The translations under genes were made by a program, and so were the position numbers. Positions 1 to 64,000 of a stretch of 64,000 bases of DNA are shown in pieces. This DNA comes from Fibrobacterota bacterium. GTDB lineage: Bacteria; Fibrobacterota; Chitinivibrionia; Chitinivibrionales; FEN-1185. Within the stretch, counting starts at the first letter, position 1; the number at the start of each line of letters is the position of its first letter. The DNA is taken from assembly GCA_003165595.1 (NCBI GenBank), contig PLWQ01000007.1, positions 18,108 to 82,107 on the forward strand, read 5' to 3'. The notes under the pieces were generated by a model, which saw nothing but the letters and a program-made list of their open reading frames with translations, had not been told where the DNA came from and ran no database searches.

Positions 1-2
1 CG

Positions 3-854
3 GCACACGCATATATCAAGAGCTACGAACTGTCGGCCGAGTATGCCAAACTGTACGGCGGCCTTTCGAGCCAGGGATGCGCCGCGATTCACGTCCCGCT
101 GCAGGAGCAGATGAGCGTCGACGCGTTCTACACACGTTTTCAGAGCGGGACAATATCCCAGTGGGACACGCTTCCCGGGACCGAACTTGCCCGCCTCGCC
201 GACCCCTCGCTGCGCGCCGATGGATCATCCAGCGGCAGCTTTACAAACGACCAGAACCTGCTGGTTCTGTCCATTGCGCGGGTGTTCCCGATGCCCGTTC
301 CGCGCCTCACCACCTACAGTTACCCGCTTCCCGTGGAATTGTCCGGCGGCATTAATTTCAAGGGCTTCTGGCAAACCCTGAACCCGTGGGGGCAGGTGAG
401 AATGGGGATGAATATCAACGCCGATGCCGGGCTCCTGCTTCGGGTCGGAATAGATTATGATCTGCTCAAGAAACAGGTAAGCCGGGAATTCTATGTGGGG
501 CTGGACGTGAGGAACTTCCTCGGCACGAGGATGGTGTGGCTCCATTCGCCCGACGACTATCAGGAAACTGTTGATATGTCGGAAAGCTTCGGAGTGTCAT
601 ACATAGACAGAACGCATATCCTCGGCGCAACCTGGATAGCGACATTCGCCGTGCTGCGTGACTACGGTTATACCTATCATGGGGGCCTTGAGGCGCAGTT
701 CGCCGACATGATTTCGTTCCGGGTCGGCGTTTCCGACAAGACCTTTACGTGCGGCGCAGGCGTTACCTTCAAGAACTACTCTCTCGATTACGCCTACCGG
801 TTCGACGAAATCGCGCCCTCGCCGCTGCGGCTCTCGCTGCGGGTGGCATTTTAA
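3..854 (+). CDS. Putative outer-membrane protein, 5'-truncated by window edge
   Basis: The reading frame is open from base 3 to the stop at 852-854, so the gene starts before the window. About 283 residues are visible. The C-terminal half alternates polar and hydrophobic residues with many Gly, Tyr and aromatic positions, as in amphipathic beta-strands. The last residues are LRLSLRVAF, and a terminal Phe is the usual BAM recognition signature of outer-membrane barrels. I recognise no specific family. The internal ATG at 111 is not a credible start because coding-like sequence continues upstream in frame. It ends convergently with the FliN-like gene, with an inverted repeat between them. Barrel character is inferred from pattern only. 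Confidence 0.6.
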   Translation, partial: AHAYIKSYELSAEYAKLYGGLSSQGCAAIHVPLQEQMSVDAFYTRFQSGTISQWDTLPGTELARLADPSLRADGSSSGSFTNDQNLLVLSIARVFPMPVPRLTTYSYPLPVELSGGINFKGFWQTLNPWGQVRMGMNINADAGLLLRVGIDYDLLKKQVSREFYVGLDVRNFLGTRMVWLHSPDDYQETVDMSESFGVSYIDRTHILGATWIATFAVLRDYGYTYHGGLEAQFADMISFRVGVSDKTFTCGAGVTFKNYSLDYAYRFDEIAPSPLRLSLRVAF

Positions 855-873
855 AAGGCGGTGAAAAGTAAAA

Positions 874-940
874 AGTTCAAAGTAAACGATGTGGCCCGTC
901 ACTTTGGACTTGCAACTTTTGACTTTGAACTATTTTTTTT
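874..940. terminator. Inverted repeat with T-tract between convergent genes
   Basis: AGTTCAAAGT (874-883) is matched by ACTTTGAACT (922-931), followed by a T-rich run to 940. It sits between the stop at 854 and the convergent stop at 944. The loop is long (about 38 nt) and itself holds degenerate copies of the arm, so this may be a repeat element acting as terminator. Confidence 0.4.
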
Positions 941-943
941 GAA

Positions 944-1204
944 TTAGAGGTGCTTGAACTTCTCTTTTTCCCCGTACAACTGGCCGATTCTCACCGAGAG
1001 CTTGTCGTCGACAACGGTGATTTCGCCTTTTGCAAGCATCTTGTCCTTAATAAAGACATCGACTGGCTCGCCCGCCATGCGGCTGAGCTGGACAAGGCTG
1101 CCCTTTTTGAGGTTGAGGAGATCGCGGATGGACATTCGCGTTTGTCCCAGTTGGACCGAAATCGGAACGCCCACGTCCAGCAGCATGTTGACGGTATTGG
1201 TCAT
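944..1204 (-). CDS. fliN: FliN-like C-ring/SpoA-domain protein, 86 aa
   Basis: This is a short SpoA (surface presentation of antigens) domain protein. The order NMLLDVGVPISVQLGQ, then SIRDLLNLKKGSLVQL, then VDVFIKDKMLAKGEI matches the C-terminal domain of FliN, the flagellar switch/C-ring subunit, or its type III secretion equivalents. The start at 1204 is chosen because GGGAG lies about 7 nt upstream of an ATG; the longer frame to 1318 adds a Pro/Gly-rich, unconserved stretch. At 86 aa it is just the FliN core. No other C-ring gene (fliG, fliM) is in the window, so whether it serves a flagellum or another machine is open. A promoter-like sequence lies at 1326-1354. Confidence 0.8.
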   Translation of the reverse strand: MTNTVNMLLDVGVPISVQLGQTRMSIRDLLNLKKGSLVQLSRMAGEPVDVFIKDKMLAKGEITVVDDKLSVRIGQLYGEKEKFKHL

Positions 1205-1325
1205 TGGAAAACTCCCGGCCTGTGCCCTCGGTGATCCGCCTATTCCTTTATATCGGATGCCGGCAAAAGATTCTTGAGGACATCCGCCGGCAGCGGACGC
1301 GGTCTTGGCAAACGGCATCGATCAC

Positions 1326-1354
1326 ATTGTACCAAAGAAACCGCTTGTGCGCAA
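1326..1354 (-). promoter_or_regulatory. Sigma-70-type promoter for fliN
   Basis: On the minus strand TTGCGC (1349-1354) is followed after 17 nt by TACAAT (1326-1331). The predicted start near 1319 leaves a leader of about 115 nt before the ATG at 1204. The same GGTACAAT core recurs at 6290 and 43099. Confidence 0.5.
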
Positions 1355-1462
1355 GGACGTTGTAGCGGCGCCGGCGCCCGGTGTTGCGCAAGGCGAAGAG
1401 ACTGCGCGGTGAATCCCATAGCGAGCGGCTATGAGTACGTTTTCATTCCATAGGGATGGAAA

Positions 1463-1585
1463 GATTGCAGGCTGCTCACTGGAGCGTACATCCGGTCGTA
1501 ATCGCGGACCTCGCAGGTTCGCAAGAGCGTCTACTCCTGTAGTGTTGTATGCAGTCCTAGTCGTGGTGCTGCGAGGTCTTTCAAT
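1463..1585 (+). repeat. Dispersed repeat, copy 1 (full length)
   Basis: This 123 bp stretch aligns without gaps to 44699-44821. Its 3' core (1515-1578) also matches 22011-22074. Conserved blocks include GCGTCTACTCCTGTAGTG and TAGTCGTGGTGCTGCG. It lies in the 525 bp non-coding region between fliN and hldD; upstream of it I see only a small hairpin (CATAGC/GCTATG near 1412-1428). All three copies are on the plus strand and intergenic. Function is unknown. Confidence 0.85.
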
Positions 1586-1729
1586 GTTCTTGTCTCCTCT
1601 CGTGCATTACTGGTAATATATATTTTTAGCAGCGACTTTCATGATGCACGGCCGGCAGGCGTCCGCGGATTCCCGTGGATAATACGGCCTGTGCAATACC
1701 AACGCTCTACCAGTCTCGGAGGTCTGCGC

Positions 1730-2704
1730 GTGATCGTTATTACCGGCGGAGCAGGGTTTATCGGCAGCGTGCTGGCCTGGCGGCTCAATCAGTCGGGTCA
1801 CACCGACATTTGCATCGTGGACCACCTCGGCTCGTCGGAAAAATGGAAAAACCTCAGGGCGCTCACCTTCTCCGACTACTTAGACAAAGAAGAATTCATC
1901 GGGCGGCTCGAACGGGGCGACTTCGGCGACGGCATCGACGTGATTTTCCACCTGGGCGCTTGTTCGTCAACCACCGAAACCGATGCCGGCTACCTCATGG
2001 AAAACAACTACCGGTATTCGGTGAGGATCGGGACATGGCGGGAGGCTCATAAAAAGACCCGTCTCATTTATGCGTCAAGCGCCGCAACGTACGGCGACGG
2101 CTCCCAGGGGTATCTCGACGACGAGAACCTGCTTCCCACGCTTCGCCCGCTTAACATGTACGGATATTCAAAACACCTGTTCGATATGTATGCCTTTCGC
2201 CACGGATGGCTGTCGGACATCGTGGGGCTCAAGTACTTCAACGTGTTCGGGCCGAACGAGAACCACAAGGGCGACATGCGGAGCGTGATAAACAAGGCGT
2301 ATCCCCGCATGCGCGACGAAGGGACCATAGCTCTGTTCGAGTCGCACCGCTCCGACTACCGGCACGGCGAACAGCGCCGCGACTTCGTGTACGTTAAGGA
2401 TGCCGTCGACATGACCCTGTTTTTTATGGAGCGCAGGGACGCCGCCGGACTATACAATATCGGAACCGGCGCGGCGCGGTCGTGGAACGACGTCGCCGGC
2501 GCGATGTTCGGCGCGCTCGGCAGGAAGCCTTCCATCACCTACATCCCGATGCCGGAAACCATTCGCGCCAAGTACCAGTACTTTACGCAGGCCGACCTCA
2601 CAAAGCTCTTTGAGGCCGGCTGCGCCGTTCGGTGCCGGCCGCTCGAGGAATCCGTTGCCGACTATGTGCACGAGTACCTCTCCAAGGACGGCCTGATCCT
2701 GTAA
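1730..2704 (+). CDS. hldD: ADP-L-glycero-D-manno-heptose-6-epimerase
   Basis: HldD/RfaD is a short-chain dehydrogenase-type epimerase that makes ADP-L-glycero-beta-D-manno-heptose, the heptose donor for LPS inner core, in the cytoplasm. The N-terminus carries the Rossmann motif TGGAGFIGS. The segment NMYGYSKHLFD supplies the Tyr-x-x-x-Lys catalytic pair. KYFNVFGPNENHKGDMRSV is the family hallmark. Length (324 aa) is close to the usual 310-330. The GTG at 1730 is preferred because GGAGG sits 7 nt upstream and translation then begins VIVITGG, as in the family; a GTG at 1691 would add 13 unlikely residues. It implies a heptose-containing LPS. Confidence 0.9.
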   Translation: MIVITGGAGFIGSVLAWRLNQSGHTDICIVDHLGSSEKWKNLRALTFSDYLDKEEFIGRLERGDFGDGIDVIFHLGACSSTTETDAGYLMENNYRYSVRIGTWREAHKKTRLIYASSAATYGDGSQGYLDDENLLPTLRPLNMYGYSKHLFDMYAFRHGWLSDIVGLKYFNVFGPNENHKGDMRSVINKAYPRMRDEGTIALFESHRSDYRHGEQRRDFVYVKDAVDMTLFFMERRDAAGLYNIGTGAARSWNDVAGAMFGALGRKPSITYIPMPETIRAKYQYFTQADLTKLFEAGCAVRCRPLEESVADYVHEYLSKDGLIL

Positions 2705-2723
2705 CTGCGGCGAAAGGCGTTTC

Positions 2724-4088
2724 GTGGACCGCATTTCTGTGACAAAGACACCGGACGGGCTCAAGGCGTTTCTCACCGTGCCCGACGCGCTGGCCACGGA
2801 TTATCCCACCTTTGATGAGCTCAGGCAGTGCCTTGCAGACAGCGGGGTGGTGTGCGGCATCGACGACAACGCTCTGCACCAGATGATCCGGAACAAAACC
2901 TGCAATTTCCCCGCGGAAGTCGCGCGGGGAACGCCCAGCGTCCCGGCGACCCCGGGACGCATCGACATCCTGGTCGACGTGTCGTCGCGGGGAAAGCCGA
3001 AGGCGATTGCCGGCGGACGGGTTGACCTTCGCGACATCGGGTACGTGGTCAACGTGCGCAAGAATTTGCATATTCTTCGGCGAATTCCCCCCGTTCCCGG
3101 GAAGGAAGGGAAAATGGTGACCGGGAAAACCATCGGGTTCGTGATACCGCCGCACGTGATGCTGATCCCGGGAAAGGGCACCAGAATCCTCGAAGAAGAC
3201 CCGAACGTGCTGGTCGCGGACGTCGACGGCGCGGTCATGGTCTTTCCAAACGGGAAGGCCGAGGTTCTCACCGACAAACTGGTGCAGAGTAACGTCGACT
3301 ACACCACCGGCAACATCTACTTTTCGGGCAATCTCCGGATCAACGGTACCGTGCGCAGCGGTTTCGAAGTGGCGGCCGAGGGAAACGTGTGGATAGGCGG
3401 GAGCGTTGAGGACGCGAAAGTTTCGTCGCTGGCCGATCTCGAAATTGTGGGCGGAGCCTCCGGCTCGGGCAACGGAATTGTCAAATGCGCAGGAACCCTC
3501 AAGGCGCGGCACATCCAGAACCTGAACGTCCAGGCCAAAAATGTCGAGGTTGCCGAAGACATCGTGCATTGCGACATCTGGGCCGAGGCAACGGTGGTGG
3601 CAAAGTCGATCGTCGGGGGCACGGTTTCGGTCGGCAGGTCCGTTGAGGCGGAAACGATAGGGACCGAGGCGGAAGCCAAGACGGTGGTGGATCTCGGGGG
3701 CACCTCGGCGCTGCTCAAGCAGAAATACGATCTGCTCCGCGACCTGGCAACCGTGACCGGAGAGATCGGGGCGCTCAAGGGCGACATGTATTGCCACGTG
3801 CGGGACGAGATGGACGAAGGCGGAACGCTTTCGCCCTCTTCGCTATCGCGGCTCGACGATCTGCGGGCCAAGAACCAGGAAACTCTCGATAAAAATGCCG
3901 CAATACAAAAGGAAATCGGTACAATTGACGATAAACTGAAGAGGAGCACCATTCCGGTGCTCAAGGCGGGCACCATATACCCGAATACCATAGTGAAAGC
4001 GGGAACGCTCGAAAAAGGCATTAAGGAAAAACTGTCGCATGTGGTTATCACGGCCGAGCAGAATGTAATCACGGTCGGCAAGGGTTAG
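2724..4088 (+). CDS. FapA (DUF342) family polymer-domain protein, 454 aa
   Basis: This matches the FapA/DUF342 family: an N-terminal region followed by a long right-handed beta-helix, seen here as repeated GTVRSGFEVAAEGNVWIGGS-like turns around residues 200-330, then a coiled coil (about 335-405) and a short C-terminal cap. FapA proteins are widespread cytoplasmic proteins tied to envelope or surface structures; their biochemical role is not settled. The start is GTG, with GAAAGG 6 nt upstream. It follows hldD by 19 bp, so the two are probably cotranscribed. Confidence 0.75.
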   Translation: MDRISVTKTPDGLKAFLTVPDALATDYPTFDELRQCLADSGVVCGIDDNALHQMIRNKTCNFPAEVARGTPSVPATPGRIDILVDVSSRGKPKAIAGGRVDLRDIGYVVNVRKNLHILRRIPPVPGKEGKMVTGKTIGFVIPPHVMLIPGKGTRILEEDPNVLVADVDGAVMVFPNGKAEVLTDKLVQSNVDYTTGNIYFSGNLRINGTVRSGFEVAAEGNVWIGGSVEDAKVSSLADLEIVGGASGSGNGIVKCAGTLKARHIQNLNVQAKNVEVAEDIVHCDIWAEATVVAKSIVGGTVSVGRSVEAETIGTEAEAKTVVDLGGTSALLKQKYDLLRDLATVTGEIGALKGDMYCHVRDEMDEGGTLSPSSLSRLDDLRAKNQETLDKNAAIQKEIGTIDDKLKRSTIPVLKAGTIYPNTIVKAGTLEKGIKEKLSHVVITAEQNVITVGKG

Positions 4089-4107
4089 CCTCGGCCGTCT
4101 TTTCTGT

Positions 4108-4136
4108 TTGACTGTTGCGAGTCATTGCAGTATCAT
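4108..4136 (+). promoter_or_regulatory. Sigma-70-type promoter for the TPR gene
   Basis: TTGACT (4108-4113) and TATCAT (4131-4136) are separated by 17 nt. The expected transcription start near 4143 supports translation from 4188 rather than from the earlier in-frame codon at 4125. Confidence 0.6.
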
Positions 4137-4187
4137 TACAAGTGGGTTGCCAGAGTATCGTGTGGGTATCGTAATCGGAGTTGGACT

Positions 4188-6203
4188 ATGACGAATGCGT
4201 GGATAAGCCGGTTCCGCTGTTGCGTGTTTGCACTGCCGTTTTTCCTCTTGCTGACCGTTCCGTGCGCGGGCCAGGAAACCGACGACTACATCCACTATCA
4301 GTTGGGCCTTCGATACAAGAACGAAAACAAGTCCGATCAGGCGCTCGAAGAATTCCGTAAATTGCTTTCCGCCTATCCGGACAATTACAACGCGTACATG
4401 CAGATTGCGGATATCCGGAGGATGCAGGGTCAACCGAGGCTCGTTATCTATAATCTGAAACGGGCGCTTGCCTACAATCCGGGCTGGGGCAAGGCGCAGA
4501 AAATGCTGGCCGAGGCCTACGAGCAGGACAGGCAGTTCCAGAATGCCATCATCGAGTACCAGCATTACCAGCAGGCTTGCGATCCTGCCGAGCTCGATTC
4601 GATTCAGTCCAAAATCAACCGTCTTGTCGGCAAAGTAAAGGGCGAACCCGAGCCCATGGCGCAGGCGGCCTCGTTGCCTGGGCAAAAGGATACACTTGCC
4701 CCTGCAAAGAAGACCGTTTCGGGCAAGCAGGCCCAGGCCGCCGCGGTACCCTCACCCTCGGCCGCAAAATCCCGCGCCGGCAGTGAGGCCGGGGCGCCTC
4801 GGAAAAAGGCGATTGCCCAGCCCGCCGCGCCCACCGCCGAATCTCATTTCAACCAGGCCGTGGTGCTTTACAACGAGGAAAAATTCGACGAAGCCCTGGG
4901 GCAGCTCAAAAAGGCCGTGACGCTCAAGAGGGACTTCCCCGCCGCATATTACTATGCCGGCCTCATACGGTTCAAGAAGGGCGAAAACGACCTTGCAAAG
5001 ATCAACTTCGCCAAGGCGTTCGGCTACCCCGAAGGGGAAGGGGTTGCCCATTTCTTTCTCGGAAAGATTTACGGAACGGAAAGAAACTTCAAGGAAGGCA
5101 TAGCCATGCTGCTGGAGTTTCTCCAGAAACCGGGAGACCCGGACCAGCGCAAAGAAGCGGTGGCGCTTCTCAAGCAATACAAAGCCATCGTGGGCGACCC
5201 CACGCCGCTGCCGGCGGGATTGGGCGGCCCCGACACCGTGCGGCGCCAGGAGCCTCTGATAGAACCGGTTGCCCCGGAAACGAGCATGGTTACCATCGAA
5301 ATGAGAATCGATTCTCTCCTGACCTTGGCGGTTGTCGATACGCTTTCCGATCCGGGGCAGGCGATGCTCGTTGCCGTCAAGGAATTTCGCGCGGGAAGGT
5401 ACGAGAGCGCGGCAAAAGAATTCAAAAAGGTCATGGTCTCGTTTCCAGCCAAAGCGGTGGGTCCGCAGTGTCTCTACGATATCGGTGCGTGCTACATGAA
5501 ACTCCGGTTGTTTTCAAACGCGGAAAACCAGTTCGACCAGCTGTTGGAACGATACCCGGCGCACGCGCTCGCGTCGCAGAGCCTGTTCTTTAAGGCTTAT
5601 TCCTTCCTTGAGCGGGGAGATCTGTCCCGCGCGGAGCGCCTGCTGCGGGAATTTATCCAGAAGAACCGCACGCATCAGTGGACGGGGAGGGCATACGAAA
5701 AGTTGGGAGACCTCTATACCGAACTTAAGGAGTCGGGCAAGGCGCTTGACGCATACAATCAGGCCGTGGCGCAGGCGCATGACGCCGCCGACCGCGCATA
5801 CGCGCTCTACAAACTGGGCTCCCTGTACTTTGAGGTCGCCAACGGCCCGCGGGCCGTGGAATCGCTGGAGAAGCTGATTGAAAACGGTGAAAAGTCGGGT
5901 TCGTACCTGCGCGTTCCGGATTCGTACTACCGGATCGCCGATTATGAGTACCAGCACAAGAACTTTAAACGTGCGCTCGAATTTTATCAGAAGGCAACGC
6001 GCAAGTATCCCACGTATCAGGAAACGCCCTGGGGCCTTTTCCAGGCGGGCAATATTTACAAGAACACGAAAGACTATCAGAAAGCAATCGAAACCTACAA
6101 AGTCCTCGCCAAAACCTACCCCGACGACTATTGGGCAAAACAGGCGAAGTGGAAAATGGAAGACGCGGTATGGGAAAACGAATACCGCAGCGTGTTGAAC
6201 TAG
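4188..6203 (+). CDS. Secreted TPR-repeat protein, 671 aa
   Basis: An N-terminal signal sequence (hydrophobic FALPFFLLLTVPCAG) is followed by TPR helices (about residues 30-150), an Ala/Pro/Lys-rich linker (about 165-225), further TPRs (230-320), a second linker, and a C-terminal block of TPRs like YbgF/BamD (about 390-670). It is probably periplasmic, acting as a scaffold or envelope-assembly factor. The cysteine in the signal region lacks a good lipobox (Pro before Cys), so I do not call a lipoprotein. The ATG at 4188 has GGAG 7 nt upstream and gives a normal signal peptide. The partner is unknown. Confidence 0.75.
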   Translation: MTNAWISRFRCCVFALPFFLLLTVPCAGQETDDYIHYQLGLRYKNENKSDQALEEFRKLLSAYPDNYNAYMQIADIRRMQGQPRLVIYNLKRALAYNPGWGKAQKMLAEAYEQDRQFQNAIIEYQHYQQACDPAELDSIQSKINRLVGKVKGEPEPMAQAASLPGQKDTLAPAKKTVSGKQAQAAAVPSPSAAKSRAGSEAGAPRKKAIAQPAAPTAESHFNQAVVLYNEEKFDEALGQLKKAVTLKRDFPAAYYYAGLIRFKKGENDLAKINFAKAFGYPEGEGVAHFFLGKIYGTERNFKEGIAMLLEFLQKPGDPDQRKEAVALLKQYKAIVGDPTPLPAGLGGPDTVRRQEPLIEPVAPETSMVTIEMRIDSLLTLAVVDTLSDPGQAMLVAVKEFRAGRYESAAKEFKKVMVSFPAKAVGPQCLYDIGACYMKLRLFSNAENQFDQLLERYPAHALASQSLFFKAYSFLERGDLSRAERLLREFIQKNRTHQWTGRAYEKLGDLYTELKESGKALDAYNQAVAQAHDAADRAYALYKLGSLYFEVANGPRAVESLEKLIENGEKSGSYLRVPDSYYRIADYEYQHKNFKRALEFYQKATRKYPTYQETPWGLFQAGNIYKNTKDYQKAIETYKVLAKTYPDDYWAKQAKWKMEDAVWENEYRSVLN

Positions 6204-6267
6204 CCGCGGAGCCGTTGTTCCTTCGTCCCGTTGCGCCAACAAATACTCCATTCTTCAAACTTCCCTG

Positions 6268-6297
6268 TGGACGACTGCCTGCACGAATTGGTACAAT
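6268..6297 (+). promoter_or_regulatory. Sigma-70-type promoter for the two-component operon
   Basis: TGGACG (6268-6273) is followed after 18 nt by TACAAT (6292-6297), about 47 nt before the ATG at 6344. Only 4 of 6 bases match in the -35 box. Confidence 0.45.
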
Positions 6298-6343
6298 AAT
6301 ACATTGATTGAGTCCGGTTCTTGTGCCTCAAAAGTGGGACCGA

Positions 6344-6730
6344 ATGGCTGCTGCAGATACTACCTCGCTCATTGCCACGCTTGCCGCGTCGTACCGGCGC
6401 CAGTTGGAAATGTACCGAACGCTCACCGCGCTCGTGCAGAAGACGCTGTCGCAGGTGGTGCTTTCGCGCGGCGACGTGTCGGGCGTTATGGACAGCTTTA
6501 CGCGCAAGCAGGAGCTGATTGACGCTATTGTCAAGGAGCGCGAAAATGTGGGCGACTGCGTTGTTCTGTGGCAGGAACGCAAGGCGGGTTTGAAGCAGAG
6601 TACGCAATCGCAGGAACTCGACGAACTGCTCAAAGCCACGCAATTGGTAATCAAGGAGTTCCTGGAATACGAGGAACAGCTCAAAAAATATCTCGAGCAT
6701 GTCACTAAGAAAGGGAGCCCCGTCTCTTGA
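6344..6730 (+). CDS. Small helical protein, FlgN-like
   Basis: This 128-residue, almost wholly helical protein has heptad-like spacing: a first helix with LEMYRTLTALVQKTLSQVV, a 'SRGDVSGVMDSFTRKQELI' turn, then two long charged helices. The pattern (use of LVQ, then a count of acid/base residues and 'KQELI') resembles FlgN, the flagellar export chaperone for hook-associated proteins, but similarity is weak. It begins an operon; its stop TGA overlaps the next start in TGATG, so it is translationally coupled to the histidine kinase. The start at 6344 lacks a strong ribosome site; a TTG at 6308 is the alternative. Confidence 0.5.
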   Translation: MAAADTTSLIATLAASYRRQLEMYRTLTALVQKTLSQVVLSRGDVSGVMDSFTRKQELIDAIVKERENVGDCVVLWQERKAGLKQSTQSQELDELLKATQLVIKEFLEYEEQLKKYLEHVTKKGSPVS

Positions 6731-7985
6731 TGGCCGTCGCGAGGAAGAACACGCCCGTGCTTACCCAGGAAATGTTCGATTCCCTTACCGGAATTATCGA
6801 GGATTTCCAGGCGCGCGCCGAAAAGCTCGCCGTATTATACGAACGTATGCGGCAGGATTTCAAGAAAGTCAACGTCGAACTCGACAAGAAAAACGAACAG
6901 CTCGCCCAGAGTCTGCGAAAGCAAGAGGAAATTCAGACGTATCTGGGCAGCATTCTCGAAAGCATGAACAGCGGCGTGGTTGGGGTGAATACCGTGGAGC
7001 GCATAACCCATTTCAACAAGGCCGCTTCCGAAATCACCGGATTCCCCCCGGAAGAAGTAATTGACAAAAAGTATTCCGATCTGTTTCCCAAGAACAGCGA
7101 GGGCGAGACGTCGCTTCTCCAGGTGCTCCGAACGGGCAAGGGGCTGGCCCGCGACGAAAAGGTGATCTGGCATAGGGACGGACATCCGTTGCCGGTTTCC
7201 TTCCAGACCGCGCTGCTCACCGATCCATCCGGAGCGACACTCGGCGCCGTGGAGATTTTCTCGGACATTTCCCGCATCAAGGCGCTCGAAGAGGAGATGC
7301 AGCAGACCAAGACCATGGCGGCTCTCGGCGAAATGGCTGCCACCGTAGCGCACGAAATAAGGAACCCGCTCTCCGCCATGGGAATGTGGGCCACCCTTCT
7401 GGAGCGCGAGATAGCGCCGGAAAGCCAGAGCAGGAACATCGTACACAAGATCCTTGAGGGACTGTCGCGGCTCAACAGGATCGTGTCGAATCTGCTGGTA
7501 TATTCGCGGCCTGTAAAGCCCCAGCTCCGGCCCGTGCCGCTGCAGCAGCTACTCAGCGAAACGTCCGACTTCGTGGAAATTGAGATCGAACGCCAGGGAC
7601 AGAACATTGAAGTGCACAAGGCTTGGGACGGCGAGGCGGTGCAGGTTCTGATGGACCCGGAGAAACTGCAGCAGGTAATCATGAATCTGGCGCTCAACGC
7701 GATCCAGGCCATGCCCAAGGGCGGCACACTTACGGTGCGCATCGACAGCACGGAGGGCGACACCGGGTATGGCTCGTTCTCCATAAGCGACACCGGATGC
7801 GGAATTTCCAAAGAGAACCTCGATAAAATATGGCTGCCCTTTTTCACCACAAAATCAAACGGCACCGGGCTGGGGCTTGCTATTGTCAAGAAGATAGTCG
7901 AATCGCACTCCGGCGTGATAGAAGTGGCCAGCGAAATCGACAAGGGGACTACGGTAAAGGTCTTCTTGCCCCTGGCAAAACCCTG

Positions 7986-7986
<1 letters not shown>
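6730..7986 (+). CDS. NtrB-like PAS sensor histidine kinase, 418 aa
   Basis: A soluble sensor kinase: N-terminal coiled coil (about residues 25-70), PAS domain (about 72-185, with FNKAASEITGFPPEEVI), HisKA with phospho-acceptor His about residue 208 in VAHEIRNPLSAMG, and HATPase_c with N-box NLALNAIQAM, DTGCGIS and GTGLGLAIVKK. There is no membrane segment, so it senses a cytoplasmic signal. It is expected to phosphorylate the NtrC-type regulator encoded next; the stop and that gene's start overlap as TGATG. The start is placed at the ATG overlapping the previous stop (TTG at 6727 is also possible). Confidence 0.92.
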
Positions 7987-9362
<1,376 letters not shown>

Positions 9363-9390
9363 CGAAACGCACGTTTGCCAAGGATACCCA

Positions 9391-10785
9391 ATGCTGCGAA
9401 TCAACGCAAAATCCATCATCTTGAGAACCGCGGTCATCTACCTTTTCGTCACCATTCTCAACGTGTCGATCTTCGTGCTCATGGTGTTCGAGAACCAGCT
9501 CGATCTCATTGCGCAGAACGCGATCCTCAACAGTGAGCTCAAGGGCTCGAATTTCAAGTACCGTATCGACAATGCCATGGGCGTTGCCGGCGACCTCGAC
9601 AACGCGAATATCAACAAAATCTTGCGTGAGGCAAGCTCTCTGGGCGTCAGGGACGTCACCCTGTTCAGTGAGGCGGGAAAGGTATTTGTCAATATCGAAA
9701 ACAACCAGGCCGTTTCGAAGGCCGAGGCCAGCGTCGATGACATGAAGAACATCAACATGGCCATCACCAAGAAGGGCTTCGAGGACAAACTGTTCTACCA
9801 CGTGATCCACCGCAAGACAAAGCTGATCAACCTGTACATTCCTTTTTCGTATGCCGGCGACAAAATCGGCGTGGCCGCGATTGCACTGTACATGATCGAC
9901 ATCGACAAGCAGATGAACTACCTGTACCGGCAATGCCTGGTGATCGCGCTTATCATTATCGCCATCCATTTCGGGTTCGCGGTCCTGTTCTCCCGTATGA
10001 TCTTCTTTCCGCTGCGCAAGCTCAACGATGCCACGCATCTCCTGGCGCAGGGGAAGCTCGACATCCGCGTTCCCATCGTGAGTGACGACGAGATCGGCCA
10101 GCTCGCCTCCTCGTTCAATGAGATGAGCGTTGCGCTGCAGCGTATGCGCGACGAGGCGCGCGGAGCGAACCCGCTTACGGGCCTGCCCGGGAACCTTGCA
10201 ATCGCCAAGTTCATCGACGACAGCCTCAACGCTGGCCGCGTGATATGCGTGCTCTACTGCGATCTCGACAACTTCAAGGCCTACAACGACAAGTATGGAT
10301 TTACAAAGGGAGACGAAGCCATCCTGTATACCCGCGACTGCCTGGTTGCCATTGCAAAGCGCAAGGACATGAAGGACGTTTTTATCGGCCACGAAGGCGG
10401 CGACGACTTCGTTGTCGTATGCGAATTCCCGTACTGGGAGGAATACGCCAAGTCGTTTATCACGCTGTTTGACCGGGGCATCTACCAGTTCTACAACAGC
10501 GTCGACGCGAGAAACGGGTTCATCGAGTCGATCAACCGCAGGGGCGAGCGCCAGCGATTTCCGCTCATGAGCGTGTCGGTGGCGGTGGTATCGAACCGGC
10601 AGCGGCCGTTCAGGCGTCACGCCGAGATGATCCAGGTGGCGGCGGAAGTGAAGAAATACGTCAAAAGCATCGACGGGTCTTGTTACGCCATCGACCGGCG
10701 CCAGGGGCCCGTGAGCCCGACGGGGCAGGTGACCCTTCCGGGCCAGGCGCCGGCGGCGCCCGGACCGGCACGGCAGCAGCGGTAG
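9391..10785 (+). CDS. Membrane sensor with HAMP and GGDEF-like domain, 464 aa
   Basis: TM1 (about residues 9-30), a periplasmic sensor of about 145 residues, TM2 (about 178-203), HAMP linker (about 204-255, FFPLRKLNDAT and DDEIGQLASSFNEM), then a GGDEF-type domain. The metal/substrate segment CDLDNFKAYNDKYGF is intact, but the signature is GGDDF instead of GG(D/E)EF. The family makes c-di-GMP; Asp for Glu in the fourth signature position usually harms catalysis, so it may be a receptor or weak enzyme. It follows the regulator by 28 bp, and AAGGA sits 7 nt before the ATG. Confidence 0.85.
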   Translation: MLRINAKSIILRTAVIYLFVTILNVSIFVLMVFENQLDLIAQNAILNSELKGSNFKYRIDNAMGVAGDLDNANINKILREASSLGVRDVTLFSEAGKVFVNIENNQAVSKAEASVDDMKNINMAITKKGFEDKLFYHVIHRKTKLINLYIPFSYAGDKIGVAAIALYMIDIDKQMNYLYRQCLVIALIIIAIHFGFAVLFSRMIFFPLRKLNDATHLLAQGKLDIRVPIVSDDEIGQLASSFNEMSVALQRMRDEARGANPLTGLPGNLAIAKFIDDSLNAGRVICVLYCDLDNFKAYNDKYGFTKGDEAILYTRDCLVAIAKRKDMKDVFIGHEGGDDFVVVCEFPYWEEYAKSFITLFDRGIYQFYNSVDARNGFIESINRRGERQRFPLMSVSVAVVSNRQRPFRRHAEMIQVAAEVKKYVKSIDGSCYAIDRRQGPVSPTGQVTLPGQAPAAPGPARQQR

Positions 10786-10830
10786 ACGGCAGCCTTTGGA
10801 ATTGCTCGGAAACAACGGACCGGCGCACCC

Positions 10831-12414
10831 ATGAAAACCTACTTTCAGATAGTTCTCGTTCTGCTGTTGCTCGGCTTCACCGTCATGTTCAATTTCGGGC
10901 TTGTTGACATCCGCATCGATGAACTCAATTACCTCCTCGGCAAAATCGCGAATATGCAGGATGTGTCGAATTCCCTCGGCATTGTGGGCAAGTACGAACT
11001 CATCAAACGCCGCATGCAATACGGCGAGGAAAGCAATTCTTCCTACGAGCTCGAAGCAAAGGTGCAGGCGCTCACCTCCGGCGAGCGAACGCCCGACAAG
11101 GGGGACGAGTGGAAGAAGAAATTGTACACTGCGCCCGTGCGCATCACTCTCAACGTCATCCGTCTTTTTCTCGGCAAGGAGATCGTGAGCCTCAAGGCCG
11201 AAGACAAGATTCTCAACATCCTGGAAATCGGCTATTTCTGGGAGAGAAACAGGAAATACGTGGAGGCGATCAAGGTGTACGATGAGGTGCTGTCGCAGAA
11301 TGTTCAGCCCGAGATCAAGGCCGCCGTGATGATTCACAAGGCGTTCTGCCATTCCATGCTCAGCGAATACGATATTTCCAAGCGAACCTACGAGCGCGTG
11401 ATTAGCGTGTATCCGAACACAGAAGCCGGGGTGATCAGCTGGAAATTGCTTGACTTCATAGAATCGATGGAAAAACAGCGCGCCCAGCTCGAACAGCAGA
11501 AATCGTCGTATTTCGAAAAGGCCAGACAGTTCTATCTTCTGATGGACTATCGCAACTCAATTAAGTATTTCTCGATTTTCATGCAGGAAAAACCGCCGGA
11601 TTCCCTGTTGTACCAGGCGCAGTACTACAAGGGAAGATCGCACGAAGAAGTGGGCGAAAGCGAAGAGGCCATGGCCGAATATCAAAAGGTGATCCGTGGC
11701 GACAAGTCGCGCGAATGGGCCAAGCAGGCCAACCGCCGTATGCTCATGATGGGCGAGTTCTACGAACAAAAGAAGCAGATATCCGACGAGGCCAAGCGGC
11801 AGCTGGCGCTCTACCAGGACCAGAGCTTCATTAACAAAGTGGAGCAGTACGCCAGCATGGTCTCGGAGAGCAGCCTCAGGAAGGAACTGATGGCCGGCTC
11901 GGCGCAGAACAAGGAGGGGAAAACCGTGCGCGCCGCCGCAGACGACAGCCTGCTCAACGTCATCAACAAGATCGGCAGCCTCGATCTCACCGGAGAAAAG
12001 GAGGCCAAGCGCCAGGAGGAACTCCAGAAACTGCGAGACGAGCTTGTACAGACCGGCAGGCTGTCGGCGCAGGACGTAAAGGAACTGGAGCGCAGGAAAG
12101 ACCTCGAGGACAATCCCTTCCGTCGCCCCAGCGTGCTCAAGGAGACCATCGATGAGAACTCCACCCAGCTCAAATACATTTACAACCGGAAACTGCGCCA
12201 GGGCATAAAACTGTCCGGCAAGATGGTGGTAGAGATTTCAATCCGGCCCGACGGCGGTATCAGGAACGCCGTCGTTCTGAAATCGACCATGGGAGACAAG
12301 ACATTCGAAGACGATATTGTCAAGCAGATCAGGGGATGGAAATTCAAGTCGGTATCGGACAGCCTGGGGGATTTGACGGTGAATTATCCGTTTGAGTTTA
12401 CGCAGGAAGAGTAG
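10831..12414 (+). CDS. Membrane-anchored TPR protein with TonB/AgmX C-terminal domain, 527 aa
   Basis: A hydrophobic N-terminus (residues 5-25) acts as signal anchor. A helical TPR-like body follows (about 120-310, with paired YEEA-type repeats), then a charged coiled region, and at the C-terminus (about 430-527) a TonB-like domain: GKMVVEISIRPDGGIRNAVVLKSTMGD... IRGWKF. That ending is typical of AgmX/PglI-type and other energy-transducer-like proteins, in which the TonB domain reaches the outer membrane or cell wall. It is last in the operon with the two-component pair. No ExbB/ExbD lies adjacent; the nearest set is at 49-53 kb. Confidence 0.75.
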   Translation: MKTYFQIVLVLLLLGFTVMFNFGLVDIRIDELNYLLGKIANMQDVSNSLGIVGKYELIKRRMQYGEESNSSYELEAKVQALTSGERTPDKGDEWKKKLYTAPVRITLNVIRLFLGKEIVSLKAEDKILNILEIGYFWERNRKYVEAIKVYDEVLSQNVQPEIKAAVMIHKAFCHSMLSEYDISKRTYERVISVYPNTEAGVISWKLLDFIESMEKQRAQLEQQKSSYFEKARQFYLLMDYRNSIKYFSIFMQEKPPDSLLYQAQYYKGRSHEEVGESEEAMAEYQKVIRGDKSREWAKQANRRMLMMGEFYEQKKQISDEAKRQLALYQDQSFINKVEQYASMVSESSLRKELMAGSAQNKEGKTVRAAADDSLLNVINKIGSLDLTGEKEAKRQEELQKLRDELVQTGRLSAQDVKELERRKDLEDNPFRRPSVLKETIDENSTQLKYIYNRKLRQGIKLSGKMVVEISIRPDGGIRNAVVLKSTMGDKTFEDDIVKQIRGWKFKSVSDSLGDLTVNYPFEFTQEE

Positions 12415-12417
12415 CGG

Positions 12418-12506
12418 CCGGGCATTTCGTGATGTTTGTTGCCCGGGAAGGATGTGGGCGTTTCCCTTTTGTAGAGGTGCACGATCACGCGCCTCTACAA
12501 GCTTTT
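12418..12506 (+). terminator. Two hairpins with T-tract between convergent genes
   Basis: A first hairpin CCGGGCA/TGCCCGG (about 12418-12448) is followed by a stronger one: TTGTAGAGGTGC (12469-12480) pairs with GCGCCTCTACAA (12489-12500, one G-U), then GC and TTTT. It terminates the operon reading rightward, ahead of the convergent kinase gene. Confidence 0.7.
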
Positions 12507-12582
12507 CCATTTTCCTGATCTTGAATTAGTTCATTCCCATTCTGCTGGCCACCAACGCCGGAAATTTGAAATCGTCCACCTG

Positions 12583-14628
12583 CTATTTAGCAATCGCCAA
12601 TTCATTCAATTTCTTCACCGCCTCCTTGAATCGCGGGCTTCCTGAATTGTTCATGTAGCATCGCTTCACATTCAGCCAATAGTTGATGGCGGTCGTCCGG
12701 TTGTCAGGCGTCGATTCGTCCCTGTATACCTCGTTGCTGGCGACAGCCGTGAAATACTGCGCGTCGTTACGCACCTCGAGGATGCTGCGGTACTTGCTGG
12801 GTTTGGTGAGCGCGGTCTGGAAGTTCTCGATGGCGTCCTTGTTGCGTCCCATGCGCTGGTACATCTCGCCCGTGAGCAGGAAGTACTCGGCGTCGTCCAG
12901 TTTGTTGTTGAGGAGGTTCTCCTTTGCGGCCCGCAGCTTATCGGACTGGATGAGCGCGTCCACGAGCAGCAGCCACGCCTTGTCGTGCTGGGGAGAAGAG
13001 GCCGGAACGTTTTCAAGCGCGAGTTGTGCGTCGTCAATTGCGCCTTTGGCGAGCGCGGATTGACCGATGGACACGAAATCGTCGGAACCATATTTTTTTT
13101 TGAGATTCTCCAGGGGGGAGCCGCTTGAAACCGGTTCTTTTTCGTGCACGGCCGGCTGGCGCGTCCGCTGCTGGGCCTGCGAGACAGTGCGGCCCGATGC
13201 CTGCCTGGCATTTCTGGCGCTTGCCCTCGGCGTCTCCGGCTGTTCCATCTGCGGCCGGGCTTCGGCTTGGGGAGCCTGCTGCGGCTGCACGGCCGAAAGC
13301 GGTTGCAACTGCTGCTGTTGCGCTGCCGGAGTCTGGGCCGGTGCGGCGGCCGGGGCGGGAGCAGGTTGCTGCGCCGGTGTTGAGACGGCGTGGTCGGCAG
13401 GAGCTGGTTTGGGGCCGGTGACGAGAAAGAGGGTTACGGCGGCGGCAATCACGATCGCGGCTGCAGCAGGCAAAACCACTTTGAGCGAAAGCCATGCCGG
13501 CTTGCGCGCCTTTGTTTCCGAGGAAACGCTTGACGGGTTCGCAAGGTACGCCTTGAGCACGGCTTCCGGCGAATCCGAGGTGAGGGCCTTGTGCGCGGAT
13601 TCAAGTTCGTCAAGCAAGGCCGACGCGCTAGCGTACCGGTTTTCCTTGTCGAGCTGGAGGCATTTCTGCGAGATTTTCGCGATCCCCTGAGGAACTGAGA
13701 AGTCGAACTCCTCGAATTTCCTGTACTCGTTCATGATCTTTTTTTTCATCAGGTTTGTGATGGTCTCCTGAGGAAAAGTCTTTGTCCCTGTGATCATCTC
13801 GTACAGGATCGCGCCGAAAGCGTAGATGTCGGCCCGGCAGTCGATGTCGACGCCGTCCATTTGCTCGGGCGAGAGGTACTGCATGGTGCCCACGATGTTG
13901 CCCTCAACCGTGTGCAGGCTCGCCTCAGTAGGGCGCGCAATGCCGAAATCCATGAGACGGAGATCGCCGTGCTTGGAAATCATGATGTTGGCCGGCTTGA
14001 GATCCCGGTGAATGATGCCGTGGTAGGTCTTGCCGTACAGCAGGAAGTCCTGGTTATGCGCATACGACAGGGCGCGCGCCACAAAAATGGCGATGGCAGT
14101 ACATACCGACGGAGGCAGCTTGCCGGTGCGGCCGATCATGCTTTCGAGCGAGACGCCGTCGATAAGCTCCATTTCGAGGAAAGGCAGGCCGTTCCAGTCT
14201 CCCACACTGTAAATCTCGACGATGTTGGGATGCCGTAGCTTCGCCGTGATCTTCGCTTCGGTCTCGAACCGGTTCCTGAGATCGCCTTGCTGTGTGGGAA
14301 TAAGAATCTTGACTGCCCGGAAGACCTCAAGCTTGTCGTTCCAGATTTTGTACACCCGTGCCATGCCGCCCGAGCCCAGCATACCCACGATGGTGCCGGA
14401 ACCGAGCTGCACCGGTTCGTTGCCGCTCGGCAGGTCGGTTTGCGCATCGACCTGCTTGTTCTTGCCGCCGTACGGATTTGTCGCGCCTATCTGGGTTGCA
14501 TCGACGCGGGCCTTGGTGTCGAGGGTGTGAAAGCCGGTGCCCGCGCCTGATCCTTCGACAAATGTCTTATCGAAGGACGGCTGCTCTTTCGGCTGCCGGG
14601 GATCTTGCGGATTGATCGACGTGTTCAT
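12583..14628 (-). CDS. Membrane Ser/Thr protein kinase (Hanks type) with periplasmic TPR tail, 681 aa
   Basis: A kinase domain spans about residues 75-345: Gly loop LGSGGMARVYK, AVKIL lysine, HRDLKPANIM catalytic loop, MDFGIARP, YLSPEQ. A single TM follows (about 378-400), then a Pro/Gln/Ala-rich stretch and a C-terminal helical TPR-like domain (about 540-681) outside the cytoplasmic membrane. The start at 14628 is chosen because it begins a plausible N-terminus; the ribosome site is weak. It is encoded downstream of a PEGA protein and divergent from tssKLM. Type VI systems are often controlled by such a kinase (PpkA); that link here is inference from position. Confidence 0.85.
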   Translation of the reverse strand: MNTSINPQDPRQPKEQPSFDKTFVEGSGAGTGFHTLDTKARVDATQIGATNPYGGKNKQVDAQTDLPSGNEPVQLGSGTIVGMLGSGGMARVYKIWNDKLEVFRAVKILIPTQQGDLRNRFETEAKITAKLRHPNIVEIYSVGDWNGLPFLEMELIDGVSLESMIGRTGKLPPSVCTAIAIFVARALSYAHNQDFLLYGKTYHGIIHRDLKPANIMISKHGDLRLMDFGIARPTEASLHTVEGNIVGTMQYLSPEQMDGVDIDCRADIYAFGAILYEMITGTKTFPQETITNLMKKKIMNEYRKFEEFDFSVPQGIAKISQKCLQLDKENRYASASALLDELESAHKALTSDSPEAVLKAYLANPSSVSSETKARKPAWLSLKVVLPAAAAIVIAAAVTLFLVTGPKPAPADHAVSTPAQQPAPAPAAAPAQTPAAQQQQLQPLSAVQPQQAPQAEARPQMEQPETPRASARNARQASGRTVSQAQQRTRQPAVHEKEPVSSGSPLENLKKKYGSDDFVSIGQSALAKGAIDDAQLALENVPASSPQHDKAWLLLVDALIQSDKLRAAKENLLNNKLDDAEYFLLTGEMYQRMGRNKDAIENFQTALTKPSKYRSILEVRNDAQYFTAVASNEVYRDESTPDNRTTAINYWLNVKRCYMNNSGSPRFKEAVKKLNELAIAK

Positions 14629-14665
14629 GGGATTCTGTCTAGTTGAAACTTGCTTCTTCGCCCGA

Positions 14666-14763
14666 GACCTCACCCCTTCCCCTCTCCCACAAGGAGAGGG
14701 GTTCCCGAGAATGCTTTCATCTTCCCCTTCTCCCCGTGGGAGTAGGGGATAGGGGATGAGGTC
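14666..14763. repeat. MITE/REP-like inverted-repeat element, about 98 bp
   Basis: The ends are inverted: GACCTCA (14666-14672) and TGAGGTC (14757-14763). Inside, CCCCTCTCC (14679-14687) pairs with GGAGAGGGG (14693-14701), and further C-rich/G-rich arms continue to the ends. It lies between the PEGA and kinase genes. The same CCCCTCTCC/GGAGAGGGG hairpin recurs at the end of tmk (57982-58004). Confidence 0.75.
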
Positions 14764-14790
14764 ACAACGAAACCACCCGAGTCTTCCTTG

Positions 14791-15489
14791 TCAGAAAAAC
14801 GCTACGATTTCAAACCCTATCACGCAGAGGCTCCCGGCCACAACTCCTATGATCTGGCCGTTTCTGGAACCGTTGCTTGGAGATTTGAAATTCTGGTCAA
14901 GGCTTTCGACCATGGTCAAAACCAGCCCGCCGATTGCTCCGGCGCCGAACGCCAGGCGCAAAAGTGCCTTGTTGTCAAGCGCGTTCTTCTTGGGCAGCGT
15001 CTTGTTAAGCAACACGGTCTCGCCTTTGGGCACCACGATGTCGTCGACCACTTTGTCGTATGATTTGTTCTCATGCTTTATTTCGAGCCTGTATTTCCCT
15101 GGAATGATGAAGTCGTTGGTTACCGGCGTTTTGCCGAGCGAGGTGAGCACGTAGACGTCCGCGCCCTCGGGGTCGGAATTGACCTTGAGCGAGCCGTAGC
15201 GCGACTTGATTGTTTTCTCCACCATAGTTAGTTCGCCGGCCTGGATAAAGACATCTTCGACCGTGCTGGTGTGCTGCACAGGATCAACCAACTTGAGCGA
15301 ATACCTGCCGGCCTTGAGCTTCTTGTCCAGGATGGGGGAGTCGCCGATGTACTTGTCGTCGAGCCATACCTCGATGCCGTCGGGGTCTGTCTTTACCGTG
15401 AGTGAGCCGTCGGCGTCTCCAAACGCAGCGGTCCGCAGGACGATGAACACTGCGGCAGAGGCCAAGGCGAAGCATTTTTGCAATCTCAT
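14791..15489 (-). CDS. PEGA-domain protein, 232 aa
   Basis: A signal peptide (about residues 1-24) is followed by two PEGA-type beta-sandwich repeats: GSLTVKTDPDGIEVWLDDKYIGDSP and GSLKVNSDPEGADVYV... GKTPV. A hydrophobic C-terminus (about 185-232) looks like two membrane segments. PEGA domains are extracytoplasmic surface- or peptidoglycan-associated modules, common in envelope kinases and secretion loci. The start at 15489 is supported by GGAGA 4-5 nt upstream; earlier in-frame codons have no ribosome site. It is transcribed toward the Ser/Thr kinase with a 162 bp gap, and divergently from tssK. Confidence 0.8.
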   Translation of the reverse strand: MRLQKCFALASAAVFIVLRTAAFGDADGSLTVKTDPDGIEVWLDDKYIGDSPILDKKLKAGRYSLKLVDPVQHTSTVEDVFIQAGELTMVEKTIKSRYGSLKVNSDPEGADVYVLTSLGKTPVTNDFIIPGKYRLEIKHENKSYDKVVDDIVVPKGETVLLNKTLPKKNALDNKALLRLAFGAGAIGGLVLTMVESLDQNFKSPSNGSRNGQIIGVVAGSLCVIGFEIVAFF

Positions 15490-15779
15490 GGTATCTCCTT
15501 GCTTGCACTGTTTTACCCGGCGCCCGTCTTTTTCCCAGGAAAAGCTTTTCAGGAGAAAGGGCACGGGTTTATTTTATGATGTCTTGGGCGCCATGCGCGA
15601 TTCTGCAACATCGGCTTCGCGCGGGCCGATTCAACCGGGGCCAAACACATGTCGTTCTGCGAACATCGGTTTCCCGGAGGCGCAATTGTTAAAAATACAA
15701 TACGTTACGGGGCAAAACCAAAGCAAACGTTACCTCGCTTGCGCGGCAACAGAACCCTGCATCACGAAAAGAGGTCCCT

Positions 15780-17132
15780 GTGCTAGGAAACAGTAAGGTC
15801 ATTTGGAAAGAGGGAATGTTTTTGCAGCCGCACCACTTTCAGCAGGCGGAGCGGTATCTGCTTAATTCATTTCACGCGGCGCTGCTTTCGCATTCGCCCC
15901 ATTGGTACGGTATCACCGAACTCGAAATTGACAAAGACGCAATCTCCAATGGCCTCTTCTCGGTGACCCGGTGCAGCGGCATGCTTCCCGACGGCGTGGC
16001 GTTCTCCATGCCCAAAGAAGATCCGCCGCCTGCCGCCCGTTCGTTTACCGACCACTTTTCCCACGATCAGCAATCGCTCGACGTGTACCTTGCCCTGCCG
16101 CTGGTTGCGGAAGGCAAGGCGAACGTGGTATCGGCCTCCCTGGAAGGACAGGCGGCAGCGCGATTCCGTTCGCGCACGGTAACGGTCGGCGACGAGGTGC
16201 TCGGCATGCAACGCAAGGAAATAGACGTAGGCGCTTACAACTTTGTCCTCCTGTTTGCCGACGAGTCCCTCGACAATCATGCGTCATTCCAGGTGGGAAA
16301 GCTCGCAAGGAACCAGAGCGGCTCGGTGGAACTCGTGCCCTCGTTCGTACCGCCGCTGCTTTCCATCGGCGCATCGCCGTATATGCTTTCGGTGCTTCGC
16401 TCACTGCTCGAACTGCTGCTTGCCAAAATCACTTCGTTGTCCCAGGGAAGAAAACAGGTAGAAGGCGGATTCGCCGAATTCACCGGGGGGGAGGAGACTC
16501 CGTTCCGGCTGCTGCAGACCCTCAACACCTTCACGCCGCTGCTCACGCATTTTCACTCGTTCCCCAGCGTCCATCCCTACGATGTCTTTTGCCTGCTCAC
16601 GCAGTTTGCCGGCGCGTTGTGCACGTTCTCTTCGGAGGTGTCGATACGAAACCTGCCGCGCTACGACCATGCGAACCTGTCGGCCACGTTTACCGCTCTT
16701 GTCAAGATCATCCGGACTGTGCTCGAAGCGGACATCCAGGCCGGTTGCGTGCCGGTGCCCATAGAGCAGATAAACCAGGCCACGTTCGTGTGCAAAATCC
16801 CGGACGAAAAGCTGCTGAGCGTGGCCAAATTTTTCCTGGGCGTTTCGGCCAAGGTGCAGGAAAAGGAACTCGTTGTAGGAGCGTTGCAGCGCATCAAGAT
16901 GTGCTCACGCAACCGGCTCGACCTGCTCATTTCGTCGGCAATGCCGGGCCTGCCGCTCAAACACACCCTGCACCCGCCGCAGGGGCTTTCCACCAAGCCC
17001 GGGTTCGTCTACTTCAGCCTCGACCAGCAGGGAGACTTCTGGAACCAGATCAAGGCCGCGGGGAATATCGCGTTTTATTTTCCGAACAATTATCCGGAAT
17101 TGAAGATGGAGATGCTGGCTCTAAAAGAATAA
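15780..17132 (+). CDS. tssK: Type VI secretion baseplate subunit TssK
   Basis: TssK connects the T6SS baseplate to the membrane complex TssL/TssM in the cytoplasm. The N-terminus KVIWKEGMFLQPHHFQQAERYL is the family hallmark, and RLDLLISSAMPGLPLKH with GFVYFSLDQQGDFW near the C-terminus also fits. The length (450 aa) is normal. GTG start with GAGG 5 nt upstream. It leads the tssKLM run, though tssL begins 466 bp later across a hairpin array. The 290 bp divergent region before it (15490-15779) contains a TACAAT -10-like box but no convincing -35. Confidence 0.93.
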   Translation: MLGNSKVIWKEGMFLQPHHFQQAERYLLNSFHAALLSHSPHWYGITELEIDKDAISNGLFSVTRCSGMLPDGVAFSMPKEDPPPAARSFTDHFSHDQQSLDVYLALPLVAEGKANVVSASLEGQAAARFRSRTVTVGDEVLGMQRKEIDVGAYNFVLLFADESLDNHASFQVGKLARNQSGSVELVPSFVPPLLSIGASPYMLSVLRSLLELLLAKITSLSQGRKQVEGGFAEFTGGEETPFRLLQTLNTFTPLLTHFHSFPSVHPYDVFCLLTQFAGALCTFSSEVSIRNLPRYDHANLSATFTALVKIIRTVLEADIQAGCVPVPIEQINQATFVCKIPDEKLLSVAKFFLGVSAKVQEKELVVGALQRIKMCSRNRLDLLISSAMPGLPLKHTLHPPQGLSTKPGFVYFSLDQQGDFWNQIKAAGNIAFYFPNNYPELKMEMLALKE

Positions 17133-17158
17133 ACATTAAGTGACAAATGCGATTTTGG

Positions 17159-17556
17159 TGGGGAAGTTTCCCCCTGGCTTCAGCCCGGCGTACCGCCGGT
17201 CTTCCGCCACCCCCTCCCGGGTGCACCCCTTGAGAGAGTAGTTGAAGGTTTCAACCTTCGGTTGGGGGGCACCCACGAGGAGTCGTTGGCAAGAAAAGGA
17301 TTTCAGAGGAATTGCAAGGTCGGCAATTTGTTGCCAGAGAAAACAGAGCCGATTAGGCTTGGTTTCTACAGCCACGGCAGCGGCATACCGCAGAGAAGGC
17401 GTTGCGGAAACACGACACTCGCGTTGCGCAATCGACGCGAATCGTGCGTGTTTCCGCTGGAAAGGGTGTGGGCGCAGATCGCCGCCGCACCTTTCGACTC
17501 CGCTCAGGGTGCGGCGGAAGCTGCGCCCCAGGGGAAACCGCGTAGCGGTGTCCCCA
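17159..17556 (+). repeat. Array of five to six inverted repeats between tssK and tssL
   Basis: The 466 bp gap is dominated by palindromes: GGGGAA/TTCCCC near 17160-17174; CCGGCG/CGCCGG near 17185; GGGTGCACCCC/GGGGGGCACCC (about 17219-17273, one mismatch) enclosing GAAGGTT/AACCTTC; GCGGAAACACG (17404-17414) with CGTGTTTCCGC (17447-17457) enclosing TCGCGT/ACGCGA; GGGCGCAG (17470-17477) with CTGCGCCC (17521-17528) enclosing CCGCCGCACC/GGTGCGGCGG; and GGGGAAACCGC/GCGGTGTCCCC (17532-17556). Open frames across it are low-complexity and not credible genes. It could be a cluster of REP/MITE elements or a structured RNA. Confidence 0.7.
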
Positions 17557-17598
17557 CAAGAAACAGAATGGTTTTTTAGAAAAAGGAATCTTGCAATT

Positions 17599-18345
17599 AT
17601 GGGAAATTCATTCGTAGAAACCATGGCCGGCCAGACCATGAACCTCGATGTCACCAAGACGCTCGGGGTCAAGCGGGACGTGAGCGCTCTGTGCACCGAC
17701 CTGTTCCTCATCATTATTCGCATGCGTGAAGCGGAAGACCTGGGAGATCCCGCGGCGCTGCGCAAGCTGATTACCTATTATATCAGCCTGTTCGAGAAAA
17801 ACTGCAAGGCCATCGGCATGGACCAGGATTCCATTGTGGAGGCAAAATATGCCATGATCGCGCTCATGGACGAGACCGTTCTCAGCGTTCCGGGCGCGTG
17901 CCGGGATTACTGGATTTCGCGGCCCATGCAGCTCGACTATTTCGGCGACAACATTGCGGGACAGGAATTCTACGAGAAGCTGCAGAAGATGCTGTTGCAG
18001 CCCGAGAACAAGAAACACGTGCTCGAAGTGTTCTTCCTGTGTCTGGCGCTCGGGTTCGAGGGCAAGTACAAGATGTTCAACGGAGAGGAACGCATCGCGA
18101 TCATGGAAGACCTGGGGCGCAAGCTTCGCAGAACCAGGATCCGCGCATCTTCCGATTTGTCGCCCCACGGCAAACGGCCCGAATCGTCCGGGGAAAAAAA
18201 GGCCGGGACATTCTTTTTCCCGCTGTGGCTGTCGGGCGCGATCGCGGCGGCAGCGGTCGTTGTCTGCTGGATCGCACTGTTTATCACAAACGGTTCCTCG
18301 GCACGGGACCTTCTTTCATCCATCCAATCCCTATCGGCGCAGTAA
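17599..18345 (+). CDS. tssL: Type VI secretion inner-membrane subunit TssL (DotU/IcmH family)
   Basis: TssL forms the T6SS membrane complex with TssM. The cytoplasmic domain shows ALCTDLFLIIIRMREAED, then YAMIALMDETVLS and a C-terminal lobe with ALGFEGKYKMFNG, all family features. One TM follows near residues 212-232. The protein (248 aa) ends shortly after the TM, so the OmpA-like peptidoglycan-binding extension found in some TssL is absent. ATG with AAAGGA about 11 nt upstream. tssM follows after 6 bp. Confidence 0.92.
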   Translation: MGNSFVETMAGQTMNLDVTKTLGVKRDVSALCTDLFLIIIRMREAEDLGDPAALRKLITYYISLFEKNCKAIGMDQDSIVEAKYAMIALMDETVLSVPGACRDYWISRPMQLDYFGDNIAGQEFYEKLQKMLLQPENKKHVLEVFFLCLALGFEGKYKMFNGEERIAIMEDLGRKLRRTRIRASSDLSPHGKRPESSGEKKAGTFFFPLWLSGAIAAAAVVVCWIALFITNGSSARDLLSSIQSLSAQ

Positions 18346-18351
18346 CCAACC

Positions 18352-21300
18352 ATGAAAAAACTTCCCGTCTGGATCATTGTCGTCTGGTGTGTGCTTGCTT
18401 TGTGCGGCGTGCTCGCGACTGTCGTTGGCGCACTTGTGAAGCTCCCCTCGGTTCTTGGGTGGCTGCCCGGCGTGGTGCTGCTTGCCGGCGATGCGGTCTG
18501 GATCGCGCTCAAGCTCACCCTCGGAAGGCCCAGGAAGAAAACGCCGAATTTCTTTACCGGGAACCAGACCGTGCTGGCGCGGATCTCCCGGGAGACAAAT
18601 GAAGCGGTGAACCGCTATCTGGGGGCGGTACTCCGCAAAGGCCTGATGAAGAAAAGCGCACTGTACGAACGGCCGTGGTTTTTGCTGTGCGGCGCGGAAA
18701 AATCCGGTAAAACATCGCTTTTGCGCGGCGCGGGCCTCAATTTCCCGCTTCGCTACCCCTCGGAAAAAGACGGCATGGTGCTCGACGGCGCGGGGCAGAT
18801 CACCTGGTACTTTGCAAATGAGGCGGTGTGGATCGACACGCCCGGCGCGCTTATGCAGGATGACGGAAAAGACACCTGGCAGGCCCTGGTCACGTCCCTT
18901 TCGCATGTGAGGCCGGAAAGGCCGGTCGACGGCATCGCGCTTGTGGTGAGCGCGCAGGAAGTGCTCAACGCCGACGACCGCGGGATAAAGGAACTTGCGG
19001 CAACCCTTCGGAGGAGAATAGACGAGCTCATTGCGGCATGGGGAATCGAGTTTCCCGTCTACCTTGTGTTCAACCATTCCGACAAGATCCCGGGGTTCGG
19101 TGAATATTTCGGAGACCAGCTGGTACGGGCCCAGGATCAGATCTTCGGCGCGACGCTGTCCGCCGATCAGGACAAGATGCTGCCGAGGATGGCGTTCGCC
19201 CAGGAATTCACCTTGCTTTCAAAATCGCTCACCGATTTGCGCCTTGACAAACTATACAAGGAGAAGGATGAGTCGAAGAGGCGGATGATATGCCGGTTCG
19301 TCATCCACTTCGAGGGGATACAGGAAAAACTCGGCGCATTTGTCACCGAATTGTTCAAACCGAGCAATTACGAAGGCAAGCCGCTGTTCAGAGGGTTCTA
19401 CTTCACAAGCTGTATGGAAATTGCATCCGGTGAGTCGGCGAGCGCTCCGGAGCAGCGCTCCGACGCCGGCCAGACCATCGTGAACCACCCGCTTAACCCG
19501 CGCAGGATGCTTGCGCCGGAAGCGCCGCAGCAGAAGGCCGAAAAGAAAAACGAGGTGCACTCGGTTTTCGTGCTGCCGCTGTTCCGCGAACTCATGGTAC
19601 GCGGCAAAGAGCTTGTGACCACGACGCAGAAGCGCAACCGCCGCGAATATGTTCGGCATTACCTTATAACCGCGGCCGTCGCTGCTGCGGCGTGCATTGT
19701 CGCGGGGCTTATGGTGTGGGGCCAGAACACGTCGCGTGAACTGCTCCAAACGGTAAAGACCGACCTGTCGGCGGTGCCGGCCGGCGACGGCGGCATTCTC
19801 TCGCGGTATGCCTCGCTGGACGCCGCCGGGAAAGCGGTGGCGCGGCTGCAACAGTACGAAGACCACGGCGCGCCCGTGCTGTCGTGGCTGTTCGGCTTCT
19901 ACCAGGGCCGCGGTGCGCTCGACAGACTCAAAACCGCCTATTTCGCTAAAATCAACAATCTGTTGGTTGTCCCGAGCGTCAAGTATCTGGAGTATCAGCT
20001 CTGGGAGAAGGTGCAGGGGTACGGCGAGCTGGCCGGACAGGACTACGACAATCTCTACAACGTGCTCAAGGCTTACCTGTCAATTTCCGAAACCATGACC
20101 GGCCGCCAGAAAGACATCGACACCACCTTTTTGCGCGGGGTCCTGCTGGACGCGGTCAAACAGTCCCTGCTTTCGTCACAGAACGGCCAGGCGAGGCTGC
20201 CCCAGCAGATCGAGACGATACTCAGCGACAACATGGGAGTGTACCTGCTGTATCTCAAGCGGCAGGGCATTTCTCCCATCCAGGAAAACCAGCGGCTGGT
20301 GACGCTCGCGCGCACACGGCTGCGCCGTCTTCCCAGCGCGCAGGCGCTGTACGAGTCGGTGATCAACCGGCTCCACCAGGACGCTCCGTCCATTTCCCTC
20401 GACCAGATTCTGAGCCGCAAGGAGGAGGGGATCCTCAAAGCCGACAGGACAATCAGCGTTCTTTACACACAGGAAGGCTGGGAAAAATTCGTGTCGGACG
20501 CCATCGGCCGGGCGAGCAACGACCCGTTCAAGCTCGATTGGGTGATAGGCCTGTCGTCCGATCAGGTGCCCGAGGAGACGCTCGACAAAAAGAAACTCTA
20601 TGCCGACATGGTGGCCGCCTATCTCGCAGATTTTTCGTCGCAATGGCTCGGCTTTCTCTCTTCTGTGAAGATGGAGCCGTATGGCGATCTGGGCAGAAGC
20701 CAGCGCATACTCCAGAAACTCGTGGCGGAGAAATCCGAACTTGCCGTTCTCCTGTCCACCGTTTCCGACTACACGCTGCTCAAGAAGGAAAGCATGGCCG
20801 ACAAGGCCGGCGGGGCCGTGCTTGATGCCGCCTCCAAAGTGCCGGGCGCTCAGGGAATCGCGAAATCGGTGCAGAAGGCGGAAGGTGAGGCCAACAAGGC
20901 GGAAGGCGCGCTGTCGTCTTTTTCCCTCGGCCAGAAATCGCCGTTCGACGACCTCAATGCAACGTTTGATCCCCTGCGTTCGTTTTCGCGTTCCACCGGG
21001 GGCGCCTTGAGCGGTTACGAAGGATTCCGGGACAAGATTCAAACGCTTGCCGCCAAGATAGCGACCCTCGAAACGCAGGGCGAAGACAATGCGCCGTCCG
21101 TCTTTACCGGCAAGGACGACGATCCGCTTCTCAACTGCTGGAAATTCTCGCAAGCCGCGCTCTCCAACATGCCGGAGAATCTTTCCGCATCACTCAAGGG
21201 CATTCTTATGATGCCGGTCGACTACACCGCGGCTGCTGCATCGGCAGTCCTCACCAGGACGCTCACGGCGCGCTGGCATGCAGAAATTGTCAAGCCTTTC

Positions 21301-21981
21301 ACTGCCAAATTTTCTGGCAAGTACCCGTTCGCGGCAAGAGGAGAGGACGCGGCTTTCAGCGACGTCATGGACTTCTTCCGGCCGCAAACCGGAACGTTCT
21401 GGGGATTTTACGATCGCGTGCTCACGCCGTACCTTGTCAAGACTACCTCCGGATGGATGGTAAAGCCGGTGGGAAGCCTCACGCTCAATTTCAATCCGCA
21501 GCTTGCTCCTTCGCTGGTGAGCGCGGAACGGGTCCGCGACATTTTCTTCAAGCCCGACGGTACCGTGCGCCCCATGTCGATTACCATGACGCCGTCGGCT
21601 TCCAACAAGAACAGCGCGAAGCTCGAAGTAAACGGCCAGGCCTTTGACCTCGCGCCAGGCGGGCGCTCCGTCCTGGTTACCTGGCCGCTCGATGCCGCTC
21701 CGCTGGGCGCGTCGCTCAAGATACTCGTGAGCTCCGATTTTACTCAGGACATTTCCTTTAACGGGCCGTGGGGATTCCTCAGACTCATGCAGGCCGCGCA
21801 TGTCAACAAACTCAACGCGACAACCGTTAATGCGCGCTGGCAGGTGAATGTTCAGAACATGTACATGGTGGTCCAGGAGTACCGGGTCCAGGTGTCGGGA
21901 TCAGATCATCCGTTCGGCGATCCGGTCTTCTCGGAATTCAGTTGCCCAACGGAACTGTTTGTCGGGGAGGTGAAGAAGTAG
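18352..21981 (+). CDS. tssM: Type VI secretion membrane subunit TssM (IcmF family), 1209 aa
   Basis: TssM spans the periplasm and is the core of the T6SS trans-envelope channel. Two N-terminal TM segments (about residues 5-25 and 33-50) lead into a cytoplasmic GTPase-like domain with Walker A AEKSGKTSLL (about 114-123). A third TM lies near 436-459, and then comes a long periplasmic region with the IcmF C-terminal beta-domain (about 1060-1209). Size is typical (1100-1300). It lies 6 bp after tssL. tssJ, tssBC, hcp, vgrG, tssEFG and clpV are not in this window, so either a second locus exists or they lie elsewhere. Confidence 0.93.
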   Translation: MKKLPVWIIVVWCVLALCGVLATVVGALVKLPSVLGWLPGVVLLAGDAVWIALKLTLGRPRKKTPNFFTGNQTVLARISRETNEAVNRYLGAVLRKGLMKKSALYERPWFLLCGAEKSGKTSLLRGAGLNFPLRYPSEKDGMVLDGAGQITWYFANEAVWIDTPGALMQDDGKDTWQALVTSLSHVRPERPVDGIALVVSAQEVLNADDRGIKELAATLRRRIDELIAAWGIEFPVYLVFNHSDKIPGFGEYFGDQLVRAQDQIFGATLSADQDKMLPRMAFAQEFTLLSKSLTDLRLDKLYKEKDESKRRMICRFVIHFEGIQEKLGAFVTELFKPSNYEGKPLFRGFYFTSCMEIASGESASAPEQRSDAGQTIVNHPLNPRRMLAPEAPQQKAEKKNEVHSVFVLPLFRELMVRGKELVTTTQKRNRREYVRHYLITAAVAAAACIVAGLMVWGQNTSRELLQTVKTDLSAVPAGDGGILSRYASLDAAGKAVARLQQYEDHGAPVLSWLFGFYQGRGALDRLKTAYFAKINNLLVVPSVKYLEYQLWEKVQGYGELAGQDYDNLYNVLKAYLSISETMTGRQKDIDTTFLRGVLLDAVKQSLLSSQNGQARLPQQIETILSDNMGVYLLYLKRQGISPIQENQRLVTLARTRLRRLPSAQALYESVINRLHQDAPSISLDQILSRKEEGILKADRTISVLYTQEGWEKFVSDAIGRASNDPFKLDWVIGLSSDQVPEETLDKKKLYADMVAAYLADFSSQWLGFLSSVKMEPYGDLGRSQRILQKLVAEKSELAVLLSTVSDYTLLKKESMADKAGGAVLDAASKVPGAQGIAKSVQKAEGEANKAEGALSSFSLGQKSPFDDLNATFDPLRSFSRSTGGALSGYEGFRDKIQTLAAKIATLETQGEDNAPSVFTGKDDDPLLNCWKFSQAALSNMPENLSASLKGILMMPVDYTAAAASAVLTRTLTARWHAEIVKPFTAKFSGKYPFAARGEDAAFSDVMDFFRPQTGTFWGFYDRVLTPYLVKTTSGWMVKPVGSLTLNFNPQLAPSLVSAERVRDIFFKPDGTVRPMSITMTPSASNKNSAKLEVNGQAFDLAPGGRSVLVTWPLDAAPLGASLKILVSSDFTQDISFNGPWGFLRLMQAAHVNKLNATTVNARWQVNVQNMYMVVQEYRVQVSGSDHPFGDPVFSEFSCPTELFVGEVKK

Positions 21982-22010
21982 GATTGAATCCCAAAGTTTG
22001 CCAACCCCGG

Positions 22011-22074
22011 AGGTTCGCTGTTGCGTCTACTCCTGTAGTGTTGTATGCAGTCGTAGTCGTGGTGCTGCGGGGTC
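22011..22074 (+). repeat. Dispersed repeat, copy 2 (3' core only)
   Basis: This 64 bp core starts 30 bp after the tssM stop and differs from copy 1 at six positions by eye. The 52 bp 5' part shared by copies 1 and 3 is not recognisable here. It lies between convergent genes, same orientation as the other copies. Confidence 0.8.
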
Positions 22075-22098
22075 CTTTAATCATGTACTGTAAGGCTC

Positions 22099-22557
22099 TT
22101 AGAGCACATGGCCCCTTGTCCTGGTATACTCCCGTATTATCCTCACGAAGCGGTAGATCGAGCTGATTGCCCGCGCAGAAATCCTCTGCCAATTTGGATT
22201 GACAACTGAGATTCCTGCTTTTGAAGTCTTCCGGATCTTCTTGGCAAGGTCCATGAGCACTTCAATCTGGTTCAGGTTGAGCGGGAACACAATGCGACCG
22301 GGGTCGCGTTCCACCGATCCGCCGTAAATCTCCGAGAGGTCGACGATTTCCTGGGTGAGCGGAATATTGCCCAAGAGCTCAAACACGAAATTCCCGCGGT
22401 TACCCACGGTTACGAACATGGTGCAGAACTGCGTGAGATCGTCGTTGTCGTCCATGTCGTCAATCTGAATCGCAAAGTCCTTTTTGACCGAACCGGTGAT
22501 AAAATCCTTTTCACCGAGATAGGATTCAGTCAGATATCGCCTGAGCCGTGCCGACAT
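22099..22557 (-). CDS. Hypothetical protein, 152 aa
   Basis: I recognise no family. The protein is soluble, with an acidic patch (IDDMDDNDDLTQF), a likely mixed alpha/beta core (TMFVTVGNRGNFVFELLG and RIVFPLNLNQIEVLMDLAKKI) and a basic C-terminus. There is no signal peptide or TM. It is convergent with tssM, separated by repeat copy 2, so it is not part of that operon. An AAGGGA-like site precedes the ATG. Coding character is supported by its consistent codon use and lack of a competing frame. Confidence 0.6.
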   Translation of the reverse strand: MSARLRRYLTESYLGEKDFITGSVKKDFAIQIDDMDDNDDLTQFCTMFVTVGNRGNFVFELLGNIPLTQEIVDLSEIYGGSVERDPGRIVFPLNLNQIEVLMDLAKKIRKTSKAGISVVNPNWQRISARAISSIYRFVRIIREYTRTRGHVL

Positions 22558-22733
22558 GAGAGTATATCCCTTAGACTACCTTGTGTCGCTTAGCGTTGAT
22601 CGCCGCAGACCCGCATCGCCAAAAAAGATACTTGGTTCGCCGCTTTAGTGCCAATAATTGTTTGGGTTGGCGGGCAGGCGCCCAATTCTTAAGGGTGCAA
22701 GGAGTTTTGAAACGGAGAGAGGTTCTCGAAAGA

Positions 22734-22826
22734 TTGACATTCGTTTTGTGCTGCATGTGTAGGCGAGAGAGAGAAGCCTGCGTCGTTTTCTTAAAAAGAG
22801 ACCACGCCCTAGGGGCGTGGTTTTTT
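22734..22826 (+). ncRNA. Candidate small RNA ending in a strong terminator
   Basis: TTGACA (22734-22739) could be a -35 box, but the -10 region 17-18 nt on (GTGTAG/TGTAGG) is weak. Downstream there is a small hairpin AGGC/GCCT (about 22761-22778) and a textbook terminator: CCACGCCC (22802-22809), loop TAG, GGGCGTGG (22813-22820), six T. No ORF of note occupies 22558-22800, so the terminator must end something non-coding or a transcript I cannot see. Confidence 0.35.
22802..22826 (+). terminator. Intrinsic terminator upstream of csp
   Basis: Perfect 8 bp stem CCACGCCC/GGGCGTGG with a three-base loop and a T6 tract; an A-rich run precedes it. It insulates the cold-shock gene from upstream transcription. 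Confidence 0.9.
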
Positions 22827-22851
22827 ACTTTGCTTTCAGATTCGTTTTTTC

Positions 22852-22880
22852 TTGACCCGAGCCTGTCGTACGAATAATAT
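22852..22880 (+). promoter_or_regulatory. Promoter of the cold-shock gene
   Basis: TTGACC (22852-22857), 17 nt spacer, TAATAT (22875-22880). The expected start near 22887 leaves a leader of about 60 nt before the ATG at 22948. Long leaders are usual for cold-shock genes, where they take part in thermoregulation. Confidence 0.55.
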
Positions 22881-22947
22881 TTACGTCCATGGATATCAGT
22901 ACGATATCCAGTTTTTTTACAATTACTTTTAAGAAAGGCAGTTGTTT

Positions 22948-23154
22948 ATGGCGACAGGAGAAGTAAAGTGGTTCAACAGGTCCAAGGGATACGGTTTCAT
23001 CAAACCCGATGATGGTTCCAAAGACGTTTTCGTACATTTTTCCGCGATCGTCGGGGAAGGCGTAAAGGACCTCAAGGAAGGCGAAAAAGTCGAGTTCGAG
23101 ATCGTCGTGAATCAGAAGGGTCCGAATGCCAAGGACGTTAAGCCGATAGTTTGA
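22948..23154 (+). CDS. csp: Cold-shock domain protein (CspA family), 68 aa
   Basis: A single five-stranded OB-fold that binds single-stranded RNA/DNA and melts RNA structure. The sequence [17 protein letters not shown] contains RNP1 (KGYGFI), and VFVHFSAI contains RNP2. The length is typical (65-70 aa). The ATG at 22948 has AAAGG 9 nt upstream. It is a monocistronic unit, bounded by terminators on both sides. Confidence 0.97.
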
Positions 23155-23198
23155 TTGTGTGATTTCTCGTTTTTGACAAATAGATGGACTATCACGAA

Positions 23199-23231
23199 AT
23201 GCCGTACTTTCTTGAGTACGGCATTTTTTTT
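23199..23231 (+). terminator. Intrinsic terminator of csp
   Basis: TGCCGTACT and AGTACGGCA form a 9 bp stem with a short TTCTTG-like loop followed by eight T. It lies 45 bp after the csp stop. Confidence 0.95.
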
Positions 23232-23348
23232 GCCTGTCCCTTGCCTCCGCGCTTACTTTGCGCATGAGCATTTCATATTTTTGTAGTGGTGCTTGCCGTA
23301 GCCGCCGCCCGGGCCAGGGTTTGTTCGAACACGAACCAAGTGGATGAC

Positions 23349-26024
23349 ATGCCGCAAATGCTCACCATCCCCTTCTGCCGGTGCACGCACAGAACGCCGT
23401 TTGTTCTGGCCGCGCTGCTTCTTTTCTTTCCCCGCTGCGCCTGGAGTGCCCGGGAGGCCGAGTATCTGCAAAAGCAATTTACGGAAATCGATTCGGCGCT
23501 GTCCCGCATCCCCGGCCTTCCCGAAGCCCGCATGAAGGAAGTTGAGCCTGTCAACGGGTTGTTCCGGAAACTGCTTGCCCGGTATCCGGAGGTCGCGTCG
23601 ATTGTGCGCACAAACTCCAAAGGCGTGGTAGTCAACGACGTGGAACGGCAGGGCAAGGCTGATGCGTTGCATTCGAATTGTTCCGACAGCGCCTGGTATG
23701 CCGTTCCGAAGAAAACGAGCGCGCCGTGGTACGGGCCGCTTGTCAAGGAGAACAGGCGGCCGTATCTTGCCTGGAGCAGACCGCTTTCGGTTCGAATGCC
23801 CATAGGCAGTGAACGGTTCGGGGGCGTCGTAACGTTCAAGATCGACATGTTCGCCTGTTTCAAGGATTTCGCGGCCCATGCCAACGGTCCTTTCGAGATA
23901 TTGCTCAACAAGAAGAGTTTCTACTACCTTTCTTGGACCGATAACATTCCGTTTGAAGAAAGTGACGTTACTCTTCCCGGCAAAATCGTGCTTGGACTTC
24001 GCATGCCCAAAGCTGCCGCTGCCGAGGCGCGGCGGCAGCAGCCGGCCTCTCAACGGCAGCCGTTGGAAGAAGCGGGTGCGGCGGAGCCTCGTCGCGAATC
24101 GCGTGAAGCCGGCATGAAGCAAGACGAGGCCGATGTGTCCGTAAAGGCCGAAGACAGTGTTTCGTTGCCGATGGGAGAACCCCGAACGGCGCGGACAATG
24201 GCTCACGCAAACCTGTGGCTGCTGTTTGCCGGCGCAGCCCTTTTGCTTACACTCATTTTCGGTGCGGCGCTTCTCGTCGGCCGAGCCAGGCGGCGCATCG
24301 CGCAGGCTGCCGACGAAACGGGACCGGCAGCGGCAGCAGCGCCGGACAGCATCGACATCGACGTGCCGGTTATCGAGACTGCATTTTCCAGCACGGGGGA
24401 AGCGTACAAAAAAATTCCCGAATTTACGACCGGTACCTCCGGCGCGCGTGTGCCCGACGTCGAGGTAGTTTCTCCTTCGCAAACCGACCGGGAGGCGGTT
24501 CAGGATACGGTCGATCGCCTTCCTGATCTCGAAAAGGCGGAGGTGCCCGGGATTTCCGATACAGACCGCGAGCGCATCAGGAACGAAGAACGGAAGCGTG
24601 CCGAAGACGAGTATGCGGAGAAGATTCGGCATGATGTTCTCGAAGACCTGACCAGGACGATTTCTGCCGAAATCCGGCAGGAGGTCCAGGACCAAACCGC
24701 CGCGGTAGTCAAGGAAGAACTCAAGGAAGAAATCAGGAAGAACCTTACCGACGACGAAAAACAGGAGCTTGCGCGCCAGGTCCGGGACGAACTTGCTGAT
24801 GAAATAAGGGCGGCGCTTGAATCGGAGCTGCGGGAAACTCTCGCCGGTGAAGTTCGCGCGGAGCTTTCGGCGCAGGTCCGCGCGCAGGTTGAAGAGACGG
24901 AACGCGAGGAAATTTGCAAAAAGGAACTTGAGTCGCTCACCTCGATAGTGCGTCAGCAGCTCATCGAAAAGGAGATGCCGGCACTCATCGAGGCGCACCG
25001 CACGCGCCTTTCCGACGAAATTCGCGAGAAGGTCACTCAGTCGCTTTCGGCGAAATACGAGGAGGAGGCGACCGCGGCGCTCCGAGAGGAGCTGTCGCAG
25101 AAGGTAAGGCTTGAAGAAACGGAGCGTATTTTGCGTGAGGAATCCGAACTTCTCCGCGAATCGTTGCGTGAAACACTGGTGGCGGATGAGGCGCCGGGCC
25201 TTGCCGTAAAGATCCGGGAGACCCTTGCGCAGGAAATGCGCGCGAAGATAGAGGCCAGCGAACGGGACGTTATTCGCGATGCCATGGTAGCCGAAATGAA
25301 GGCAAGCGTCAGGGAAGAGCTGCTCACCACCGAGCACGACAGCATCCGCGCCGAGCAGCTCGAAAAGCTGGAACGCGAGCTGTACAGCGAGCTTCTGGTT
25401 CTCGAAAAAGACAAAATACGCGCTACCCTCCTTGACAAGATCACGATCGAAGAGCGCGATCGCGTTGAGAAGCAGGAGCGCGGGTCGATAATCGAGGCGG
25501 AGCGGAATCGGCTGCTTGCAAGGGAGGTGCATGCCATCCGGGAGCAGGTGAGGCAGAAGGTCCTTTCCGAGGAAATGCAGGCCATTCGCGAGTCGGTGAA
25601 ATCGGAGATCTATTCCGAAACGGTAGCCGCAATCAGAAGCGGGCTCGAGGAAAAGTACAAATCCGCGGTCCAGGAAAAGCTTGCCGGGATGAAGGAAGGG
25701 CTGGGGAAAAAGGTTCGAACCGACCTGCGGGTCGGGCTCCAGGAGGAGTATCGGGGGCTCATGGACAACGTGGAACAACTTTCCGCGTTTCTTGCAAACA
25801 GCGACGCGCTCCAATCCCTGGGCCAGACGGTGACGCTCTTGTCGGAGGAGAAGAAGAAGTACAAGTACCTCAATCTCAACACTGCGCAAACCGAAAGCCT
25901 TCTGGACTACCTGAAGCGCATCCACGCACGCTTCAATATTTACCTCGACACTCTTGACAAGAGCGTGCGAGAACTGATGCTGAAGCTGGGCAGCGTCAAA
26001 AACAGACTTGACAACGAGGTGTAA
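23349..26024 (+). CDS. Membrane protein: periplasmic Cache-like sensor plus very long coiled coil, 891 aa
   Basis: A signal sequence (about 1-33) precedes an extracytoplasmic domain (about 35-235) with the layout of PDC/Cache sensors (YPEVASIVRTNSKGVVVND... WYGPLVKENRRPYLAWS). After a charged linker one TM (about 287-309) leads to an acidic linker and a highly charged coiled coil (about 395-800) rich in REEL/EIRE repeats. A distinct helical C-terminus ends it. There is no kinase, GGDEF or methyl-accepting module, so the coiled coil itself is the output, perhaps a scaffold. The start at 23349 is chosen for the signal peptide. A long antisense frame is only its shadow. Confidence 0.75.
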   Translation: MPQMLTIPFCRCTHRTPFVLAALLLFFPRCAWSAREAEYLQKQFTEIDSALSRIPGLPEARMKEVEPVNGLFRKLLARYPEVASIVRTNSKGVVVNDVERQGKADALHSNCSDSAWYAVPKKTSAPWYGPLVKENRRPYLAWSRPLSVRMPIGSERFGGVVTFKIDMFACFKDFAAHANGPFEILLNKKSFYYLSWTDNIPFEESDVTLPGKIVLGLRMPKAAAAEARRQQPASQRQPLEEAGAAEPRRESREAGMKQDEADVSVKAEDSVSLPMGEPRTARTMAHANLWLLFAGAALLLTLIFGAALLVGRARRRIAQAADETGPAAAAAPDSIDIDVPVIETAFSSTGEAYKKIPEFTTGTSGARVPDVEVVSPSQTDREAVQDTVDRLPDLEKAEVPGISDTDRERIRNEERKRAEDEYAEKIRHDVLEDLTRTISAEIRQEVQDQTAAVVKEELKEEIRKNLTDDEKQELARQVRDELADEIRAALESELRETLAGEVRAELSAQVRAQVEETEREEICKKELESLTSIVRQQLIEKEMPALIEAHRTRLSDEIREKVTQSLSAKYEEEATAALREELSQKVRLEETERILREESELLRESLRETLVADEAPGLAVKIRETLAQEMRAKIEASERDVIRDAMVAEMKASVREELLTTEHDSIRAEQLEKLERELYSELLVLEKDKIRATLLDKITIEERDRVEKQERGSIIEAERNRLLAREVHAIREQVRQKVLSEEMQAIRESVKSEIYSETVAAIRSGLEEKYKSAVQEKLAGMKEGLGKKVRTDLRVGLQEEYRGLMDNVEQLSAFLANSDALQSLGQTVTLLSEEKKKYKYLNLNTAQTESLLDYLKRIHARFNIYLDTLDKSVRELMLKLGSVKNRLDNEV

Positions 26025-26027
26025 CCC

Positions 26028-26564
26028 GTGAACGTTCTCCCCGGGAGGCGAAAGTCTCCATCGGAATCCTCGCCGCACTGTGCCGCGGCCATAGGCCAGG
26101 ACTCCCATGCGTTTGAGCCGCGGAACTCCCCTAAGCCGCTCGTTGTGGCGGGGGTAGCGATTCCGGACAGTCCGGGGCTGGCCGGCAACAGCGATGCCGA
26201 CGTGGTCCTGCACGCAATTACCAACGCGGTGTCGGGGATTTCCGGAGTCAATATTCTGGGCGCGGTCGCCGACAAACTGTGTCGCGACCGCGGTATCCGC
26301 GACAGCCGCGTCTATCTTGCCAAGGCCCTCGAAACCCTCCGGCAGTGGCGGCTAACCCACGTGTCGGTCTCGATCGAGGCGAAGCGGCCCCAATTCGCGC
26401 CTCATATTCCGGCCATGCGCGCCTCCATCGCGCGTCTCTGCTCACTGTCGATTGACGAGGTGGGAATCACGGCGACAACCGGGGAGGGGCTCACATCGTT
26501 TGGAAAAGGGCTGGGAATTCAGGCGCTAGCAGTGGTGACGGCGCACCGCAAACGGCGGCGCTAG
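26028..26564 (+). CDS. ispF: IspF-family 2-C-methyl-D-erythritol 2,4-cyclodiphosphate synthase (divergent)
   Basis: IspF closes the cyclic diphosphate in the MEP isoprenoid pathway. Kept features: IGQDSHAF (Asp and His metal ligands), SDADVVLHAITNA (third ligand His), and the C-terminal TATTGEGLTSFGKGLGI matching the TTTEKLGFTGRGEG block. The usual GDIGxHFPDxDP segment is replaced by NILGAVADKLCRDRGIRDS, and the N-terminus is extended by about 15 residues. GTG start, ribosome site GAGGTG overlapping the end of the upstream gene. It ends convergently with the STAS gene, overlapping by 4 bp. The family call is firm; activity is likely but not shown. Confidence 0.8.
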   Translation: MNVLPGRRKSPSESSPHCAAAIGQDSHAFEPRNSPKPLVVAGVAIPDSPGLAGNSDADVVLHAITNAVSGISGVNILGAVADKLCRDRGIRDSRVYLAKALETLRQWRLTHVSVSIEAKRPQFAPHIPAMRASIARLCSLSIDEVGITATTGEGLTSFGKGLGIQALAVVTAHRKRRR

Positions 26565-27742
26565 GCGCGGCCGGCCGCTTGCGGAATCAAGGGCGGGGTC
26601 GAGACGTCCTTGCGGGCGAGCCTCTTTGCCTGCGCGAACCAGAAGTGCGGGCTTGCCGTGGAATCAGCCTTGTCCTCGCAAAGCGGCTTTATGAATGCCG
26701 AGAAACCTTCAAACAGTTCCTTTGCTTCCCTTTCTCTACCCGTCGTTGCTGCAATCGCGAGCAGGATATAGTAGGTCTTTGCGACGGAAGAACAGCGGAA
26801 TGGGCGCACGTCGGCGAGCACCTGCGACAGCCATGTTCTTGTGTTGTCAATGTGCTTGTCCCGCTTATCCTCAGGGGCATATTTTACAGCCGCATAGTTG
26901 ATGAATCCCATGAGGAACGGCGCATCCGCCTGGCGCGCCGTGGCAAGCGCACGCGTACACGTTTCGGCCAATAGGTAAAGGTGGTAGCAGCCGATCCTTT
27001 GCCGGGGGTAATCGAAGAGTTCTTTCCCATAAATCGTGCATGATTCCATCAATTTTTTCCTCGTCTTCATCTGCTTGGACAGCTGGTGCGCCACCTCCTG
27101 CGCCATGGTTGATTGCGGGCCCGTTCCATCCGGACGTCGGGCGTTGAAATGCGAGAAATCTATGGAGCACATTAAACAGCCGGAGCACACCACGGGCAAC
27201 AGTCCGAAAACGTCCACCTGCGTCCCTGTGCCGCGAGTGCGGCTCACGGGGAAGGGGTCGTCGCCGTCCCACGCCCACAGGTAATCGCTTTCGTCAATAA
27301 GATAGCCGTGAACGTCGGTGGAACCGCATATCGGGCACGAACACGAAAGGCGCGCCAGCCCGCTGTCGGGCGACGTGCATGCAGCGTAGGCATGCCGCAG
27401 CCTGCCGGAAATTTCCCGCTCCAGGTCCGGTTCACAGGCGTACACGGCGAACACCGAGCTGAGTTTGACGTCGTCAAGAACCTTTGCCACCGCGGGCGAA
27501 GGTGAAAGCAGGCAGAGCCGTTTTCCGGCAAGTTCGAGCCGTTTGTGCAGGTTGATAAACATGCGGATAGTGCTTGAATCGATGAAATCTACCGCCGAAA
27601 GGTCGAGGACGAGGTCCCTGTCCGGGCAGGTCTGGATATACTTGGACAATTGAGGAGATATCTGCGGCAACACACTCACTTTCATGTCGCCCCTGCAGGA
27701 AAAGATATCGTATTCCCCTCTGGAAATAAGAAGAAGACTCAT
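26561..27742 (-). CDS. STAS-domain protein with Cys-rich zinc-ribbon region, 393 aa
   Basis: The N-terminus (about 1-100) is an anti-anti-sigma-type STAS domain: LVLDLSAVDFIDSSTIRMFI carries the usual Asp-Ser-Ser phospho-site region. It is followed by a cysteine-rich part: SCSCPICGSTDVHGYL near residue 135 and CSGCLMCS near 190, spaced like a zinc ribbon. The remainder is helical and resembles DUF2225-type proteins. STAS domains regulate by binding anti-sigma kinases or partners. The start at 27742 begins directly at the STAS domain. Promoter at 27820-27849. Confidence 0.7.
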   Translation of the reverse strand: MSLLLISRGEYDIFSCRGDMKVSVLPQISPQLSKYIQTCPDRDLVLDLSAVDFIDSSTIRMFINLHKRLELAGKRLCLLSPSPAVAKVLDDVKLSSVFAVYACEPDLEREISGRLRHAYAACTSPDSGLARLSCSCPICGSTDVHGYLIDESDYLWAWDGDDPFPVSRTRGTGTQVDVFGLLPVVCSGCLMCSIDFSHFNARRPDGTGPQSTMAQEVAHQLSKQMKTRKKLMESCTIYGKELFDYPRQRIGCYHLYLLAETCTRALATARQADAPFLMGFINYAAVKYAPEDKRDKHIDNTRTWLSQVLADVRPFRCSSVAKTYYILLAIAATTGREREAKELFEGFSAFIKPLCEDKADSTASPHFWFAQAKRLARKDVSTPPLIPQAAGRA

Positions 27743-27819
27743 GGAACCCGCCTCAGATTGACGAACGTCACACCGGTGCCCTGCCGACCGCGCAGCATAA
27801 TGGCGCACCCGTACTTTTT

Positions 27820-27849
27820 ATCATACTATCATTGAATTGCAAAAGTCAA
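27820..27849 (-). promoter_or_regulatory. Sigma-70-type promoter for the STAS gene
   Basis: On the minus strand TTGACT (27844-27849) and TATGAT (27820-27825) are 18 nt apart. The start near 27813 would give a leader of about 70 nt to the ATG at 27742. Confidence 0.6.
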
Positions 27850-27866
27850 ATGGAGAACGAGGATGG

Positions 27867-28400
27867 CTACCGGCGCGGATAAAACAGAGCCACGAGCTTC
27901 CGGTAGGGAAACGACCGGCGGTAATCGGCCAGCAGATTGTCGATGTAGTGCAGCTGGCTCTTGGGCTTGCTGGCGGCCTTGTAGACGCCGGCGGCGCTCA
28001 TCGTGTTGGTGTAGGTGTCGACGCCCACCCGGTGGTGGAGTTCTATGCGGACGGGCATGGTGAGGGTGTCCTTTGCAAAGGAATACGGCCTGATGATACA
28101 CTGCACGCGGACGGTTGCCGCTGCCGAATCGTCGACCACTTCGAAGTATCCGTATTTTTCGCACCGTCTAAACTCCGCGACAAGCGCATCGTGGAGTTCG
28201 CGAAAATGGACGAGGAGCAGGCTTCGGGTCGCGCTGTCCTTAGGCCAGCCGCTGAGGGTCTGCAAAGAAGAAGAATCGACTAGCGGGCTCAGCAGCACTT
28301 TTTCGTTAGCCAGAGACACCATGGCCGCAGTGCCCGTTTTTGCATGAACCGTGCACGCTCCCAGAGCGATTGCGGCTATCGAAAACCACATGCGCAGCAT
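27867..28400 (-). CDS. Putative lipoprotein, 177 aa
   Basis: The start at 28400 has AAGGAG about 7 nt upstream. The N-terminus is a signal sequence with lipobox LGAC (Cys about residue 16), suggesting a lipoprotein. The mature part is mixed alpha/beta with no motif I recognise (FRRCEKYGYFEVVDDSAAATVRVQCIIRPYSF). It begins 22 bp after the metalloprotease stop on the same strand, so the two may be cotranscribed. Confidence 0.65.
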   Translation of the reverse strand: MLRMWFSIAAIALGACTVHAKTGTAAMVSLANEKVLLSPLVDSSSLQTLSGWPKDSATRSLLLVHFRELHDALVAEFRRCEKYGYFEVVDDSAAATVRVQCIIRPYSFAKDTLTMPVRIELHHRVGVDTYTNTMSAAGVYKAASKPKSQLHYIDNLLADYRRSFPYRKLVALFYPRR

Positions 28401-28422
28401 GCTTTTTCTCCTTTGCTCCGCG

Positions 28423-30825
28423 TCAGGGAATAACAAATAACTTCTGCGCCTTTTTCTTCATGCCCTTTGTCACGGGATCCTTGTACCCGATATGTGCAAA
28501 ATAGATTCCGGGAGACACGGCCGCTCCTGCGGCGTTGCACAATTGCCAGTCGAATCCGTAGGCGGATTCCACGAGCGAACGCGGCTGGCCGTTTTGTCCT
28601 TTTACGGCATGGGTGAGAAGCGTTCCGTCAATGGCGTAAATCCATAGTTCGAGGATGTTCTGTCCGCGAAACAGCATAGCCTTGCGGTTCGCGATCCTTG
28701 CAGGATTGGGATATGCCGTAAAGGGCACGGTCGTATCCACGGCAAACGCCTTCACAAACAGCGCGTAGATCCCGGGAGAGGGCGGTAAACATTGCCAGGT
28801 GACAATTGCGGAGTCGGCGGTGGCGGCGGCGACGCTCGCGCAGGGCGACCATTTGCCTGCCAACGAGTCGAAACGGCACACAACAACCGACGAATCGGAC
28901 ACGTGGTGAGCCGCCTCCAGCGCCCGGACGACGGAACGGGATTCCGTAATAGAAAGCTGCATGGACGCGCCGGCGTACAGCCAGGCTGCCGGGAACTCGA
29001 GGTCATAGGCGGACCCTCCAAGCAGCAGGCTGTCGGCTAGCGCCGATTGCGCCTGCGTTTGCGTCAAGCCGGTCTTTGCCACGGTAAGCGTGCACAGCAG
29101 GTCGCTGGCTGCATGCACCGAAACGGTTGCGTGCGGGTCGGTTGCCGGGGCGCCGGCCGCGGCCGACGAATACAGCGCTGTTTGTCCTTTGGTAACAGCC
29201 ACGCCGCAGACCTGAAACGTTACTTTCGCCGAGCGGGCATGGTCGTAACGCGCGTTGACCGCAACGACAAGCGCCTCGTTGCAGGAGTGCCATCCCGCAA
29301 CGGTGGCCGCCCCCGTTCCTTTTGAAGAAAGCGGAATCGTAAAGATGGAATCGTGGGCCGGAACCGTATCCTTCTTGAGAATGCAGTGCACGCTCCACAC
29401 CGGGCTCGTATCCGTGTCGCCGGCCGTTGTCGTGTCACCCGAAAAACTCAGGCCCAGGGTCGGGTTGTCGCTTGCCTGCCGCAGGTAGGAGAACGTGTTC
29501 ATGGAAAACAGGTTCACCGGCTTGGTCACCGAGCCGGAGGCGTCCGGAACGTCATTCGGATAGGGCCAGTCTCCTCCGAGCAACGCGGCGTCGGCAATGA
29601 ACCTGCCGGCTACCGCTCGCGGGCCGGTGTAATAACTTGCCGTGTAGAAACTACCGAGGAGGTCGGCCCACGTGCGGCCGGCGGCCGCCGATGCCTGGTC
29701 GAAGTCGGGCTTGAGGTCGGTGGCTTGCCGGTAATTGATAAAGAAGATATTCTTGACGTAATCTATCCGCGGCGACGGGTAGGCGAACTGGTACAGGTAC
29801 ATGCAGGCCAGGGCATTTTTATACTCGCTGTCGAAATCCGGGCTCACATGTTCGAACGCCGGGTTCGTGTTCTCGGTGAAGAAGGCGGCCATATACTGCA
29901 CGTAATCGTTGACATAATTGAACCCCAGGTCTTCCATGAGAACGGCGGAACCTTCAAGCAGCGATGCGGGGAGATCGTCCAGAATCACCTCTCCGGTGGA
30001 CTGGTCGTATTGCCTGGTCATCGCATATTGAACCCCGTGGAAGAATTCGTGGCAGCAGGTGACGCGGAGCGCGTTCTCCGGATGAACGGCGTAGTCTCCC
30101 CAGAGTGACGCGTCCGAAAATTCGCTTCGGAGTTCAATGTAGCTCGCGTGTCCGATGCCGGCCACGGACTGGTTGATGAGGGGGTAGGTGTAGGCATAGA
30201 CATCGTAGTCATCTCCGGTAAACAGCCGGATACTTATCTTGAACCTGGACGAGGGATGACCGGCGTCCACGAGAGGCCAGGGCTTTACAAACCCGAATCC
30301 ACTGATTTCCATGGACCAGGCGCTGTCCGCGGCATAGGCGACCTGATCGATGTAGTCGGGAACGCCGTTGGGCGTATGCAATTCGCTGCGCCAGTTGCCT
30401 GGATTGTAACCAATGGTGTCTGTCGCGCTCACCGGTTCGCGGCCCGAGGTATCGTAGTAGATTTCGAAGTTTCCGCCGGGCGACACATACTTTTTCCACG
30501 TTGGCGGAATGTTACTGGCCTGGACATACAGGGCCTTGAACGATGGTGAGAGCAGGTTCTGGTATCTTGCAATTGCAAAGAGATCGGCTTCCGACGGTGT
30601 AACAATCGGTCCCGAAATTTTGCCGCCGATCCCGGCGCGCCGCTGGAAATAGGGCGTGAGCCTTGCCTCGAACGCCGGAAGCGCCTGCCTTATTTCGGCC
30701 AGGGTTCTTGCGCTTGAAAGGAGGCTCGACGCGCCCGCTCCATGGCTCCTGAGGGCCTTGGCCTGGACGGATATTGCAAAAAGCAAGAGAAAAAAGGCGA
30801 GTGATCGGCACAGACATTTGGTCAA
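28423..30825 (-). CDS. Secreted zinc metalloprotease with FlgD/T9SS-like C-terminal tail, 800 aa
   Basis: A signal peptide (about residues 1-22) precedes a peptidase domain holding HEFFHGVQYAM (HExxH zinc motif, about residue 254), with ASLLEGSAVLMED downstream as the likely third ligand Glu. This arrangement fits MXAN_6640-type putative metalloproteases. A beta-rich middle follows. The last 90 residues (TAYPNPAR... GLFDWQLCNAAG-like, VSPGIYFAHI, basic KKKAQKLFVIP end) look like the FlgD-Ig/Por sorting tail of type IX cargo. The start codon is TTG with no clear ribosome site; it is chosen for the signal peptide. Secretion to the surface is inferred. Confidence 0.75.
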   Translation of the reverse strand: MTKCLCRSLAFFLLLFAISVQAKALRSHGAGASSLLSSARTLAEIRQALPAFEARLTPYFQRRAGIGGKISGPIVTPSEADLFAIARYQNLLSPSFKALYVQASNIPPTWKKYVSPGGNFEIYYDTSGREPVSATDTIGYNPGNWRSELHTPNGVPDYIDQVAYAADSAWSMEISGFGFVKPWPLVDAGHPSSRFKISIRLFTGDDYDVYAYTYPLINQSVAGIGHASYIELRSEFSDASLWGDYAVHPENALRVTCCHEFFHGVQYAMTRQYDQSTGEVILDDLPASLLEGSAVLMEDLGFNYVNDYVQYMAAFFTENTNPAFEHVSPDFDSEYKNALACMYLYQFAYPSPRIDYVKNIFFINYRQATDLKPDFDQASAAAGRTWADLLGSFYTASYYTGPRAVAGRFIADAALLGGDWPYPNDVPDASGSVTKPVNLFSMNTFSYLRQASDNPTLGLSFSGDTTTAGDTDTSPVWSVHCILKKDTVPAHDSIFTIPLSSKGTGAATVAGWHSCNEALVVAVNARYDHARSAKVTFQVCGVAVTKGQTALYSSAAAGAPATDPHATVSVHAASDLLCTLTVAKTGLTQTQAQSALADSLLLGGSAYDLEFPAAWLYAGASMQLSITESRSVVRALEAAHHVSDSSVVVCRFDSLAGKWSPCASVAAATADSAIVTWQCLPPSPGIYALFVKAFAVDTTVPFTAYPNPARIANRKAMLFRGQNILELWIYAIDGTLLTHAVKGQNGQPRSLVESAYGFDWQLCNAAGAAVSPGIYFAHIGYKDPVTKGMKKKAQKLFVIP

Positions 30826-31050
30826 GGGAGCAAGTCCAATCGCTTGAGGTGAGTAAGAAGAAAAATAGGTTGTAATGATTACGTTTCAAAAACAAATACT
30901 TGTATCACGAGCATTCAACCATGACCGACGAGTAAGCGCAAGCCTTGGATCGGTCAGATGTTGCGGAAGAAGCGGTGAGAGTCGTGCAAACGAATCGGGG
31001 TGCAAAAGCAGCGGGGAACGCGGGTAATCTCGCGGATGGGCCCGGGCCCG

Positions 31051-31113
31051 CGCTCTCCGGCAAGCCGATCACCAAAAAAAAACGGAGAGCGAGCTTTTTG
31101 AGCCCGCTCTCCG
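31051..31113 (-). terminator. Terminator with a third competing arm
   Basis: Read on the minus strand, CGGAGAGCG (31105-31113) pairs with CGCTCTCCG (31083-31091) and is followed by nine T (31074-31082). A further CGGAGAGCG copy (31051-31059) lies after the T-tract and could compete for the middle arm. It lies in a 501 bp non-coding stretch (30826-31326) between the TPR gene and the metalloprotease. I see no gene there; the 210 bp between the TPR stop and the terminator could hold a small RNA. Confidence 0.75.
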
Positions 31114-31326
31114 ATGAGAAAGGATTGTCCCGCTGCCTAATGTCTCTTGTCACCCGCAGACTTGGGGAAGCTATGAGTGAACAGACGCACACAAGGGAGG
31201 TGCTTAAGCTTCGGGTTCCTTTTTTACTACTATCGGTTTTTGGAATGCGGGACTTTAGCGAAATAATTTAGCCCTGTTGCCCTGTCGGAAGCATGTTACG
31301 TAATGCGCTGTTTTATAATGAGCTGG

Positions 31327-32103
31327 CTACGTCTCTTGGGCTTCGAAATCCGGCGCGATAACGGTGAGGAACGGAAATGTTTTGACGTAGAGGCCAAAAA
31401 TCTCCCTGGCTTCGCCGACTCTGCCGCAGGACTTTGCCGCGTCGAGAAGATTCAGGAAGTTGTCGCGCGACGTGGGATTGAGCTTGATTGATTCCGTAAA
31501 GAGCGTAAAAGCGTCGCTGTAGCGCTGCTGGTAAAAGGAGATGACGCCCAGGCCGGAGAAAACCTCGGCCGACGGACCTTCCTCGTCGTTGATCTTGAGC
31601 AGTTTCTCCATGGCGACAAACAGCTTGCCTTCCGCGATGAGGGCCAGGGCCTCCTCCACTCTCGGGTTGTACACGCCGACAATGAGGCCTCTTTCCGAAT
31701 TGTAAATCCCATCGCCCTGTTCCAGTATGCTGTCGCGGATCACGTGGATCTCCTCGACCCCGGGGTTCAGAAGCAGCGCCTGCTCGAAGTAGGGGAGCGC
31801 TTCGCCGATGCGCCGCAGCTTGAGCGAGGCGTCGAAGAAATTGATGAGGGCGTCGGTATAATCGGGTTTGGTGGTAAGGGCCTTCTTGAACATGGCATAG
31901 GCGTCTTCCCATGCCTTCCGGCTCCATGACACGATGCCGATATTGTTGTAGGCCCGGTAGTTCGACGGGTCTTTTCCAACAATATCAACGAGTGCTCTAG
32001 CCGCTGCGGGCAAATCGCCCGCAGCGATGTATTCTTCGGCCTTCTGGTTCTCCGCAATGTACAGTTCTTCCGGGATGTTTTGAGCAGGGTTGCTTTCTGC
32101 CAT
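31327..32103 (-). CDS. TPR-repeat protein, 258 aa
   Basis: A soluble protein of at least four TPR units (for example NYRAYNNIGIVSWSRKAWEDA, DALINFFDASLKLRRIGEAL, SGLGVISFYQQRYSDA), without signal peptide or TM. TPRs mediate protein-protein contacts; the partner is unknown. The ATG at 32103 has GGAGGAG 10 nt upstream. It diverges from dsbD; the 206 bp between them contains AT-rich -10-like boxes in both directions. A terminator lies 213 bp downstream. Confidence 0.75.
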   Translation of the reverse strand: MAESNPAQNIPEELYIAENQKAEEYIAAGDLPAAARALVDIVGKDPSNYRAYNNIGIVSWSRKAWEDAYAMFKKALTTKPDYTDALINFFDASLKLRRIGEALPYFEQALLLNPGVEEIHVIRDSILEQGDGIYNSERGLIVGVYNPRVEEALALIAEGKLFVAMEKLLKINDEEGPSAEVFSGLGVISFYQQRYSDAFTLFTESIKLNPTSRDNFLNLLDAAKSCGRVGEAREIFGLYVKTFPFLTVIAPDFEAQET

Positions 32104-32309
32104 GGTCGGGTAGCTCCTCCGCGTGAAAACGTCTGCCGATCAAAAAAGGATCACGCGCATTCGGAGTGCGGACGCGCATTATATTTTGTAAGGACAAGGC
32201 CGGAGACTTCAGCGATTAATATAATAAAAGTGTCCGGACGCAGTACAGGTTTCTGTGCCGGTTTCCACAGGCTTTCGGGGACAACCTTATTGTGGAGCAG
32301 ACTTACCGC

Positions 32310-34232
32310 ATGACCGCACTGCCTCGCGCAAGGGACGCTCAACCGATCATGCGGCTGGTTATCTCGCTTCTGGCGGTGTGCGTGCTGTGGTCAAACGCCC
32401 GTGCGGGGGCGCAGGACCTGACGGCGGAGATCGCGCTTGACAAACACGCATACGCTCCCGGCGACACGGTCATTGCCGCACTGCATCTCTCCATTCCCGA
32501 CAGATATCATTTGTACAGCAATCCTCTGGGACCCGGCATCGGCAAGCCCGCAAAGCTCCGCGTCTACAGCGACCGTGGCGTGCACTGGCGCAGCCTGTAC
32601 AGGACAAGACCCAGGCGATTTTATCCGGAAATCGGAGATTGGGTATGGGCCTACGAGAAAAGCGCCTACTTCTTCCTCAAAGGAGTTGTCGACAAGGAGT
32701 GTCCGCCGGTTATTGACGCGACGCTCTTTTTTGAAGGGCTGGAATGCGCCGCTTCGTGCATGCCCGTGAGTGTCGAGACCGACTTCAAGCTGGTGGTAAC
32801 CGATGCGGCTTCCGGCGCGCCCTGCGAGGCCGCCCCCTACATTCGCCCGCTGCTCGCCGACGCGGAATCCATGGATTTTGAAGTGCTCCCTACGCGGATT
32901 TCCATGAGCCGCGCGTCGGCGCCGCTTGGAGAGCTTTCATTCACGAATCTGCAGGGGTTGTCGGAAGAAAAGCCCTACGCGTGGGAATACGATCCGGTGG
33001 AGAAGAGAATCTCGATGAGTTTTCTTCTCGCCATTGTGTTCGGGTTCATTGCCGGCCTCATTCTCAACGTCATGCCCTGCGTCCTGCCCGTGCTCGGCAT
33101 AAAAGTGCTCTCTTTTGCAAAGGTTCGCAGCGACCCGCGCCGCGTGGTTCTCACGCGGAGCCTTGCCTTTGCGGGAGGCATGATGTGCGTGTTTATGGCT
33201 CTTGCGGCGCTCGCGTCGTTTGCGCACCTCTCGTGGGGACAGCAGTTTCAAAGCCCGTGGTTTCTTATTACCCTTATCGTGCTCACCGTGATTTTCGCCC
33301 TCGGATTGTTCGACGTGTATGTGTTCAACCTGCCCAATTCCGTTTCGACAATGGAACGCAGGAGTGGAAAGGGCTATTTTGGCGAATTTCTCCGCGGCAT
33401 ATTCGCCACGCTGCTTGCAACTCCGTGCAGCGGCCCGTTTCTGGGCGCCACGCTCGCATGGACGCTTACGCAGTCCACCCTGGTGATCTTCCTTGTCTTT
33501 GCTTCCATAGGCGCCGGCATGGCGTTTCCCTACGTTGCGCTTTCGGCAAGCACAACGCTGGTGCGCCTCGTTCCCAAACCGGGAAAATGGATGGAGGATT
33601 TCAAGCACCTTATGGGCATCCTTCTCCTCTGCGCCGCGGTCTATTTCCTGATGGGACTGCCTAAAGACATGGTGGTAAGCGCCGTGGGTTTTTCCATCAG
33701 CATCGCTTTTGCCGTGGTATTTTTTTCGCGCTTTGCGCCGCTGGGGGCATCGCTGTCGCGCTATGCAATTGCCGCCTGCATTGCCGCGGCAATTGGCGGA
33801 GCCGGTTCTTATCTGTCGTTCGGCGTTATTTACAAAATCACATCAACCCGGGCGGCGCTCGAAGCAGCCGCGGATGATATCCAGTGGGAGGAATTTTCTC
33901 CGAAACTCCTTCTGGGCGCGCATGCCAACGGGCGGCATGTGATCGTGGATTTTACTGCCAGCTGGTGCCTCAATTGCCAGTACAACATGATGACCGTGCT
34001 TTCTTCAAGGGAAGTCCGCGATTGCATCGCGAAGAAGGACATTCTGGCGCTCAAAGCCGATGTGACCTGGACGAACCTTCAAGCCGAATCGCTTCTGCAC
34101 CACCTGGGGTCGCGCAGCGTGCCGTTCTTCGCGGTTTTCCCGGGCGACGATCCGTACCACCCCATCATCATGCGGGACATCCTCAATAAGAGCGCGGTTG
34201 TCAAGGTGCTCAAGAAGCTGCGCGACAAGTGA
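32310..34232 (+). CDS. dsbD: DsbD/ScsB-family thiol-disulfide interchange protein, 640 aa
   Basis: It carries electrons from cytoplasmic thioredoxin to periplasmic oxidised proteins. Parts: signal sequence; N-terminal periplasmic domain (to about 225, with ECAASC); eight-TM core with two buried cysteines, in MPCVLPVLG and ATPCSGPFLG; C-terminal thioredoxin domain with SWCLNC (about residue 552). All three redox pairs are visible, so it should be active. The start is uncertain: ATG 32310, GTG 32292 or ATG 32349 all reach the signal sequence. A small hairpin TGGCGC/GCGCCA follows the stop at 34243-34257. Confidence 0.88.
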   Translation: MTALPRARDAQPIMRLVISLLAVCVLWSNARAGAQDLTAEIALDKHAYAPGDTVIAALHLSIPDRYHLYSNPLGPGIGKPAKLRVYSDRGVHWRSLYRTRPRRFYPEIGDWVWAYEKSAYFFLKGVVDKECPPVIDATLFFEGLECAASCMPVSVETDFKLVVTDAASGAPCEAAPYIRPLLADAESMDFEVLPTRISMSRASAPLGELSFTNLQGLSEEKPYAWEYDPVEKRISMSFLLAIVFGFIAGLILNVMPCVLPVLGIKVLSFAKVRSDPRRVVLTRSLAFAGGMMCVFMALAALASFAHLSWGQQFQSPWFLITLIVLTVIFALGLFDVYVFNLPNSVSTMERRSGKGYFGEFLRGIFATLLATPCSGPFLGATLAWTLTQSTLVIFLVFASIGAGMAFPYVALSASTTLVRLVPKPGKWMEDFKHLMGILLLCAAVYFLMGLPKDMVVSAVGFSISIAFAVVFFSRFAPLGASLSRYAIAACIAAAIGGAGSYLSFGVIYKITSTRAALEAAADDIQWEEFSPKLLLGAHANGRHVIVDFTASWCLNCQYNMMTVLSSREVRDCIAKKDILALKADVTWTNLQAESLLHHLGSRSVPFFAVFPGDDPYHPIIMRDILNKSAVVKVLKKLRDK

Positions 34233-34316
34233 TGTCTTTCTGTGGCGCGGAGCGCCATCATTTATTTTCCATCGTGCCTCGCAGCCCACACCCTGTATCC
34301 TGAAGGACACAGCACC

Positions 34317-36266
34317 ATGCCGAAAAATATAGTCCAGAAAATTCTTGACGATCACCTCGTTGAAGGCCAGCCCGTGGCGGGTTTGGAAGTCGGGATCAAG
34401 ATAGACCAGACGCTCACGCAGGATGCCACCGGCACCATGGCCTACCTGCAATTTGAAGCGCTCGGATTCGAGAAAGTAAAGACGGAGGTGTCGGTCTCGT
34501 ACGTGGACCACAACACGATCCAGGACGGCTTTGAGAACGCCGACGATCACAAGTACCTGGAAACCGTTGCGCAGAAGTATGGGATCTGCTTCTCGCGTCC
34601 CGGGAACGGAATATGTCACCAGCTGCACCTGGAGCGTTTCGGGTGCCCCGGGAAAACACTGCTGGGCAGCGATTCGCATACGCCGACCGGCGGCGGCCTG
34701 GGAATGATCGCCGTCGGGGCAGGCGGGCTCGACGTTGCCGTGGCCATGGGGGGCGGACCGTTTTACCTGTCGTATCCCAAGGTGATCAAGATAGACCTGC
34801 AGGGGAAGCTCAGCCCGTGGGTGTCGGCAAAGGACGTCGTCCTCAAGGTGCTCGAGATTCTCTCGACAAAAGGGAATGTCGGCGTTGTCGTGGAATACGG
34901 CGGCAAGGGCGTGGAAACGCTGAGCGTGCCGGAGCGCGCCACCATAGCCAACATGGGGGCGGAGCTGGGAGTCACGACGTCCGTTTTCCCTTCCGATAAC
35001 CTCACCAGGGCGTTCTTGAAGGCCCAGGGCAGGGATGGTTGCTTTAAACCCGTTGCTGCGGACGATGACGCAAGTTACGATCGCATCATTCATGTGGACC
35101 TGTCGGCGCTCGAACCGCTCGCGGCAACGCCGCACTCGCCGGGCAACGTGAAGCGGCTGGCCGAAATCGCGGGAACCAAAGTGCAGCAGGTCTGCATCGG
35201 GTCCTGCACCAATTCCTCGTACCGCGACCTCATGCTTGTCGCGGGAATCTTGCGCGGAAAGAAAATCGCGCCGCACGTATCGCTGGCGCTCGCATGCGGC
35301 TCCCGCCAGGTTCTGGAAATGATAGGCCGCAACGGCGCGCTCGCCGACATCATTTCCGCGGGCGCCCGCGTCATGGAAAACGCCTGCGGGTTCTGCATCG
35401 GCAATTCACTGGCGCCCGCTACGGGAAGTGTTTCGGTGCGCACCAACAACAGAAACTTTTTCGGGCGCACCGGCACCGAAAGCGCGCAGGTGTTTCTTGT
35501 TTCTCCCGAGGCTGCGGCAGCCTGCGCGCTTGCGGGCGAACTCGTGGACCCGGCGAAATTCCTGAGCGGCCAGAAATACCCCGTTGTCGATATGCCCGAC
35601 AAATTTCTCATCGACGACAGCCTGATCGTTCGCCCTCCGGAGAAGACCGCCAAAGTGGAAATCGTGCGCGGGCCCAACATCGGGGCGCCACCTTCGAACG
35701 ACGAATACCCAATGGCGCTGTCCGGGGTGGTGGCGATATGCCTGAAAGACAAGGTTACCACCGACGACATCATGCCCGCCGGAAGCCGCATGAAATACCG
35801 GTCCAACATTCCAAAATACGCGGAATTTGTTTTTGAGAGGGAAGACAAGACCTTTCCCTCCCGCGCCATGGAGAACAAGAAGAAGGGTCTGCACAACATA
35901 ATTGTCGCAGGCGAATCGTACGGCCAGGGATCTTCGCGCGAGCATGCCGCCATCTGTCCCATGTATCTGGGCGTAAAAATGGTGGTGGCGAAATCCATCG
36001 AGCGCATCCACAAGGCGAACCTGGTGAATTTCGGCATTGTGCCCGCGCTGTTTGCCAATCCCGCGGATTACGAGAGCATCAAGCAGGGGGATCTGCTGGA
36101 GGTAAAGGACGCCTACACCGGCATAGAAAAAGGGGAATTGTCGCTTGCAAATTCATCGACCGGCGCCGTTATCGTGCTCAAGGTCGATCTGTCGGAGAGG
36201 CAGAAGCAGATCGTGCTGGCAGGGGGGCTCATCAACCTGACGAGAAGCAGGACAAAGGCGGGCTAG
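34317..36266 (+). CDS. acn: Aconitate hydratase (monomeric, [4Fe-4S])
   Basis: It interconverts citrate and isocitrate in the TCA cycle. The three iron-sulfur cysteines are visible: CIGSCTN (about residue 293) and NACGFCIG (two Cys near 356 and 359). Other family blocks: LLGSDSHTPTGGGLGM, and the swivelling domain AGESYGQGSSREHAA. At 649 aa it belongs to the shorter aconitase type found in many anaerobes. ATG with AAGGA 9 nt upstream; the earlier frame start adds unconserved residues. It ends 10 bp from the convergent argA. Confidence 0.93.
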   Translation: MPKNIVQKILDDHLVEGQPVAGLEVGIKIDQTLTQDATGTMAYLQFEALGFEKVKTEVSVSYVDHNTIQDGFENADDHKYLETVAQKYGICFSRPGNGICHQLHLERFGCPGKTLLGSDSHTPTGGGLGMIAVGAGGLDVAVAMGGGPFYLSYPKVIKIDLQGKLSPWVSAKDVVLKVLEILSTKGNVGVVVEYGGKGVETLSVPERATIANMGAELGVTTSVFPSDNLTRAFLKAQGRDGCFKPVAADDDASYDRIIHVDLSALEPLAATPHSPGNVKRLAEIAGTKVQQVCIGSCTNSSYRDLMLVAGILRGKKIAPHVSLALACGSRQVLEMIGRNGALADIISAGARVMENACGFCIGNSLAPATGSVSVRTNNRNFFGRTGTESAQVFLVSPEAAAACALAGELVDPAKFLSGQKYPVVDMPDKFLIDDSLIVRPPEKTAKVEIVRGPNIGAPPSNDEYPMALSGVVAICLKDKVTTDDIMPAGSRMKYRSNIPKYAEFVFEREDKTFPSRAMENKKKGLHNIIVAGESYGQGSSREHAAICPMYLGVKMVVAKSIERIHKANLVNFGIVPALFANPADYESIKQGDLLEVKDAYTGIEKGELSLANSSTGAVIVLKVDLSERQKQIVLAGGLINLTRSRTKAG

Positions 36267-36276
36267 GGCGTCCTCG

Positions 36277-37611
36277 CTATCCCTGGGAGATTTTGCATAC
36301 CAGCACCAGCGAATTCCGCTTGAGGTCGTAGGTTTGCCGCCGTTCTTTCGGCAATACCTTGACATCCGCCTTCTTGAACCCGAGCTTGGAAAACCAGTCG
36401 GCGGTCTGCGTCGTGAGAACGAAGACCTGCCGCAGTTTCATCCTTACAGCCTTTTCCTGCAGATACGACACGAGCTTCTGGCCGATGCCGAGGCTCGCGT
36501 ACACTTCGTCCACGGCGATGCCCGCTATTTCTCCCATCCGGGACGAATACCGGTGCAGCGCGCCGCAGCCGTGTATCGTTCCGTCAACTTCGTAGACCGC
36601 GTAATCGGCAAGCCGGTTCTCAAGGTCCAGAGCGGTCCGCTTGACAAGCGTGCCTTTGGCGACAAACGGTTCCATGAGCTGCAGCACGTCCGGGACGTCG
36701 GCGTGGTTCATGGGCCGGACATTGTCGTGCTGGTTGGCGTAAATCATGGTGCCGAGCCCGCGGTTGGAGAAAATTTCCTTGAGGATCATGCCCTCCACCC
36801 GGCCGTCCACGACGTGCACCCGCGCCACGCCCCGCTTGCACGCCCGGCAGGCCAGCGACACCAGCTCGTAGGCCTCGCCGGCCGTGGCGCCGCTGTTCGC
36901 ACCGATGAATTCTTCCGCCTCGCTCAGCGTGAATTGCGAAATGAACCCGTCGCTTGACACATACACGCTCTTGGGCACGGTAAACCCCTTGGCCCTGATG
37001 CCGCCCGCCCGGGTGACGAAAAACAATTTTGCGGCCTTGAGCTCCGTGGCAATGGTATAGGCGAGCTCGTTGGACGAAAGATTGTAGGGTTTCCCCTGGG
37101 AGTTCCACCCGATGTTGGGGAAAATGGGCATCAGCCCCTCGTTGAGCACGTTGTTGATTATGCCGATTTCGAGGGTCTCCACCATGCCCGAGCTCTGGTA
37201 ATCGATGCCGCCCCGCACGCCGATGCTCCGGGCCCGCACCCAGTTGCCGATCACCGCGTTGGTCCGGTTCTCGGCAAGCATGGTCATTACCCCGTTGGAC
37301 ACGTCGAACGCGGCCATCTTGATAAACGGCATCGACTCCGGCGTCGATATCCGGATGCCGTTGATCATGTCGAACCTGATCTTGTAGGTGTTGAGAATAT
37401 CGTCGATCCGGTCCTTTGCCCCGGGCACAAGCACGATGCGGATGCCCATGTGGTGCAACAGAGAAATGTCTTTGACCAGGATGGGAAAGAACGGGTCGCC
37501 GATGAGCGAACCTTCGATCTTGATAACGAACGTTTGGCCCCGGAACCGGTTGATATAGCTGAATGCCTGCCGGATGGTTTCGACTTGTTCCTTGAGTTGC
37601 TGCTTGTCCAT
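36277..37611 (-). CDS. argA: Amino-acid N-acetyltransferase (N-acetylglutamate synthase), AAK-GNAT fusion
   Basis: The first step of arginine synthesis: acetyl-CoA plus glutamate. The N-terminal amino-acid-kinase-like domain (about 1-285, KIEGSLIGD... LVPGAKDRIDDIL) is the arginine-binding regulatory fold, and the C-terminal GNAT domain (about 295-444, with IAVDEVYASLGIGQKLVSYLQEKA as the acetyl-CoA site) does catalysis. This is the bifunctional-length ArgA (444 aa), typical of proteobacterial-type enzymes. ATG with GCGGA about 8 nt upstream. It converges with the aconitase gene. No other arg gene is nearby. Confidence 0.92.
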   Translation of the reverse strand: MDKQQLKEQVETIRQAFSYINRFRGQTFVIKIEGSLIGDPFFPILVKDISLLHHMGIRIVLVPGAKDRIDDILNTYKIRFDMINGIRISTPESMPFIKMAAFDVSNGVMTMLAENRTNAVIGNWVRARSIGVRGGIDYQSSGMVETLEIGIINNVLNEGLMPIFPNIGWNSQGKPYNLSSNELAYTIATELKAAKLFFVTRAGGIRAKGFTVPKSVYVSSDGFISQFTLSEAEEFIGANSGATAGEAYELVSLACRACKRGVARVHVVDGRVEGMILKEIFSNRGLGTMIYANQHDNVRPMNHADVPDVLQLMEPFVAKGTLVKRTALDLENRLADYAVYEVDGTIHGCGALHRYSSRMGEIAGIAVDEVYASLGIGQKLVSYLQEKAVRMKLRQVFVLTTQTADWFSKLGFKKADVKVLPKERRQTYDLKRNSLVLVCKISQG

Positions 37612-38232
37612 GCGACGTTTCCGCTTTCTGAGTTTCTCCGGTTATGGCCGGGCGACTATGATAACCCGGCGCTTTGTCTCTTTACAATATACGATTTTGA
37701 GGCAAGGGTTGTCAGCTATTATTATCGGGCGGGGGAGAGATGGCGGCGGCCGCTTGCGATGATTATGCGCTCGCCGGCGGGAATCCTTCCATCCCTATAT
37801 TCGTGGCGCTTCGGTGATTTGTGTCGGTCCTGCCAGGGTGCGCCCCTTTTGGCCCTTGTAGAGCGAAAATGCACCCCGTCCATACAGGAGCTTGTGAGAA
37901 ACGTAACACCCTTTGCAAAAAGCGCTTGCGCGAAGTACCGCTCCCGTATGGCCGGGTCGCTTGCACAAGGGCCTTCCGGGGCATCACCCTGTCACCCACA
38001 CAAAAAACCGATGACCCATATTTGTATTCGCTCGCTACGGGATTCAACGCGGATTTTTCGTGAGATTCCTATTTTGTCAAAACCACCTTCGCACTGACCG
38101 CGCTGCCGTCAAGCATGGCTCTCACATGGCTCAAGACAAGCCTGCATCCCTTTGTCAAACTTATAGCACATTGATTTTCCTTAATTGTATAATTTACATC
38201 TGGTCACCCAATCCGAATCGATCCAGCGACTT
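37612..38232. other. Intergenic region of 621 bp, no gene seen
   Basis: Between divergent argA and the NTT-like gene. Frames here are short, Arg/Ser/Pro-rich and overlap on both strands, which is typical of non-coding GC-rich DNA. There is a GGGTGC/GCACCC pairing around 37830-37876. A TATAAT (38188-38193) near the right end is probably the -10 of the next gene, but its -35 is poor. Confidence 0.5.
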
Positions 38233-40953
38233 ATGGAAAAGGGGCGGGCTACGCTCAAGGACCTGCATTTCTTTTCGAATTACAAATGGCCGCTGTTTGT
38301 GCTGCTGTTCTGCTGTTTTGCCGGGGCAATCCTGGGAGACAGCACCGCGGAAGCGCTGCTGCTGGCGCACTTCGACCCGCATGTGATACCCACCATGTTT
38401 CTCGTGAACGCGGCGTTCCTGTTCTTCCTGTCCGCGTTTCTCATCTCGCTTATTGACAGAGTGGACAGAGGCTTGCTTTTTCTTGCCTTGTCTTTTGGCC
38501 ATGGAGCCGTGCTGTTTCTCATCCGCGCCAGTTTGCTGTTCCATGCCGATTTCCTGTATCTGCCGCTGTTTTCCTACGCCTATGTCACCAAGATCCTCCT
38601 GTTCCTGATGTTCTGGACCCTTGCCAACGACCTCGTAGATTCGCGTCGCGCAAGCTACGAATTCCCCTTTGTCGCCGCGGGCGGGACGCTGGGCGCGATT
38701 ATGGTCTCGTTCTGCATCCCGACGCTGCTGAGAATCATTTCCCCGGAGAACCTGCTTGTGGTCTGGGCGCTGCTTTCCGTCGGGCTCGGCTGTCTTTTTG
38801 TGCCCTTTCGGGAAGTGTTCGGAGCGGCATTCAAGCCCGCGGCGGACCGCAAGGTGCGCACTGCCCGGACGCTCGCCGGCGTCGTCGACGACATGAAGCT
38901 TGTCAACAGGGAACCGCTGCTGCGGAACATGGCCGTGTTCTATTTCCTGCTATTCTTTGTACTGCTCAACCAGCACTATACGTTCTATTCACAGCTCAAG
39001 AGACATCTCGCGGACGCAAAGGACATCGCGTCGTTTCTCGGATACTTCAACGGCATAAGCATGTTTGCAACCATCTCGCTTCAGCTGGGCGTTTCCGGTT
39101 TTGTGCTCAAGAGGATCGGGTCCACGCGTTCCATGCTCTTTTTGCCGGGGATTTTATGCGCCGTGTTTGCCGTCCTCAGCGTGGCTGCGGTTGCTTTCGG
39201 CCTGGATAGCGCCGGGCCGGGCACCGCGGCAGCGCAGTTTCTCTTCTGGGCGATCGTGGGCGGCATGGGAATGCGCGTGGCGTTCTTCGATTCCTTTTTC
39301 TCGCCGAACTTCCAGGTTTTCTTTTCAAGCCTTCCGCAGGAAATCAGGGGAAGAGGCAAGTTGTCCATCGAAGGCGTCGTGAAACCGGCCGCGATTGCAG
39401 TCGCCAGCGTGTGGATACTGGTCGCGGTGCCACATCTCCCGCTCGCCGCGAACATGGCCGTGCTCTTCGTAGTGTCGGCGGCGGTGGTGGTGCAAACGTT
39501 CCGGATCCGCAGCAAATATGCCCAGAGCCTTACCTCCTACCTTTCCGGGTTCAGGTCAAAGAAGCTGCCGTCGCTCTTCCACCTGGTAGACGTGCCGAAC
39601 GCGGAGAATTTTCTCTCGATGCTGGGGACAATTCTTGAGAAAGAGGAATACGAGATCAAGAAGTTCATTATCGAAGTACTGGCGGGAATGAATGCCAAGG
39701 AATCCGTGGGAATGCTCGTTGAGTACATTGATAAATGTGATAGTGTGACGCGTGCGACCATCGTCTCCATGCTCACGAGGCTCCGGCGCGACGACTGCAG
39801 GAGCACGTTCACGCGGCTCCTGGAGGACAAGGACGAACGGGTCGTTGCCAACAGCATCCTTGCGCTTGCGGCCTACAAGGATGCCGAAACGCACGAAGGG
39901 CTCGAAGTATATCTTCACCACGCCGACAACAGGATCCGTGCCAACGCGGTGGTTGTGGAATGGGACCGGATGAAAAGCCAGCGGCAACGGGAGAACCTGC
40001 TGGAGATTCTTGATCGGATGCTTGCTTCGGAAGACAACGAAGACGTCGCCAGCGCCTTGTATGCCATCGGTGAAATCGGGTCGCTCGACTTGCTGCCCGT
40101 CGTTTCGGCTTTTGTTGAAAAGAATCCCCGGCGCGCCAAAACGTCGCTGTCAATCCGGCATCAGCTCGTTACCGCGCTGGCAAAAATGCAAAGCGAGCAG
40201 TCGTTCGACCTTATCCTGACGCTGTCGGGGGGAGCGCACGCCAGGGCGCTATGCGACCTGTGCCGCGGCGTGGAACTGCTGGTGGAGAACGGGTATCCTT
40301 TGTCCAGATGCCTGCAGCGGATCCAAACCGAGCACTACGTGCGCCGCGGCATCATTCTCAAGGCCCTGTTCTCGCGAAGGACCGAGCTTGCCAAGACGGA
40401 TTGCGCGCTTCTGGAGAGCGTCGCGCAGGCCGAGGCGGCGTCGATCCATTCCGACTGGCTTTCCTTGTGTATACTTGACACAAAGGGAACCTTCAAGGAG
40501 GTCGCGCTTCTGAGGACCGCCATATACGAATCGTGCATCCTCGAAAAAACGCGCAACCTCATCTACATTGCGGCGCTGCTCGACGATACCGGGCTCATAG
40601 GCGCCGTCATGCAGCGCCTGAGACACCCCAACAGGCATGTGCGGGCCCGCGCGTTCGAAGTGCTCGACAATGCCGGAAACTCGCATGTAAACCGGTGGCT
40701 ACTTTCACTGCTCGATTCCGAAGACGCGATGAAGCACGGACGCGACGCGACGATATCGTTCAAACAGCGGTCGAAGACCCTGGTGGAAACGGTATCCGAG
40801 CACGTCACAAGTTCAAACGAATGGCTCAGGCTATGCGCCCTATATGCTTCGGGAGCGTTGTTCGACACTACGCGCGACGTGCGCTGGCAAAAGCTGTACC
40901 AGAAGGGCCTCGAAGCGACGGCGCACGCGGCCAATGCCACCCCGGTGACGTAA
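38233..40953 (+). CDS. NTT/MFS-like membrane protein fused to HEAT-type repeats, 906 aa
   Basis: The N-terminal half (about residues 20-420) has about ten to eleven TM segments and the look of an ATP/ADP-translocase-like or MFS carrier (VTKILLFLMFWTLANDLVDSR, SLPQEIRGRGKLSIEGVVKP). The C-terminal half (about 440-900) is cytoplasmic and made of HEAT/armadillo-like helical repeats (for example ESVGMLVEYIDKCDSVTRATIVSMLTRL). Such NTT-HEAT proteins are known in several phyla, often beside cNMP-binding domains, as here; substrate unknown. The start at 38233 is chosen because a TATAAT box lies at 38188, upstream of it. Confidence 0.7.
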   Translation: MEKGRATLKDLHFFSNYKWPLFVLLFCCFAGAILGDSTAEALLLAHFDPHVIPTMFLVNAAFLFFLSAFLISLIDRVDRGLLFLALSFGHGAVLFLIRASLLFHADFLYLPLFSYAYVTKILLFLMFWTLANDLVDSRRASYEFPFVAAGGTLGAIMVSFCIPTLLRIISPENLLVVWALLSVGLGCLFVPFREVFGAAFKPAADRKVRTARTLAGVVDDMKLVNREPLLRNMAVFYFLLFFVLLNQHYTFYSQLKRHLADAKDIASFLGYFNGISMFATISLQLGVSGFVLKRIGSTRSMLFLPGILCAVFAVLSVAAVAFGLDSAGPGTAAAQFLFWAIVGGMGMRVAFFDSFFSPNFQVFFSSLPQEIRGRGKLSIEGVVKPAAIAVASVWILVAVPHLPLAANMAVLFVVSAAVVVQTFRIRSKYAQSLTSYLSGFRSKKLPSLFHLVDVPNAENFLSMLGTILEKEEYEIKKFIIEVLAGMNAKESVGMLVEYIDKCDSVTRATIVSMLTRLRRDDCRSTFTRLLEDKDERVVANSILALAAYKDAETHEGLEVYLHHADNRIRANAVVVEWDRMKSQRQRENLLEILDRMLASEDNEDVASALYAIGEIGSLDLLPVVSAFVEKNPRRAKTSLSIRHQLVTALAKMQSEQSFDLILTLSGGAHARALCDLCRGVELLVENGYPLSRCLQRIQTEHYVRRGIILKALFSRRTELAKTDCALLESVAQAEAASIHSDWLSLCILDTKGTFKEVALLRTAIYESCILEKTRNLIYIAALLDDTGLIGAVMQRLRHPNRHVRARAFEVLDNAGNSHVNRWLLSLLDSEDAMKHGRDATISFKQRSKTLVETVSEHVTSSNEWLRLCALYASGALFDTTRDVRWQKLYQKGLEATAHAANATPVT

Positions 40954-40976
40954 CTGGAAACAATGGGCGGGAATAT

Positions 40977-41507
40977 ATGGACTCGAAAGCGTTGAAGTCG
41001 TTTGATCTGCTCGAAAACGTCATTTTCCTCAAGAAGACGCCGCTGTTCTCGGCCGTTCACACGAGCGAACTGCGGGCGGTTGCCGCGGTGGTGGAGGAGT
41101 TTACGGTTGAAGCCGGAGGCGAGCTTGTCAAGGAGAGCGATCCCGGCGACTGCGTGTATATCATCAAGGACGGCACGGTGCGCATCACCAAGAAGACGGC
41201 CGACAACAGGACGCTCGATCTTGCCGAGCTTTCGCCGGGCGAAAGCTTCGGCGAGATGGCTCTTTTCGACGACGAAGCGCGCTCCGCGAGCGCGGTTGCG
41301 CAAACCAGATGTTCTCTTTTGAGAATCAAGCGCGACGACCTGATCGACGTCATCCTCGAATACCCGATGATCGCCATAGAAATGCTTCGCATTTTCGTGA
41401 GGCGGCTGCGTAAATCCAACGCGCGCGTCGAGGCCCTGTCGGCCGGGAGGCCCAAAGGCGAGGAGAGACATTCCCAAGGCGATCTTTCACATCACGGAAA
41501 CAACTAG
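40977..41507 (+). CDS. Cyclic-nucleotide-binding domain protein, 176 aa
   Basis: A single CNB domain (about residues 20-140) with FGEMALFDDEARSAS as the phosphate-binding cassette, including the Glu and Arg that hold the cyclic phosphate. There is no helix-turn-helix, so it is not a Crp/Fnr transcription factor. The short C-terminus is basic and disordered. It starts 24 bp after the NTT-HEAT gene (GGGCGGGA before the ATG), so it probably regulates or associates with that membrane protein. The next gene starts 22 bp after its stop. Confidence 0.8.
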   Translation: MDSKALKSFDLLENVIFLKKTPLFSAVHTSELRAVAAVVEEFTVEAGGELVKESDPGDCVYIIKDGTVRITKKTADNRTLDLAELSPGESFGEMALFDDEARSASAVAQTRCSLLRIKRDDLIDVILEYPMIAIEMLRIFVRRLRKSNARVEALSAGRPKGEERHSQGDLSHHGNN

Positions 41508-41528
41508 TTGTACCCGGAAAGGACCATC

Positions 41529-42980
41529 ATGCACCTACGAAACCGACGTTCTGCCCTCTCGTGGCGCTGGCTGCTGATCGGAGCTCTCGTGGCCGGCTGC
41601 ACTGCGCCCAAACAGTCGGAAATCCTCATTCACATGCTGCCGGCCCAGGAAGAATACTTTGCAAAAGAGATCATGCCGGCGTTCGACAAAGACAGCAAGG
41701 CGAAAACCGCCGTGGTGCATTACGAGAACACGGCCGACCTCGAAAAGGAACTCACCGAGCATGCCGGCAAAGCCGCGATTGTCAAGATTCCTTTCGACAA
41801 ATGCAAGACGCTTATCAGAAAGAATTACCTCAAGTCCCTCGACTCGTTTCTGTCCGATAAGGAAATGGAGGATTTCAGGTCAACCTACATGCTCACCTCG
41901 CTGGGCACCTACGACGGTAAACAGTATCTTGTGCCGCGCAAGTTTGAGACCAGGATCATGGTGTACTGCAAGAGCAAGGTGGCCGATGCCGTTACCCGGT
42001 GGCACACCTACAAGGATGCCATAGATGCCGACATGAAGAAGATAAACGGGTATGGGCTTCCTTCGACCTACACACTCAAAGAGGATCCCAACAAGTGGGA
42101 CTTTTTCGATGTGTATGTGGTCGGCTGGATCTGGGCACACACCCCGTATGACGGCAAAACCACGGGGCGCGTAGGGCATCGCTCGAAGCGGTATTCGGGC
42201 ACCTCCCTGCGCATCGTGGACCGTGTCTTCCAGTGCGGCGGCGACAGCGCGCAGGTCCTCAGTATGACCGGTGACGCGGTGACCGACGCGTTCATGTGGG
42301 AGGCGGTCTACGCGTCGACAATTTACAACAAGAGAATGATGGATGAGCCTTGGAGCGGCACCGAGATCTGGAAGGCATTCCGCGAGGGCGACGTTTTCCT
42401 GGCGTTCATGACGCAAATCGACTGTTTCTTTATCCACGGAACCGGCCGGGACGGGCTCGACGGGTACCTCAAGAACCCCGACGACATGGGCGTGGCGGTG
42501 ATGCCCGCGGGGTGTTCGGTTCTGCTGGATCCCCACGGCAATCCGCTGCGCGAGGGCGGCAGGACGATCACCACCGGCGGCTGGTGGTGGGGAATTCCCG
42601 CAACAACGCCCGATCCGCGCCTGTCCTATCAGATGGCGCGGTTTATCACCAACACAAAGTGTCAGGTGGAGGACTGCAGCAGGTTCGGCATGATTCCGGT
42701 TCGGAAAGACATTCTCGGCGACATGTCGATGCTGTTCGGCGGCGGCTGGGTCACCGCTGTTTACGAAACATCGTTTCGGCAGCTGATGCTGAACAAATAC
42801 GTCTCGATCCCCGGCGATGTGCACTTCGACGACGTGAGCAACGTGTATCTTGACGCATGGTACGATATCGTCGTGCACAAGAACTGGTCCGACGCCGGCG
42901 ACGTGCCGCAATGGGACCATGTGAGAAAAGTGCTTGCCGGCACCTATGTACCGCGCGTATCTTCGATACTGGGAAAGTAA
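41529..42980 (+). CDS. Extracellular solute-binding lipoprotein (family 1 type), 483 aa
   Basis: The N-terminus is a lipoprotein signal with lipobox LVAGC (Cys about residue 22). The mature protein has the size and two-lobe layout of ABC-type sugar-binding proteins: LIHMLPAQEEYFAKEIMPAFDKDS opening strand, aromatic-rich central portion GGWWWGIPATTPD. No permease or ATPase gene is adjacent; instead it sits after the CNB protein and NTT-HEAT gene. It could be a sensor or part of an odd uptake unit. ATG with AAAGGA 5-6 nt upstream. Confidence 0.75.
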   Translation: MHLRNRRSALSWRWLLIGALVAGCTAPKQSEILIHMLPAQEEYFAKEIMPAFDKDSKAKTAVVHYENTADLEKELTEHAGKAAIVKIPFDKCKTLIRKNYLKSLDSFLSDKEMEDFRSTYMLTSLGTYDGKQYLVPRKFETRIMVYCKSKVADAVTRWHTYKDAIDADMKKINGYGLPSTYTLKEDPNKWDFFDVYVVGWIWAHTPYDGKTTGRVGHRSKRYSGTSLRIVDRVFQCGGDSAQVLSMTGDAVTDAFMWEAVYASTIYNKRMMDEPWSGTEIWKAFREGDVFLAFMTQIDCFFIHGTGRDGLDGYLKNPDDMGVAVMPAGCSVLLDPHGNPLREGGRTITTGGWWWGIPATTPDPRLSYQMARFITNTKCQVEDCSRFGMIPVRKDILGDMSMLFGGGWVTAVYETSFRQLMLNKYVSIPGDVHFDDVSNVYLDAWYDIVVHKNWSDAGDVPQWDHVRKVLAGTYVPRVSSILGK

Positions 42981-43095
42981 AGAAAAGCACCCGGGAGCTT
43001 CGGCGTAACCTTGTGCACCACGCCCCAAAAGCATGGTCTCTTTTCGGGAAAACGCCGCAGGCCTTTCTCTTTTGCCGTCCACCTGCACAAAATGA

Positions 43096-44571
<1,476 letters not shown>

Positions 44572-44698
44572 CGGGGCGGCCCCGGTTTGGGTGGTGCCTT
44601 CACGACGACGGCAACGGCCCGGACGCGCCGCCGGCCTTAGCTCTTTTGTCAATGTAGCCGTGCATGCGCGGCAGCAAAATCCTTTCCCACAATTTGCG

Positions 44699-44821
44699 GA
44701 TTACAGGCTGCTCACGAGGGGGTACATCCGGTTGTAATCGCGGTTCCCGAAGGTTCGCTGTCGCGTCTACTCCTTTAGTGTTGGATGCAGTCGTAGTCGT
44801 GGTGCTGCGGGATTTTTCAGT
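44699..44821 (+). repeat. Dispersed repeat, copy 3 (full length)
   Basis: Aligns ungapped with 1463-1585; core at 44751-44814 also matches copy 2. It is in the 487 bp non-coding region 44572-45058, ahead of the promoter at 44904. The rest of that region holds GC-rich hairpins (GGGGC/GCCCC near 44575) and no gene. Confidence 0.85.
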
Positions 44822-44903
44822 ACCACGGGTTGTGGTCGATTTGAGACACTCCACACCATGTGGTTAACATCTTGAAATTAATGGCGATTGCACGAATTGC
44901 CTG

Positions 44904-44932
44904 TTGACACACATTACGCAATGTTGTATAAT
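44904..44932 (+). promoter_or_regulatory. Consensus sigma-70 promoter with long leader
   Basis: TTGACA (44904-44909), 17 nt spacer, TATAAT (44927-44932): a perfect match to consensus. The start near 44939 gives a leader of about 120 nt to the ATG at 45059. The leader holds GGTGCCCCTG/CAGGGCGCC arms just before the ribosome site and may be regulatory; I could not match it to a known riboswitch. Confidence 0.85.
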
Positions 44933-45058
44933 TCGAAACAGGCCATGATGGTACGGGTTTCCAAGCCGGAACCCGGTTATCCATGGCGGTTTTATCGAAG
45001 TGTGCCGAGGGTGCCCCTGCCAACAGGGCGCCGCCCCGGCCGAACAAAGGGGTGTGCC

Positions 45059-46345
45059 ATGAACCGTATCGACGAACTCTCGGAAAACATCGTCAATCTC
45101 TCCAAAAGCACCAGGGACTCCAATAAGTTTTACTCCATCCTTCTCGATGCGCGCGCGTCAACCGTGTCCGAGAATACCTACGACATCGCCGAACGGCTGC
45201 TGCGGGGCGAGACCGACAATGCCAAGGCGGCTCTGGAGCACCTGTGGTCGCTCAAGAAGACCATGCAGAACGAAAGCGAGATTTCCACCATCGACCTTCT
45301 TATCCAGTACTACCAGAGGAAGATGGATGTGGTTCGGAACAAAGAGGAACATATCAAGAGGATAAGCAAGGATTCGCGCGGGCTGCTCGAAGACAAGCGG
45401 AAACGCGATTCGGAAATCGCCACCATCAAGCAGGAGATCGGCGATTGTTCCAGCGAGCTGAGAGACCTTACGGTAAAGCTCGACAAGCTCAAAATCAAGG
45501 AGCAGGAGCTTAGCCTCATCGACACCCAGCTCAAGAAGGAACTCGATCTGAACGAGAACGAAATCATCAACGGATTATACGAAATCATCCTGTCGCAGCA
45601 GGAAGGCGAGAACCCGGTCGAGCAATTCACCGAAAAGCTGAATGGCCAGGTTGCCGACACTCCCGCCGGGGAGCCCGCTTCGGCCGCCCATGCTTCCGCG
45701 CCGTCCGCGGAAAGCGCGCCGCACAAGGACATCGACGACACCTCGGAACTGCCGCTTTCTAAAGTAAAGGACGCGGCGGTCGCCGACGTTCCCATCAACG
45801 ACGACATTTTCGAGGTTGACAAGGAGAAAACATCCGCGATTCCACTGGATGTCTTGAAACGGGCCAAGGGAGAGGATCTGGACGCCGGAGCACCCAAGGC
45901 GTTTGCGGAGCCCGACCTGTCGCCCTTCCCGAAATCGGTGGTGAAGACCACAAAGGGACGCGTGATAGGGGAATACTACTACGATGCCAAGGCCTACAAG
46001 AACAAACGTCATTACATTTTCAACTCGCGGTTTTTTCTCGACCAGATCACCAGCGCCCTCACCGTGCTTTCCGCCCGGTTCGATTCCCCCGTATACACGG
46101 AGCTGCTGCAGATGATTCAGGACGCTTACAAACGCATCTCCGAAAACCCCATGATGCATTTCGAGGTCTCCACGAGCGAATTTCTGAGCGAGCGCGCGCT
46201 CAAGGAACTGTGGCAAAATGTCAAGGCCCGCGATTTTGCCGAGGCATCGCGTTATTGCAAACGCCTGAGCGGCAAGATGGAGGCATTGCGGCCCAACTAC
46301 TATGCCATGCTCAAAGAACAAATGGCGCGGCATGTTTCCGAATAA
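45059..46345 (+). CDS. Coiled-coil protein of unknown function, 428 aa
   Basis: Residues about 1-90 are helical, and a coiled coil covers about 90-175 (KRKRDSEIATIKQEIGDCSSE). A Pro/Ala-acidic linker (about 185-265) leads to a conserved-looking C-terminal domain (about 290-428, KGRVIGEYYYDAKAYKNKRHYIFNSRFF). No signal peptide. The start at 45059 has AAAGGGG 7 nt upstream and is placed after the consensus promoter. Its last 14 bp overlap the AraC-like gene, so the two are cotranslated. Confidence 0.7.
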   Translation: MNRIDELSENIVNLSKSTRDSNKFYSILLDARASTVSENTYDIAERLLRGETDNAKAALEHLWSLKKTMQNESEISTIDLLIQYYQRKMDVVRNKEEHIKRISKDSRGLLEDKRKRDSEIATIKQEIGDCSSELRDLTVKLDKLKIKEQELSLIDTQLKKELDLNENEIINGLYEIILSQQEGENPVEQFTEKLNGQVADTPAGEPASAAHASAPSAESAPHKDIDDTSELPLSKVKDAAVADVPINDDIFEVDKEKTSAIPLDVLKRAKGEDLDAGAPKAFAEPDLSPFPKSVVKTTKGRVIGEYYYDAKAYKNKRHYIFNSRFFLDQITSALTVLSARFDSPVYTELLQMIQDAYKRISENPMMHFEVSTSEFLSERALKELWQNVKARDFAEASRYCKRLSGKMEALRPNYYAMLKEQMARHVSE

Positions 46346-47309
46346 GAAATCGTTTTTTCGGCGGCTGGCCCTGGCGATCAGGATCACGGCGATTCTCTTC
46401 CTTTTCGTGTGCGTGTGCTTTGCCGTCGCTGCTCACGACACGGCCCATAAACAACCGGTCAAAGGGAAAAATGCGGTGTTTACCGTGTCGCTCAAGGATT
46501 CGGCGAAAGGCAAGCAGGTTTCCGGGCGCACGGGCGTACCCAGGAGCGAAACCGTGCCTGCGGCGCGCGACACCTCCCGTTCAAGCAAAGGCACAACGCG
46601 ATCGGCCGACACCTCCGGCGCTCATGCCGCCGACACCACGGCGCCCAAGGCCGCCATTCACCGGGAGGATTCCGGTGTGGTCGGCGCAGTTCCCGCCGCG
46701 GTCGACACCGCGAAAAAGACCGGGCTCCTTGCGCATGATTCAGGTGCGGCAATGCCTTGGAAAACCAGGCAAGCCGTCGATTCCACCGTGGCGCGGAACA
46801 AACAGACCATGTCTCGATCGTATCCCGCGGCGCCTCACCGGGCGGGAACAACGCTGCCTTTCCGCCTGCTTGTCCTGCTCGTTTCGGTTGCTATTATTCT
46901 TGCGGCTGTAGTGGTTGTCAAACGGTACCGGGACCGGGTGCCCGGCCGCAGGTTTCTCACAACCACAAGACTCTCGGTGATGGACAAGGAAGTGCAGCGG
47001 GCATGTCGTTACATCGAACAGCACTACGCAGACCCGGGACTTACCCCGAAAACCGTGTGCGATGCGCTTGTTACCGGGGAGGCGTTTCTCGAAGCGCTCA
47101 TGGATCGCGACCTCGGCATAAGCGTGAGCGAGTTTATTATGCACGTGCGCGTCAACGGGGCCAAAAAGATTCTGGAAAAAGATGCGGCCGCATCGAAGGA
47201 ATCGGTGGCCAGCGAAACCGGGTTCGGGGATCCAGGCTCGTTCGAAACGGCTTTCAAAAAGGTAACCGGCGTCGAATTCGAAGTATATGCCAGGCAGTCG
47301 CCGGCCTAA
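46332..47309 (+). CDS. Membrane protein ending in an AraC-type helix-turn-helix, 325 aa
   Basis: TM1 (about residues 10-33), a long Ser/Thr/Lys/Asp-rich region (about 35-165), TM2 (about 180-205), then about 100 residues of AraC/XylS DNA-binding domain: YIEQHYADPGLTPKTVCDAL, and second helix-turn-helix SVASETGFGDPGSFETAFKKVTG. With two TMs the HTH is cytoplasmic and the linker periplasmic, if TM1 is not cleaved. A membrane-tethered AraC regulator that could sense the envelope. Start at 46332 is chosen because it gives a positively charged N-terminus before TM1. Confidence 0.7.
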   Translation: MFPNKKSFFRRLALAIRITAILFLFVCVCFAVAAHDTAHKQPVKGKNAVFTVSLKDSAKGKQVSGRTGVPRSETVPAARDTSRSSKGTTRSADTSGAHAADTTAPKAAIHREDSGVVGAVPAAVDTAKKTGLLAHDSGAAMPWKTRQAVDSTVARNKQTMSRSYPAAPHRAGTTLPFRLLVLLVSVAIILAAVVVVKRYRDRVPGRRFLTTTRLSVMDKEVQRACRYIEQHYADPGLTPKTVCDALVTGEAFLEALMDRDLGISVSEFIMHVRVNGAKKILEKDAAASKESVASETGFGDPGSFETAFKKVTGVEFEVYARQSPA

Positions 47310-47442
47310 CCGGCGGCACCGTACAATTGGAAATGGCGGCGGCCGGGATGCAAAGTCCGCACAAGCAAGCGATCACTTTCGAGCGTTGAACGCGGGTGCG
47401 ACGCATTGGTTGCGGCGAGCGCTCGAACACGAGAGGCGAACA

Positions 47443-48876
47443 GTGCTCCACGGCATCTGCAAAACCGCGCTTCCGCTGTGCGCAACGGCAATCGCCCTCA
47501 TTTTCTTCGGCCGGCCAGCCCTGTGCGCTCCGCCGCTCTCGGAATGGCGAATCCTCGAACAGACCGATACCCTTGACATCTACTACAAAGACCGCATTGT
47601 AGGAACGCTCATTCACGGCGTTCTTGTCGCCGACAGCGCCCAGGCCATTGTGAGCACCATGTCCATGTCGGTAGGAAAGACGGACGCGGGCATGAGTGAG
47701 ATGGAAGTGTTCGAGCAGCGGGTGTACGGCGTTGACGGCAGGATTCACAGCGCACGCCAGATCGTAAAGTCTCCCAGCGGGACCAACACGTGGGACGTTA
47801 TACAGACTCCGCAAGGATGGCGGCTGAGCGTTACCGCCGGCGGAGAAACGAACGCCAGCATCATCGACAGCGTGAGCGAAAGCCTGCTTCCCACCCTCGA
47901 TCTCACGAAACGGGTGAAGAAGATTCTTGTTTCCAAAGGCGACACTTGGCGCGACACCCAGCTCGATCTTGTTTCCGGGAAGCTCATTGCAAATTCGTAC
48001 CTGTGTACTGCGGTGGATTCGGTTTCCAAGGTCGTTTCCTTCGATGTGACGGACAACATGACGGGCCGTCGGCTGGAATGGCAGATCGACAGCCGTGGAA
48101 AGACGCTGATGCAGGAGATTGAAGGCATGTTCGTGGCAAAACGCGCTCCGGGTGCGGCCCAAAAGGCGAAGCGCAAGGAGACAACGACCGTGTCGGATCT
48201 GGGCGATCTTTTGTCGGTGCCCGCGGCGCGTGCCGCGGGAAGCGGCGAACGCATTTCCCTGGTGCTCCCGCCAGATGCGCCCCCGGACGCGTCCGTTGGC
48301 GCCCTGTACATTCACAAAGGCGACCGCTGGATTCTAAACCTCCCGCAGCCTGCGTGCTCATGCGTCGCTGCATCGAAGCCGGATTCGGCTCTGGTCGTCT
48401 TTACCAGGCCGACTCCCACGCTTCAATCGAATCATCCTTTAATTGCGCAGCTGGCCCGAAAAATAAAGGGTAATGAACAAAGCCCCTGTGCCGTGACGCT
48501 CGCACTCACGAAGTATGTGTTCTCGACTCTCGAAAAACGGCCCACCGCAACTTTCTCAAACGCACTGGAAACCCTGAAAGCGGGGTTCGGCGACTGCGGG
48601 GAACACGCGGTGCTTCTGGCCGCGCTGCTCAGAAGCCTCGGTATCCCGGCGCGGGTAGTGCTTGGATTGTACTACGATGGCGGGAAGAAGGCCTATACCG
48701 GTCACGCCTGGGTGATGGTCTGGACCGGATCATGGGTTTTTGCCGATCCCGCGTTCGGGGTATTTCCAGCCTGCAAAGACAGGGTTCCGCTGGTTATCGA
48801 TGACAATGGCCGCAATTCCGTCCTGCTGGCGCGACTCCTTGGCAGGATCAAAGTTGAGTATGTTTCCGACAGGTAA
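47443..48876 (+). CDS. Secreted transglutaminase-like protein, 477 aa
   Basis: GTG start with GAGAGG 6 nt upstream, leading into a signal peptide (about residues 1-28, LPLCATAIALIFFGRPALCA). The C-terminal third (about 330-455) has the transglutaminase-like Cys-His-Asp triad: GDCGEHAVLLAALLRSLGIPARVVLG, GHAWVMVW, FADPAFG. The N-terminal part is beta-rich. Such proteins are peptidase- or crosslinking-like in the envelope. It lies 133 bp after the AraC-like gene, probably the same transcription unit. Confidence 0.8.
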   Translation: MLHGICKTALPLCATAIALIFFGRPALCAPPLSEWRILEQTDTLDIYYKDRIVGTLIHGVLVADSAQAIVSTMSMSVGKTDAGMSEMEVFEQRVYGVDGRIHSARQIVKSPSGTNTWDVIQTPQGWRLSVTAGGETNASIIDSVSESLLPTLDLTKRVKKILVSKGDTWRDTQLDLVSGKLIANSYLCTAVDSVSKVVSFDVTDNMTGRRLEWQIDSRGKTLMQEIEGMFVAKRAPGAAQKAKRKETTTVSDLGDLLSVPAARAAGSGERISLVLPPDAPPDASVGALYIHKGDRWILNLPQPACSCVAASKPDSALVVFTRPTPTLQSNHPLIAQLARKIKGNEQSPCAVTLALTKYVFSTLEKRPTATFSNALETLKAGFGDCGEHAVLLAALLRSLGIPARVVLGLYYDGGKKAYTGHAWVMVWTGSWVFADPAFGVFPACKDRVPLVIDDNGRNSVLLARLLGRIKVEYVSDR

Positions 48877-49152
48877 CGGGTATCACCTGAGGCTGCGATT
48901 TTTCAACGTTTCGATGCTTGATCTGCCAATAAGCCGCCGGTGCGAATCGAGGTCCCTTGTCGTTATTTCAATATGTGTATGCCTGCAATCAAACAATATT
49001 ATATTTTCCTATTCTGTCGACTTGATGAACCGTTTTGCTTCGGCAAGCGGACTGCGAAAGCACGTATTCGCGAGCGCGTAACTCCTCAACTGAGCGGTTG
49101 CGCTGCAGGGCGGATTCAATATGTTTGACACCCAAGGAACGGAGGAGATTAC

Positions 49153-49920
49153 ATGGAATTCCTGATAAAGCTGCTGCACGCTTTTAGTCCGCAGTCGGAT
49201 GCATTTCTGTTTATGTGGGCCATTCTGGTCACCGGCGTGTTCAGCGTTTCCATAATCATCGAACGGTTCATCTATTTGCAAAGCAAGTCGGGATTCCGTT
49301 CCCAAATGTTTATTCGCGACATCTTGCAGAATATCCAGAAGGACGATGTGGCCAGCGGGATCAAAATGTGCGAAAAGGGCAAGCGTATGGCGCTTGCCGG
49401 CGTCGTCAAAGCCGGCCTGGATGAGGCAAACACAGGCGCCGAACGCATCCGCAATGCAATTGACGAGGCGATGCTCAAGATTATTCCGATGCTGGAGAAA
49501 CGCACCGGGTATCTTGCGGTTATCGGCAACGTCGCGACACTCCTTGGACTGCTCGGCACCGTGTACGGTCTCATCATGTCGTTTGCCGCCGTGGGCCGGC
49601 CTGGTATCGACGCGGCGCAAAAGTCGGAATTGCTGGCATCCGGTATCGCCACCGCCATGAATTCCACGTTTTCCGGACTGTCGGTCGCAATTTGCTCCAT
49701 CATGGTGTTCGCGTTCATGAAGGCGAAAACGCAGAAAATCATCGACGAACTCGACGAATACTCGGTGCGGGTGCTCAATGCGCTCATCGAGAAATCGTTC
49801 AAGACGCACAAATATCACATCAGCGCGTCGCAGCTTAAGGAAGGCGTGGGCCTGCACGTGACGCACAACAACATCAAGATCTTTACCGACAACAAGCTTA
49901 TCAAGGAAATAAACATCTGA
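49153..49920 (+). CDS. exbB: ExbB/TolQ/MotA-family proton-channel protein
   Basis: An inner-membrane proton-channel subunit that powers TonB- or Tol-type partners. Three TMs: about residues 15-37, and then the paired TMs with NVATLLGLLGTVYGLIMSFAAVG and ATAMNSTFSGLSVAICSIMVFAF, the family signature. Length (255 aa) is normal. GGAGGAG 5 nt upstream of ATG is a strong ribosome site. It begins the ExbB/ExbD cluster; the gap to the next gene (49921-50083) holds short degenerate repeats. Confidence 0.92.
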   Translation: MEFLIKLLHAFSPQSDAFLFMWAILVTGVFSVSIIIERFIYLQSKSGFRSQMFIRDILQNIQKDDVASGIKMCEKGKRMALAGVVKAGLDEANTGAERIRNAIDEAMLKIIPMLEKRTGYLAVIGNVATLLGLLGTVYGLIMSFAAVGRPGIDAAQKSELLASGIATAMNSTFSGLSVAICSIMVFAFMKAKTQKIIDELDEYSVRVLNALIEKSFKTHKYHISASQLKEGVGLHVTHNNIKIFTDNKLIKEINI

Positions 49921-50055
49921 TCGGGATTCGCCGGATTTACGGGATTTCCGGGAGAGAAAGACAATCGGGATTCACGAGGTTTCCAGGAGAAGACGATTAG
50001 GATTGGCGGGATTCCCAGGATGAAGACTTGCCTCTTGTAGCTGTCAACCGTCAAC
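49921..50055. repeat. Degenerate short repeats
   Basis: Two to three imperfect copies of a GGGATTC(A/G)CG(A/G)GGTTT(C)CCAGG-like unit lie at about 49921-50030, followed by CTGTCAACCGTCAACTTTT near 50040. The latter motif recurs as CTGTCAACTGTCAACTTT at about 62107. Probably remnants of interspersed repeats. Confidence 0.45.
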
Positions 50056-50083
50056 TTTTCATTTTTAACTTGTAAATTGATAT

Positions 50084-51391
50084 ATGGTAATATTCGGCGA
50101 ACTCCTCAAATGTTTCCTACCGTCGCATGACGCTTTCGTATTCATGTGGGTGCTTGCCACACTCGGACTTTCGGCGGTGCTTCTCACCGCGGAGCGATGG
50201 TTTTCCATAAACAGGCGCACCGACTACGATGCCGCAAGTTTTTTCGAGCGTATAAAGCGGCTGGTCGACGAAAAGAACTTCGACGAAGCTTACCGGATCT
50301 GCGCATCGGGCGGCCGCAGGGCACTGCCCCGCATTCTTGGCGCGGGCATACGGGAAGTCCAGATTGAACCCCATCTTGTGGAAGGTGCCATGGGCGAAGA
50401 ATCGACCCACATGGCTTCACAGATGGAAAAACGGCTTCCCATTCTTGTGATGTTCAGCAATGTCTCCACGCTGCTGGGCCTGCTCGGCACGGTCTTTGGC
50501 CTCATCATGTCGTTTGCCGCGGTTGGAAGACCTGGTGTCGCCGCGGTGGAGAAATCGGCTCTGCTTGCCGCGGGGATTTCCGCGGCAATGAATTCCACGC
50601 TTGTGGGACTCTCCATAAGCGTGCCCTGCATTCTTGCCTACGCGATGCTTCGCGCCCGCGTCGATGCTGCGCTCGTGGAAGTCGACCGCTACGCAGTGGC
50701 CATTCTCAATCTGCTCAACCCGCCCACTGCGGGCCAGAAAAAACTCAATTCTCTTGTGCGTCGTTCCGGCGACGACGAAGTTGCCGACACCGACGTCACG
50801 CCCATGCTCAACCTCATGGTCATGCTCATTCCCTTCCTGCTCACCTCGTCCGAATTCGTCAAGATGGGCGCCATAGAGCTCAAGCTGCCCGAATCGACGC
50901 AGGGCGGCGGGGGCGGCGGCGGGGGTGAGAGCCAGCAGGAAACCAAGCTCGAGCTCGGGGTAGTCATCACATCCAAGGGATTCAACGTATTCGACTACTT
51001 CAACCAGGCCGAAAAGGCGGCTCAGGCCAACCAGACCCTGGGCGAAAAACTGCCCGACATACCGCTCAAAAACGGCGAGTACGATTATGAGACCCTGAAT
51101 GCAAAACTCGCAGAAGTCAAGAGAAAAGCCCTGTACGAAATCGTAAAAGCCTACTACCCAACGGTGACTCCGGACGCCTCGCTGTACCAGCTTTCCAAGG
51201 CCTATCTTTCCAAGAACCTGAGCACCAGTTCCGTGTTTGCCGATCACGAGGCGGTCAAGCTCGTGGGTGAAGACAAGATCAAATACCAGACGGTGGTTGC
51301 GGTGATGGACGCTGCGCGGGGGACGCGCACGCCCGACGGCAATGTCACCTTATTCCCGAATGTGTCGATTGCGGGAGGTATTATCCAGTAA
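50084..51391 (+). CDS. ExbB-ExbD fusion protein, 435 aa
   Basis: The N-terminal 225 residues are an ExbB/TolQ/MotA unit (LLGLLGTVFGLIMSFAAVG). The rest is an ExbD-like unit: TM with DTDVTPMLNLMVMLIPFLL, then IELKLPES, a run of eight Gly and a periplasmic tail. In ExbD the equivalent TM position is Asp (FIDVMLVLL), which is essential for proton use; here it is Asn (MLNL). The fusion may therefore be structural rather than a proton site. No ribosome site is seen before the ATG at 50084. It overlaps the next gene as TAATG. Confidence 0.85.
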   Translation: MVIFGELLKCFLPSHDAFVFMWVLATLGLSAVLLTAERWFSINRRTDYDAASFFERIKRLVDEKNFDEAYRICASGGRRALPRILGAGIREVQIEPHLVEGAMGEESTHMASQMEKRLPILVMFSNVSTLLGLLGTVFGLIMSFAAVGRPGVAAVEKSALLAAGISAAMNSTLVGLSISVPCILAYAMLRARVDAALVEVDRYAVAILNLLNPPTAGQKKLNSLVRRSGDDEVADTDVTPMLNLMVMLIPFLLTSSEFVKMGAIELKLPESTQGGGGGGGGESQQETKLELGVVITSKGFNVFDYFNQAEKAAQANQTLGEKLPDIPLKNGEYDYETLNAKLAEVKRKALYEIVKAYYPTVTPDASLYQLSKAYLSKNLSTSSVFADHEAVKLVGEDKIKYQTVVAVMDAARGTRTPDGNVTLFPNVSIAGGIIQ

Positions 51392-51891
51392 TGGCGCAGC
51401 AATCCATTCGCAGAAGGCACCGGAAACGGGGCGACGGCACGGTCAAGCTCAACATCACTTCCATGATCGACATGTTTACGCTCATGGTGGTGTTCCTGCT
51501 CAAGAATTATTCGGCGCAGGGGCAGCTTGTGACGCCTGCGACCAATCTGCTGCTGCCCACGTCTTCGGTTGAGAAAAACGCGGGGGAGGCGCTGAGCGTC
51601 AAGGTGTCCGGCACGAACATCATGGTGGAAAATGACGTCGTCATCGACGAAAAGGGATTCCAGACTGCGCTCGCCCAGAAGGAGTTCCTTATCGAACCCC
51701 TGTATAATGTGCTCAAGAAACATTGTGACGAGGCGAAGAAATCCGCGGAGATGTTCAAGACCGAGTTCTCCGGAAAAGTCTCAATACAGGGCGATGTGGC
51801 GATTCCGTACAACATGCTTACCAGAATCATGTATACCTGCGGCCAGGCAGGTTACCCCGTTATGAACCTTGTAGTCTACAGGAAGGGATAA
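51391..51891 (+). CDS. exbD: ExbD/TolR-family protein
   Basis: Short cytoplasmic N-terminus, one TM with NITSMIDMFTLMVVFLLKNY (the Asp in SMIDM is at the essential ExbD/TolR position), and a periplasmic domain ending AIPYNMLTRIMYTCGQAGYPVMNLVV, as in the family. 166 aa. The start overlaps the fusion gene's TAA, and its own TAA overlaps the next start, both as TAATG. It probably supplies the functional proton site for the cluster. Confidence 0.92.
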   Translation: MAQQSIRRRHRKRGDGTVKLNITSMIDMFTLMVVFLLKNYSAQGQLVTPATNLLLPTSSVEKNAGEALSVKVSGTNIMVENDVVIDEKGFQTALAQKEFLIEPLYNVLKKHCDEAKKSAEMFKTEFSGKVSIQGDVAIPYNMLTRIMYTCGQAGYPVMNLVVYRKG

Positions 51892-52967
51892 TGGCGAACG
51901 CCGGGCAGTCGGGACTTTTCTATCTCCACAACGCGGGTGAGATCTCACTCAAGGTATTCCCGCAGGATCTGCGAAGGAGCCTGATTTCCAGGCTGGACCC
52001 GCGCTTTGCCATAATTTTCGGCTCGCTTTTCCTCGTGGCATTCATCTCCGTTTCCATTCTCTCGTCCGTCAAGATTTCCGATACGGTAAGCGAAAAAGAA
52101 ATCACAAAGATTCAGGAACGCTACGCTCAGCTTGTGCTCAACCAGCCCAAGCCCAAGCCTCCGGAAGTGAAAGCCGAAGACAAATCCAAGGCAAACGAAA
52201 CGGGCAAGGTCGCGGAAAAGGGAGCGGTCAAGGAAGAAGTGAAAGTGGACCGCGAAAAAGAGACGTTCGTACAACGCAAGGAACGGGCCGAAGCAACAAA
52301 GGAACAACGTCAGGCGGTTCGCCAGCGGGTCGCCGCGGCCGTGCAGACCGCCGGGATTTTCGCCGCGATTACGGCTTCGGGCAGCGGACCGGGCTCCGGA
52401 CCCTCGACGGGCGGGAGTGTTACCGATCTCCTCGGCGCCACGGGCGAAGGCGTCGGCGATTTGGGAAACATAAAGGTGTCCAAGGGGACGTTTGCCACCA
52501 GGAGCAATGTTGACGTAGGCGAACTCAAGGCGAGACGTGGTACGGTCACCCAGGGCGTCGATATCGCACGGGAGAGCGTGGGCAGAACGCGGTCGGAGCA
52601 TATTTCTTCCGGCGGCGGCGTGGCGATATCGTCCGCCGTTCCGGAAGTGACGGGCAACACCACCAATGCCGAAGCAAGGAGCCAGGCGTCGATCAAGAAA
52701 GTGATCGATCTGGAAAGCAACCGGCTCAAACGGGTGTACGAAACCTGGCTTAAACGCGACCCGACGCTCGCGGGCCAGCTCAAGATCAAGTTTACCATTA
52801 TGCCCGACGGGAGCGTCACCAACGTGACGGTTGTGAGTTCCAGTACCAAGAACACGGAATTCGACGAAACGCTCATGCGTTACATCAAACGATGGGCCTT
52901 CCCGGCAATGGACGGCGGCAGCCCGGTGGAGGTCGTCTACCCGTTCGTGTTCGAGGCTCAAACATAG
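51891..52967 (+). CDS. TonB-like protein with AgmX-type C-terminal domain, 358 aa
   Basis: One TM (about residues 42-62), a charged/Pro-Lys linker with KPKPPEVKAEDKSKA, a Gly/Ser-rich central region, and a C-terminal TonB/AgmX domain (about 275-358: LKIKFTIMPDGSVTNVTVVSSSTKNTEF, ending VVYPFVFE). It should be energised by the preceding ExbB/ExbD proteins. The AgmX/PglI type is known from gliding and envelope systems of Myxococcota and relatives. Translationally coupled to exbD. Confidence 0.85.
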   Translation: MANAGQSGLFYLHNAGEISLKVFPQDLRRSLISRLDPRFAIIFGSLFLVAFISVSILSSVKISDTVSEKEITKIQERYAQLVLNQPKPKPPEVKAEDKSKANETGKVAEKGAVKEEVKVDREKETFVQRKERAEATKEQRQAVRQRVAAAVQTAGIFAAITASGSGPGSGPSTGGSVTDLLGATGEGVGDLGNIKVSKGTFATRSNVDVGELKARRGTVTQGVDIARESVGRTRSEHISSGGGVAISSAVPEVTGNTTNAEARSQASIKKVIDLESNRLKRVYETWLKRDPTLAGQLKIKFTIMPDGSVTNVTVVSSSTKNTEFDETLMRYIKRWAFPAMDGGSPVEVVYPFVFEAQT

Positions 52968-53041
52968 AGATACGTCCGGCGGCTCTTTGCCGGAACGAGC
53001 AAGTGATACGAATTTGCTTTCAAGATGATTCTGAGCATGGG

Positions 53042-53112
53042 TGTCATCGCGAGCGCAGCGCGGCGATCTCATACGGTTGAGATTGCTTCGTCGCGGACTC
53101 CTCGCAATGACA
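53042..53112. repeat. REP-like palindrome
   Basis: TGTCATCGCGAG (53042-53053) pairs with CTCGCAATGACA (53101-53112), with inner arms GCGATCTC and GAGATTGC. It is a classic intergenic palindromic element in a 257 bp gap. A second hairpin, CGGCAGGA/TCCTGCCG (53168-53190), follows. Confidence 0.75.
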
Positions 53113-53224
53113 TACAATCAACTTGAACGCAACTTAGTATGAGTTCGATCCGATAGTTGCCGCGGGGCGGCAGGAGCTTTCTTCCTGCCGGTTGGATCAC
53201 CAGTAATTTACGCAGGAGAAACGT

Positions 53225-53536
53225 ATGAAGGACAGAGCCAGCGAACGAATTGAGTTCATTAATTTGAACGGATCCTCGGAGCCGACGCTGTTCGATTTGA
53301 GCAAGACGGGGGTGTGCGGTTTCAGCTCGAAGAAACTCGAGAAGGATAAATTTGCCTTTGTCAAGATCAACACGCTGCGGCTCAAGGCCCAGGTCGTATA
53401 CTGCCAGGAGCGTTCCGACGGGTTCCGCGTCGGCATGCACTTTTGCGAGGTACCGGCCGATTTGCAGGCCTCTTTGAACGACCTGGTGGACAAGTTCTCC
53501 CGCGGCGTTCCCATATCATGCTCCATTGAGGGATAG
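53225..53536 (+). CDS. PilZ-domain protein, 103 aa
   Basis: PilZ is a c-di-GMP receptor fold. RASER near the N-terminus fits the RxxxR motif, and FDLSKTGVCGFS fits (D/N)xSxxG, the two nucleotide-binding elements. The length is that of a stand-alone PilZ domain. Ribosome site GAGA 4 nt before the ATG. It lies between the TonB-like gene and a FliL-like gene and so could couple c-di-GMP to that machine; this is inference. Confidence 0.75.
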   Translation: MKDRASERIEFINLNGSSEPTLFDLSKTGVCGFSSKKLEKDKFAFVKINTLRLKAQVVYCQERSDGFRVGMHFCEVPADLQASLNDLVDKFSRGVPISCSIEG

Positions 53537-53559
53537 CTCGTTCCAAGAAAGTTGTACCG

Positions 53560-54237
53560 ATGTCCGATGGCACATGGCTTGGGCAGACGAAAAAGCGAAA
53601 TAATGCCCTGTGGATTATCCTGATTGTCGTCGCGGCGGTAGGGGCGGCCGCGATTTTTCTGCACAACAACAGCGACATTCTGTGGGGGAAAAAAGGCCTT
53701 GGGCAAGAGGCGATAGAAACCTCGCCGGCGGTCAGGAGTTCCACCGCATCTGCCGCGCCCGTGACCAGACCGGAAGGCGCACCGCGTGAAGCGCCGGCGG
53801 CGGCCGACACGGCCGCACCGAAAGCGCGGCCTGCGATCTTGGCAACGCCGGGCATTCCCGCCGCTTCCGACCGTGCTCCGCAGACTTCTACGGCCGCTTC
53901 TCCTGCGGCAGTCGCTGCCCGGCCTACCCGCGACATCGGAACCGCATCGATGGTCCTCGGTGACATCACGTGCAGGCTGGCCGACAGGAGCAAACCTGTC
54001 TTGCGGTTGTCGATAGAGATCTATTTTTCCGACGATCCGGGCTTTGCCCACGAGTTGCTTTTGAAAAGGGACAACCTGAAGGTGCTGGTGCGCAAGGTGC
54101 TGTCCACGAAATTCCTCGACGACCTGGTTGTGGAAAAGCTGCGGATTGAGCTGCGGAACGTTCTCAACGGGATTCTCGAAAAGGGACAAATTTCGGATAT
54201 AGAATTCAGGGATTTTCGAATAGACAAGGTGGAATGA
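53560..54237 (+). CDS. FliL-like membrane protein, 225 aa
   Basis: One TM (about residues 17-36), an Ala/Pro-rich linker (about 55-130), and a C-terminal domain (about 135-225) of FliL type: [16 protein letters not shown], then [28 protein letters not shown]. FliL sits around the flagellar stator. Next to ExbB/ExbD-type stators and PilZ this may be a stator accessory. It ends 4 bp before secA. The start lacks a strong ribosome site. Confidence 0.65.
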
Positions 54238-54241
54238 CATT

Positions 54242-57348
<3,107 letters not shown>

Positions 57349-57352
<4 letters not shown>

Positions 57353-57993
57353 GCGGGCTGTTTGTCACCTTTGAGGGAATTGACGGATGCGGGAAGAGCA
57401 CGCAGGTTCTGTGTGCCCAGCGCATGCTATCCGAGGAGAAAATCCCCTGCACGGTCACCCGCGAGCCGGGCGGAACCCCTATTGCCGAACGGATCCGCAA
57501 TATCCTTTTGTCGCCCGAGAACGGCGCCATGTGCGATGCGTGCGAAGTGCTGCTCTATTTCGCGGCCCGGGCCCAGCATGTGCGGGAAAAAATAGCACCC
57601 GAGCTTGACAAAGGCAACGTTGTGCTCTGCGACAGGTTCATGGAAGCGACGCTGGCGTACCAGGGGTATGGCCGCGGCATCGACCTGGAGACGCTTTTCG
57701 GCATAAACGCCTTTGCCACGGGCGGCGTTATGCCGGCGCTTACGTTTGTTTTCGACATCGACGTCGCCGCCGCCTTTTCGCGTCTTGAAAAGACGGGTAA
57801 GCGTCCCGACCGGCTGGAGGGAAGCGGCAGGGAGTTTTTCGAAAAAGTGCGTGCGGGGTATCTTGCGCTGGCCGCGCGTCACCCGCAGCGGATCGTGGTT
57901 CTCAGCGGCGCCGACTCGCCCGAGGAATTGTCGAAGAAAGTGTTTGACGAAATCGGAAAGAGGCTGCGGCGTCACCCCCGACCCCTCTCCTGA
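57349..57993 (+). CDS. tmk: Thymidylate kinase
   Basis: It phosphorylates dTMP for DNA synthesis. [10 protein letters not shown] is the P-loop, [13 protein letters not shown] the substrate region, [17 protein letters not shown] the DRX motif, and [14 protein letters not shown] the LID. 214 aa is normal. ATG overlaps the secA stop as ATGA. The last residues (RHPRPLS) and the stop lie inside an inverted repeat (57982-58004); the TGA is in the loop. Confidence 0.95.
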
Positions 57994-58004
57994 AGGGAGA
58001 GGGG
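57982..58004. repeat. Hairpin at tmk stop codon
   Basis: CCCCTCTCC (57982-57990) pairs with GGAGAGGGG (57996-58004); loop TGAAG contains the tmk stop. No T-tract follows, so it is not a normal terminator. The same arms occur in the element at 14666-14763. Confidence 0.75.
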
Positions 58005-58127
58005 AGAAACTACGCATAGCCACCGCCCCATAAATAGTAGTGGGCCACCCTGCCCGTCTAATGTATTTTATACCCTTTACGCCGTTTACTTTTCTTCCAA
58101 AGCACAGGGCGAACCAGAGGAGCGATA

Positions 58128-59972
58128 ATGCAGAAGAATCCTGATAAGGAATCTAGAATGCTTTCGGGCCGCATTCCGTTTGTAGGAATCGTGGTTCTTA
58201 TTGTGGTTATCGGCGGCCTGGCGTTTGACGTGACGAAAGCCGACAGCGACAATTTCTACGAAGACGTGCAGCGCTTCGACCGAGTGTTTACAAAGATCCA
58301 CCAGAACTACGTGGAAAGCATCGATTCGAAGAAGCTCGTGGACGCCGCGATCGAGGGAATGCTTTCCATTCTCGATCCGCACAGCAACTACTTTGAAAAG
58401 AAACAGTTCGACGAGCTGATGATCCAGACCGAGGGCAAATTCGGCGGCCTGGGCATCCAGATTTCCATTCGCGACAAGGTGCTCACGGTGATGACGCCGA
58501 TTCCCGGCACGCCCGCGGAGCGGGCGGGCATTCAGTCGGGCGACCAGATTCTCAAGATAAACGGCAAACCCACCGAGGGCATAACCATTGACCAGGCGGT
58601 AGGAAAGCTCCGGGGCGCACCTGACACCGACGTCAACATCACCATTCGCAGGCGCGGCGAGCCCAAAGACCTCGAATACAAAATCACCCGCGCGATCATC
58701 CACATCAAATCGGTCCCGTATTACGGCGTTTTCGACAACGGTATCGGTTACCTTTCCCTCAAGCAGTTTTCCCAGGACGCCGGCTCCGAGGTGGAGAAGG
58801 CGCTGCGGGAACTGGTGAAGCGCAACGTGAAGGGCGTGATTTTCGATCTCCGGTACAATCCGGGCGGGCTCCTGCCCGAGGCCATTGAGGTCGCCGACAA
58901 GTTTTTGCCCAGGAAATCGCTCGTGGTGTACACCAGGGGGCGCGTCCAGGGCCAGAACAAGGAATACTACGCGTCGTCGAACCCGGTGCTGCCGCCGGAC
59001 ATTCCGCTTATCGTTCTTGTCAATAATGGCAGCGCCAGCGCTTCCGAAATCGTTTCGGGCGCCATCCAGGACTGGGACCGCGGGCTCATCGTGGGCGACA
59101 CCACATTCGGCAAAGGGTCGGTTCAGAGCATTCTTCCCGTGGACGACGACAACCACCTGAAGCTCACCACCGCCTTCTACTACACGCCGTCCGGCCGGTG
59201 CATTAACAAACCGGAAAACGGCATCCGCGGAAAGATGAAGAAGAACGACGATGACGCGGAAGAGGGCGAGGGCAAGGACTCCACCGCAAAGGCCGACACG
59301 TCCAAGAATTCGGGCAAGGACACCACCACCTACCGCACCAAGAACATGCGCGTCGTTCACGGCGGCGGCGGCATCATTCCCGACACTATCGTGGAACAGA
59401 AGATGCCCGACCTCGTGATCCGGTCGCTGTTCCTCAAGGATGTTTTCTTTTCCTTCGCGAACCACGAATATCCCAGGCTTTCGGCCAAGCACGTCAAGGT
59501 CGACGAGAAGTTCGTGGTGACCGACCAGATCATGAAGGATTACTATCACTTCATCGATTCCATCGGGTTCAAATACCAGAGCTACGCGCAGCTCGTGTTC
59601 GACGAGTTCAAGACCAGGGCCGGTATCGCCGATTCGGCGAAGGACACCGCGAAGAAGACCATCTCCGATTCCGCGGTGTTCTCCCTTGTTAAGAAGCCCG
59701 AATGGTCGAAAGAGGAAACCGACGTTCTCAAGAAAGTCTCGCAGCAGATGGCGAAGATACTGGCCGACGAAAGCAAGCGAGAGGTGACGAAGGACGACGC
59801 GGAAATCCGCAACTACCTCAGGGAATCGCTCATGATTCGCGAACTGGGGCAGGACAACGACGTCGTCAACCGGCAAAAACTGCTGATCGACGATCAGTTC
59901 AAGAGCGCCCTGGCCATCATATCGAACAAGGCCGTGTACGAGGCCCTGCTCAAGCCGAAAACGAAGCAGTAA
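58128..59972 (+). CDS. ctpA: S41 carboxyl-terminal processing protease (CtpA/Prc family), 614 aa
   Basis: TM or signal anchor (about 14-33), N-terminal helices, PDZ domain (about 100-190), S41 domain with NNGSASASEIVSG (Ser about 304) and TTFGKGSVQ (Lys about 329), the Ser-Lys dyad spaced 25 residues as in Prc. A charged C-terminal extension (about 360-614) is long for the family. Envelope quality control or processing of exported proteins. GGAG upstream of the ATG at 58128. ppiD-like gene follows. Confidence 0.92.
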   Translation: MQKNPDKESRMLSGRIPFVGIVVLIVVIGGLAFDVTKADSDNFYEDVQRFDRVFTKIHQNYVESIDSKKLVDAAIEGMLSILDPHSNYFEKKQFDELMIQTEGKFGGLGIQISIRDKVLTVMTPIPGTPAERAGIQSGDQILKINGKPTEGITIDQAVGKLRGAPDTDVNITIRRRGEPKDLEYKITRAIIHIKSVPYYGVFDNGIGYLSLKQFSQDAGSEVEKALRELVKRNVKGVIFDLRYNPGGLLPEAIEVADKFLPRKSLVVYTRGRVQGQNKEYYASSNPVLPPDIPLIVLVNNGSASASEIVSGAIQDWDRGLIVGDTTFGKGSVQSILPVDDDNHLKLTTAFYYTPSGRCINKPENGIRGKMKKNDDDAEEGEGKDSTAKADTSKNSGKDTTTYRTKNMRVVHGGGGIIPDTIVEQKMPDLVIRSLFLKDVFFSFANHEYPRLSAKHVKVDEKFVVTDQIMKDYYHFIDSIGFKYQSYAQLVFDEFKTRAGIADSAKDTAKKTISDSAVFSLVKKPEWSKEETDVLKKVSQQMAKILADESKREVTKDDAEIRNYLRESLMIRELGQDNDVVNRQKLLIDDQFKSALAIISNKAVYEALLKPKTKQ

Positions 59973-60022
59973 CGGACGCACAAGTGTAACCGTCTTTTAG
60001 AAACGGATATGGGAGTAATGCT

Positions 60023-61846
60023 ATGATTCAGACGCTTCGAAACAATGCCGCAATTATAATGTGGGTGGTGATAGTCGCGTTTGTCGCGACCATCGTGTTT
60101 GCCTGGGGTATGGACCTGTCGAGTCACAACAGGGTCAAGGATTCGATAGGGAAGATAAACGGCAAGGATATCTCCCTCAGGACTTTTGAGCGGGAAGTGA
60201 GCAATGCGCGCGAAAAGGACCGGGACCAGAATGCCGGTGCCGAGGCCACCGCCTACCAGAGCAGGATGATCCCGCGCCAGGTATGGGATGCCGAGGTGAA
60301 AAGGATCCTGCTGAGGGACGTGTTCACCGCGATGAACATCGGCGCTTCCGGCGACGAAGTGTTTGAGTTTATCAGGAAGAATCCTCCGCAGGAGATCGTG
60401 AATGCCAAGCAATTCCAGACCGACGGCGCGTTCGACACCTCCAAATTCGTTTCGTTCCTGAACAAGCCCGAGATCTACGACAATCAGGGGATGCTGGAAT
60501 TCGAGCGCAGCATCCGCGATTTCTCGGTTCCCCTTCAGACACTGCATCTGCTGCTCGCGGTGCAGGACTTTCCGACCAAGGCCGAGATAGCCTACGATTA
60601 CAAACAGCAGAACGAGAAGGCGGCATTCGAATTCGCAAAGGTCAACGTGAACTCCTTTGTGCCCGACAAGCCCGCCGACGCGGCCGTGACGGCATATTAC
60701 GAGGCGCACCAGGATTCCTTCGCTACCGACGAACAGGCCGACCTCTACTTTGTGAAGATCCCGAAAGTCGCCACGCCGGCCGACAAGGATGCTATCTACA
60801 AGGAAATGATTGGCCTGCGCGACAAGATCAAGCCCGGCGATTCCTCCTTCGCCGAAGAGGCCAAGCTCGAATCGGACGACGAAAGCACTGCCGCGCAGGG
60901 CGGCGAACTGGGCTGGATCACAAAGGGATCCTTGCCCATGATGCCCGAATTCGATTCAACGCTTTTCTCGGTGCCGGTGGGCCAGGTCTCCATGCCCGTG
61001 CGCACCCGCCTTGGGTATCACCTGATCCTGGTTGAGCAGCGCCAGGTGAAGGACGGCAAGCAAATGGCAATGGTTCGCCATATTCTTAGAAAGATAGTGC
61101 CCTCGGCCGAGACGCTGGATCACCTCAACGCGCTGGCCGACAGCGCGCATGCCTTGATTGTTTCGGACGGCATCAAGAATGTGGCAAACAAGATTTCCAC
61201 TGCCATCGCGGACTCCACCGGGCTTTTCAATCGCGGCGACATGGTTCCCAAGGTGGGCATAGTGGCCGGAGCCGCTTCGTATGCCTTCAACAGGGCCGAG
61301 AGCGAAATATCCGACCTGCTCGAAAACGAGGAAGGGTATTTTATTTTCCAGATCAAGCGCAAGGTGAAGAAGGGCATACTCCCGCTTGACGTGGCAAGAG
61401 ACCGCATCGTGACGGCTCTCAGCGACGCCAGCAGGCTGGAAAAAGCGAAGAAGCATTTTGAAGAGTTCCTGGCCAAGGTGCCGGACAAGAACGACGTTGC
61501 GCACTACTCGAAGTACGACACCCTGGTTGCTTCCGGCGTCTCCGACACCGTCGCCCGCCTGCAATACACGCCCGTGGGATACAATAATCCGGCAGTCGCG
61601 GCCGCCTTTGCCTTGCCGGATGGAAAGGTGTCGGGCGTCATTCCCGCGACAGGAGCATTTTGCGTGGTGAAGCCCGTGTTCCACAAGAAGGCGCCGGACA
61701 CGGTACCGTGGGGATCACCGGAAGTGACGGCCATCCAGCGGCGGCTGATCGCCGCGAACGCGGAAAAGAACTTTGACAACTGGCTCACGACGTATAAGAA
61801 TTCGGCGAAGATTGTGGACAATGTGAATCAGTTCTATTTGGATTGA
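60023..61846 (+). CDS. ppiD: PpiD/SurA-type periplasmic foldase, 607 aa
   Basis: An N-terminal TM (about 10-30) anchors it as in PpiD. A SurA_N-like chaperone region (about 45-200) is followed by a parvulin-type prolyl isomerase domain (about 225-345, GGELGWITKGSLPMMPEFD and GYHLILVEQRQ), and a diverged second isomerase-like region. It assists folding of exported proteins at the SecYEG exit; neighbours secA and ctpA fit. GGGAG 7 nt upstream of the ATG. Confidence 0.88.
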   Translation: MIQTLRNNAAIIMWVVIVAFVATIVFAWGMDLSSHNRVKDSIGKINGKDISLRTFEREVSNAREKDRDQNAGAEATAYQSRMIPRQVWDAEVKRILLRDVFTAMNIGASGDEVFEFIRKNPPQEIVNAKQFQTDGAFDTSKFVSFLNKPEIYDNQGMLEFERSIRDFSVPLQTLHLLLAVQDFPTKAEIAYDYKQQNEKAAFEFAKVNVNSFVPDKPADAAVTAYYEAHQDSFATDEQADLYFVKIPKVATPADKDAIYKEMIGLRDKIKPGDSSFAEEAKLESDDESTAAQGGELGWITKGSLPMMPEFDSTLFSVPVGQVSMPVRTRLGYHLILVEQRQVKDGKQMAMVRHILRKIVPSAETLDHLNALADSAHALIVSDGIKNVANKISTAIADSTGLFNRGDMVPKVGIVAGAASYAFNRAESEISDLLENEEGYFIFQIKRKVKKGILPLDVARDRIVTALSDASRLEKAKKHFEEFLAKVPDKNDVAHYSKYDTLVASGVSDTVARLQYTPVGYNNPAVAAAFALPDGKVSGVIPATGAFCVVKPVFHKKAPDTVPWGSPEVTAIQRRLIAANAEKNFDNWLTTYKNSAKIVDNVNQFYLD

Positions 61847-61871
61847 CAGATATGATAATCGGGAATAGGGG

Positions 61872-61903
61872 AAAGGGGCGGCGAGAGTCGCTCCTTTTTT
61901 TTT
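61872..61903 (+). terminator. Probable intrinsic terminator after ppiD
   Basis: AAAGGGGCGGCGA, loop GAG, TCGCTCC, then a run of nine T. The stem contains a small bulge. It lies 26 bp after the stop. Confidence 0.65.
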
Positions 61904-61932
61904 GCTATTTGGGGGCTTGGCAAGGCGTGGCA

Positions 61933-62057
61933 AGAGAAGATTCACCACAGAGACACAGAGGACACAGAGAAAACAAGAGAAGATTCACCGCAAAGGCGCA
62001 AAGGACGCGAAGAGAACGCAAAGAAGAGAAGAGTCACCACAGAGACACGGAGAGAGT
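61933..62057. repeat. Three degenerate direct repeats, about 40 bp each
   Basis: AGAAGATTCACC(A/G)CA-A(A/G)GG(C/A)... units begin near 61935, 61978 and 62026; each continues with CAGAGACACAGAG-like or CAAAGGCGCAAAG-like sequence. The following 62060-62150 holds CTGTCAACTGTCAACTTTGA. Part of a 526 bp non-coding region before acs; I see no gene in it. Confidence 0.55.
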
Positions 62058-62211
62058 TAAAGGGTTGAAGAGTTGAAGAAAGTTGGATCGCCGGCGGTCA
62101 AGAGTCTTTCACTGTCAACTGTCAACTTTGAACTTTCAACCCTTATTCCTTCCTGCACATCTTAATCCCATCATTACTTGCTACGTCATGGGATTTAATT
62201 CACAATACCCC

Positions 62212-62241
62212 TTGTTTGGTCCAATTTTTGCAATATATATT
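62212..62241 (+). promoter_or_regulatory. Possible promoter of acs
   Basis: TTGTTT (62212-62217) and TATATT (62236-62241), spacer 18 nt, in an AT-rich stretch 132 bp before the ATG. A weaker alternative with 16 nt spacer (TATATA) also exists. Confidence 0.4.
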
Positions 62242-62372
62242 GATTATTCAATGTCATGAAATGGGCACGGCGCCACTATGACCTTGCAAATCGGCTGAAA
62301 ATTGAACTTACTTGTCTTCAGATGTATTGTGGAGCGTAAACCAACAACAGCGTAGAGAAGGGAGTCGGGCTT

Positions 62373-64000
62373 ATGGCGGATCAACCCAATGCGATGCAGT
62401 CTCTTATGGTGGAGAAGCGGAAGTTTCCTCCTTCTGCGGAAGTTCAAAAGCGCGCGCACGTCAAGAGTTTCGACCAGTACAAGGCAATGTGGGAGAGATC
62501 TCTCAAAGATCCCGCGGGATTCTGGCTCGAACAGGCAAAGACGCTTTCGTGGTTCAAGAATCCCACAAAGGCGCTTGAGTACGACTGGAACACAAAGGGA
62601 AGAAAAATACAGCACACCTGGTTTGAAGACGGCCAACTCAACGTTTCGTACAACTGCCTCGACCGGCATCTGAATACTCCCACGGCAAACAAGACGGCGA
62701 TACTGTTCCAGGGCGAGGAGGAGAACAACGTCCGCAGGATTTCCTACAAGGAACTGCACGAGCTTGTGTGCAAGTTCGCCAACGTGCTCAAATCCAAAGG
62801 CGTCACAAAGGGCGATCGCGTGGCGATCTACATGCCCATGGTGCCCGAGCTTCCGGTTGCAATGCTTGCCTGCGCGAGGATCGGCGCCATTCATTCCATT
62901 GTTTTCGGAGGATTCTCCGCGGATTCCCTCAAAGGCAGGATGAACGACTCCCAGTGCAAACTGCTGGTGACCACCAACGTCTCTCTGCGCTCGGGCAAGC
63001 ACATCAAGCTCAAGGACATTGCCGACGAGGCGCTCAAGAACGCGCCAAGCATCGAAAAGGTGATTGTCGTTAAGGTAAACGATGAACCGTGCACCATGGT
63101 TGCCGGACGCGACACGTGGTATCACGACGAGATGGCCACGGCCTCCGCCGATTGCAAGGCCGAACCCATGAACGCGGAAGACTACCTGTTTGTGCTGTAC
63201 ACGTCCGGTTCAACGGGAAAGCCCAAGGGCGTGGTGCATTCGACGGCGGGGTATCTGCTGCATGCCTCGCTTACCCACAAGTTCATTTTCGACATCCACG
63301 ACGACGATGTCTACTGGTGCACCGCCGACATCGGCTGGGTGACGGGACACTCGTACATCGTGTACGGGCCTCTGTGCAACGGCGCGACGTCGCTGATGTT
63401 CGAAGGCGTGCCGACGTATCCGGACGCGGGCAGGTTCTGGCAAATTATTGACAAATTCAAAGTGACCGTGTTTTACACCGCGCCCACCGCGATTCGCGCG
63501 CTCATGCGCGAAGGCGACGCCTGGCCGGCAAAGTACAAACTGGATTCCTTGCGCGTGCTCGGCAGCGTGGGCGAGCCCATCAACCCCGAGGCGTGGATCT
63601 GGTATTACGAGAAGATCGGCCGCAAGCAATGCCCCATTGTCGACACCTGGTGGCAAACGGAAACCGGCGGCATTCTCATTACGCCGCTGCCCGGTGCGCA
63701 TACGCTCAAGCCCGGAAGCGCCAACAGGCCGTTTTTCGGCGTCGACCCGGTTGTGCTTCGTGACGACGGCACCCAATGCTCGGTGAACGAAGGCGGCAAG
63801 CTTTGCATCCGCAAGCCCTGGCCGGGGATGATGCGCACCACCTGGGGCGACCACAACAGGTTCATCGATACCTATTTCTCCATGTACAACGACCTGTACT
63901 TCACCGGCGACGGCTGCCGCGTGGACGAAGAGGGCGACTACTGGCTTATGGGCCGCATCGACGACGTGGTGAACGTTTCCGGCCACCGCATCGGCACCGC
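62373..64000 (+). CDS. acs: Acetyl-CoA synthetase (AMP-forming), 3'-truncated by window edge
   Basis: Starts at ATG 62373 with GGGAG 9 nt upstream and stays open to the window end (542 residues of about 650). It activates acetate to acetyl-CoA through acetyl-AMP. Visible: N-terminal KSFDQYKAMWERSLKDPAGFW, adenylation P-loop YTSGSTGKPKG (about 275), DTWWQTETGG, and the hinge/C-terminal entrance GRIDDVVNVSGHRIGT. All are family signatures. The lysine-containing C-terminal domain lies beyond the window. Confidence 0.97.
   Translation, partial: MADQPNAMQSLMVEKRKFPPSAEVQKRAHVKSFDQYKAMWERSLKDPAGFWLEQAKTLSWFKNPTKALEYDWNTKGRKIQHTWFEDGQLNVSYNCLDRHLNTPTANKTAILFQGEEENNVRRISYKELHELVCKFANVLKSKGVTKGDRVAIYMPMVPELPVAMLACARIGAIHSIVFGGFSADSLKGRMNDSQCKLLVTTNVSLRSGKHIKLKDIADEALKNAPSIEKVIVVKVNDEPCTMVAGRDTWYHDEMATASADCKAEPMNAEDYLFVLYTSGSTGKPKGVVHSTAGYLLHASLTHKFIFDIHDDDVYWCTADIGWVTGHSYIVYGPLCNGATSLMFEGVPTYPDAGRFWQIIDKFKVTVFYTAPTAIRALMREGDAWPAKYKLDSLRVLGSVGEPINPEAWIWYYEKIGRKQCPIVDTWWQTETGGILITPLPGAHTLKPGSANRPFFGVDPVVLRDDGTQCSVNEGGKLCIRKPWPGMMRTTWGDHNRFIDTYFSMYNDLYFTGDGCRVDEEGDYWLMGRIDDVVNVSGHRIGT

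Follow-up and report, generated by a model that had tools for sequence, protein, structure and literature searches.

Which machine is encoded where genes for ExbB, ExbD, TonB-like, PilZ and FliL-like proteins stand side by side in a Fibrobacterota genome, and which of these genes belong to it? The window (i.e., the whole stretch of 64,000 nucleotides analysed here) contains such a cluster, which the sequence-only reading took for a six-gene, proton-driven envelope motor, and all six ORFs are indeed present on the + strand. They are listed below, together with two codons of the ExbD domains and the adjoining secA.

49153..49920, + strand: ExbB1, the free ExbB/AglR-like subunit, 255 aa (Pfam MotA_ExbB 87.7 bits)
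50084..51391, + strand: ExbB2-ExbD(Da) fusion, 435 aa, in a single frame (Pfam MotA_ExbB 77.1 bits and ExbD 50.8 bits)
50810..50812, + strand: AAC codon of fusion Asn243, at the site of ExbD's proton-carrying Asp (alignment)
51391..51891, + strand: ExbD3 (Db), the free ExbD subunit, 166 aa (Pfam ExbD 49.0 bits)
51469..51471, + strand: GAC codon of ExbD3 Asp27, the proton-carrying Asp kept (alignment; D27 invariant)
51891..52967, + strand: GltG-like TonB-family transducer, 358 aa (TonB_C 42.4 bits; NCBIfam NF033768)
53225..53536, + strand: PilZ single-domain protein, 103 aa (Pfam PilZ 31.1 bits; motif; motor neighbourhood)
53560..54237, + strand: FliL-like protein, 225 aa (AlphaFold model with a Foldseek match to FliL 7sgn)
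54242..57352, + strand: secA, given as context outside the motor

The Pfam matches of MotA_ExbB, ExbD, TonB_C and PilZ all exceed the cut-off, whereas the FliL match lies below it. Two one-base TAATG overlaps join the fusion to ExbD3 (at 51391) and ExbD3 to the TonB-like gene (at 51891), while larger gaps separate ExbB1 from the fusion (163 bp) and the TonB-like gene from PilZ (257 bp); the FliL-like gene begins 23 bp after PilZ and ends 4 bp before secA. The gene order is kept across several families and as far as Candidatus Raymondbacteria, so the grouping is not due to chance. The secA-tmk pair, which the earlier reading left out, directly adjoins the cluster. With moderate confidence, we read the locus as an Agl/Glt-type motor with an ExbD heterodimer and a 4:1:1 make-up, which would act on a TPR envelope partner and be coupled to the PilZ protein, with the FliL-like protein as a bystander.

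First of all, ExbB occurs twice. In the tree, the ExbB1 clade is sister to the clade of the fused ExbB (SH-aLRT 98), and a duplication gave rise to ExbB1 and ExbB2. ExbB1 retains the channel threonines in GLLGT and AMNST and carries a conserved C-terminal tail (HVTHNNIKIFTDNKLIKEI). The fusion consists of an ExbB domain (about residues 1–213) and an ExbD domain (about residues 228–435), and its clade relatives are always fused; a sequencing artefact was ruled out, since a length of 425–439 aa recurs in all of them in independent assemblies. An extra free ExbB accompanies the fusion in 24/24 loci with upstream DNA available (in the other 4 fusion loci the contig breaks off with a stub of ExbB1 remaining) vs a single ExbB in 73/73 unfused systems, an association that goes back to a single fusion event in a single clade. 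A free ExbB likewise precedes an ExbB-ExbD fusion in two TtpC/ExbB-ExbD TonB2-type systems of the same genome (L075 and L076), but their fused ExbD has Asp (NLAPFVD), unlike that of the window, and falls in a different clade; the fusion is therefore an independent one.

The two ExbDs differ at the residue that carries the proton. In the alignment, the conserved membrane Asp of the fused ExbD (Da) is replaced by Asn (N243), followed by a Pro, and the residue is Asn, Ser or Gly in 74/76 relatives from many phyla, by which a peculiarity of the window was ruled out; the partner ExbD (Db) has Asp in 74/74. Two other core complexes of the same genome (on contigs C41 and C7) likewise combine Asn in Da with Asp in Db, and Da and Db form separate clades (tree support 95 and 98). 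The split is not universal for such motors, however: Polyangiaceae and several Deltaproteobacteria/Bdellovibrionota clusters have Asp in both ExbDs, without the Pro.

The loss of the conserved Asp in one ExbD recurs in many phyla and, within one genome, in three paralogous systems; together with the fusion and its compensating ExbB, it is sequence evidence for an obligate ExbD heterodimer. In the proposed mechanism, protons would cross a ring of five ExbB around two ExbD helices, with ExbD3 (Asp27) as the sole proton carrier and the fused ExbD as a permanently neutral partner. The fusion and the extra free ExbB would then set the make-up, of which the simplest form is 4 ExbB1 : 1 ExbB2-ExbD : 1 ExbD3. 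The alternative that survives best, though improbable, is that ExbD3 alone, as a homodimer, makes up the proton motor and that Da, with its Asn, stays outside the ring and serves there as a non-conducting spacer or regulator; Da could also sit in a complex of its own or be structural. A Db-only variant in the same genome (L079, with ExbB, one Db-like ExbD and TonB) is in keeping with this, but nearly all loci retain Da next to Db, and the strong conservation of the Da transmembrane segment (N..P) fits a role in the pore.

The heterodimer reading can be extended, tentatively and at slightly less than even probability, to a widely distributed subfamily of 5:2 proton motors with an obligate asymmetric ExbD heterodimer and one proton site, in which the 4:1:1 make-up has become fixed in the window lineage. 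According to a 2022 review (PMC9389320), a conserved aspartate has been described in both AglQ and AglS, it is not known whether these form hetero- or homodimers with AglR, and the rotary model assumes 36-degree steps with two Asp. If the present reading is true, a motor with one site would need five protons per turn and advance in 72-degree steps, or would limp, and would thus be a natural test case for the stepping of 5:2 motors; unequal ExbDs would also bear on how such motors are assembled.

As for the regulatory genes, the PilZ protein has the motifs R4xxxR8 and D24xS26xxG29, and RxxxR and [D/N]xSxxG are retained in 15/15 aligned copies. The gene is found in 13/19 fusion-bearing genomes vs 1/41 without the fusion (here and below, raw genome counts uncorrected for shared ancestry), and two complete motor clusters (in genomes G026 and G028) are without it. 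Fourteen GGDEF domains are encoded in the window genome. The PilZ protein probably couples c-di-GMP to motor activity, and an asymmetric motor would thereby be linked to a dedicated PilZ protein.

The FliL-like protein is composed of one transmembrane segment, a linker and a FliL/SPFH periplasmic domain. Its Pfam FliL score is 19.7 bits, below the gathering cut-off of 24.6, and 4/22 members of its family match at E ≤ 0.1; the AlphaFold model (pLDDT about 90–97 in the modelled domain) resembles H. pylori FliL 7sgn (Foldseek E 9e-7, TM 0.83). It is thus similar to the flagellar, stator-associated FliL in its fold and single N-terminal transmembrane segment, but differs in its score under the Pfam cut-off and in its place outside the flagellar locus, beside secA. 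A relocated flagellar FliL was ruled out, since canonical fliL is present elsewhere, in the flagellar locus near flhA (C14:243213).

The earlier proposal was a c-di-GMP-tuned motor with the PilZ and FliL-like proteins as partners, and its two halves fared differently. Adjacency in the window, the tracking of the motor by PilZ and the support for the FliL fold speak for both being dedicated partners, yet we regard this as distinctly unlikely: the FliL-like gene shows no association with the fusion within the order (12/18 vs 14/22, p = 1), it precedes secA in about a dozen genomes without the motor, and it is absent from two motor genomes (G001 and G030). A FliL-like motor partner was ruled out on this linkage; for PilZ, the specificity of the gene for the motor is supported. 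The FliL-like gene is confined to genomes with flagellar genes (27/39 vs 0/21), and its linkage places it, as judged from gene neighbourhoods, with secA and the flagellum rather than with the motor.

The transducer indicates to which family the motor belongs. It has a cytoplasmic N-terminus, one transmembrane segment, a linker and a C-terminal AgmX/PglI-TonB domain, and it scores 86 bits against NCBIfam NF033768 (cut-off 40) and 111.7 bits over residues 21–356 against NF033760 (GltG), under the equivalog cut-off of 650. It matches GltG in the C-terminal region and also the AgmX/PglI domain, and its N-terminal region is also GltG-like; no FHA domain was found by Pfam in its 358 aa. ExbB plus two ExbDs is the pattern of AglR plus AglQ/AglS. 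The Agl/Glt core complex comprises the Group B genes gltC, D, E, G and aglR, Q, S and also exists in non-gliding bacteria, Fibrobacter included (Luciano et al. 2011, PMC3169522). The set had not been recognised as a named system; this complex is the named relative, and the earlier claim of a proton-driven motor holds in the form that four of the six gene products (ExbB1, the fusion, ExbD3, the GltG-like protein) would serve as the inner-membrane motor in a core complex of the Agl/Glt type. As in Myxococcus xanthus AglRQS, an ExbB and two ExbD paralogues would drive an envelope-spanning machine via GltG, but AglRQS has a single AglR and no fusion, and in the window only one ExbD has the Asp, the other being fused to a duplicated ExbB. 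The window system also differs in its PilZ protein, in the OmpL47-like protein of its trio, in the lack of FHA and in the unlinked TPR genes.

The large TPR proteins, a possible further likeness to the Agl/Glt complex, belong to a TPR / OmpL47-repeat / TPR trio, which, with a small exported protein, is nearly confined to fusion-bearing genomes. Among 60 genomes, TPR2 and the fusion occur together in 17 and are both missing in 39, with 2 genomes having each alone; for the small exported protein the figures are 18, 40 and 1 each. In Raymondbacteria, the OmpL47-like gene, the TPR2 gene and the small-protein gene lie directly upstream of ExbB1, and genomes of the Calditrichota/KSB1/Latescibacterota type show the order TPR - TPR - small - ExbB - ExbDa - ExbDb - GltG-like. 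The core-complex genes form one region in Raymondbacteria and FCB-type loci; the window genome has them on three contigs, C39, C21 and C3, with the TPR2 homologue (1951 aa) at C21:148559 and the small exported protein at C3:79809. TPR1 and TPR2 give weak, sub-cut-off matches to the GltE/GltC models, possibly generic to TPRs; the likeness to GltD/E is likewise at the TPR level only. The GltG-like protein would transmit force across the periplasm to this envelope complex.

An ordinary TonB/ExbBD energiser of nutrient uptake, in which the TonB-like protein opens TonB-dependent receptors, is a slightly poorer candidate still than the two-partner motor. The ExbB, ExbD and TonB_C domains and low-score TolQ/ExbB model matches agree with it. 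Against it, better TonB matches come from two distinct TtpC-type systems in the genome; the window protein, for its part, resembles GltG in its N-terminal region and has the AgmX/PglI domain, and the trio and the small exported protein are found together with the motor. The least probable reading is a Tol-Pal-like envelope-maintenance motor, since, despite TolQ being the best solved-structure match of the ExbB domain and YbgF/CpoB-like repeats in the large TPR proteins, the cluster has no TolA, TolB or Pal, its transducer is GltG-like, and the motor is patchy within families, unlike housekeeping Tol-Pal.

The Agl/Glt-type motor would be predicted to work at the cell surface, and it may serve motility or secretion, as was suggested at the outset. 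A link to flagella, proposed as a check, was not borne out, as the motor is independent of them within the order; SprA (SprA_N) is present in 58/60 genomes, so that co-occurrence with T9SS is uninformative. Concerning type IV pili, the window genome has T2SSE-family ATPases.

All six genes that the sequence-only reading had placed in one cluster were found on the forward strand, their coordinates and domains as claimed, and in the middle gene ExbB and ExbD are genuinely fused into one protein (MotA_ExbB at residues 82–199, ExbD at 231–413). The close contacts were also recovered: one-base TAATG overlaps lie at the fusion/ExbD3 and ExbD3/TonB junctions, the PilZ and FliL-like genes are 23 bp apart, and secA follows after a further 4 bp. 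The arrangement ExbB1–fusion–ExbD3–TonB-like–PilZ–FliL-like–secA–tmk is shared by a number of families within the order; as far as secA, it also occurs in Raymondbacteria (loci L097/L107) and another Fibrobacteres genome (L109). A REP-like element, GATTGCTTCGTCGCGGACTCCTCGCAATGACA, is present once in the window, at 53081–53112 inside the TonB–PilZ gap. At locus L098 (G019:C62, a related genome), ExbB1 is cut at residue 181, the fusion, ExbD3 and TonB genes are missing and PilZ is kept, through deletion or misassembly.

The TonB-like protein reaches 86 bits against the C-terminal AgmX/PglI model, whose cut-off is 40, and its match to GltG spans nearly its full length with 111.7 bits (equivalog cut-off 650). 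In Calditrichota, KSB1, Latescibacterota and related groups, the order is TPR–large TPR (about 1,550 aa)–small exported protein–ExbB–ExbDa–ExbDb–GltG-like, where ExbDa is the type fused in the window and ExbDb that of the free ExbD3. In the window genome, a TPR trio (709, 1021 and 1951 aa) is encoded on contig C21, and C3 encodes the small protein. Two of these features are as follows:

L203:13382-16447, minus strand: 1021-aa product of the conserved middle gene of the trio, flanked by the two TPR genes; carries OmpL47-type repeats as well as PKD and FGE-sulfatase domains
L084:12278-12604, minus strand, and C3:79809-80126 in the window genome: small exported protein (FEEQRIEGKIRRPQLVLIKADQRP...), 5′ of ExbB1 in most relatives

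The motor, TPR and small-protein set resembles the gene layout of the Agl/Glt core complex, which is also reported from non-gliding bacteria and Fibrobacter (Luciano et al., PMC3169522). The TPR proteins resemble GltD/E at the repeat level only, and the small protein FEEQRIEGKIRRPQLVLIKADQRP matched no Pfam or NCBIfam family. The motor is a relative of the Agl/Glt motor and probably works like one, but is not AglRQS in the strict sense, which has Asp in both ExbDs.

In ExbD, TolR and MotB, a single membrane Asp carries the proton. ExbD3 reads TSMIDMFTLMVVFL, with Asp27 at this place, whereas the fused ExbD reads TPMLNLMVMLIPFL, with Asn243. Among 76 relatives, the ExbDa residue is Asn in 70, Ser in 2, Gly in 2 and Asp in 2, and ExbDb has Asp in 74 of 74, the rows missed by the regular expression having been read by eye. 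A Pro stands seven residues after the site in all non-Asp ExbDa rows and in none of the Asp rows, and the two types form separate clades (SH-aLRT 95 and 98). The window genome has two more core complexes of the Agl/Glt type (L215, C41:120-131 kb; L216, C7:0-9 kb), which likewise combine an Asn-bearing ExbDa with an Asp-bearing ExbDb. Both clusters of Polyangiaceae have Asp in both ExbDs, and Deltaproteobacteria/Bdellovibrionota contain both the Asn-bearing and the Asp/Asp types. Myxococcus AglQ and AglS both have Asp, hetero- versus homodimer being unsettled (review, PMC9389320). A literature search, with most subscription journals outside its reach, found no description of the Asn form. In two MAGs labelled Proteobacteria (L105, L106), the fusion has Ser at the Asp place and a different 715-aa gene follows the TonB gene; both nest within the Fibrobacterota clade, which indicates transfer or mislabelled bins.

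A duplication gave rise to ExbB1 and the fused ExbB2, which form sister clades, the ExbB2 branches being longer. A free ExbB lies upstream in all 24 fusions whose upstream DNA was available, and the other 4 stand at a contig edge with an ExbB1 stub left there; these counts are non-independent because the fusion arose once, in a single clade. Unfused ExbDa of this family has exactly one ExbB (73/73). Since the fusion alone cannot supply five ExbB for every two ExbD in a ring, the fused design needs the free ExbB, and given one ExbDa and one ExbDb per ring, 4 ExbB1 : 1 fusion : 1 ExbD3 is the simplest stoichiometry. A second, separate ExbB-ExbD fusion, also behind a free ExbB and with Asp kept, occurs in two TtpC-type TonB systems of the same genome:

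C41:211-215 kb (L075): free ExbB, then ExbB-ExbD fusion
C37:82-87 kb (L076): free ExbB, then ExbB-ExbD fusion

A locus at C37:407-410 kb (L079), with one ExbB, a single ExbDb-like ExbD and a TonB-like protein, is an ExbDb-only motor variant.

The channel threonines are retained in both ExbBs. Beyond the observed gene content, conservation, co-occurrence, Asn/Asp split and threonines, protons would use Asp27 of ExbD3 only, and the Asn-bearing helix would serve as a fixed partner; the GltG-like protein may hand force to the TPR/OmpL47-like envelope complex, with movement or transport at the cell surface as the probable outcome. Under the rotary model (PMC9389320), one proton site instead of two predicts steps of 72 degrees, not 36.

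Each part was searched in 60 related genomes, 19 of which have the fusion. TPR2, the 1951-aa member, occurs with it in 17 (fusion only 2, TPR2 only 2, neither 39; p 7e-11), the small exported protein in 18 (fusion only 1, small protein only 1, neither 40; p 4e-13) and PilZ5, the PilZ of the cluster, in 13 (fusion only 6, PilZ5 only 1, neither 40; p 6e-8), these p-values ignoring shared ancestry. Several contrasts fall within one family or genus (e.g., G022 versus G028), therefore more than one event is involved. Most fusion genomes without PilZ5 have contig ends near the expected place; the absence is real in G026 and G028. PilZ5 retains RxxxR and [D/N]xSxxG and the window genome has 14 GGDEF domains, which makes c-di-GMP input to the motor via PilZ5 plausible from sequence.

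Of the two partners proposed in the sequence-only reading, PilZ holds as motor-specific, but the FliL-like gene does not, being linked to secA and independent of the fusion within the order (p = 1). It precedes secA-tmk in about a dozen genomes without the exb cluster, and it is missing from G001 and G030, where motor and PilZ are retained; in G001, flhA and canonical fliL are lost as well. It is present in 27 of 39 genomes with flagellar genes versus 0 of 21 without. As modelled by AlphaFold, its periplasmic domain is closest in structure to the FliL proteins of H. pylori and C. jejuni, followed by stomatin SPFH domains. The protein represents an additional, divergent FliL that goes with secA and with flagellated lineages.
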